Part shown: positions 1-35,351 of the stretch, one piece after another | How the letters are laid out: the number at the start of each line of letters is the position of its first letter | Numbering within the stretch: the stretch's first letter is position 1 | NCBI GenBank assembly: GCA_013697785.1 | Contig: JACCWE010000158.1 | Location: 1-35,351, forward strand | From: Gemmatimonadaceae bacterium | GTDB lineage: Bacteria > Gemmatimonadota > Gemmatimonadetes > Gemmatimonadales > Gemmatimonadaceae | Direction: 5' to 3' | DNA length: 35,351 bases | Program-made: the position numbers and the translations under genes | The notes under the pieces: generated by a model | Databases searched by the model: none | Told to the model about the DNA's origin: nothing | Seen by the model: only the letters and a program-made list of their open reading frames with translations

Positions 1-866
1 ACCAGCCAGTTCATCTCCCGCGCGATGATCCCCCGCCCGAGCAGCTCATCCCTCGGCCCAATCACCACCGCGCGCTCGGCCGGCCGAATCGCCGTCACGA
101 ACATCGGCTCCGCATATCCACCCGGCAGCCCTCTGCGCTGACCGATCGTGAATCGCGCGAACCCCTCGTGCTCGCCCACCTTTCGCCCATCGCTCAGCAA
201 AATCGGCCCGCGCGACAACGCCGCGTCGCCACTCGCCAGATGCTTCGCCAAAACAACCGTGTGATCTCCCCCTGGCACGAAGCAGATGTCCTGGCTCTCC
301 GCCTTGTCGGCCACCACGTGAAGCCCCAGCGCACGCGCGCGTGCCCGTGTCTCGGCCTTCGTCAGCGCCCCGACCGGCAGCAGCATCCGGCTCACCACCG
401 CGCGGTCGATTCCCCACAGGAAGTAGCTCTGATCCTTCGCGGGATCCAACCCTCTGAACAGCTCCCCGCCGCGCGCCTGCGCGTAATGCCCGGTCGCGAT
501 CCACTGCGCGTCGACCGCGTCCGCTTTCGCCAGCAGATCGCGAAACTTCGTGAACGAGTTGCAGCGCACACACGGAATCGGCGTGCGCCCGCGCGCGTAC
601 TCGTCCACGAAGTTCTGGAGCACGTCGCGGCCGAACGCATCTTCCATGTTCAAGACGTAGTGCGGAACGCCGAGTCCCTCGCACACGCGCCGCGCGTCAT
701 CGATGGAGTCGAGCGAGCAGCACGGTCGATCGGGCACCTCGTCGCCGTAGCAGAAGAGCTTCATCGTCGCGCCGATCACGTCGTACCCCTGCTCGACCAG
801 CAGCGCAGCGGCGACGGACGAGTCCACGCCACCGCTCATCGCAACGAGCACACGCTCGCGGCTCAT
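1..866 (-). CDS. mnmA: tRNA-specific 2-thiouridylase MnmA (3' end cut by window edge)
   Basis: Adenylates and thiolates U34 of Lys/Glu/Gln tRNAs in the cytoplasm, taking persulfide sulfur relayed from a cysteine desulfurase. The visible 288 residues start MSRERVLVAMSGGVDSS: the PP-loop ATP site SGGVDSS is at residues 11-17. The two family cysteines are present, Cys102 in the PCVRCNSFTKF segment and Cys195 in SQDICFVPGG, as is the ATGHYAQ motif near residues 124-130. The C-terminal beta-barrel runs off the window. The ATG lies 9 bases after the stop of the upstream cysteine desulfurase, so the two are co-transcribed and probably form a dedicated donor-acceptor pair. The ribosome site is weak (AGGG). 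Identification is firm; only the C-terminus is unseen. Confidence 0.95.
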   Translation of the reverse strand, partial: MSRERVLVAMSGGVDSSVAAALLVEQGYDVIGATMKLFCYGDEVPDRPCCSLDSIDDARRVCEGLGVPHYVLNMEDAFGRDVLQNFVDEYARGRTPIPCVRCNSFTKFRDLLAKADAVDAQWIATGHYAQARGGELFRGLDPAKDQSYFLWGIDRAVVSRMLLPVGALTKAETRARARALGLHVVADKAESQDICFVPGGDHTVVLAKHLASGDAALSRGPILLSDGRKVGEHEGFARFTIGQRRGLPGGYAEPMFVTAIRPAERAVVIGPRDELLGRGIIAREMNWL

Positions 867-875
867 CGTAGCGCC

Positions 876-2045
876 CTAGCTCGCGACGCCCGCGAGGCGC
901 CGCGCCTTCGAGATGAGCGCCGGGAAGAGCTGCACCACACGCTCGATGCACGCATCGGTGGTGAGCGAGCCGAGGCTCATGCGCACTGCGGCGATCGCGA
1001 GCTCGCGCGGCACGCCGATCGCCTCGAGCACGTGGGACGGATCCACCGTCCCGCTCTGACACGCCGACCCACTCGAGCACGCGACACCCGACATGTCGAG
1101 CGCCATCAGCATCGATTCGCTGTCCGTACCCGGCACCGAGATGTTCAGGATGTGCGGCGCGCGCGGCGCTCCCGCGCCATTCACCACTGCATCCGGAATC
1201 CGCGACTCGAGCTCCCGCTGTAGAAAGTCGCGCATCTTCTCCAGCCTCGGCATCTCCGTCTCGAGCTCCTCGACCGCGAGCTCCGCCGCACGCGCGAGCG
1301 CGACCGCCGCGGCGACGTTCTCAGTGCCGGGGCGCACGCCGCGATTCTGCGAGCCGCCGAACTGCATCGGCTCGACGAACGTTCCGCGCCGGATGTACAT
1401 CGCGCCGATCCCCTTCGGCGCTCCGATCTTGTGGCCGGAGAGCGACAACAGATCGAACGGCGCACTCTTCGCGCTCACCGCGATGTGCCCGAACGCCTGC
1501 ACCGCATCGGTGTGAAAGAGCACGCCGCGCGACTTCGCGCGCTGCGCGAAGTCCGCGATCGGCTGGATCGTCCCGATCTCGTTGTTCACCCACATCACGG
1601 AGCAGATGGCGACATCCTCGCGCACGAGCGCATCGAAGCTCTCGTTCCGCACGAGCCCCGCGCCATCCACACCCAGAGTCCGCTCCTCGGCCCCCTCGTG
1701 CGCGGCCTGATGCATGGCCGCGAGGATCGCCTTGTGCTCGATCGGCGTCGTGACGACGGCCCGCTTGGCGGAACTCTTCTCGCGCATGAGCCGCCACGAG
1801 CCGAGGATCGCGAGATTGTCGGCCTCGGTGCCGCCGGATGTGAACACGATCTCGTCCGAATGCGCGCCGAGCGTCTGAGCGAGCCGCTCGCGCGCTTCGT
1901 CGAGTGCCACACGCGCCTCACGCCCCCAGCGATGGATGCTGGAGGGATTACCGAACTTGGGGCCGTAGAACGGCTCCATCGCGGCAAAGACTTCCGCGCG
2001 AACGGGCGTCGTCGCGGAATGGTCGAGGTAGACCGGAGCGGGCAT
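876..2045 (-). CDS. iscS: cysteine desulfurase (NifS/IscS class V aminotransferase)
   Basis: PLP enzyme converting cysteine to alanine and an enzyme-bound persulfide. 389 residues, a normal length for the family. It opens with the typical YLDHSATTP; His104 (PIEHKA) stacks on PLP, Asp180 (HTDAVQ) contacts the pyridine nitrogen, and Lys206 (SGHKIGAPKG) is the Schiff-base lysine. Cys329 in the loop SGSACQSG carries the persulfide. It is followed 9 bases later by mnmA, so sulfur delivery to tRNA is the likely main role; Fe-S assembly is also possible because no other desulfurase is in view. No Shine-Dalgarno precedes the ATG; instead TAGCTT lies 6 bases upstream (leaderless pattern). iscS versus nifS naming is not settled by sequence alone. 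Confidence 0.95.
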   Translation of the reverse strand: MPAPVYLDHSATTPVRAEVFAAMEPFYGPKFGNPSSIHRWGREARVALDEARERLAQTLGAHSDEIVFTSGGTEADNLAILGSWRLMREKSSAKRAVVTTPIEHKAILAAMHQAAHEGAEERTLGVDGAGLVRNESFDALVREDVAICSVMWVNNEIGTIQPIADFAQRAKSRGVLFHTDAVQAFGHIAVSAKSAPFDLLSLSGHKIGAPKGIGAMYIRRGTFVEPMQFGGSQNRGVRPGTENVAAAVALARAAELAVEELETEMPRLEKMRDFLQRELESRIPDAVVNGAGAPRAPHILNISVPGTDSESMLMALDMSGVACSSGSACQSGTVDPSHVLEAIGVPRELAIAAVRMSLGSLTTDACIERVVQLFPALISKARRLAGVAS

Positions 2046-2074
2046 GACTAAAAGCTAACGTTTCGCTGTCGCCG

Positions 2075-2097
2075 CGGAATGGCGCCGCGCCACTCCG
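2075..2097 (-). terminator. hairpin between the DUF2723 gene and iscS
   Basis: The arms at 2076-2085 and 2087-2096 are complementary over ten positions, the one mismatch being a G-U wobble on the minus-strand RNA; C2075 and G2097 add a pair. The hairpin starts about 14 bases after the stop of the DUF2723 gene and precedes iscS. No U-run follows, so it would be a non-canonical terminator or an mRNA-end stabiliser. Confidence 0.45.
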
Positions 2098-2111
2098 GCC
2101 CTGCGACCAGC

Positions 2112-4370
2112 CTAGTGCCGCTCTGGGCCGTCGCTACCCGCGGGAGGTGCCTTGGTGAAGCCCAGCACGGACTCTACGCGCGCCGCGCGAGCCATGTCGA
2201 TCGCCGTGTTCATGTACTTCGCAGCAGCCGCCGAGTCGCCGAGCGACTTCGAGATGTCGCTCAGCAGCGCGGCCGTGATCACGTATCGGAGCGGGATGTC
2301 CGACGAGGCCTTGTCCACCCACTCGCCGCGCTTGAGCAGCGCAGCCGGTGCCTTGTAGTCCTTCCACAACGAATCGGTGCGCGGCAGATCGAAGAAGCCG
2401 TAACCGGGGATCTCGATGAAGCGCTTGTCGGCGCTGATCGGCGTTGGGAAGAGCTTCGACACGAGCCCCTGATTCGCGATGTACTTCCCGAGCCCGAGCG
2501 AGCGCGGATACGACCCCGACGTGAAGTACAGCGGACGATTCGGATATCCATCCTTGATCACGCGCAGCACGATGATCTGATCCTTGTAGAACTCGCCCGG
2601 CGGGATCACCGCCTCGATGTCGTCCTTCTTGAACAGCTGCGCCTGCGGCAGCGCGATCACCTCGGGAAGCGCGTCGGCCTCCTCGAGCGTCATCGACACC
2701 GGCGAGCCTTTCGGCAGCGGCCATGCGCGCCCGCGATAGACCACCGGCCCCTTCGCCGCATCGTACGGATACACGGGACGGCGAATCATCTGCCGCACGT
2801 ACCAGTCGGTGCGGAGCAGCGATGTTACGGCCACCGTCACATCGCGCCGCACACCCTCCACTTCCTGCGCGTACCAGAGCGGAAAGGTGTCGTTGTCTCC
2901 ATTCGTGATGAGCACTCCGTATGGCTCGACGCTGTTCAACACGTCGGCCGCCCAGTCGCGCGTGAACGTGTCGCCGTGCCGCGACGCCGCGCGCCAGTTC
3001 GTGATGAGCGGAATGAACGCCAGCAGAAACACAGGAGTCGTCAGCAGCCAGTTCTTTCGCGGAATGCGCGAGGCCTCGTCGTTCCACTCCGGAGACAGCA
3101 GCGCAGCGAGCTGCTCCCAGATGAGGACGATGCCGAGCCCTGCCCACACGCTCCACGCCGAGAAGCCCCACAAATAGAAATAGTCTCGGTCACGCACCTC
3201 GCGAGCCACGCTGTTCCCGAGCTCCGGCGCCTGCGAGTAGCCGTACTTGAAGTTCATGTAGAAGATCAGCGCGAGCGTGATCGTGAACATCAGCGGCCCG
3301 AAGAATCCGAACGAGTATCGATCGCGCTTGAAGTGCGCGTAGCCGCCCGCGACGCCGAGCACGAGGTAGATCCCGGCGAGCAGCCCCTGCAGCCCGCGCG
3401 GCGCGCTGTCGTACGGATCGCGCAGCCACTGCCACTTGAAGTACATCCAGAACATCCCGACTTGCGCCGTGAATGGCGCTTGTCGCTGGTCCAGCGTCGG
3501 CTTGCCGTACTGCACGCGATTCACGTTGTCGGCGAGCCGCTGGCGCGCCGTCGCGTCGAAGGTGCACGATAGTGCGAACTTCGTCGTGCACCCGGTCGCC
3601 TCGCCTTCGTTGATCGCAGGGAAGTGCCCGGCACGAATCGGCTCGACCGCGAACGGCGTGAGCCCGAGCACGAACGCGCCCGCGATGGCGAGCAGCAGCT
3701 TCCAGCGAATCACGGTCGTCGGCTTCCGCAGCAGCACCGCCGCCACCACCGCCGGCGCGACGAGAAATCCGGCCGGATGATTGGTGTAGCCGAGCGCGAT
3801 GAGAAATCCGATGAGCACGAGCAGCCGGTCCGCCGTGCGCCCCTCGGGGTTGTCGCACCAGCGCACCGTCAGCCACGACACGATTGCGAAGAACGCGAGC
3901 GACACCGTGTACACCTTCTCGTTCACGACCGACTGGTTCCACACCGTGAACGCCGTGGCCCCGAGAAGCGCCGCCGCAGCGGCCGCGCCACGCTGCATCC
4001 ACCGCTCCGGCAGCCACACGCTGCACACGCGCTCGACCACGAGGAACCATGTTCCCGCAGACAGCGCGCTGCACACCGCCGCCAGCACGTTGATCTTCGT
4101 CCCCGCGGAGCCGCCGATCGGCAGCAGCGTGAAGATGTGCGCGAGCAGAACGAAGAACGGATTGCCCGGCGGATGCGGAATGCCGAGCACCTTCGCGGCG
4201 GCGATGTATTCGCTCGTGTCCCACATCGCGGTGTTCGGCGCGAGCGTGGCAATGTACAGCGCGAAAATAACGAGCGACACGATCGCCGCGACGCCGTACG
4301 ACGGTCGCTGCTCCGATATCGCGGGAACGTCGCGGCGTGGTGACCGGCGCGTTTGCGTGCGAGGAGGCAT
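2112..4370 (-). CDS. DUF2723 (TMEM260-like, GT117) membrane glycosyltransferase
   Basis: A 752-residue polytopic membrane protein of the DUF2723 family, which includes the eukaryotic O-mannosyltransferase TMEM260 and has a GT-C fold. The hallmark N-terminus follows the first membrane helix (about 25-43): LAPNTAMWDTSEYI, with acidic Asp51 and Glu54 in the first extracytoplasmic loop, then HPPGNP at 66-71. About ten further hydrophobic segments follow to roughly residue 480; the rest is mostly soluble and probably periplasmic. Likely role: transfer of a sugar from a polyprenyl-phosphate donor to an envelope protein or glycan; donor and acceptor are unknown. It begins 7 bases after the stop of the BshB1-type gene, with no clear ribosome site, so translation is probably coupled. 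Family is confident, substrate is not. Confidence 0.85.
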   Translation of the reverse strand: MPPRTQTRRSPRRDVPAISEQRPSYGVAAIVSLVIFALYIATLAPNTAMWDTSEYIAAAKVLGIPHPPGNPFFVLLAHIFTLLPIGGSAGTKINVLAAVCSALSAGTWFLVVERVCSVWLPERWMQRGAAAAAALLGATAFTVWNQSVVNEKVYTVSLAFFAIVSWLTVRWCDNPEGRTADRLLVLIGFLIALGYTNHPAGFLVAPAVVAAVLLRKPTTVIRWKLLLAIAGAFVLGLTPFAVEPIRAGHFPAINEGEATGCTTKFALSCTFDATARQRLADNVNRVQYGKPTLDQRQAPFTAQVGMFWMYFKWQWLRDPYDSAPRGLQGLLAGIYLVLGVAGGYAHFKRDRYSFGFFGPLMFTITLALIFYMNFKYGYSQAPELGNSVAREVRDRDYFYLWGFSAWSVWAGLGIVLIWEQLAALLSPEWNDEASRIPRKNWLLTTPVFLLAFIPLITNWRAASRHGDTFTRDWAADVLNSVEPYGVLITNGDNDTFPLWYAQEVEGVRRDVTVAVTSLLRTDWYVRQMIRRPVYPYDAAKGPVVYRGRAWPLPKGSPVSMTLEEADALPEVIALPQAQLFKKDDIEAVIPPGEFYKDQIIVLRVIKDGYPNRPLYFTSGSYPRSLGLGKYIANQGLVSKLFPTPISADKRFIEIPGYGFFDLPRTDSLWKDYKAPAALLKRGEWVDKASSDIPLRYVITAALLSDISKSLGDSAAAAKYMNTAIDMARAARVESVLGFTKAPPAGSDGPERH

Positions 4371-4377
4371 TTCTATG

Positions 4378-5097
4378 TCAGAAGGTGGATACGTTCAGCG
4401 ACATCAGGTCATCGACCCGCATCGTCTCGGCCGTATGAAACGGCTCGCCATATTGTACCCGGATGAGCGATCCATAGTGCGCTGCCTGGTGCCGCACGAT
4501 GTCGTAGAGCGGCTCACCGTTGGGAAAAACCTCGCCCGCCTGCGTCGCGCCGTCGAACTGCGAGCCATACGCCCGAATCGCGAGCATCTTCTTCTCGAAC
4601 TCGGCCGAGATGTCGACGACGAATGTCGGCTTCCCCGCGTCCTCGCGATAGGTGAGCGAGTGGACGAGCTTGAAGGGGCGAAAGCGCGGCACGTCCGGCT
4701 CGATCTTCGAGAGCCCCGCGAGAAAGCACGCGTCCGTCACCAGCTCGGCGCTCACCCGATGATCGGGATGCTTGCCGGTGATCGAGGGTGCGAGCACGAC
4801 GCGCGGCTGGAACTCGCGAATGAGGCGCACGAGCTGCGCGCGCGTTGCCGGTGTGTTCACGATTCCCGCATCGGGAAGTCCGAGATTCACCCGTGCGGTG
4901 ACGCCGAGTATCTCGGCCGCGCGGCTCGCCTCCTCGGCGCGTAGCTCGGCAGAGCCGCGCGAGCCCATCTCGCCCTGCGTGAGATCCACGATGGCGGTTC
5001 GCTGCCCGAGCGAGGCGGACTTGAGGAGCGTGCCACCGCACGTGAGCTCGACGTCGTCGCGATGTGCGGCTATTGCCAGAACGTCCACGGTCGTCAT
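4378..5097 (-). CDS. bshB1: BshB1-type PIG-L/LmbE deacetylase (bacillithiol pathway)
   Basis: A 239-residue zinc deacetylase of the PIG-L/LmbE family. The metal motif AHRDDVE has His12, Asp14 and Asp15; the distal ligand motif KHPDH has His110 and His113. The segment around residues 40-47 (QGEMGSRG) and the stretch TDACFLAGLSKIE match BshB1, which removes acetyl from GlcNAc-malate in bacillithiol synthesis. One oddity is Arg13 where nearly all members have Pro (AHPDD). The ATG at 5097 is preferred over an upstream in-frame start at 5190 because the upstream residues lie outside the family; TATATT sits 7 bases before it and no Shine-Dalgarno is seen. No bshA or bshC is in the window. It precedes the DUF2723 gene by 7 bases, so a role in deacetylating a glycolipid sugar is an alternative. 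Confidence 0.85.
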   Translation of the reverse strand: MTTVDVLAIAAHRDDVELTCGGTLLKSASLGQRTAIVDLTQGEMGSRGSAELRAEEASRAAEILGVTARVNLGLPDAGIVNTPATRAQLVRLIREFQPRVVLAPSITGKHPDHRVSAELVTDACFLAGLSKIEPDVPRFRPFKLVHSLTYREDAGKPTFVVDISAEFEKKMLAIRAYGSQFDGATQAGEVFPNGEPLYDIVRHQAAHYGSLIRVQYGEPFHTAETMRVDDLMSLNVSTF

Positions 5098-5115
5098 GGA
5101 GGAGAATATACGCCC

Positions 5116-5144
5116 CTGACGGCGGCGATGGCGGGCACTACATT
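5116..5144 (+). promoter_or_regulatory. candidate sigma-70-type promoter of the BchO-like gene
   Basis: CTGACG (5116-5121), a 17-base spacer, then TACATT (5139-5144), only 6 bases before the GTG at 5151. This implies a transcript starting at or next to the start codon. It lies in the 53-base divergent gap with bshB1. Confidence 0.45.
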
Positions 5145-5150
5145 CGATTC

Positions 5151-6056
5151 GTGCGCGCAACGCCGACGTGGGTAGACATGGGGGCCACATGGCCCAACTG
5201 CAGCGCCAGTCGCTTCGTCGAAGCGGGAGGGCAGCGGTGGCACGTCCAGATCATGGGACGCGGACCGGCGCTGCTGCTCGTGCACGGCATCGGCGCCGCG
5301 ACACACACGTGGCACGAGCTCGCGCCACGCCTCGCGCAGCGATTCACCGTCATCGCGCCGGATCTGCCGGGGCATGGCTTCACGACTGCGCCACGCACCG
5401 ATCATCTCTCGCTCGACGGAATCGCGATCGCGCTCGCAGCGCTTCTCGAGGAGCTCAGGATGTCGCCGGTGGTCGGCGTCGGGCACGGCGCCGGTGCCGC
5501 GATCGCGATGCGCCTCGCGCTCGGCGAGGACAGCTCGCTCAGAGCGCTGATCGGGATCAACGCGTCGCTCACGCCTCCGCAGAGCCAGCTCTGGACTCTA
5601 CTCGCGCCCGCCGCGCGCGTGGGCGTGCGCTCGCCGCGCATGGCCGAGCTGGGACGCGATCTCGAATCGGGGACGCTCGACTCGACGCTGATGAGCACCA
5701 CGGGGTCGACGCTCTCGCCGTCGCAGGCCGCGCTCTACGGGGTGTTTCTGCGCTCGCAGCGGCACATGGGCGCGGTGATGACCGTGTTCGAGCATTGGGA
5801 CGCGCCGCGGCTGCAGCGCGATCTCGACCGCCTGGTGATTCCGGTGACGCTCGCCGTCGGCCTCCACGACAGCTGGGTCCCGCCGCACGACGCCGACCGG
5901 ATAGCGATGCGCCTCGCCGACGCGCGCATTGTGGAGGTGCGCGAGGGCGGCCACTTCGCGCACGAGGATGTGCCGGATCAGCTGGAGAGCATTATCGTGG
6001 AGAGCGCGAGGAATGCAGGGCTGCTGGCGGGAATTCCAGTGGGAGGATATGACTGA
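5151..6056 (+). CDS. bchO: BchO-like alpha/beta hydrolase lacking the nucleophile serine
   Basis: A 301-residue alpha/beta-hydrolase that resembles BchO, the putative Mg-chelatase accessory protein of bacteriochlorophyll synthesis. The N-terminal pattern W-V-D-M-G-A-T-WPN followed by ASRFVEAGG and WHVQ matches my memory of BchO, which is why the GTG at 5151 is chosen over the ATG at 5178. LLVHGIGAATHTW forms the oxyanion region and APDLPGHGFT follows. The nucleophile elbow reads GVGHGAGAA, so the expected Ser (GHSAG) is Gly. The acid (VGLHDSWVPP) and the late His (GGHFAHED) remain. The middle STTGSTLSP...ALYG region also fits BchO. No photosynthesis genes are nearby. It could be a non-catalytic paralogue or a binding protein. 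Family assignment rests on recalled sequences. Confidence 0.65.
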   Translation: MRATPTWVDMGATWPNCSASRFVEAGGQRWHVQIMGRGPALLLVHGIGAATHTWHELAPRLAQRFTVIAPDLPGHGFTTAPRTDHLSLDGIAIALAALLEELRMSPVVGVGHGAGAAIAMRLALGEDSSLRALIGINASLTPPQSQLWTLLAPAARVGVRSPRMAELGRDLESGTLDSTLMSTTGSTLSPSQAALYGVFLRSQRHMGAVMTVFEHWDAPRLQRDLDRLVIPVTLAVGLHDSWVPPHDADRIAMRLADARIVEVREGGHFAHEDVPDQLESIIVESARNAGLLAGIPVGGYD

Positions 6057-6336
6057 CGTCGACACACAATCTCGCGGGCGCTGGATCTTCGTTGGCGCTA
6101 TCGCGGTGGTCGTAGCCATTTATGGGTTGACGCAGTACGCGTTGAAGGGAGATTCATTCTTGCGCAGTCAGAACGTGGAGATGTGTGCGCAAGGCTATGG
6201 CAACTCCCGTAGCGCTCGTGACACCGCGCACGTCGATTCAATGACGCCGCCGGAAGTCACTTCTCTGCGTCACTCGCAGATGCGCACATGTGGCTGGTAT
6301 CGCGAGCGCGGAGCGACGAAGTCATCGCTGAAATGA
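6049..6336 (+). CDS. small single-pass membrane protein, unknown function
   Basis: A 95-residue protein of no family I recognise. It starts at the ATG at 6049, overlapping the last 8 bases of the BchO-like gene, with GGGAGG at 6041-6046 as a good ribosome site, so the two are translationally coupled. One membrane helix runs from about residue 12 to 32 (WIFVGAIAVVVAIYG), followed by a short polar tail with two cysteines (in VEMCAQG and RTCGWY). The base composition is less GC-biased than the neighbours, with codons such as ACA, TTA/TTG and AAA more frequent. It ends 24 bases before the convergent permease stop. The overlap and ribosome site support it being real. Confidence 0.6.
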   Translation: MTDVDTQSRGRWIFVGAIAVVVAIYGLTQYALKGDSFLRSQNVEMCAQGYGNSRSARDTAHVDSMTPPEVTSLRHSQMRTCGWYRERGATKSSLK

Positions 6337-6360
6337 ATCGTATGCAGCGAAGCTCCCGCC

Positions 6361-7611
6361 CTACTCGTACCTCAGCGCCTCGACCGGGTCGAGCCGCGAT
6401 GCGCGATACGCCGGAAGCAGTCCAAACACGATCCCCGTAAACGCACTCGTGAGCAGCGCCGCGACGATCGCCATTGGCGGTATCGTCGCATCGATCGGCG
6501 TGAGCTTGCGAATCACATACGCGAGCCCACCGCCGATGATCAGCCCCGTGCTCGCACCGATCATCGTGAGCGTCGCCGCCTCGACGAGGAACTGCCACAG
6601 GATCACGCCCTTCGTCGCCCCCAGCGCCTTGCGCACGCCGATCTCGCGCGTGCGCTCGGTGACGGAGATCATCATGATCGCGACGACCCCTACACCGCCC
6701 ACGAGGAGCCCGATCGCCGAAAGCGAGATGACGACGATGAAGAAAATCTGGACCGTGCTGTTGTAGAGGTCCATGAGCTTGTCCTGGCCGTACAGAAACC
6801 ACGTATCCTCGGCCGCCGGACGCAGGCGTCGCTCCGTGCGCAGCGCCGCGGTGACCTCGTCCATCGCGACATCCTGCGCCACGCCGTCGCGCGGTTTCAC
6901 GGTGAGGTCGAGCCACTTCACTCGCATCTGCAATTTGCGACGTGCCGTCTCGAAGGGAACGATCGCGCCCGGCGTGCTGCTGCCGTTGAAGAAGTTCGCG
7001 AGCGGATGATAGAGGCCGATCACGACGAACGGCTTCCCATCCACTGCCACGGTCTTGCCCACCGCGTCGCCGTTGTCGAACAGCGAAGCCGCCATCACCT
7101 CGTTGACGATGATGACCTGCTCGGCATTGGTATTCTCGCGCTCGGTGAAGCTGCGCCCCGGATCGATATCGCCGCCATCTACGTCCGTCCAGCCCGGAGT
7201 GTAGGCGTCCACATTCACCGACGGCAAATCGCGATCGTGATACTTGATCTCCGCGCCGGTGCCGACGTGTGCGATGACACCTTTGATCGAGGGGAGCGCC
7301 GCGATCATGGTCGCCTCTTCAATCGTCAGCGACTTGTGATGCCGCCAGGGGCAGCTGTCCGCCGAGCCGTCGCAGCCATTGATTCCAACGGGCCAGCGCG
7401 TGACGTAGAACGTCGTCGGGCCCGCCGCCGCCATCGACTTTTCCACCCCTGCGTTGATCCCGTGCACGCCGGCGGACATCGCGGTCACGACGAAAACGCC
7501 CACCGCAATCCCGAGGATCGTCAGCCCTGCCCGTACCTTGTTGGTGCGGATCGCGTCGAGGGCGATCAGCACGCCCTCGCCCAGTGCGTGGAGCTTGTTT
7601 CCGATTGCCAT
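6361..7611 (-). CDS. MacB/FtsX-type ABC transporter permease (second subunit)
   Basis: A 416-residue permease of the MacB family: one N-terminal membrane helix (about 22-45), a large periplasmic MacB_PCD domain to about residue 280, then three C-terminal helices including the conserved TREIGVRKALGA motif after the second helix and ending YRASRLDPVEALRYE. The periplasmic part carries a short Cys-containing insert (NGCDGSADSCPW, about residues 77-88). The ATG overlaps the stop of the upstream permease by one base (TGATG), which fixes the start; an upstream in-frame extension to 7848 runs antisense in style through the neighbour and is rejected. It is probably the partner of the first permease in a heterodimer driven by the ATPase encoded upstream. 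The substrate is unknown. Confidence 0.9.
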   Translation of the reverse strand: MAIGNKLHALGEGVLIALDAIRTNKVRAGLTILGIAVGVFVVTAMSAGVHGINAGVEKSMAAAGPTTFYVTRWPVGINGCDGSADSCPWRHHKSLTIEEATMIAALPSIKGVIAHVGTGAEIKYHDRDLPSVNVDAYTPGWTDVDGGDIDPGRSFTERENTNAEQVIIVNEVMAASLFDNGDAVGKTVAVDGKPFVVIGLYHPLANFFNGSSTPGAIVPFETARRKLQMRVKWLDLTVKPRDGVAQDVAMDEVTAALRTERRLRPAAEDTWFLYGQDKLMDLYNSTVQIFFIVVISLSAIGLLVGGVGVVAIMMISVTERTREIGVRKALGATKGVILWQFLVEAATLTMIGASTGLIIGGGLAYVIRKLTPIDATIPPMAIVAALLTSAFTGIVFGLLPAYRASRLDPVEALRYE

Positions 7612-8855
7612 CAGTCGGACCTCAGCGCGAGAATGGGGTCCAGGCGAGACGCCCGGCTGGCGGGATAGATCCCCGCGATGATTCCGACACCGGCGCCCAG
7701 GAACACCGACACAACGATCGACCACAGCGCCACGCTCGACGGCAATGGCGTCACCGATTTGATCAAGGCGGAGAGTCCGAAGCCCAGCGCGATACCCAGG
7801 ATCGCGCCGAAGATGCTGAGCGTTGCGGACTCCACCAGAAACTGCCACATGATGTCGCGCCGCCGTGCGCCGAGCGCTTTGCGAATGCCTATCTCGCGCG
7901 TGCGATCGGCGACCGCGACGAGCATGATGTTCATGATGACGATGGCGCCCACGACGAGCCCGATGGCCGGAAGCACGATGCCGCCGATGACGAGCACCTG
8001 CTTGATTCCCTGCCAGAAGCCCAGGGCGGACTCCGAGGTCTCGAACATGAAGTTGTCGGGGTCGGCGGGCCGGAGGTGATGACGTCGGCGCATGACTTCG
8101 CGCGCCGCCTCCTCCGAATCCTGCAGATTGCCCACGTCCGAACCCTGCACGAGCACGCCGTCGATTCCCATTCGGGCGTGCGTCACGCGGCGCATGTCCG
8201 AGTGAAAGGGACCGATCGCCTGACGGTCGAGCGAGATGCCGAAGGTGCTCCCCTGCTTCTTCAACACTCCGATCACTCGGAAGGGTAGCCCCTCGAGCCG
8301 AATCTCCTTGCCCAGCGGATCGATATTGGGGAAGTAGGTCTCGGCCGTCTCGCTGCCGAGCACGACGACGGGCTGGCCGATCTGCTCTTCCTGCTCCGTG
8401 AAGACGCGTCCGCGCTCGACCTCGAGATTCTTGATCAGGAAGTATTCGGCCGACACCGCTGCGACCATCGCCTGCGGTCCGCTATTCCGGTATTGCGATG
8501 CCGGCGTCGCGTAGCGCATGTCCTGCATGGCCCAGTGCGCGCCCGTCGGCAGCGCCTCTCGAATCGCGTCTGCATCTTCGGACGTAATCACCGGACGCCG
8601 CTGCCATTCGCGCCACGTCGCCTCCGTCACGTTCCCGTTCTGAAAGTTCGGGAAGCGACGCAGCGTAAAGGTGTTCACGCCGAGAAATTTCGCGGCGAAG
8701 TCTTCCTCGACGTATTTCGACATGCCGTTGACGATCGAAACAACGGCGATGAGGAACATCACACCGATCGTCACACCGAGCAGCGTGAAAAAGCTCTTGA
8801 GCTTTTGCACGCGAATCTGCGTGAGCGCGAGTCGGATGGCGTCGATGAGCGACAT
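7611..8855 (-). CDS. MacB/FtsX-type ABC transporter permease (first subunit)
   Basis: A 414-residue permease homologous to the next gene: N-terminal helix (about 20-44), periplasmic MacB_PCD domain, three C-terminal helices with TREIGIRKALGARR, and the ending YPASRASRLDPILALRSD. MacB of enteric bacteria fuses one permease to its ATPase; here the ATPase is separate and there are two permeases, so the complex is likely heterodimeric. The gene starts 5 bases after the ATPase stop without an obvious Shine-Dalgarno. The two permeases share the same architecture but differ in the periplasmic domain, consistent with an old duplication. MacAB-TolC-like pumps export macrolides, lipopeptides, siderophores or protoporphyrin in other bacteria; nothing here fixes the cargo. 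Confidence 0.9.
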   Translation of the reverse strand: MSLIDAIRLALTQIRVQKLKSFFTLLGVTIGVMFLIAVVSIVNGMSKYVEEDFAAKFLGVNTFTLRRFPNFQNGNVTEATWREWQRRPVITSEDADAIREALPTGAHWAMQDMRYATPASQYRNSGPQAMVAAVSAEYFLIKNLEVERGRVFTEQEEQIGQPVVVLGSETAETYFPNIDPLGKEIRLEGLPFRVIGVLKKQGSTFGISLDRQAIGPFHSDMRRVTHARMGIDGVLVQGSDVGNLQDSEEAAREVMRRRHHLRPADPDNFMFETSESALGFWQGIKQVLVIGGIVLPAIGLVVGAIVIMNIMLVAVADRTREIGIRKALGARRRDIMWQFLVESATLSIFGAILGIALGFGLSALIKSVTPLPSSVALWSIVVSVFLGAGVGIIAGIYPASRASRLDPILALRSD

Positions 8856-8860
8856 GGTCG

Positions 8861-9661
8861 CTAGACCCGGGCGTTGAGCGTCGCGAGAAACGTCTCGCGC
8901 GTCTCGTCGGACGAGATGCGGCCGTCGCGCAGCACCACTACTCGGCGCGCATGCGCTGCGATGTCGGGCTCGTGCGTCACCATGATCACCGTTTGCCCCG
9001 ACGACGCGAGCCCCTCGAACACCCGCATGATCTCTTCCGACGTCGTCGAATCGAGATTACCGGTCGGCTCATCGGCGAGCAGAATCGCCGGCCGATTGAC
9101 GAGCGCCCGCGCGATGGCAACGCGCTGCCGCTGTCCGCCGGAAAGCTCGTTCGGACGGTGGTCTCTGCGATCGCCGAGCTGCACGCGCTCGAGCGCCTCT
9201 TTCGCACGCGCCTTGCGCTCCGCTGCACTCACACCGGCGTAAACGAGCGGCAGCTCCACATTCTGCTGCGCGGTTGCGCGCGGAAGAAGGTTGAACGTTT
9301 GAAAGACGAACCCAATCTCGCGATTGCGCACGCGCGCGAGCTCATCGTCTGCCATGCGTGAGACGAGCTCGCCATTGAGCCAGTACTCTCCAGCCGAAGG
9401 CGTATCGAGGCAGCCGATGAGATTCATGAGCGTCGATTTTCCCGAGCCCGACGGCCCCATGATGGCGACATACTCGTTGCGCCGAACCGCGATCTCGACG
9501 CCACGCAGTGCGTGCACGACCTCGCCGCCCATGTCGTAGTCGCGCGTGATCCCGCGCGTGACTATCACCCAATCCGCCGACGGCGCTGCGCCCGGAGCGC
9601 CCGTGACGACCTGGCGCTCCGCTGTCGTGCTCATTGCAATCTGCTGCTCGATCAGGCTCAC
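8861..9661 (-). CDS. ABC transporter ATPase of the MacB/LolD family
   Basis: A 266-residue ATP-binding subunit. Walker [10 protein letters not shown] at 69-77, Q-loop Gln121 ([10 protein letters not shown]), signature LSGGQ at 173-177, Walker B ILLADEP at 193-199 and the H-loop His in VTHEPD are all intact; the segment after Walker A ([20 protein letters not shown]) is typical of MacB/LolD ATPases. The start is the GTG at 9661 because it overlaps the adaptor stop in a GTGA arrangement; an internal ATG at 9634 is possible. The N-terminal ~30 residues before the fold are a variable tail. It powers the two downstream permeases by mechanotransmission rather than by moving substrate through the membrane. 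Confidence 0.93.
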
Positions 9662-10941
9662 GCCTTCGCCTCCTTCTTCTTGTCGTCCTTCTTCACTTCC
9701 TTCACGGCCGTGCTGTCGTGCAGCGTGCGGATCGCCTGGTAGCTGCCGGCGACCACCGTCTCACCCTCCTGCAGACCGCTCAGCACCTCGAAGTATTCCT
9801 CGCCGGGGATGCCGACCTTCACGGGACGGAACGTGACCTTGCTGTTCTTCCCGACGACGAAGACGCCTTCGACATCCTTCTGCGAAATGTCCTTCGTCGC
9901 CTTCTTGCCGAGCACTATGGCGGCCGAGTCGCGATTCTCGTTCGCTTCGTGCTCGCGAACGGTGAGCGCGATGATCGGAATGCTCAACACCGCCTTGCGA
10001 GAATCCCAGACGATCTTCGCCGTTGCCGAGAAGTCGGGACGCGTGTCGATCGGCGGGTTGAGCAGCTGCACGCGCACTTCGTAGTCCACCGCCTGATCGG
10101 AGCTGGCTGTCGGCGTCGTTCCCGCGCTCACGGAGCTGTGCGCGATCTCCGTCACCTTCCCGCGAAACGTCGTATCCGGGAATGCATCGATCAACACCTG
10201 GGCGGTGTCACCAACGTGCAGTCTCGCCACATCCGTCTCGTCGACCTTCACCTTCGTCTCGAGCACCGTCATGTCGCTGATCGTGAGCAGGAGCGCCTGG
10301 TCCTTGCTGAACGTGCCGGGCACGGCCGTCTCACCCTGCTGCACGTTCAGTCGCGTGACGCGCCCGTTCATCGGCGCCTGAATCGTCGTCTTCGCGAGCT
10401 GCGAATTCGAATTCCGGAGCGCGGCATTGTTCTGGTCGACCTGATGCTGCGCCGCCTGGAAGAGCGCGGTGTTCACTTCGACCGTTGTCTTGAGCTTCTC
10501 GACCTCTTCGGCGGAGATCAGCGCCGCATTCGTCTTCACGATTTCGGAGGAGCGGCGGTACGAGTTCGCCGACTGGTCCAGGTTCGCCTTTGCGCGCGCG
10601 AGATCGGCCCGTGCCGACGCGACGGCCGCGGCCTCCCGCTGCACGTCGGCCTGATACGTCGACGGATCGATCTGCAGAAGGAACTGCCCCTTGGTCACCA
10701 TGTCGCCCTCCTTCACGGAGAGCTTGACGATGCGCCCGCTCACGTCGGAGGCGACGTCGACCTTCGTGTGCGGCTGCACCTGTCCGCTCGCGGTGACGTA
10801 GGCGGTGAGATCCCGCTTCTGCACCTTCTCGAGGCGAACTTCGACCGCCTTGTCACCGCGCTTGAAGGCCGCGAGCGTAATCACACCGGCCACTATCGCG
10901 ACCACGGCCACCGCAGTGATCACCTTTCCACGTCGAGTCAT
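9658..10941 (-). CDS. macA: periplasmic adaptor (MacA/HlyD-type membrane fusion protein)
   Basis: A 427-residue membrane fusion protein. An N-terminal membrane anchor (about residues 6-25), a lipoyl half ([22 protein letters not shown], about 61-82), a long coiled-coil hairpin (about 100-190), the second lipoyl half ([21 protein letters not shown]) and beta-barrel plus membrane-proximal domains follow in the usual order. The C-terminus is a lysine-rich tail ([11 protein letters not shown]). It bridges the inner-membrane permeases to the TolC channel. GGAG lies 7 bases before the ATG, only 12 bases after the tolC-like stop; the end overlaps the ATPase start by 4 bases. The macA symbol denotes family only. 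Confidence 0.88.
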
Positions 10942-10953
10942 GTGTTGCTCCGA

Positions 10954-12474
10954 TTAGCGCAAAGGACGGCCGACCGCCGCTTCGAGAGCGGCGAAGGCCT
11001 TATGGAAATCATACACGGCGTTGATGCGATCGCTCTCCGCCTGCTCGAATTGCGACCGTGCGTCGCTCACGTCGAGAAATGGTGCCAGCCCAACGCGGTA
11101 CCGCTCTTCCGCCAGTCGTAGCGCCTCGCGCGCCTGAACAGCTGTACGCTCCTGCAATGCCACCTGCTGCGCCTGTGCCTGCAGGGTGAGGTAGCCGCTC
11201 GTTACGGTCGCGGTGGTCTTCAGCTCCTGCGCGCGAATCACGTACAGCGCATCGTTGCGCGCGGCGCTCGCTTCTTCCACGCGCTGCTCGCGCTGGAAGT
11301 TGTCGAAGATGGGCAGCGAGAGCGTCGCGGTGAGCTGGAACGGCTGCTTCGTGAAGCCGAACGGGAAGGCGCTGTTCGAGGTCCGAATCGCCGCGGCCTG
11401 AGCCGCCGGCAGCGTTCCATCCGCATTCAGCGAGCCGCACTGCGCCGACTGGCTCGCCAGCCCCGCACCGACGCGAATCGAGTCCTGCACCAGGCAGCTC
11501 CGGACACCGGCCGCCGCCTGGTTCACGAGGAAACCCGAGTTGGTGTACCGATTGGTGTAGCCGCCGAGGCCTGTCGAGACCTGCAGCGTGGGGAGATAGG
11601 TCCCCTTGGCGGCCCTGATGCCCAGCTTCGCCGACTCGTCGCGCGTGCGCGCGGCCTCGAGCGCGGGATTGTCCGCGCGTGCGAGCGCGAGCACTGAATC
11701 GACCGTGAACGACGGCGCTTTTACCTCGTACGTAGTCGTGAGCCGTGAGTTCTGCGGCTGCTGCACGCCCATGTGCTGGAAGAGCGTCAGCCGGTCGATC
11801 GCGACCTGATTCTTCGCCTTGATCGCGGCGACCTCCTGCGTCCCCAGATTCACCTCGGCCTTGGACACATCCAGCGAGATCCCCGAGCCCACCGCCAGCT
11901 TGGCCTTGGCGAGCTGGAGCGCGGTCTGCGCGTTGGCGATCAGCGAGTCCTCGAGCTGCGCCTTCGCCTGGTCGCCGAGCACGGTGAAATAGTCCTGCGC
12001 GATCTGCGAGCGCGTCACCGACACGGAGTTCGAGACGTCGGCGTCGGCCGCCCGCACGTTCGCCTGCTCGATCTTCGGATTGAGGAAGGTGCTCGTGCCG
12101 ACGTTGTAGGTCAGCCCGATGAAATACGAGGACTGCACGGAGTTCGACCCGTTGCCCTGCGCGAAGCCGCTTAGAAGCGTGCTGCCCTGCGCGAGGTAGA
12201 GCCCCTGGAGCTGGGCGTCGGCCCGGGGAAGCAGGGCGCCGTAGGCCGAGCGGCGCTTCGCGACCGCGGTGCGCCGCTCCTCGACGATCCGCAGGTGATC
12301 GGGGTTGTTCTTCTGTGCGATCGACATCGCCTGTGCGAGCGAGAGCTCGGGGCCACCGGTGGTATCCACCACCTGTGCGCGGACGGTATCCGCCTGCTGG
12401 GCTTTGGCGTTCGAAAAGGGCAGTAATACAGCCACGACGCCGATGGCGGCCGTGACGGCTGGCGAGCAGCGCAT
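10954..12474 (-). CDS. tolC: TolC-family outer membrane efflux protein
   Basis: A 506-residue outer membrane factor. A signal peptide (residues 1-25, ending SNAKAQQ) precedes a TolC fold with two OEP repeats, seen as long amphipathic helices rich in Ala/Gln/Glu (for example RSQIAQDYFTVLGDQAKAQLEDSL near 160-185 and the matching VALQERTAVQAREALRLAEERYRVG near 440-465). A Gly/Asn-rich strand region lies between them, and a Cys-containing insert (VRSCLVQDS and SAQCGSL) sits near residues 325-350. It is the first gene of the efflux operon; AGGAAAGGA just upstream of the ATG is a good ribosome site. It forms the trimeric exit duct for the adaptor and ABC subunits downstream. Confidence 0.9.
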   Translation of the reverse strand: MRCSPAVTAAIGVVAVLLPFSNAKAQQADTVRAQVVDTTGGPELSLAQAMSIAQKNNPDHLRIVEERRTAVAKRRSAYGALLPRADAQLQGLYLAQGSTLLSGFAQGNGSNSVQSSYFIGLTYNVGTSTFLNPKIEQANVRAADADVSNSVSVTRSQIAQDYFTVLGDQAKAQLEDSLIANAQTALQLAKAKLAVGSGISLDVSKAEVNLGTQEVAAIKAKNQVAIDRLTLFQHMGVQQPQNSRLTTTYEVKAPSFTVDSVLALARADNPALEAARTRDESAKLGIRAAKGTYLPTLQVSTGLGGYTNRYTNSGFLVNQAAAGVRSCLVQDSIRVGAGLASQSAQCGSLNADGTLPAAQAAAIRTSNSAFPFGFTKQPFQLTATLSLPIFDNFQREQRVEEASAARNDALYVIRAQELKTTATVTSGYLTLQAQAQQVALQERTAVQAREALRLAEERYRVGLAPFLDVSDARSQFEQAESDRINAVYDFHKAFAALEAAVGRPLR

Positions 12475-12550
12475 TGTTTCCTTTCCTCGTGATCGAAGTC
12501 ACGCCCAATACGGCGACGATCGCTACGAGGTTTCAGGAGCGACTAATGTG

Positions 12551-12575
12551 GCGTTACGGGCGCTGCGCCTAACGC
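12551..12575 (-). terminator. strong hairpin after the 12595-13290 gene, upstream of tolC
   Basis: GCGTTA at 12551-12556 and TAACGC at 12570-12575 pair perfectly, enclosing a second pairing GGCGC/GCGCC around a single base, with a two-base bulge: eleven base pairs in 25 bases. It begins 19 bases after the upstream stop on the minus strand. No U-run follows. It probably ends or stabilises the upstream transcript. The rest of this 120-base gap also holds a five-base dyad (12488-12503) next to the tolC ribosome site. Confidence 0.5.
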
Positions 12576-12594
12576 AGAGTGACCCTTTTCGAAG

Positions 12595-13290
12595 CTAGCG
12601 CGGCAGCTCGTCGCGAGTGGCCGTAATCCCTCCACCGTCCAGCTGCACCTTCAAAATTCGCCCCTGTGCGTCCGCCCAGACCTGCCGGGTCGCGCCCGTG
12701 GGCTCCTGAATGGTGTAGCGGCGCGCTTCGACGCTCGACGTCCCGACCCGCACCTGCTCGTTGGCGCCAGCCTGGATGCGCATGGTTTCCTGCGTATTCC
12801 GGCGCGGGATCACTACGGGGATCGTCGCCGAACCGCCGCGGGCGCGCTGCACCATGAAGTAGTACTGGTGGAAGATATCGTCGTCGAGAATGAGCGCACC
12901 ATCCGACACGATGTACTCCTTCGACGACTCGCCCTTCGCGTTCTTGAGCTGCGCGCTGAAGCGCCCGCCGCCGATCCGCCCGCGCAGCCGCTCGACATCC
13001 GTGCCGGTACGCACCTCCACCTGATAGGCGAGCGGCGAGAACGACGTGTCGGTGCGAAGCGCCGGCGCCAGATGCTCGGTGTCGAAGGTCACCGTCGCGT
13101 TGGCGACGACGACATCTCCTCCGGCCCCCTTGGTGCGGCGGATGGTGAACGATTCCTGCCCAATGCGGTCCGCCGGCTTGGTTCCCCCACGAGTGATCGT
13201 GAAGGAGCCTTCGTCGACCGTGGTGACCTGGGCGACGGCAACGCTCGACAGAGCGAGCGAGAGCGCGATGGCATAGCTGAGAGTGCGCAT
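12595..13290 (-). CDS. exported protein of unknown function (beta-rich)
   Basis: A 231-residue protein not assigned to a named family. It has a clear signal peptide (MRTLSYAIALSLALSSVAVAQ, residues 1-21), then a beta-rich body without membrane segments, cysteines or obvious catalytic motifs; the style (a paired FTITRGG/FTIRRTKG motif, TDTSFSPLAYQVEV, and a C-terminal stretch with VWADAQGRILKVQLDGG) recalls DUF3108/DUF6134-like periplasmic proteins that bind or process a lipid or sugar thioester product, but this is only a likeness. Two starts compete: ATG 13290 gives the clean signal peptide and has CATATT 6 bases upstream; ATG 13329 would overlap the creatininase-like stop as ATGA and add 13 residues. 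The first is preferred for the leader. Confidence 0.75.
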   Translation of the reverse strand: MRTLSYAIALSLALSSVAVAQVTTVDEGSFTITRGGTKPADRIGQESFTIRRTKGAGGDVVVANATVTFDTEHLAPALRTDTSFSPLAYQVEVRTGTDVERLRGRIGGGRFSAQLKNAKGESSKEYIVSDGALILDDDIFHQYYFMVQRARGGSATIPVVIPRRNTQETMRIQAGANEQVRVGTSSVEARRYTIQEPTGATRQVWADAQGRILKVQLDGGGITATRDELPR

Positions 13291-13325
13291 GTCGGGAATA
13301 TGATACCCGCGGCGCAAAGGAGTGT

Positions 13326-14078
13326 TCATTCGTCCAGCGCGGGGGTGAGGAAGATCCGATCGCTGACACGCTGCCGTATCCGCTCGTACATCGCGCGACC
13401 CTTTTCAGCAGTGGCGAGCGACGGGCGGCCAATCGACCCCGCGCTCTCCTTCGGGACGCGTAAATATCCGCGCCGGTAACGACGCAGCTGTTCGCGGCTC
13501 ATCATGTAGTCCACCGCCCACTCCATGCGCACCATCTCCGGCTGCAGATACAACATGAGCGACGTGTCGGCCTCGTCGCCGTGCATGTGCTCGGGCTGCC
13601 CCTCGAGCAGGTCATCGAGCCGGATGGCGTAGAGATCGACGACGCGCACGCGCGCCTCGCGTGTGACCACGGTCGACAGCGCGTCCTGATGCGGATCGTG
13701 GTCGTGCGCCGTGATCAGGATAAATTCCCGGAAGCCGCACCCCTCCCAGCTCGCGAGGAGATCGTTGAGCAGCCGGTGCAGCGTCTTCCGCCGCATCGAC
13801 GAATTGCCGACGGCCTCGCGCGCCGACTCGACATTGACGCCATATTCGATCGTGGGCGCGCGCAGCACGCCGTACGTCGCCGAGAGATCGTCGGAGAGCT
13901 TCTCGGCGATGATGGTGGCGCAGCCGAGGGGGAGATGAGGGCCGTGCTGCTCGCAGGTGCCGACGGGGATGATGAGGCGCGGATCGCGCGCGAGAATCTC
14001 GGCCACTGCGCCGGGAGCGGTGTATTTGAGCAGCCTCGCTTCGGTTGCGGGCACATGTAATGGAGGGGGAGCCGTCAT
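13326..14078 (-). CDS. creatininase-family protein with altered metal site
   Basis: A 250-residue creatininase-family protein (amide hydrolases including creatininase, FAPy deformylase and mycofactocin peptidase MftE). The fold motif PVGTCEQHGPHLPLG at 39-52 supplies Glu43 and His45. The usual next ligand, Asp in LGTD, is replaced: the sequence reads LGCAT, so Asp becomes Ala. The usual NGHGGN motif appears as TAHDHDPH (His125 region), and the HAGE motif as EHMHGDEADTSLML (His165-Glu169 area). The metal set is therefore re-wired or the enzyme uses other ligands. The ATG at 14078 is chosen because the fold starts right after it. It is divergent from the kinase gene and overlaps the possible upstream start of the following exported protein. 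Substrate unknown. Confidence 0.8.
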   Translation of the reverse strand: MTAPPPLHVPATEARLLKYTAPGAVAEILARDPRLIIPVGTCEQHGPHLPLGCATIIAEKLSDDLSATYGVLRAPTIEYGVNVESAREAVGNSSMRRKTLHRLLNDLLASWEGCGFREFILITAHDHDPHQDALSTVVTREARVRVVDLYAIRLDDLLEGQPEHMHGDEADTSLMLYLQPEMVRMEWAVDYMMSREQLRRYRRGYLRVPKESAGSIGRPSLATAEKGRAMYERIRQRVSDRIFLTPALDE

Positions 14079-14094
14079 CTCGAACCAGAATGAA

Positions 14095-17000
14095 GTGGAC
14101 GTGACGCCGCGAGCGGCGTTGGGCACCGGTGTCACGACACGTCTCTGGACGCTCGTCGCGGGCGTGGCGCTGGTGGCAGGGGGCTGGTGGCTGCGCACCC
14201 CGAGCGTAGGCTACCTCGCTTTCACGGTCGCCGCCACGGTCGCGATGCTATCGATCGCAATCGTGATGCCTCGGGGCTCGAAGCGATGGGCGATCACGGC
14301 CTCGCTGGCGCTGGCCGCGTTTGCGGTGCTGGCAGCCACGTCGCAGCGAGATCTGACGCGGATCGACGCGAACTGGCCTGCCTACCGTGCGCTCGTCGTG
14401 AGGCGCGGCGGCGCCGAGCTGCGGCGCGAGGTTGCGCGCTCGCTCACGGATCTCGAGGCGAAGGCGACGCGCGCCCTCGACGCGCCGGCAAATCCCGTGG
14501 ATGCGTTCGCGTCCTTCGATCGGCTGACATCGGGCGCGCCCGAGCAGGGGATCGTGCTCTACGATCGCGGTGCGCCCTTCGCCTGGGGTGGGCGCCTCCC
14601 GGTGCCCGTCGACCCCATCACCGAACCGGTGGGTGCGATGCACACGCCGTTCTATACCGTGCTCTACGCTGTGATGTCGCGCGGAAGCCGTCGCGCGATT
14701 GCGACTGCGGTCGCGTACGCGGAGCCGCCCGGCGACCAGCTCGTTCCCGCGATCGGGAATCGCGTGGCGAAAGAGCAGGGGCTGCACGCCTTCGATGTGT
14801 TCGCGAGTGCAGCTACGGTCAACGGCAACGCGAGCACTGGCTCGGCCAGCTCCGATCTCTTCACGGTGTTGGCGCCGAATCAGCGCGACACGCTGCTCGT
14901 CGCTCGCGCGGTGGCGCCCGGCGAAGAGGAGGCGCGGCTGAGCGCACTCGTGCGCGTGAGGTTGTCGGGCGCGCTGCTCCTCGCGCTCGCCTTCGCGTGC
15001 TTTCTCGTCGCTTCGTGGCGGCGACAGCGCTCGCTCCACGGGCGACTCTTCCCGCTCGCCGTCGCGCTCGTGCTGCTCGCGCTCGTCCCGCTCAACGCCT
15101 TCTCGGGGAGCGGCGTCCTCTTCGATCCGACGGTCTACTATTCCGAGGTCGGCGGGCCATTCACCGCATCCGTCGGCGCACTCGGTGCGAGCGCCATGCT
15201 CGTGCTGCTCGCGCTCCTGCTGTTGCTTCGACACGGACTACGCTTTCGCCATCGTTGGCTCGCGATTCCGCTAGCTCTCGCCATTCTCGCCGCCTCACCA
15301 ACGCTGCTCCGCAATCTCGGCGGCGGAGTCTCTCCTCCGCTCAGCGGCGTCGCGGTGGAGCTATGGCTCGGCTGGGAGATCGCGCTCTTTCTGGTCGCGG
15401 CGTCGCTCTTCGTCGGCGTCGCCGCCGTCGGAAGCGCGGGGCTCGGCGCGCGCCGCGGACTTCCGCCGTGGGTGGCGCCCGTGCTCGCGACGATCGTAGC
15501 AGCGATAGCGCCGCTGGTGCTTCACGCACCGGGAACGTGGCCGACCTGGTATCGCGCGCTCTGGATGAGCGTGATCGCGACGCTCGCGCTCACTCGCTCG
15601 CACAGGCGAGTGGTGCTCGTCGCGGGAGCGGTTGCTGCGCTCGTCGCGACGACGCTGACGTGGGGCGCCGGCGTGCGCGGCCGCGCGACGCTCGCCGACC
15701 GCGATGTCGGCGGGCTCGCGATCGTGGATCCCGACATCGTGAGCGTGCTCCAGCGCCTCGGCGGTGACCTTCGCGCGGCGCCGCCCGCTCGCTCGGAGTC
15801 CGAGCTTGCGAAGCGCTACATGCGCTCCGATCTCGTCGGGAGCGGTTACCCGGTCGACCTCATGGCCTGGGCGCCCGAGGGGCTGCCGACCGCCGAGGTG
15901 ACGCTCGATCAGCTGGCGCCTCCGGTGCGCGATGTAGGCGAGATCGCGGCGGATGCGCGTGCGACCGGCACCACGCAGCTGCAATCGGTGCTGGGCGTTC
16001 CGGGCACCTTCGTCGTGCTCGCCGTGCCGCATCCCGACAGCTCGGTGACGACGGTCGTCGTCGCGCCGCGCACGCGACTGATAGCTACCGATCCGTTCGC
16101 GCCGCTGCTCGGCCTCGAGGATCGCGAGACGGGCGAGCCGCCATACAGCGTCGTGCTCGTCGAGGAGCGGGCGGGCGACAGCCTGCCGACGGTCGGCACG
16201 CGCTGGTATCGCGATGCGAACGAGATGCACGGCGACCACGTCGTGCGCACATCGCGCGGCGAGATGCGGGCGCACATCGAGATCGAGCTGCGCTCGCTCG
16301 GGATTTTGCTGCAGCGTGGCGCGCTCGCAGTGCTGCTCGATCTCGTGCTGCTCTTCGCGCTGTGGATGATCGCGGCGCTGCCGGACGGTCGCGTCCTCAG
16401 GCGGCTGCGCGTGCAGCTGCGCCGGTGGGGAACGAGCTACCGTTCGCGGCTGACCGTGGTGCTCTTCGCGTTTTTCGTGATTCCCGCGCTCGTCTTCGCC
16501 CTCTGGAGCTACGAGCGGCTCCGCACGGAGGACCGGCAGTCGCGCGATCTCGTTCTGCGCGAGGCGCTGCGCGGGATCTCGACCGATGAGGAGGCGCGTC
16601 GCGGCGCGTCGCTGGTCGGGCACACGGACATTCCGCTCCTGCTGTATCGGAACGGGGAGCTCGGCGGCGCGAGCCAGCCTCTGTTTGATGCGCTCGCGCC
16701 GATGGGCGCATTTCTCCCGCCCTCCGCATACACGAGCCTGAGCGCGGGACGCGAGGTATACGCGAGCCTGATGAAGGACGTGAACTCGGCACCCGCGCTC
16801 TTCGGCTTCCGCGTCGCGACGAGTGCGAGTGGACAGAGCTACGTGATCGGTGCGCCAGCGCGCGGCACCGAGGCAACGCTCGACCAGCGGAGACGCGATC
16901 TCGCGGTGCTGGTGGCGTGCGCGACGGTCCTCGGCGCGCTCGCCGCGCTCGCGCTGAGCCGCCTCGCGTCGCGCTCCCTCGCTGAGCCGATCGGCGCGCT

Positions 17001-18135
17001 CAGAATCGCCGCGCTCGCGATCGCGCGCGGCGATCGCGAGCCGCCGCTCGCCACGCGCGCGCCCGATGAGTTCCAGCCGGTGTTCTCGGCATTCCGACGA
17101 ATGGCGGCGGATCTGGGCGAGAGCCGCGCCGCGCTCGAGTCGGCGCAGCGCCGCACGTCGGCGATTCTGCGCAACGTGGCGAGCGGCGTCGTCGCGCTCG
17201 ATGCCAACCATGTCGTCACGCTCGCGAATCCGCGTGCCGAGGCGATGCTCGATCGCGCGCTCCCGGCTGGCATTGAGGCGGCAGTGCTCGGCGACGAGAC
17301 CGTGACGCGATTGCGCGCATTCGCGGAAAGCGCACTGGAGGAGGAGGAATTCGAGCTCACGATCCATGGGCGGCAGCTGCAGGCTCGGCTCACGCGGCTT
17401 TCCAGTGGTAAGGGCGGGTCCGTTTTGACGCTCGACGACATCACGGATCTCGCGCGCGCGCAGCGCGTGCTCGCGTGGGGCGAGATGGCGCGCCAGGTCG
17501 CGCACGAGATCAAGAATCCGCTGACACCAATTCGGCTCGGCGTTCAGCATCTGAAGCGCGCGCACGCGGACAAGCGCGCCGACTTCGACACGATACTCGA
17601 GACGAACGCCGAGCGGATTCTCGCGGAGATCGACCGGCTCGATGAGATAGCGCGGGGGTTCAGCCGCTACGGGATGGGTCCGTCGGAGCTGCAGACGGCG
17701 ACGGCGATCGATGTGAGCATGGTCGCGCGCGATGTGGTCGAGCTCGAGAAGCTCGGTGAGGGAAGCGTGGAGTGGCGCACGGCGGGAATCGGCGCGGCGG
17801 TGCTGGCGTATGCGCGCGAGGATGAGCTGCGTGAGGTGATGCTCAACCTGCTCGAGAATGCGCGAATCGCGGGCGCCACGTGGGTGGAGGTGCGCGTGGA
17901 TGGCGCGAGCGAGCGAGTAGCGATCGCCGTCCGCGATGACGGAAGCGGCATTCCCGCGAGCGTACAGGCGCGGCTGTTCGAGCCTCATTTCTCCACGCGG
18001 ACGCGGGGCTCGGGGCTTGGGCTCGCGATCAGCCGGCGGCTAGTCGAGAGCTGGGGCGGGGAGATCGCGGTTGCGAGCGTGGAGGGGGAGGGAACGACGG
18101 TCCGGATCGTTCTCCGCGGAAGCTCGGCCGCCTGA
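14095..18135 (+). CDS. very large NtrY-like sensor histidine kinase
   Basis: A 1346-residue membrane histidine kinase, much longer than typical NtrY (about 750). Three N-terminal helices (to about residue 90), an extracytoplasmic domain (about 95-280), a block of about seven further helices (280-530), a second soluble region (550-740), two more helices (about 745-800), an extracytoplasmic loop and a last helix near 940. HAMP (about 960-1015) and a PAS-like segment (about 1020-1100) follow, then the NtrY-type H-box AHEIKNPLTPIRLGVQHL with His1137, an N-box (NLLENARIAG, about 1250), DDGSG and the GSGLGLAISRRLVE ATP lid. The start is uncertain: GTG 14095 or GTG 14101 is proposed; GGAGGGGGA (14062-14070) lies too far upstream. 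No response regulator is adjacent; an NtrX-like one is at 32447. Confidence 0.85.
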   Translation: MDVTPRAALGTGVTTRLWTLVAGVALVAGGWWLRTPSVGYLAFTVAATVAMLSIAIVMPRGSKRWAITASLALAAFAVLAATSQRDLTRIDANWPAYRALVVRRGGAELRREVARSLTDLEAKATRALDAPANPVDAFASFDRLTSGAPEQGIVLYDRGAPFAWGGRLPVPVDPITEPVGAMHTPFYTVLYAVMSRGSRRAIATAVAYAEPPGDQLVPAIGNRVAKEQGLHAFDVFASAATVNGNASTGSASSDLFTVLAPNQRDTLLVARAVAPGEEEARLSALVRVRLSGALLLALAFACFLVASWRRQRSLHGRLFPLAVALVLLALVPLNAFSGSGVLFDPTVYYSEVGGPFTASVGALGASAMLVLLALLLLLRHGLRFRHRWLAIPLALAILAASPTLLRNLGGGVSPPLSGVAVELWLGWEIALFLVAASLFVGVAAVGSAGLGARRGLPPWVAPVLATIVAAIAPLVLHAPGTWPTWYRALWMSVIATLALTRSHRRVVLVAGAVAALVATTLTWGAGVRGRATLADRDVGGLAIVDPDIVSVLQRLGGDLRAAPPARSESELAKRYMRSDLVGSGYPVDLMAWAPEGLPTAEVTLDQLAPPVRDVGEIAADARATGTTQLQSVLGVPGTFVVLAVPHPDSSVTTVVVAPRTRLIATDPFAPLLGLEDRETGEPPYSVVLVEERAGDSLPTVGTRWYRDANEMHGDHVVRTSRGEMRAHIEIELRSLGILLQRGALAVLLDLVLLFALWMIAALPDGRVLRRLRVQLRRWGTSYRSRLTVVLFAFFVIPALVFALWSYERLRTEDRQSRDLVLREALRGISTDEEARRGASLVGHTDIPLLLYRNGELGGASQPLFDALAPMGAFLPPSAYTSLSAGREVYASLMKDVNSAPALFGFRVATSASGQSYVIGAPARGTEATLDQRRRDLAVLVACATVLGALAALALSRLASRSLAEPIGALRIAALAIARGDREPPLATRAPDEFQPVFSAFRRMAADLGESRAALESAQRRTSAILRNVASGVVALDANHVVTLANPRAEAMLDRALPAGIEAAVLGDETVTRLRAFAESALEEEEFELTIHGRQLQARLTRLSSGKGGSVLTLDDITDLARAQRVLAWGEMARQVAHEIKNPLTPIRLGVQHLKRAHADKRADFDTILETNAERILAEIDRLDEIARGFSRYGMGPSELQTATAIDVSMVARDVVELEKLGEGSVEWRTAGIGAAVLAYAREDELREVMLNLLENARIAGATWVEVRVDGASERVAIAVRDDGSGIPASVQARLFEPHFSTRTRGSGLGLAISRRLVESWGGEIAVASVEGEGTTVRIVLRGSSAA

Positions 18136-18171
18136 GGGCTCAGCGCGCCGCCCCCGATTATCTTCCTGCCC

Positions 18172-19329
18172 ATGACAGCGACCTCCCTTCCAGCCGACAT
18201 CGCGGACGAAACCAACGCGCGCATCCTCGCGATCTCCGAAGATCGCATCGCGGGCTTTCTCGAGGATCCGTTTGCAAAGATCGCGCAGCTGTCCGGCGTA
18301 GAGGAGCAGGTCGTGCACGCGCGCATCCGCGCGATGCTGAGCGCGGGCACGATACGCCGCGTGCGGCAGACGTTGATGGCGACGAATCTTGCGCCGGGCG
18401 CGCTCGTGGCCTGGCGGATACCGGAGGAGAAGCTCGACTCGGCCTTCGAGTACTTCGTGCGCGACGACCCGTTCTCGGGGCACGTCGTCATCCGCTCGAC
18501 GGACGGCGCGACGCCAGGGTCGAGTTATCGTCTCTGGACGACGCTCAAGGTCCCGCAGGGCTTCTCACGCGAGAAGCACTGCGCGCTTGTCGCCAAGCGC
18601 GTCGGCGCGGACGCTTTTCGCATCATGCCCGCGAAGCGGCTCTTCGCGCTCGGCGTTGGACATGTGCGACGGAAGGGGATGCTTCCGGGATCGCGATCGG
18701 ATGAGCCGGGGCGCGTGATGGACACGAACATCGTCGAGCTGTCGGAGCTCGAGTGGCGCGTGCTGGAGTTGCTCAAGCGCGAGCTCACGGTCGATGAGAT
18801 CGGGGCGATGCCGTGGCTCGTGCGTGCGGAAGAGGCGGGCGTCTCGTATGTGGAATTCCTGCATGTCGCGCGCGCACTGGCAGAGCGGGGAGTGATCGGG
18901 CGCTTCTCGACCTTTCTCGAGCACGTGAAGCCGGACGCCGACGGTGTGCGCGTCACGCGCTACAACGCGCTCTTTCACTGGCGCGTGCCGGAGGGGCGCG
19001 AGATCGAGGCGGGAAAGGAGGTCGGACGCCATCACATCCTCACACATGCGTATTGGCGCGAGGGCGGCGCCGAGTTCGCGAACGTGAACATCATGGCTGT
19101 CGCGCATGGCACCGACAAACAGCTCGTGCTCGATCACAAGGCGGCCATCGATGCGCATCTCGCCGAAGCGGGAATTCCGGTGAGCTATACGAATGTGTTC
19201 TGGGGCGGGCGGAGCGAGATCAAGCCGTCGGAGATCGCGCCCGGCGCGTACGTCGCGTGGCTCCGAAGCGGCGGCGTGGATCCGCAGGCGATGCGCGCGT
19301 CGAGCGAAGAAGAGCCGAGCGCAGCGTGA
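18172..19329 (+). CDS. fused siroheme-decarboxylase-like (AhbA-AhbB/NirDL) Lrp/AsnC-type protein
   Basis: A 385-residue protein made of two tandem Lrp/AsnC-like units. Each has a winged helix (about 10-65 and 185-240) and an alpha/beta domain. The second domain resembles AhbB/NirL-type siroheme decarboxylases: THAYWRE corresponds to the SHCYRR-like motif and FANVNIMAVAHG to the WPYNLFTMIHG-like motif. The first half has the parallel GHVVIRSTDG and YRLWTTLKVP. Family members remove two acetate side chains from siroheme for the alternative haem route or haem d1. Here key motif residues are only partly kept, so a regulator or another tetrapyrrole role is equally open. TATCTT lies 7 bases before the ATG and no Shine-Dalgarno is seen. 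The stop overlaps the next start by one base. Confidence 0.7.
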   Translation: MTATSLPADIADETNARILAISEDRIAGFLEDPFAKIAQLSGVEEQVVHARIRAMLSAGTIRRVRQTLMATNLAPGALVAWRIPEEKLDSAFEYFVRDDPFSGHVVIRSTDGATPGSSYRLWTTLKVPQGFSREKHCALVAKRVGADAFRIMPAKRLFALGVGHVRRKGMLPGSRSDEPGRVMDTNIVELSELEWRVLELLKRELTVDEIGAMPWLVRAEEAGVSYVEFLHVARALAERGVIGRFSTFLEHVKPDADGVRVTRYNALFHWRVPEGREIEAGKEVGRHHILTHAYWREGGAEFANVNIMAVAHGTDKQLVLDHKAAIDAHLAEAGIPVSYTNVFWGGRSEIKPSEIAPGAYVAWLRSGGVDPQAMRASSEEEPSAA

Positions 19330-20570
19330 TGCGATTCGGGATGCGCGCGCTCGTGGTGGGCGGGACGTTCGTGGTCGCGTGCCATGATGCGAGATATGCG
19401 CGAGCGACGCGCGCGACGGACTCGGCGAAGGCGACGGCGCTTCGCGTCGCTTCCGCGAATGCGGGAGGGTGGAGCGATTCGGTGACGGGCTTCAGTGTGC
19501 CGGCGGTGTGCGCGCGCGGCGGCTTGCCGGTGCCTCGGAGGGCCGCGCGCGTGGAGACGGCGCCGAAGACGCGCGTGGATAGTATGAAGCGCGCGAAGGC
19601 GGACTCGATGCACATGGCGGGCGCGAGTGCGGATTCGGCGCACGTTGATACGGCGCGAGCCGATACGACGCCCGTCGCCCCAAAATCCCCGCGCGCCGCG
19701 CACGCCGACTCCCTCGCCCGTGCCCGCGCGAAGATGCACGCCGATTCGCTCGCCGCTATTGCGCTGTTCACCGATTCCGCCGCGACGCACCGCCGCGCGG
19801 GCTCGCTCTTCCCTGGCTGTCGCGTCGTCGCCTACTACGGCAATCCGATGTCGAAGCGCATGGGGATCCTTGGCGAGATCAAGCCGGACTCGATGCTCGC
19901 GCGGCTCGCGAAGCAGGCCGCGGCGTATGCGGCAGTCGACAGCGGGCGCCCCGCGCTTCCGGCGCTCGAGCTGATCGCCACGGTCGCGCAGGCCGGGCCG
20001 GGAAAGAGCGGACTGTATCGTGCGCGCATGCCCGACACGCTGATCGCTCGCGTGATGGGGTGGGCCGAGGCGCATCATTATCTCGTGATCCTCGACATCC
20101 AGACGGGGCGCAGCACGATGGCGGCGGAGCTCGAGCCGCTCATGAAGTATCTCGCGAAGCCGTACGTCCACCTCGGGCTCGATCCCGAGTTCTCGATCGG
20201 CACGAAGAAGATTCCCGGGAAGGTGATCGGCCGTATCGATGCGACGGACGTCAACGCGGTGTCGACGATGCTGGCGGCGCTGGTCGACTCGCTCAAGCTG
20301 CCGCCCAAGATGCTCATCGTGCACCGGTTCACGACGCCGATGCTCTCGAACCATCAGAAGATCAAGCTCGACCCGCGCGTGCAGATCGTGATCGACATGG
20401 ATGGCTTCGGCCCGCCGCGTCTCAAATACGGATCGTACAAGGCGTACGTGCACGATCGTCCGGTGCAGTTCGCAGGATTCAAGCTGTTCTACAAGAACGA
20501 CAAGCCGATGTTGACGCCGGCGCAGGTGATGGAGATGGATCCGGTGCCGCTGTTCATCATGTACCAGTAG
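19329..20570 (+). CDS. lipoprotein with Asp-Ser repeat linker and TIM-barrel-like domain
   Basis: A 413-residue predicted lipoprotein of no named family. The signal segment ends FVVAC with lipid-attachment Cys18. Residues about 30-165 form a low-complexity Ala/Arg/Asp/Ser linker with repeated A-D-S or V-D-S/T units. The C-terminal domain (about 170-413) starts CRVVAYYGNP, contains GILGEIKPD, the strand HHYLVILDIQTG, LGLDPEF and ends near MEMDPVPLFIMYQ; the spaced strands and acidic residues (ILDIQ, LGLDPEF, VIDMDGFG) suggest a (beta/alpha)8 hydrolase-like barrel, reminiscent of GH18/GH25 folds, but no catalytic signature is certain. The ATG overlaps the preceding stop as TGATG, so it is co-translated with the siroheme-decarboxylase-like protein. 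It probably sits in the outer or inner membrane facing the periplasm. Confidence 0.75.
   Translation: MRFGMRALVVGGTFVVACHDARYARATRATDSAKATALRVASANAGGWSDSVTGFSVPAVCARGGLPVPRRAARVETAPKTRVDSMKRAKADSMHMAGASADSAHVDTARADTTPVAPKSPRAAHADSLARARAKMHADSLAAIALFTDSAATHRRAGSLFPGCRVVAYYGNPMSKRMGILGEIKPDSMLARLAKQAAAYAAVDSGRPALPALELIATVAQAGPGKSGLYRARMPDTLIARVMGWAEAHHYLVILDIQTGRSTMAAELEPLMKYLAKPYVHLGLDPEFSIGTKKIPGKVIGRIDATDVNAVSTMLAALVDSLKLPPKMLIVHRFTTPMLSNHQKIKLDPRVQIVIDMDGFGPPRLKYGSYKAYVHDRPVQFAGFKLFYKNDKPMLTPAQVMEMDPVPLFIMYQ
19575..19755 (+). repeat. degenerate Asp-Ser/Thr codon repeat in the lipoprotein linker
   Basis: At least seven V/A-D-S/T units occur in about 60 codons, spaced by Ala/Arg/Lys/His/Met residues. 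The DNA repeats are imperfect, so this is a protein-level low-complexity tether, not a recent tandem DNA duplication. Confidence 0.6.
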
Positions 20571-20609
20571 CCGGGTAGCCAACCTGCACCGCCACCGCCG
20601 ATTGGGCGC

Positions 20610-20630
20610 CTATGGCAACAGCTGCCATAG
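20610..20630. terminator. perfect inverted repeat between convergent genes
   Basis: CTATGGCA (20610-20617) and TGCCATAG (20623-20630) are perfect complements separated by five bases. It lies in the 86-base gap between the converging lipoprotein and DUF2182 genes, 39 and 26 bases from their stops, suiting a bidirectional terminator. There is no T-run, and the stem is AT-richer than the surroundings, so an operator is possible. Nothing else is seen in the gap. Confidence 0.45.
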
Positions 20631-20656
20631 TAAGTCGCGTGCAGCTCTCCCCGCAG

Positions 20657-21310
20657 TCAGCCGAGCCCCGCCGCTCGCGCCATCATATACACCCCCGCGC
20701 ACACGACCACGACCCCGATCACGCGCGCAACGCGCGCGCCCGCGGGCGCAAGGCGTTCGATCGTGATCGCAGCAGTCATCAGTGCCGTCATGCGCAGGCC
20801 CATGTCGCCGATGACGAGCGCCGCCGCGGAGAGCCCGACGCAGCAATAACAGCACTCGATGCCGAGCCGCACTCCGCGCTGCCACGCCGTTGTCGCGTTC
20901 GCCCTAACGGTACTGCATCCACTCGGCTCGCTTCGGCAGCAGTCGAGATGATGCGCCTTCCATGACGAGAGCTGCAGCGCGCCGCCCGCGATGACGAGCG
21001 TTCCCGCCGCCATCGGAATGCTCCGCGCGAGCACCGCGAGCGCAATGCTGAGCGGATAGGCGACGACGCCGAGTGCGATCCACACGGCGAAGTAGCCGGT
21101 GCCCACCAGAGCAGTGAGTGACGCGGCGCCCGCGCCGTCGGATCTCGCGAACGCCAGGCGATAGCGCCAGAGCGTCGGGGCAAGCGATGGCAGCATCATC
21201 GCTGCCATCATCGCGACCCACATCGGTATCCACATCGCGAAGGACGACGGTGCGGAGCCCGACCTCATCGCTCCGCCCATCGCTCCGCCCATCGCCATTT
21301 CACCCATCAC
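20657..21310 (-). CDS. DUF2182 integral membrane protein (putative metal-binding)
   Basis: A 217-residue polytopic membrane protein of the DUF2182 family, annotated generally as predicted metal-binding. The N-terminus is Met/Gly-rich (MMGEMAMGGAMGGAMRSG). The first helix carries the family motif MWIPMWVAMMAAMMLPS (about 26-42). Further helices follow at about 65-85, 90-120 and 150-215. The central loop has clustered Cys/His (HHLDCCRSEPSGC, about 120-132), and the next helix starts LGIECCYCCVG (about 150-160), both typical of the family. GTG 21310 is directly followed by ATG 21307; AGAGGG precedes them. It begins 12 bases after the DUF899 stop and is co-transcribed with it. Role unproven; handling of a soft metal such as copper is a guess from the Met and Cys richness. 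Confidence 0.85.
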   Translation of the reverse strand: MMGEMAMGGAMGGAMRSGSAPSSFAMWIPMWVAMMAAMMLPSLAPTLWRYRLAFARSDGAGAASLTALVGTGYFAVWIALGVVAYPLSIALAVLARSIPMAAGTLVIAGGALQLSSWKAHHLDCCRSEPSGCSTVRANATTAWQRGVRLGIECCYCCVGLSAAALVIGDMGLRMTALMTAAITIERLAPAGARVARVIGVVVVCAGVYMMARAAGLG

Positions 21311-21322
21311 TGTACCCTCTGC

Positions 21323-22096
21323 TCAGCGCGCGGGATATTCGTCATGCCGGCGCCACCACACACCCTGCTCGTTCCGCCCCTTCGGCGCGCGGTCGAGCCA
21401 CTGGTACATCCCCCAGATGCCGTCGACTCCGCGTGCATAGCTCGAGTACGTGTGGTACACGACGCCGTCCTCGAGCACGAATGCGCTCACCCCCGGCCGC
21501 TCGCGCGTATAGGAGTTGGCGTCGGTTCCGGCCATCGCGGCGAACTGCCTCACCGGCTCCGGCACCGCTGCCTCGTCCATCGCATGACCGCCGCGCTTGT
21601 AGTTGTACTCGATCAGTCCCTTTTTCTGCTGATCCTTCGTGAACGACACATTGAAGTCGAAGTTGAACTCGCTGTCGCTCGATGATGCCCACGGGAACGT
21701 CCATCCCATCCGCCTCTCGAACTCGAGGAGCTTCGGCAGCGGCGCGCGCGACACGGCCGTAAACGCGACGTCGTGATTCTCGAGATGCACGAAGATGCCG
21801 TTGAAGCCATCCGCGATCGACGAGCACGAGGGACAGCCCGCTTTGTAATCCGGGCCGAACATGAAATGGTAGACGAGCAGCTGTGAACGCCCTCCGAACA
21901 GCTCCGCGAGCGAGACGTTCCCCTCAATCGTGTCGAGGCGATAGTCCTTCTCGAGCTTCACCCATGGAAGCTCGGTGCGCTTCCGCGCGACCTGATCGCT
22001 CAGTCGCGTGAGCTCCTTCTCTTCCTCCAGAAGCTCGAGTCTCGCCGCCAGCCACTCCTCGCGTGTTCCGGTGTCGTGCGTCGCTGTAGTCGTCAT
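21323..22096 (-). CDS. DUF899 thioredoxin-like protein
   Basis: A 257-residue DUF899 family protein with a thioredoxin-like fold. Residues 71-100 include LLVYHFMFGPDYKAGCPSC followed by SSIADGF, where Cys88 and Cys91 form a CPSC pair at the place of the redox motif; AVSRAPLPKLLEF and MGWTFPWASS (about 120-145) and the aromatic C-terminus (WLDRAPKGRNE) are typical of the family. There is no signal peptide, so it is cytoplasmic. The ATG at 22096 has GGAGG 8 bases upstream, which decides the start over upstream in-frame Mets. It is divergent from the winged-helix regulator and followed at 12 bases by DUF2182. A redox or thiol-transfer activity fits the fold, but no substrate is known for the family. 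Confidence 0.88.
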   Translation of the reverse strand: MTTTATHDTGTREEWLAARLELLEEEKELTRLSDQVARKRTELPWVKLEKDYRLDTIEGNVSLAELFGGRSQLLVYHFMFGPDYKAGCPSCSSIADGFNGIFVHLENHDVAFTAVSRAPLPKLLEFERRMGWTFPWASSSDSEFNFDFNVSFTKDQQKKGLIEYNYKRGGHAMDEAAVPEPVRQFAAMAGTDANSYTRERPGVSAFVLEDGVVYHTYSSYARGVDGIWGMYQWLDRAPKGRNEQGVWWRRHDEYPAR

Positions 22097-22198
22097 CGTT
22101 CGTTCCTCCATTGATTGTCGAATGATCCTCACGCCGCACTCGGCGCGACGTACTGCCTGTCGTTCGTGAGATAGATTAGTGCTGGACATTCACCCGGT

Positions 22199-23446
22199 GT
22201 GAGTGACAATCGTGGCGGGATTCTGTTGGACTCGTTGATCACTGCCGCCGCTCGCGCTCTCGCGGCCGGCGACCCACTCGGCGCCCTCAACCACGTCGCC
22301 CTCCGCGACGATGCGCCCGCGCTCGCGCTCCGCGGAATAGCGATGGCGCAGCTCGGCGATCTCGTTCGCGCGCGAGCTCTGGTGCGACGCGCGGCGCGAG
22401 CATTTGGCCCGAGAGAGGCGGTCGCGCGCGCGAGATGTGTGGTGGCCGAGGCGGAGATCGCGCTCGTCTCGCGCGAGCTCGCGTGGCCTTCGAAGTCACT
22501 CGATGAAGCGCGCGCGACGCTCGAGGCGTACGGCGATTTCGTGAACGCGGGGTATGCGCGCTATCTGAATGTGCGCCGCCTTCTCCTCATTGGGCATCTC
22601 GCCGATGCGGAGCGCGAGCTCGAGCTGCTCGACCCAGCGCTCTTCCCGCCGGCGTTGCGCGCGGCGCACGAGCTCGCGGTTGCGGGAATAGCTCTTCGTC
22701 GCCTTCGCACGAAGGACGCGCGTGCGGCGTTCGCTCGTGCGGAGCGCGCGGCGCATGTCGCAGGAATTCCGGCACTCCGGGCGGAGGTGGAGAGCGCGTC
22801 ACTCGTGCTCGACAAACCCGCGGCGAGGCTCATCACCAGTGGAGAGTCGCGACTCCTGCTCCTCGAAGAAGTCGAGTCGGTGCTCGAGTCGAAGACGCTC
22901 GTCGTCGACGCGTGTCGCAATGTCGTGCGCGAAAAGGAGAAGGTGATCTCACTCGCGAGCCGACCAGTGCTCTTCGCTGTCGCACGCGTGCTTGCCGAGG
23001 CGTGGCCCGGGGATGTATCGCGCGACGAGCTGCTCGCGCGCGCGTTCGGAGCGAAGCACGCCGACGAGTCGCATCGCGCGCGACTGCGTGTGGAGATCGG
23101 CCGCCTTCGCCGGATGCTGCGCACGGTCGCGAACGTGAGTGCGACGAAGCGCGGATTCGCACTCGAGCCGAGGCGGGCGAGCGCGGTTGCAGTGCTCGCA
23201 TGGCCCGTGGATGAAGAGCACGGCGATGTGCTGGCCTTTCTCGCCGACGGCGAATCGTGGTCGAGCTCTGCTCTCGCCCTCGCCCTGGGCGCGAGCCAGC
23301 GCACCGTGCAGCGCGCACTCGACTCCCTCGCCGAAGCGGGGAAGGTGCAGCCCCTCGGGCGAGGGCGAGCGCGCCGCTGGATGACGACACCGCTGCCGGG
23401 ATTCACGACAATCTTGTTACTCCCGGCTCCTCTGCCGATCGGATAG
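22199..23446 (+). CDS. TPR-like/winged-helix transcriptional regulator
   Basis: A 415-residue protein, probably a DNA-binding regulator. The N-terminal half (about 10-210) is Ala/Arg/Leu-rich helical repeats of TPR type. From about 258 to 320 a winged-helix resembling the OmpR/BTAD output domain is seen (LFAVARVLAEAWPGDVSRDE, then HRARLRVEIGRLRRMLRTV and KRGFALEP as the wing). A second helix-turn-helix follows (about 350-390: SSSALALALGASQRTVQRAL, DSLAEAGKVQPLGRGRARRW). No signal peptide or receiver domain. The start is the GTG at 22199; GACATT is 8 bases upstream and no Shine-Dalgarno is visible. It is divergent from the DUF899 gene across 102 bases and 9 bases ahead of the propeller gene, so it may control either. 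Not a named family. Confidence 0.75.
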   Translation: MSDNRGGILLDSLITAAARALAAGDPLGALNHVALRDDAPALALRGIAMAQLGDLVRARALVRRAARAFGPREAVARARCVVAEAEIALVSRELAWPSKSLDEARATLEAYGDFVNAGYARYLNVRRLLLIGHLADAERELELLDPALFPPALRAAHELAVAGIALRRLRTKDARAAFARAERAAHVAGIPALRAEVESASLVLDKPAARLITSGESRLLLLEEVESVLESKTLVVDACRNVVREKEKVISLASRPVLFAVARVLAEAWPGDVSRDELLARAFGAKHADESHRARLRVEIGRLRRMLRTVANVSATKRGFALEPRRASAVAVLAWPVDEEHGDVLAFLADGESWSSSALALALGASQRTVQRALDSLAEAGKVQPLGRGRARRWMTTPLPGFTTILLLPAPLPIG

Positions 23447-23455
23447 ACTGCAGCC

Positions 23456-24097
23456 ATGATAAAATCGAATGCAGAGATCGTCCGCGAGTACGGCCCCTTC
23501 CCGGGCGTCGACCAGGTGGGCGGCGTCACCTTCGATGGCGCGAACGTGTGGTTCGCGTCGGGCGAGAAGCTCAACGCGCTCGATCCAGCGAGTGGCAGGA
23601 CGGTGCGCGCGATCGAGGTCCCCGCGCATGCCGGATCGGCGTTCGACGGGAAGTACCTGTATCAGATCGCCGAGAAGCATATTCAGAAGATCGATCCGGC
23701 GACAGGTCGCGTGCTCTCGACGATCCCGGCCCCAGGCGGCGGCGACTCGGGGCTCGCGTGGGGTGAGGGAACGCTGTGGGTGGGGCAGCACCGCGAGCGA
23801 AAGATTCATCAGATCGACCCCGAGACGGGCGCGATCCTTCGCACCATCGACTCGAACCGCTTCGTCACCGGCGTGACCTGGGTCGACGGCGAGCTGTGGC
23901 ACGCCACCTGGGAAGGCGACGAGAGCGACGTGAGGAGAATCGATCCCGAGAGCGGCGAAGTTCTCGAGCAGCTCGACATGCCAAAGGACAGCTTCGTCTC
24001 GGGGATGGAGTCCGATGGTGCGGATCGGTTCTACTGCGGGGGAGGAAAGAGCGGGAAGGTGCGGGCGCTTCTGAGGCCGAGTCGCGCCAGGAGGTGA
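23456..24097 (+). CDS. cytoplasmic beta-propeller protein (YncE/glutaminyl-cyclase-like)
   Basis: A 213-residue protein built of at least four propeller blades, each of the form (D)G-x-x-L/V-W/Y ... I/L-D-P-x-(S/T)-G-x-V/I-L: blades near residues 25-55 (ALDPASGRTV), 62-92 (KIDPATGRVL), 100-133 (QIDPETGAIL) and 140-178 (RIDPESGEVL). The repeated acidic IDP(A/E)(T/S)G turn is a clear internal repeat. There is no signal peptide. It resembles YncE, Vgb lyase and plant-type glutaminyl cyclases in outline; the number of blades in view is too small for a closed seven-blade ring, so it may oligomerise or be of five-blade type. TAGACT is 6 bases before the ATG. It lies 9 bases after the regulator. Function unknown. 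Confidence 0.7.
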   Translation: MIKSNAEIVREYGPFPGVDQVGGVTFDGANVWFASGEKLNALDPASGRTVRAIEVPAHAGSAFDGKYLYQIAEKHIQKIDPATGRVLSTIPAPGGGDSGLAWGEGTLWVGQHRERKIHQIDPETGAILRTIDSNRFVTGVTWVDGELWHATWEGDESDVRRIDPESGEVLEQLDMPKDSFVSGMESDGADRFYCGGGKSGKVRALLRPSRARR

Positions 24098-24098
24098 T
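24089..24098 (+). promoter_or_regulatory. full-length Shine-Dalgarno complement at the end of the propeller gene
   Basis: AGGAGGTGAT matches all ten bases expected to pair with the canonical 3' end of 16S rRNA. It overlaps the propeller stop codon. Downstream ATGs open only very short frames (7-8 codons, for example 24107-24133), so it may be coincidence or drive a tiny leader before the comM start at 24168. Confidence 0.3.
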
Positions 24099-24167
24099 GC
24101 CGCGCGATGCGATGTTCTGAGCGAATGAGATGATGGCGCTCACGTCGCGCGACACCATTCTCGTGCG

Positions 24168-25742
24168 ATGCTCGCCGCCATCCACTCCGCCGCCGTCATC
24201 GGCATCGAAGCCTACGATGTGACCGTCGAGGTCGACGCTGCGCAGGGGCTGCCGCAGTGGACCATCGTGGGACTGCCGGCCGGAGCGGTGAAGGAGAGTC
24301 GAGAGCGTGTGGGCGCGGCGCTCGTGAACTCGGGCTTCGTGGTGCCACCGAAGCGCTTCACGATCAACCTCGCCCCCGCCGATCGACGAAAGGAAGGCAC
24401 GGCCTTCGATCTCCCCATCGCGCTCGGCATCCTCGTCGCTACGGGGCAGCTGCGCGCGGAGTCCGTCGCGCAGATCGTCGCCGTGGGCGAGCTCGGACTC
24501 GACGGCACGCTGCGCGCGATGCGTGGCGCACTCCCGATCTCGCGGCGCGTCGCTCAACGCACCACGCGTGAATACGTGCCCACGCTCGTGCTTCCGCCGC
24601 CCAACGTCGACGAGGCGGCGCTCGTGCGCGCGACCGTGCTCGCGGCGCCGAACTCGCTGCGCGAGCTCGTGGGCGCCCTGCGCCGAAATGCGCTCGCGCG
24701 TGCGGAGCCGCACAGTGCGCCGATCGCGGTATCCCGTGATCCATTGGACTTCGCCGATGTCGTGGGGCAGGGCACCGCGAAGCGCGCGCTCGAGATCGCG
24801 GCCGCGGGCGGGCACAACGTCATCATGGTAGGCCCGCCCGGTGCGGGAAAAACGATGCTCGCGCGCAGACTGCCGAGCATCTTGCCTGCGCTCACTGAGG
24901 GCGAGGCGCTCGATGTCACGGCGATCCACTCGGTCGCAGGTGTGCTCGCACCGGGTGACCCGCGCGTCGTCGCGCGCCCGTTCCGCGCGCCGCACCACAC
25001 GATCTCCGACGCTGGGCTGATCGGCGGCGGGAATCCGCCGCGCCCCGGTGAGGTGAGCCTCGCGCACCACGGAATTCTCTTTCTCGACGAACTTCTCGAG
25101 TTCCGCCGCCACGTCGTCGAATCGCTGCGCCAGCCGATGGAGGATGGCCGCGTCGTCATCGCGCGCGCGGCGCTCGCGATCGCCTTTCCCGCGCGCTTCA
25201 CACTGGTCGGCGCGATGAACCCGTGCCCGTGCGGCAATGCCGGCGACGGCGCGCACGCGTGCAGCTGTGCCGCCGCGGAGATCGCGAAGTATCGCGCGCG
25301 CCTCTCCGGCCCGATGCGCGATCGCGTCGACATGCACGTGCCCGTCGGCGCGCTCGCGCTCGGCACACTGGCCGCCGGAGGCGAAGGCGAAGGCTCGGCG
25401 TCGATCCGCGAGCGCGTCGAGCTCGCCCGCGCGCGCCAGCTTCTGCGCTACTCGGAAAGCGGCGAGGTCGCTGTGAACGCACACGTCAACGTGCGCGCGC
25501 TCCAGTCAACGGGCGGGCTTGCCACTGACGCGCGCGCACTGCTCACGAGCGCGGCGGAGCGCCTCCGCCTCACGGCGCGCGGATACCATCGCGTGCTCCG
25601 CGTCGCTCGCACGATCGCGGATCTCGATGCGTCGCGCGGAGTTGAAGCCCCGCACGTGGCGGAGGCGTTGCGCTATCGGACGACGGGCGAGGAAGCTCCG
25701 CCGTCGCACTTCACTCCGGCAACGGCTCACTCGGCAGCGTGA
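24168..25742 (+). CDS. comM: YifB/ComM Mg-chelatase-like AAA+ ATPase
   Basis: A 524-residue YifB-family protein, the hexameric helicase that drives branch migration of incoming DNA during natural transformation. The order is the usual one: Lon-protease-like N-terminal domain (about 1-180, with GLPAGAVKESRERVGAALVN), AAA+ core with Walker A GPPGAGKT at 222-229, PFRAPHHTISDAGLIGGG (271-288), Walker B ILFLDEL at 303-309, the zinc-like CPCG...CSC segment and a C-terminal Mg_chelatase_C domain ending in VAEALRYR. FLDELLEF replaces the more usual FLDELPEF. CATTCT lies 6 bases before the ATG with no Shine-Dalgarno. It is not a true Mg-chelatase subunit. A six-base dyad (25739-25744 with 25757-25762) overlaps the stop. 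Confidence 0.95.
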   Translation: MLAAIHSAAVIGIEAYDVTVEVDAAQGLPQWTIVGLPAGAVKESRERVGAALVNSGFVVPPKRFTINLAPADRRKEGTAFDLPIALGILVATGQLRAESVAQIVAVGELGLDGTLRAMRGALPISRRVAQRTTREYVPTLVLPPPNVDEAALVRATVLAAPNSLRELVGALRRNALARAEPHSAPIAVSRDPLDFADVVGQGTAKRALEIAAAGGHNVIMVGPPGAGKTMLARRLPSILPALTEGEALDVTAIHSVAGVLAPGDPRVVARPFRAPHHTISDAGLIGGGNPPRPGEVSLAHHGILFLDELLEFRRHVVESLRQPMEDGRVVIARAALAIAFPARFTLVGAMNPCPCGNAGDGAHACSCAAAEIAKYRARLSGPMRDRVDMHVPVGALALGTLAAGGEGEGSASIRERVELARARQLLRYSESGEVAVNAHVNVRALQSTGGLATDARALLTSAAERLRLTARGYHRVLRVARTIADLDASRGVEAPHVAEALRYRTTGEEAPPSHFTPATAHSAA

Positions 25743-25898
25743 GCGCGTGCTCCTCAGCTCACATTGCTCGCCATTCGGGCAGTCTCTCGCCCCGCACTTT
25801 GCGCATCCGCTCCCGACGCGCCACATTCACCTCGCTGCGCGCGTTCGCCCTCGCGCCCCGCGGCCCCCACGTCGCCACGCCCCACCATGGAGCACCGC

Positions 25899-27212
25899 AT
25901 GCTGTTGCCTCTTCGCTCGCTTGCAGCGCTTTCGCTGCTCGCCCTCGCCCCCTCGCTCTCCGCGGCGCAGGTCACCGCTATCAAAGCGGGAAAGCTCGTC
26001 GACACCGAGAAGGGAACGGTCGCGACCAACCAGATCATCATCGTGCGCGACGGCAAGATCGAGGCGGTCGGCCCATCGCTCGCGATTCCCGCAGGTGCGA
26101 AGGTCATCGACCTCTCGAACATGACCGTGCTCCCGGGTCTCATCGACAGCCACACGCACGAAGCCGATGGCGTTCTCCCCGAGGACAACGGCGACCCGCG
26201 CGCCGTGCTCTTCCACACGTCATCCGAGATCGTCCTCGCGGCGGTACCGAGTGTGAAGACCACGCTTATGGCCGGCTTCACGACTGTCCGCGATCTCGGC
26301 ACCTATCGCGCACTCAACGATGTCGCGCTCCGCGATGCGATCGCTCGTGGCGACATCCCGGGCCCGCGCATGTACGTTGCTGGCGCCTACATCACGATCA
26401 CCGGCGGCGCCGGCGCGATGACCGGCGTGTCGCCCGACGTGATTCTTCCGTGGGACATGAAGTTCGGCGAGGCGAACAGCCCCGACGAAGTGCGCCAGAA
26501 GGTTCGGCTGCTCGCCGCGCAGGGCGTCAACGTCATCAAGGTGTTGTCCACCGGCGCGGTGCTCACGCACGGCTCCAACACGAAGTCGCAGGAGTTCACA
26601 GCTGCGGAGCTCACCGCCGCCGTCGAGGAGGCACACGCCTTCGGCCTCAAGGTTGCCGCGCACGCGCACGGTGCAGATGGGATCAAGAATGCGATCCGCG
26701 CGGGTGTCGCGTCGATCGAGCACGGCACGTACATGGACGACGAAGCCATCCGGCTCATGAAAGAGCACGGCACCTTCTACTCGGCCACCCTCGATGTGCA
26801 CGACTGCATCGTCGCGAAGCCGAACCAGCCCGCGGACTTCCTCGCGCACAACAAGGGAATCGCCGAGACCCACTACAACGCGTTCAGGAAAGCCGTGCAG
26901 GCCGGTGTGAAGATCGCATTCTCCACCGACGTCCCCGTGTGTCCATACAAGGATGCCGGAAAGGAGTTCGCGTACATGGTGAAGTACGGGATGACGCCGA
27001 TGCAGGCGATCCAGGCCGCGACGACGGGAGGCGCTGAGCTGATCGGCGTGCTCGACAAGGTCGGCTCGATCAGCAAGGGGAAGTACGCTGACATCATCGC
27101 GACGAATGGCGATCCCACGAAGGATGTGACGCAGCTCGAGCACGTGCAGTTCGTGATGAAGGACGGCAAGGTGTACAAGACCTCGGATGCGGCGGTGCCG
27201 GTCACGGACTGA
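25899..27212 (+). CDS. exported metal-dependent amidohydrolase (copy 1)
   Basis: A 437-residue amidohydrolase of the imidazolonepropionase/dipeptidase-like group. A signal peptide (residues 1-23, ending SLSAAQ) exports it. Metal-site residues are intact: His85 and His87 (DSHTHE), Lys214 (VNVIKVLSTG, the likely carbamylated lysine), His255/257 (AAHAHG), His275 (SIEHGT) and Asp344 (FSTDVP). GFTTVRDLGT and MTPMQAIQAATTGGAELIG are typical. Relatives cleave dipeptides or carboxy-terminal Pro/Lys/Arg residues. The ATG at 25899 is chosen since GGAG is 6 bases upstream and the signal peptide begins there; the in-frame ATG at 25887 is possible. The 156-base gap before it is pyrimidine-rich; I see no promoter I would defend. 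A close copy follows. Confidence 0.9.
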   Translation: MLLPLRSLAALSLLALAPSLSAAQVTAIKAGKLVDTEKGTVATNQIIIVRDGKIEAVGPSLAIPAGAKVIDLSNMTVLPGLIDSHTHEADGVLPEDNGDPRAVLFHTSSEIVLAAVPSVKTTLMAGFTTVRDLGTYRALNDVALRDAIARGDIPGPRMYVAGAYITITGGAGAMTGVSPDVILPWDMKFGEANSPDEVRQKVRLLAAQGVNVIKVLSTGAVLTHGSNTKSQEFTAAELTAAVEEAHAFGLKVAAHAHGADGIKNAIRAGVASIEHGTYMDDEAIRLMKEHGTFYSATLDVHDCIVAKPNQPADFLAHNKGIAETHYNAFRKAVQAGVKIAFSTDVPVCPYKDAGKEFAYMVKYGMTPMQAIQAATTGGAELIGVLDKVGSISKGKYADIIATNGDPTKDVTQLEHVQFVMKDGKVYKTSDAAVPVTD

Positions 27213-27259
27213 TTGGCCGCTGTCCCGCGCGTTCACTCATCATAGATCCGGAGCCCCGC

Positions 27260-28567
27260 ATGACCGCACGCGCTCGCGCGCTCATCACCCTCGTGCTGTT
27301 CCTCGCGACCGCCTTTCCCACGCTCGCTCAGGTGACGGTAATCAAGGCGGGGAAGCTGATCGACACCGATCGCGGCACGGTCGCGTCGAACCAGATCATT
27401 CTCATTCGTGACGGGAAGATCGAGGACGTCGGGCCTTCGGTGAGCATCCCCGCAGGCGCACGCGTCATCGATCTGTCGAAGATGACGGTGCTACCGGGAC
27501 TCATCGACAACCACACGCATCTCTCCGATGGCGTCTTCGAGTCCGACGGCGACCCGCGCGTCGTGCTCTACCACACCAAGTCCGACGACGTGCTGGCTGC
27601 GATTCCGAATCTGCGCACGACGCTGATGTCGGGGTTCACGACGGTGCGCGATGTCGGCACCTATCGCGCGCTCAACGACGTCGGCATTCGCGATGCGATC
27701 GCGCGCGGCGACATCGTCGGCCCGCGCATGTACGTCGCTGGCGGATACATCACGATCACCGGCGGCGCGGGTTCGTTCTCCGGCGTCTCCCCCGACGTGC
27801 AGCTGCCGTGGGACATGCACTACGGCGAGGCCAACAGTCCCGACGAAGTTCGCCAGAAGGTCCGGCTGTTCGCCGCTGCCGGCGTGAACGAGATCAAGAT
27901 TTTGTCGACCGGTGCGGTCCTCACGCACGGCAGCAACAAGCAGGCGCAGGAATTTACGCCGGCCGAGCTGGCGGCGGCGGTGGACGAGGCGCATTCGTTC
28001 GGCCTCAAAGTCGCCGCGCATGCGCATAATGCGATCGGCATCAAGAATGCGGTTCGAGCCGGAGTGGCATCGATCGAGCACGGCACCTATCTCGATGACG
28101 AGGCGGCACGTTTGATGAAGGAGCACGGTACTTCTCTCTCCGCGACGCTCGAGGTGCACGAGTGCATCGCCGGCAATCCCGCCACCCCCGTCGACTTTCA
28201 GCAGCACAACGACGGGATCGCCGACATTCACTATGCTGGCTTCAGGCGCGCAGTGCTGGCGGGCGTCAAGATCGCGTTCTCAACCGACGTGCCGGTGTGC
28301 CCTTACAAAGATGCGGCGAAGGAATTCTCGTACATGGTGAAGTATGGAATGACGCCGATGCAGGCGATCCAGGCGGCGACCGTCGGCGGCGCTGAGTTGA
28401 TCGGCGTGCTCGACAAGCTCGGGTCGATAAAGAAAGGAAAGCTCGCCGACATTATCGCCGTGTCCGGCGATCCGACGCACGACGTGAAGATTCTCGAAAA
28501 CGTCGAATTCGTCATGAAGGAAGGGACGGTATACAAGAACACGGGCGTGGTCACGGCCGTTCAATAG
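27260..28567 (+). CDS. exported metal-dependent amidohydrolase (copy 2)
   Basis: A 435-residue paralogue of the preceding gene, 47 bases downstream in the same direction, with its own signal peptide (residues 1-23, ending FPTLAQ) and GGAG 7 bases before the ATG. All metal residues are kept: His85 and His87 (DNHTHL), Lys213 (EIKILSTG), the AHAH pair near 254-256, His274 (SIEHGT) and Asp343 (FSTDVP). Differences cluster after the first metal motif (HLSDGVFESDGD versus HEADGVLPEDNGD) and around residues 165-180 and 300-320, which in this fold line the active site, suggesting divergence in substrate choice. Peptidase-like scavenging in the periplasm is the most plausible role. Confidence 0.9.
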   Translation: MTARARALITLVLFLATAFPTLAQVTVIKAGKLIDTDRGTVASNQIILIRDGKIEDVGPSVSIPAGARVIDLSKMTVLPGLIDNHTHLSDGVFESDGDPRVVLYHTKSDDVLAAIPNLRTTLMSGFTTVRDVGTYRALNDVGIRDAIARGDIVGPRMYVAGGYITITGGAGSFSGVSPDVQLPWDMHYGEANSPDEVRQKVRLFAAAGVNEIKILSTGAVLTHGSNKQAQEFTPAELAAAVDEAHSFGLKVAAHAHNAIGIKNAVRAGVASIEHGTYLDDEAARLMKEHGTSLSATLEVHECIAGNPATPVDFQQHNDGIADIHYAGFRRAVLAGVKIAFSTDVPVCPYKDAAKEFSYMVKYGMTPMQAIQAATVGGAELIGVLDKLGSIKKGKLADIIAVSGDPTHDVKILENVEFVMKEGTVYKNTGVVTAVQ

Positions 28568-28734
28568 CCTCTGCTCCCCTGCGCACGATCGCTCAAGATT
28601 CCGACAGCGGTCGTCTCGCCCGAATGCTCGATTGCGGAGTCAGCCCATCTCTTCTTTCCTGAGGAGCGCCCGACAGTGCTCCATGACGCGCTTCGAAACC
28701 GCTGGGAGGGAAAACCGGGGCAGACCGCGCGCCG
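28568..28734. other. convergent intergenic gap, weak hairpin only
   Basis: This 167-base gap between the converging amidohydrolase and lipoprotein genes contains no open frame of merit. GGAGC (28663-28667) and GCTCC (28678-28682) could form a five-pair hairpin with a ten-base loop; no T-run follows. It is the longest gap in the window. Confidence 0.5.
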
Positions 28735-29211
28735 CTAGAATCCCGAGATGACGCGAACGTCGGTGGACACGCACCGCCACGCATCGGTAACCGTGCTGTC
28801 GGGCGGCAGGCATCCATTCACCGTCGCCCGGCCCACCGCCTTCGCCCTGTACAGCGTGGTGAGCACGAGCTTCGCGTGCGGCGCGAGATTCAACGAGTCG
28901 TTCGAGGTGAAGAACACATCTCCGCGCTGATACTCGAGCACGGAGGCCGACGGCGTGGCGGAGATCTCCAGCGCGTAGCCGATGCCGTGGGGCAGCCCGT
29001 ACGAGTGGTGATACGTCACGTCACCGACGTTCTCGATCACCCACTGCGCGCTGATGAACTCTCCGACGTTCGCCGAGCTGGTCGACACGCTCACCGTCGA
29101 CGTGATCAGCGCCTCGCGAGAGGCGGGCTCCGTGCTCGAGGAGCAGCCGCCGAGCGCGATCAGGGTGAGCATTGCTCGAGCAACGAAGCCAGCGCAGCGG
29201 GTGAGCGGCAT
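28735..29211 (-). CDS. small lipoprotein, probably a beta-sandwich
   Basis: A 158-residue predicted lipoprotein. The signal segment ends LIALGGC with Cys23 followed by SSSTEP, a typical flexible tether. The body has alternating beta strands (STVSVSTSSANVGEFIS, AQWVIENVGDVTYHH, ALEISATP, LAPHAKLVLTTLYRA) resembling an Ig-like or BsuPI-type sandwich, plus two cysteines (NGCLPP and WRCVST) that could form a disulfide. No named family is assigned. ATG 29211 is chosen because GGAG lies 7 bases upstream; a later ATG at 29172 would also keep the lipobox. A good promoter (29256-29284) lies in front, starting one base after the upstream gene, so it is probably transcribed on its own. Confidence 0.75.
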   Translation of the reverse strand: MPLTRCAGFVARAMLTLIALGGCSSSTEPASREALITSTVSVSTSSANVGEFISAQWVIENVGDVTYHHSYGLPHGIGYALEISATPSASVLEYQRGDVFFTSNDSLNLAPHAKLVLTTLYRAKAVGRATVNGCLPPDSTVTDAWRCVSTDVRVISGF

Positions 29212-29255
29212 CCGCGGTCTCCACGAGAGATGATGCGCCGCACGACGAAGCAACG

Positions 29256-29284
29256 ACTATCGACCGGGAAGACGGTGAAGTCAA
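29256..29284 (-). promoter_or_regulatory. sigma-70-type promoter of the small lipoprotein gene
   Basis: On the minus strand TTGACT (29284-29279), a 17-base spacer and GATAGT (29261-29256) give a near-consensus layout. A start site near 29249 would leave a leader of about 38 bases containing the GGAG ribosome site. Confidence 0.6.
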
Positions 29285-29285
29285 G

Positions 29286-29627
29286 CTATTTGCGGAAGAT
29301 GAAGTACACCGCCCCCGCCATGCACAGCGCTGCCCACAGGTAGTTGAGCTTTACCGGCTCGCGCATGTACAGAGCGGCGAACGGAACGAACACCGCCAGG
29401 GTGATCACTTCCTGCAGAATCTTGAGCTGGCCCAGCTCGAGCTGCGTGCTGCCGATCCGATTCGCCGGCACCTGCAGCGCGTACTCGAACAGCGCAATCC
29501 CCCAGCTCACGAGGATCGCAACGTACAGGGGCTTGTTGTGCAGATTCTTCAGGTGCGCGTACCACGCGAACGTCATGAAGCAGTTCGAGGCGATCAGCAA
29601 TAGTGCCGTTTTGACGATCACTGGCAT
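29286..29627 (-). CDS. DUF486 small membrane protein (DMT-like)
   Basis: A 113-residue protein of the DUF486 family, related in outline to small drug/metabolite transporters. Four hydrophobic helices span roughly residues 3-22, 30-48, 65-85 and 92-110. Typical family features are SNCFMTFAWYAHLKN near 16-30, FEYALQVPANRIG near 46-58, and QLKILQEVITLAVFVPFA near 64-81. ATG 29627 gives the normal family length; ATG 29660 would add 11 residues. GGGA lies 8 bases upstream of 29627. It is divergent from the JAMM gene. An AT-rich element (29674-29680) reads as a -10-like hexamer on both strands. No transport substrate is known for this family. Confidence 0.88.
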   Translation of the reverse strand: MPVIVKTALLLIASNCFMTFAWYAHLKNLHNKPLYVAILVSWGIALFEYALQVPANRIGSTQLELGQLKILQEVITLAVFVPFAALYMREPVKLNYLWAALCMAGAVYFIFRK

Positions 29628-29694
29628 GGAGATTCCCAATGGAGGCGTGACAGAACGCATTGGCGCGAGCGGGTAATATAGAAGAACCCTTTTC

Positions 29695-30318
29695 GTGCTT
29701 CGCGCCGCCAACCCAGCATCGGGACCAGTCGTGCAGTCTCGCATCACCAGCCGCTCCGCCCGCTTCGCTCGCGCGCCACGTCTCGCCTTGCTCCTCACCT
29801 TCGTCGTCGCCGCCGCTCTCGCAGCGCACCGAGCGAGCGATCCGATCATCGTGATCGCTCCCGCCGTGCGCGACTCGCTCAACAGCACCTGGTCGCAGGC
29901 CAATCGCCATTGGGACGAGATCGCCGATCAGAACATGCTCACCCAGGCGCTCGGCACCGGTGGCCGCCCAACTCAAAAGGAATACCTCGGCTGCCTCATA
30001 GGCGACTCCAACGCCGACACCTTCCACGTGATCGGGCTCGTCCCCGCACACGACATGAAGCGCTTCCAGTTCGCCGTCACCGGCAGCTGCGACAGCACGC
30101 CGGGCGTGATCGGCACCTTTCACACGCACCCCTATCGCGCGGCGCCAACAGGCTCGGCTCCGCTCAAGGAGCCGGGGCTCTCGAAGCAGGACCTCATGAC
30201 CTTCATGGGCGGCACCGACCGCGCGCTCATCGTCGTGTGGGACGTCGATTCGCTCGACGTTGCGCTCCGCTCCAGCGACGGACGCGTGGTGCACCCGGCG
30301 CTGCTCCTCACGCGCTGA
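29695..30318 (+). CDS. exported or membrane-anchored JAMM/MPN-type protein
   Basis: A 207-residue protein (from GTG 29695; GTG 29731 is an alternative with GGGA in front) with an N-terminal hydrophobic segment (about 28-44) acting as a signal or anchor. The body carries a JAMM zinc-protease pattern: Glu96 (TQKEYLGCLIG), GTFHTHPY with His143 and His145, then Ser163 and Asp166 (GLSKQDL). The usual spacing between the second His and the Asp is about ten residues; here it is 21, because of an insert TGSAPLKEPG. JAMM enzymes cut isopeptide or peptide bonds next to ubiquitin-like or sulfur-carrier proteins, normally in the cytoplasm, so an envelope-facing one is unusual. Two Cys (GCLIG, GSCDS) could pair. 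LarE follows 37 bases later. Confidence 0.7.
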   Translation: MLRAANPASGPVVQSRITSRSARFARAPRLALLLTFVVAAALAAHRASDPIIVIAPAVRDSLNSTWSQANRHWDEIADQNMLTQALGTGGRPTQKEYLGCLIGDSNADTFHVIGLVPAHDMKRFQFAVTGSCDSTPGVIGTFHTHPYRAAPTGSAPLKEPGLSKQDLMTFMGGTDRALIVVWDVDSLDVALRSSDGRVVHPALLLTR

Positions 30319-30355
30319 TATTTCCCCCGCTCCCCCTCGCGGCTACGTTTCGATC

Positions 30356-31240
30356 ATGAGCTCCCCTCAGCTTCTCGACTCTCCGAGCGCAGCGCTCGAG
30401 CGCGAGAGCAAGCTCATCTCGTGGCTCCGCGCGCACGACTCCCTCCTGCTCGGGTTCAGCGGCGGAGTCGACTCCGCCTACCTCGCCTGCGTCGCCATCG
30501 AGGCCGTCGGCCCCGAGCGCTTCCTCGCCGTGATCGGGCGCAGCGCGTCGTACCCTGTCGAGCAGTGGCAGATGGCACGCGACGTTGCGGTTCGTGCCGG
30601 TATAACAGTGCTCGAGGTCGACACTCACGAGATGGACGACCCGCGCTACGTCGCCAATCCAACGAACCGCTGCTACTTCTGCAAGTCGGAGCTCTGGAGC
30701 GTGCTCGAGCGCGTGCGCGCCGACCGCGGAATCGCGACGATCATCGACGGCACCAACGCCGACGATCTTTCCGACCATCGTCCCGGCAAGTTGGCCGCGA
30801 GCGAGAACAGCGTTCGCTCGCCGCTCGCCGAGCTCGGATTCACCAAGGCCGACATTCGCGAGCTCTCTCGCGCGCGCGGAATTCCGACGTGGTCACAGCC
30901 GTCGTCTCCGTGCCTCTCGTCGCGCCTTCCGTACGGCACCCCGGTCACCGTCACACGCCTCTCCGCCGTCGAGCGCGCCGAGCGTTCACTGCGCGAGCTC
31001 GGCGTCGTCGGGAACCTGCGCGTTCGGCATCATGGCGACACGGCGCGCATCGAGATGGATCTCGCGGAGCTGCATGAGTGGAGCGACCCCGATCGTGCGA
31101 CGCTGCTCCTCGCCGTCGTCTGCGCGGCGGGCTTCGTCAGCGCCGTGCTCGATCCCCGCGGCTTTCGCTCGGGCTCCCTGAACGTGCTCGCCGGCGTCGT
31201 CCCCGATCTCGGAGCCAGTGCGCCTCTTTCTGGCTCTTGA
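30356..31240 (+). CDS. larE: ATP-dependent sacrificial sulfur transferase LarE
   Basis: A 294-residue PP-loop enzyme of the LarE family, which adenylates and thiolates pyridinium dicarboxylate precursors for the nickel-pincer cofactor. Motifs: SGGVDS at 35-40, NPTNRCYFCKSELW (Cys106, Cys109), DGTNADDLSDHRPG (131-144), VRSPLAELGFTKADIR (153-168) and PCLSSRLPYGT (Cys186). The CxxC plus the third Cys is the set known in LarE forms that hold a [4Fe-4S] cluster and donate sulfur catalytically; forms with only the last Cys sacrifice it. No larB, larC or larA is in the window. ATG 30356 is preferred; TACGTT lies 6 bases upstream and no Shine-Dalgarno is seen. It overlaps thpR by 23 bases. Confidence 0.9.
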   Translation: MSSPQLLDSPSAALERESKLISWLRAHDSLLLGFSGGVDSAYLACVAIEAVGPERFLAVIGRSASYPVEQWQMARDVAVRAGITVLEVDTHEMDDPRYVANPTNRCYFCKSELWSVLERVRADRGIATIIDGTNADDLSDHRPGKLAASENSVRSPLAELGFTKADIRELSRARGIPTWSQPSSPCLSSRLPYGTPVTVTRLSAVERAERSLRELGVVGNLRVRHHGDTARIEMDLAELHEWSDPDRATLLLAVVCAAGFVSAVLDPRGFRSGSLNVLAGVVPDLGASAPLSGS

Positions 31241-31781
31241 GCTGGGCTCGCGCGAGCGGCGCGCCATCTGTCAGGCGATCGCGCCGATGAAGAAGGCCGC
31301 CCCCGAGGCGAGCTGGGTTCGCGAGGAAAATCTCCACCTTTCGATCAAGTTCTTCGGCGAGCAGCCCGACACTGCCCCCGCCGAGCTCGAGAAGATTCTC
31401 GCCGGAATCGCCGCCGCGCAGCCGCCGCTTGAGCTTCGCATTAGCGGCCTCGGCGCCTTTCCGAACCTTCGGGCGCCGCGCGTCGTATGGATGGGTGTGC
31501 AACACGACCCGAGGCTCGAACTGATGCATCACGATGTGGAGGCGACGTGCGCTGCGCACGGCTTCGCGCTCGACGCGCGCGCCTTTCGCCCGCACATCAC
31601 CATCGCGCGCGTGCGCGAGGAGATGCCGCTCGCCAATGCGCGAGCGCTCGCCATTGCCGCGCGCGCAGTGGGGTACAAGGGAGTGCAGCAGGTCACCGAA
31701 CTCTCGCTGCTCGAGAGCACGCTCACGCCGGCGGGTTCGCGCTACACGAGAGTCGCGTCGATTCCATTGGGAGGTGCGTAG
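31218..31781 (+). CDS. thpR: RNA 2',3'-cyclic phosphodiesterase ThpR
   Basis: A 187-residue member of the 2H phosphoesterase family, which opens 2',3'-cyclic phosphates on RNA (originally described as 2'-5' RNA ligase). The two catalytic motifs are HLS at residues 40-42 (ENLHLSIKFFGE) and HIT at 126-128 (FRPHITIAR); the first has Ser for the usual Thr, a tolerated change. The N-terminus MRLFLALEL is typical. The GTG start at 31218 overlaps larE by 23 bases; GGAG lies just 3 bases before it. It is followed 3 bases later by the anchored hypothetical gene, so it belongs to a tight operon. Confidence 0.92.
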   Translation: MRLFLALELGSRERRAICQAIAPMKKAAPEASWVREENLHLSIKFFGEQPDTAPAELEKILAGIAAAQPPLELRISGLGAFPNLRAPRVVWMGVQHDPRLELMHHDVEATCAAHGFALDARAFRPHITIARVREEMPLANARALAIAARAVGYKGVQQVTELSLLESTLTPAGSRYTRVASIPLGGA

Positions 31782-31784
31782 GCC

Positions 31785-32450
31785 ATGGGGGGATGCTTCA
31801 AGTCGATCGGATGTCTCGTCGTGGCGATCGCTTTCGCCACGGGCGCGTGGTTCACGCGCGATTACTGGACACCCTATCTGCACCGCATCACGCAGCCGAT
31901 CCCGGCCGCGCCCGCGCACGCCGCCAATCAGTGGCAGCCCGCGACTCCCGCCGGCGCGGCGCGCGCGCGTGCGATCATCGAGCGGCTCGGCTCGCGCAAC
32001 GGCCCCGTCTACGGCAACGTCGAAGCGGGCGATCTCGTCGCCTTCATCTTCCAGCAGCTGTCGCATCAGCTCCCCACATCCGCGCGCGACGTCGAGGCGA
32101 TGGTGAGCGGCGATCAGCTCCTCGTGCGCTGCTCGCTCAACCCGCGCGATCTCGGCGATCTCTCATCGCTCGGACCGCTCTCCAGAGTGCTCGGCGATCG
32201 GGAGCAGGTGGAGTTCGGGGGCACGCTCGACATCGTGAAGCTCGGCCTCGCCGAGTATCGCGTGCAGTCGTTCCGCATTCACGACTTCTCACTCCCGCAC
32301 GCGATGATGCCGCGCCTGATCAAGAGCTACTCCAAGGGCGCGCGCCCGCCCGGCCTTTCCGACGACGCGCTCGCGCTGACCACCCCCGTGCACATTGGCG
32401 ACGTGCGGATCAACAAGGGACAGGTCACACTCTACAAGGTGGTCCGGTGA
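31785..32450 (+). CDS. membrane-anchored hypothetical protein
   Basis: A 221-residue protein without a recognised family. The N-terminus MGGCFKSIGCLVVAIAFATGAWF is a hydrophobic anchor with two cysteines (Cys4, Cys10); the rest (about 30-221) is soluble and presumably periplasmic, with an alpha/beta character. A region near 90-120 (LPTSARDVEAMVSGDQLLVRC) and the ending HIGDVRINKGQVTLYKVVR look like the lipid-binding style of BPI/LmeA proteins, though this is a weak resemblance. GGGAGG lies 9 bases before the ATG. The stop overlaps the response-regulator start by 4 bases (GTGA), so their production is coupled. Its position suggests an envelope factor made with the NtrX-like regulator. Confidence 0.7.
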   Translation: MGGCFKSIGCLVVAIAFATGAWFTRDYWTPYLHRITQPIPAAPAHAANQWQPATPAGAARARAIIERLGSRNGPVYGNVEAGDLVAFIFQQLSHQLPTSARDVEAMVSGDQLLVRCSLNPRDLGDLSSLGPLSRVLGDREQVEFGGTLDIVKLGLAEYRVQSFRIHDFSLPHAMMPRLIKSYSKGARPPGLSDDALALTTPVHIGDVRINKGQVTLYKVVR

Positions 32451-33814
32451 GCCCGAAGATCCTCGTTGCCGACGACGAGAAGGGCATCCGCGCCGCGCTC
32501 GGACAGCTCCTCGAGTACGACGGCTACGAAGTGCACTCGGTGCAGAACGCCGTCGACGCGATCGCCGAGTATGAGAAGTGGCATCCGGATCTCGTCTTCA
32601 TGGACGTGAAGATGGGCGGCATCGATGGGCTCGAGGCGCTCAAGCGCATTCGCGTCATCGATCCCGCGGCGATCGTCGTAATGATCAGCGGACACGGAAC
32701 TATTCAGACCGCCGTCGAGGCGACGCAGCTTGGCGCGTACGACTTTCTCGAGAAACCGCTCGACACCGACCGCATCCAGGTCACGCTGCGCAACGCGCTC
32801 CAGCACGTGGTCTTGCGCGAGGAGAACAGCCGCCTCCGCCAGAGCATCGAGTCGCGCTACGAGATCGTCGGCAAGTCGTTCGCGATCCGCTCGCTCATCG
32901 AGAAGATCGAGCGCGTTGCCACGACGCCCGCTCGCGTGTTGATCACCGGCGAGAACGGAACCGGGAAGGAGCTCGTCGCGCGCGCGGTACACCGGTTGTC
33001 GCCGCGCGCGGCGAAGCCGTTCGTCGAAGTGAACTGCGCGGCGATTCCGAGTGAGCTCATCGAGAGTGAGCTCTTCGGGCACATCAAGGGCTCGTTCACC
33101 GGAGCGATCGCCGATCGCACGGGGAAGTTCGAGCAGGCGAACGGCGGCACGCTCTTCCTCGACGAGATCGGCGACATGAGCCCGAGTGCGCAGGCGAAGG
33201 TGCTTCGCGTGCTCGAGGATGGCGTCGTCAATCGCATCGGGAGCTCCAAGACGATCTCGGTGGATGTGCGCGTGATCGCCGCGACGAACAAGAATCTCGA
33301 GGCCGAGATCGCGGAGGGGAACTTCCGCGAGGATCTCTACTATCGGTTGAACGTCGTCCCCGTCGTCGTACCTCCGCTGCGCGATCGCCGCGAGGACATT
33401 CCGCTCCTCGTGCATCACTTCGCCGGGATTCTCTCCGAGGGCGAGGGGATGCCGCCGCGCACCTTCAGCCAGGACGCCGTCGACCGTCTCGCCGCCTTCG
33501 GATGGCCCGGGAATGTGCGCGAGCTCAAGAACACCGTCGAGCGAATTCTCATTCTCTCATCGGGGCCGCGCATTGGCGCCACCGATGTCGATCGCCTGCT
33601 CGGACTTCGCGCGGCGGACACCACGAGCCTCGGCTCGCTCGCCGACAGCAAGACGTTCGAGCAGTTCAAGGAGGCCGCGGAGCGGGCCTTCCTCCTTCAC
33701 AAACTTCGCGAGACGGACTGGAACGTCTCCGAAACCGCGCGCCTGCTCGACATGCCGCGCTCGAATCTCTACAAGAAGATCGAGCGGTATGCGCTCGCGC
33801 GAGAGCACGCCTAG
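32447..33814 (+). CDS. NtrX-like sigma-54-dependent response regulator
   Basis: A 455-residue NtrC-family activator. Receiver domain at 1-120 with Asp9/Asp10, phosphoacceptor Asp53 (FMDVKMGG), Ser81 and Lys103. The AAA+ domain spans about 138-375: Walker A GENGTGKE at 168-175, the sigma-54 contact loop GSFTGA at 215-220 (Ser for the usual Ala) and Walker B GTLFLDEIGD near 234-243. A Fis-type helix-turn-helix ends the protein (WNVSETARLLDMPRSNLYKKIERY). The pattern TGKFEQANGGTLFLDE and the tight relation to NtrX suggest it partners an NtrY kinase; the only NtrY-like kinase in view is 14 kb away at 14095. The GTG start at 32447 overlaps the previous stop (GTGA). Confidence 0.92.
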   Translation: MSPKILVADDEKGIRAALGQLLEYDGYEVHSVQNAVDAIAEYEKWHPDLVFMDVKMGGIDGLEALKRIRVIDPAAIVVMISGHGTIQTAVEATQLGAYDFLEKPLDTDRIQVTLRNALQHVVLREENSRLRQSIESRYEIVGKSFAIRSLIEKIERVATTPARVLITGENGTGKELVARAVHRLSPRAAKPFVEVNCAAIPSELIESELFGHIKGSFTGAIADRTGKFEQANGGTLFLDEIGDMSPSAQAKVLRVLEDGVVNRIGSSKTISVDVRVIAATNKNLEAEIAEGNFREDLYYRLNVVPVVVPPLRDRREDIPLLVHHFAGILSEGEGMPPRTFSQDAVDRLAAFGWPGNVRELKNTVERILILSSGPRIGATDVDRLLGLRAADTTSLGSLADSKTFEQFKEAAERAFLLHKLRETDWNVSETARLLDMPRSNLYKKIERYALAREHA

Positions 33815-33827
33815 CTAAAGGACGATT

Positions 33828-34271
33828 ATGGCCGGCACCGAATGGGACAAGGAGATGAAGAAGATCGACAGGCAGCTCGAGTCGATCTCCGATGACGCGC
33901 TGATCTCGACGTCGGGCGCAAAGGCACCGGCCGAGAAGGCAAAGATCGTCGAGGTGCAGCGCTCGACGACGACCTTCGGCGTCTTCGCACGACTGATGCT
34001 CGCCGTGCTGCTCGGCGTCGGGATGCTCTTCTGGCCCTACAGCGCGCGCTGTGGTCCCGGGCTCTTCGCCTTTCTCTTCGCGAGCGGGATGGTCGCCGTC
34101 GGCGGAGTGTGGAGCGCGGTCTGGACGTGGCGCCACCGCTCGGTGCAGGCGCACGTCCTCTCGCTTCTTCTGGTCATATGGGGGCTCGTGCTCGCTGGCC
34201 TCGAGATCCTCCCGCGCACCGGCTACGCCGCCCCAACCGCCCAGCACCCCGCGACGTGGATGTGCTCCTGA
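33828..34271 (+). CDS. hypothetical membrane protein, three helices
   Basis: A 147-residue protein with a charged N-terminal region (about 1-48: MAGTEWDKEMKKIDRQLES), then three membrane helices (about 50-68, 78-98, 106-128) and a short C-terminal tail with one Cys (WMCS). No family is recognised. The ATG is 13 bases after the response-regulator stop and has AAAGGA in front, so it is probably the last gene of the operon. The next gene starts 31 bases later with what looks like its own promoter. Confidence 0.75.
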   Translation: MAGTEWDKEMKKIDRQLESISDDALISTSGAKAPAEKAKIVEVQRSTTTFGVFARLMLAVLLGVGMLFWPYSARCGPGLFAFLFASGMVAVGGVWSAVWTWRHRSVQAHVLSLLLVIWGLVLAGLEILPRTGYAAPTAQHPATWMCS

Positions 34272-34297
34272 CGCGCTCGCTGCACTTCCACGATATT
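34268..34297 (+). promoter_or_regulatory. candidate promoter of the aldehyde dehydrogenase gene
   Basis: CTGACG (34268-34273, overlapping the upstream stop), an 18-base spacer and GATATT (34292-34297), five bases before the ATG at 34303. The -35 hexamer equals the one proposed at 5116. No ribosome site is present, implying a leaderless transcript. Confidence 0.4.
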
Positions 34298-34302
34298 ACG
34301 AC

Positions 34303-35351
34303 ATGAAAACTTTCAAGAATTTCGTCGCAGGTGCCTGGGTCGAGCCATCCACGGGCAAGTACTTCGACAACGTCAATCCCGCGGACACGACCGACATCAT
34401 CGGCCGCTTTCCGCTCTCCGTTTCCGCCGACGTCGAGCGCGCAGTCGCCTCGGCGAAGAAGGGCTTCGAGATCTGGCGCAACACGCCGGCCCCGGCGCGC
34501 GGCGATGTGCTGCGCAAGGCTGGTGATCTTCTCGTCAAGCGCAAGGATGAGATCGCGGATCTCATGACGCGCGAGATGGGGAAGCCGGTCGCCGAGACGA
34601 AGGGCGACGTGCAGGAAGGGATCGATACCGCGTACTACGCCGCCACCGAGGGACGCCGACTGTTCGGCCACACGGTACCGAGCGAGCTCCGATCGAAGTG
34701 GGCGATGAGCTTCCGCCGCCCGATCGGCATCTGCGGCATCATCACGCCGTTCAACTTTCCGCTCGCGATTCCGACGTGGAAGATTTTCCCCGCGCTCCTC
34801 TGCGGCAACGCAGTGATCTTCAAGCCGGCCGAGGATGTGCCGCACACGGGTCACGTCTTCGTCGAGATTCTGCTCGAGGCGGGGCTGCCGCCGGAAGTCG
34901 TGCAGCTGCTGCACGGCGCGGGTGAGGATGTCGGCGCGGCGATCGTGAATCACCCCGACATTCCGGCGATCTCATTCACCGGCTCAACGGCTGTGGGCTC
35001 GATCGTCGGCGAGACGTGCGGGCGGATGCACAAGCGCCTCTCGCTCGAGATGGGCGGGAAGAACGCGATGATCGTGCTCGACGATGCGGATCCCGAGCTC
35101 GCGCTCGAGGGCGTGCTCTGGGGCGCGTTCGGCACGACGGGACAGCGCTGCACCGCGACGAGCCGGCTCATTCTGCAGTCGAAGATCCACGACAACGTGC
35201 TCGGACTGCTCGTCGATCGTGCGAAGGCGATGAAGCTCGGCGACGGCCGCAAGAAGGGGACGGATGTCGGGCCGCTCGTTCACGAGACCTCGCGCGGCAA
35301 GGTCGAGCGCTACATCGACATCGGGCAGCAGGACGGCGCCGACCTCCTCAC
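34303..35351 (+). CDS. NAD(P)-dependent aldehyde dehydrogenase (3' end cut by window edge)
   Basis: The first 349 residues of an aldehyde dehydrogenase, starting MKTFKNFVAGAWVE. Catalytic parts are in place: Asn151 (TPFNFP), the cofactor loop SFTGSTAVGS (224-233), general base Glu249 (LEMGGKN) and nucleophile Cys283 (GTTGQRCTATSR). Overall similarity, including GQRCT, is closest to the succinate-semialdehyde/ALDH7-like group, but substrate cannot be named. The C-terminal part (about 130-150 residues) lies beyond the window. It begins 31 bases after the membrane protein, probably from its own promoter. Confidence 0.93.
   Translation, partial: MKTFKNFVAGAWVEPSTGKYFDNVNPADTTDIIGRFPLSVSADVERAVASAKKGFEIWRNTPAPARGDVLRKAGDLLVKRKDEIADLMTREMGKPVAETKGDVQEGIDTAYYAATEGRRLFGHTVPSELRSKWAMSFRRPIGICGIITPFNFPLAIPTWKIFPALLCGNAVIFKPAEDVPHTGHVFVEILLEAGLPPEVVQLLHGAGEDVGAAIVNHPDIPAISFTGSTAVGSIVGETCGRMHKRLSLEMGGKNAMIVLDDADPELALEGVLWGAFGTTGQRCTATSRLILQSKIHDNVLGLLVDRAKAMKLGDGRKKGTDVGPLVHETSRGKVERYIDIGQQDGADLL

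Follow-up and report, generated by a model that had tools for sequence, protein, structure and literature searches.

A predicted single-chain sirohaem decarboxylase in Gemmatimonadota genomes without recognisable HemE or HemH

Results

A fused AhbA-AhbB-like protein overlaps a putative lipoprotein

The window, by which we mean the whole 35,351-nucleotide stretch of Gemmatimonadaceae DNA that was analysed, contains two overlapping genes, P0001 and P0002 (Table 1). The TGA stop codon of P0001 (19327–19329) shares its A with the ATG start codon of P0002 (19329–19331), an overlap of stop and start that an earlier note made from the sequence alone had recorded. The same note had seen in P0001 two AhbA/AhbB/NirDL-like units joined in one 385-residue chain, which profile searches and alignments bore out: P0001 contains two PF17805 (AsnC_trans_reg2) and two PF22451 (NirdL-like HTH) domains, with both families above the Pfam cut-offs, and upon alignment with the Desulfovibrio desulfuricans proteins its N-terminal half resembled AhbA and its C-terminal half AhbB, while the full-length chain resembled the NirDL fusion protein of Hydrogenobacter. 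In the PDB, NirDL also gave the best sequence match (4ch7/4czc, E = 2e-15). Because one scan recovered 551 stretches homologous to P0001, chance could be ruled out. Lrp models gave only noise-level matches. P0001 missed the NCBIfam equivalog cut-offs for both AhbA (NF040708, 55.2 versus 140 bits) and AhbB (NF040707, 76.4 versus 125 bits), which places it in a diverged subfamily. The arrangement had been called unfamiliar; the fused chain itself is not unusual, as the Hydrogenobacter NirDL is also one chain. Elsewhere in the window, two tandem and similar amidohydrolase-like secreted proteins were recognised by eye.

Table 1. Positions of the genes, domains and motifs discussed in the text, numbered from the first nucleotide of the window.
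Feature	Position	Strand	Basis or remark
P0001, fused AhbA-AhbB-like sirohaem decarboxylase (predicted), 385 aa	18172..19329	+	Pfam, PDB match, family alignment
N-terminal AsnC_trans_reg2 domain, AhbA-like half	18397..18645	+	PF17805 match, AhbA alignment
HVVIR (His104–Arg108), lining up with iron ligand His115 and with Arg119 of AhbA	18481..18495	+	Alignment, roles from PMC4145669
C-terminal AsnC_trans_reg2 domain, AhbB-like half	18961..19161	+	PF17805 match, AhbB alignment
His292 to Arg296 (HAYWR), aligned with AhbB His98, Tyr100 and proposed catalytic Arg102	19045..19059	+	Alignment, roles from PMC4145669
TGATG, P0001 stop and P0002 start, one-base overlap	19327..19331	+	Sequence
P0002, putative lipoprotein, Asp-Ser-rich tether and TIM-barrel-like domain, 413 aa	19329..20570	+	Judged a local neighbour, outside the pathway
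P0002 residues 165–413, orphan lipoprotein family	19821..20567		Invariant DPEF- and DMDG-type motifs
Amidohydrolase-like secreted protein, first of tandem	25764..27212		By eye
Amidohydrolase-like secreted protein, second of tandem	27260..28567		By eye

P0001 retains the catalytic residues and is predicted to share the NirDL fold

Roles have been assigned to AhbA His115, which binds iron, to AhbA Arg119, and to AhbB His98, Tyr100 and the catalytic Arg102 (Palmer et al., 2014; PMC4145669). The residues of P0001 that align with these five (His104, Arg108, His292, Tyr294 and Arg296) were invariant in all 35 family members that we aligned, which were 55–91% identical to P0001 and came from records labelled Gemmatimonadota, Verrucomicrobia, Planctomycetes, Chloroflexi, Eremiobacterota, Acidobacteria and others, MAG labels being liable to error. 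The earlier description of the motifs as only partly kept holds for the AhbA-side HNYxR motif, which reads HVVIR in P0001 (Val-Val replacing Asn-Tyr), but not for the named residues, all five of which are kept.

The AlphaFold model of P0001 (mean pLDDT 87.5) matched NirDL 4ch7/4czc with E values of about 1e-20 (1.2e-20 for 4ch7) and TM-scores by target of 0.77–0.78, compared with E values of about 1e-5 for the AhbA/B chains and about 1e-4 to 1e-3 for ordinary Lrp regulators. By fold, the fusion is thus closer to NirDL than to plain Lrp regulators. P0001 is very probably an enzyme, with predicted activity as a fused sirohaem decarboxylase. Like the Hydrogenobacter thermophilus protein, it is one chain of two AsnC-like units with the same predicted fold and with histidines on equivalent strands. 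However, the two proteins are only about 20% identical, the P0001 family has longer conserved inserts and invariant motifs of its own (FSTFLEH and WGGxxEIKPSE, for example), and the structural record of NirDL offers no context of haem b synthesis without AhbC. In D. desulfuricans (4czd/4un1), the counterparts of the two halves of P0001 are separate subunits, AhbA and AhbB, which work with the radical-SAM proteins AhbC and AhbD.

The lipoprotein is a lineage-local neighbour

The features previously attributed to P0002, a lipoprotein with an Asp-Ser tether and a TIM-barrel-like domain, were all recovered, the last of them in weaker form. Its N-terminus, MRFGMRALVVGGTFVVAC, provides a plausible lipobox, 11 Asp-Ser dipeptides occur in the protein (six of them within residues 82–155), and the C-terminal domain (about residues 165–413) was modelled confidently, with generic TIM barrels as its nearest folds, albeit as weak matches. 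Searches by sequence found no Pfam or PDB relatives of P0002, and residues 165–413 define an orphan Gemmatimonadota lipoprotein family. Members of the P0002 family are present in 39 of 60 relatives, irrespective of the decarboxylase gene, with up to four paralogs per genome. A member adjoins the decarboxylase gene in all five genomes of the genus, in one further genome (G025) and at loci L025 and L028, with the order reversed in L038; the other carriers either have no homolog or have it on a different contig. The pair is thus lineage-local, and lack of conservation in relatives, which the earlier note had named as counting against its reading, is largely what we found. We judge P0002 to be a local neighbour, having seen no functional link to the decarboxylase.

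A role for P0001 as an Lrp/AsnC-type regulator that senses haem or sirohaem and controls the lipoprotein gene is an idea to which its HTH units and the overlap of the two genes lend some appeal. We nevertheless consider it highly improbable, given catalytic residues that are invariant across many phyla, a structural match to NirDL far ahead of that to Lrp regulators, a lipoprotein family distributed independently of the decarboxylase gene, and orthologs that reside in haem operons without the lipoprotein. The broader proposal of a haem-sensing regulator with an envelope target, put forward in the earlier note, runs against the same kept residues, NirDL-like model and haem-operon orthologs, and gene order together with the phylogenetic profile (the absence of HemE and HemH and the presence of sirohaem synthase, described below) led us to reject it.

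Orthologs of P0001 occupy a slot in the haem operon

In Gemmatimonadota, the haem operon is ordered ccmABC-[gene]-cobA/hemD-hemC-hemB-AKR, where the bracketed slot is that of the decarboxylase gene and AKR stands for an aldo/keto reductase. In L021, L024, L029, L034 and L037, and in genome G008, ccmC and a cobA-hemD fusion flank the ortholog, and hemC, hemB and the AKR gene come next where the contig extends. Orthologs in three records labelled Chloroflexi (L048, L070 and L090) also reside in a haem operon, which in L048 runs AKR, HemQ/ChdC, ortholog, Met8-like, HemA, HemC, CobA-HemD, HemB and HemL. At the planctomycete-type loci (L046, L047, L054, L056, L089 and L091), a flavin-reductase-like gene is found immediately 5′ of the decarboxylase gene.

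No haem genes were recognised in the window, either by eye in the list of ORFs or with haem-gene queries, which matched only an ABC ATPase (34%), in agreement with the earlier note. Contig C63 of the same genome carries ccmABC-cobA/hemD-hemC-hemB-AKR with the decarboxylase slot empty, which suggests that the gene has relocated; a Met8-like gene and hemA are on contig C103, and HemQ/ChdC is encoded on contig C166. The slot is likewise empty in G013, G017 and G024, and relocation of the gene out of the operon is the simplest reading of this emptiness.

Two genomes have a second copy of the decarboxylase gene. In G084 (region 4359–7845 of L224) this copy is 57% identical and lies between a gene best matched by NirJ1/AhbC models and a gene matching TIGR04053/AhbD models, and in G099 (L220) it lies near an AhbC-like match, which suggests separate anaerobic and aerobic sets in each genome.

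Carriers lack HemE and HemH and possess sirohaem synthase

The gene was present in 13 of 60 relatives, representing nine genera, and PF17805 was confined to these 13 genomes, twice in each, that is, only as the fusion. HemE scored above its cut-off in none of the carriers but in 34 of the 47 other relatives, and HemH showed nearly the same pattern (0/13 versus 33/47). Conversely, CysG-N (sirohaem synthase) was found in all 13 carriers but only four of the 47 others, and ChdC in 12 of 13 versus 19 of 47. When evaluated by genus, which ignores deeper kinship, Fisher p values were 4e-5 for HemE, 8e-5 for HemH, 7e-7 for CysG-N and 0.002 for ChdC. Among 48 carriers elsewhere, surveyed in another scan, two had HemE above the cut-off and 45 had ChdC. 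In the control sets, Deinobacterium chartae, a possible culturable carrier, matched PF17805, CysG-N and ChdC but neither HemE nor HemH. Missing HemE does not by itself predict the gene, as 13 relatives (G009, G015, G016, G027, G029, G033, G039, G045, G047, G054, G055, G056 and G058) had neither the gene nor HemE above the cut-off, and none of these had ChdC. HemH was found only in G016 among them, and they may be haem auxotrophs, incomplete genomes or users of a further route.

From homology, retained residues, predicted fold, gene order and this profile, we infer with high confidence that P0001 is a single-chain sirohaem decarboxylase, fusing AhbA and AhbB, that acts in a sirohaem-dependent haem pathway.

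A step without a recognised enzyme

No genome had AhbC above the cut-off, and the 13 Gemmatimonad carriers showed only partial, low-scoring radical-SAM matches. The AhbC model, which is related to AhbD, gave no full-length match in these carriers, which suggests that AhbD may also be absent from them. Elsewhere, a full-length AhbC/NirJ1-like protein was found in 12 of 39 carriers (337–515 bits, compared with a cut-off of 650) and was absent from the other 27. Because the 13 carriers have no recognisable AhbC, one step in them lacks a recognised enzyme if haem is made from sirohaem with ChdC acting last.

We considered two other assignments of P0001. One would place it, like NirDL, in haem d1 synthesis and hence in denitrification, and draws on NirDL being the closest solved structure. 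This we regard as very unlikely, because the related radical-SAM model found no full-length protein in the 13 Gemmatimonad carriers, the neighbouring operon genes are ones for haem and cytochrome c in general, and in cells without HemE and HemH haem b would still need another source. In the other, P0001 would decarboxylate a different uroporphyrin-type substrate, converting for example iron-uroporphyrin III to coprohaem, thereby replacing HemE and skipping AhbC. Such an activity would account for the absence of AhbC despite the retention of ChdC, and a crystal structure of NirDL (4czc) contains an analogue of iron-uroporphyrin III. However, the distribution of CysG-N (13/13 carriers versus 4/47) and the presence of cobA-hemD in the operon both fit sirohaem, and second copies of the gene accompany AhbC-like genes, so that we consider this assignment improbable and retain sirohaem as the predicted substrate.

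A close homolog of the AKR encoded in the haem operon (about 320–360 bits) was present in all nine Gemmatimonad carriers tested and in none of nine non-carriers (at most 138 bits). Its gene is grouped with hemB, hemC and cobA-hemD both in Gemmatimonadota and in two genomes labelled Nitriliruptoria, with the fuller set in L048, and a by-eye comparison with general stress protein 69 lined up the catalytic Asp, Tyr, Lys and His residues of the two proteins. In the other set, an AKR homolog was found in 14 of 24 carriers without AhbC, but also in eight of 11 genomes with an AhbC-like protein, which led us to reject AKR as a universal substitute for AhbC; the homolog is missing from several Verrucomicrobia-labelled genomes. 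As a substitute for AhbC, the operon AKR is a possible but doubtful candidate. At verrucomicrobia-type loci (L057, L068, L073, L080, L083, L093 and L275–L277), the only lead was a radical-SAM gene of HemW-like type, found close to the decarboxylase gene in some genomes and close to the gene for ChdC in others; its product may simply be the haem chaperone HemW.

Discussion

In the pathway that we propose, sirohaem would be made by HemA, HemL, HemB, HemC, HemD-CobA and an enzyme of the Met8/CysG-N type. P0001 would then strip the carboxyls from the C12 and C18 acetates within the barrel that its pair of ferredoxin-like halves encloses, with His104 positioned for iron binding and Arg296 as the driver of the reaction. 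Another enzyme would take off the C2 and C7 acetates, and HemQ/ChdC would complete haem b. This route could be the main source of haem in the cell. P0001 would have gained P0002 as a neighbour on leaving the haem operon, and the operon itself persists on another contig.

More broadly, bacteria of several phyla (judging from loci labelled Gemmatimonadota, Chloroflexi, Eremiobacterota, Planctomycetes and Verrucomicrobia) may reach haem b from sirohaem along an oxygen-tolerant route that combines the fused decarboxylase, an enzyme replacing AhbC, and ChdC, a proposal that we advance tentatively. The replacing enzyme could be the haem-operon AKR in some lineages, with the HemW-like radical-SAM protein as an alternative lead in Verrucomicrobia.

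Parts of this scheme are already known, namely the fused NirDL, AhbA/B, and the combination of the sirohaem route with ChdC in Haloferax (PMC5746218, PMC8305020). Haloferax volcanii shares with the carriers the sirohaem intermediate, two-domain decarboxylases (NirDL/NirGH) and ChdC as the aerobic last enzyme, but it is an archaeon with two decarboxylase chains and with AhbC and AhbD, whereas the Gemmatimonad carriers have no recognisable AhbC. Two published accounts assign the route through sirohaem to archaea and sulphate reducers (PMC11306076, PMC8529089). In the literature that we searched, which excluded subscription journals and preprints, we found no description of the bacterial P0001 family, its replacement of HemE and HemH, or the absence of AhbC, and an earlier description is possible.

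Most likely, this gene and its relatives in many phyla mark haem synthesis that proceeds without the usual haem enzymes and without a recognised enzyme for the next step. Many bacteria from several phyla seem to obtain their haem through sirohaem, most of those tested having no recognisable AhbC. This exposes a missing enzyme for which specific candidates exist, and the gene order allows the question to be tested directly. Two cautions follow for annotation: proteins of this kind can be taken for Lrp regulators in error, and genomes without HemE and HemH need not be those of haem auxotrophs.
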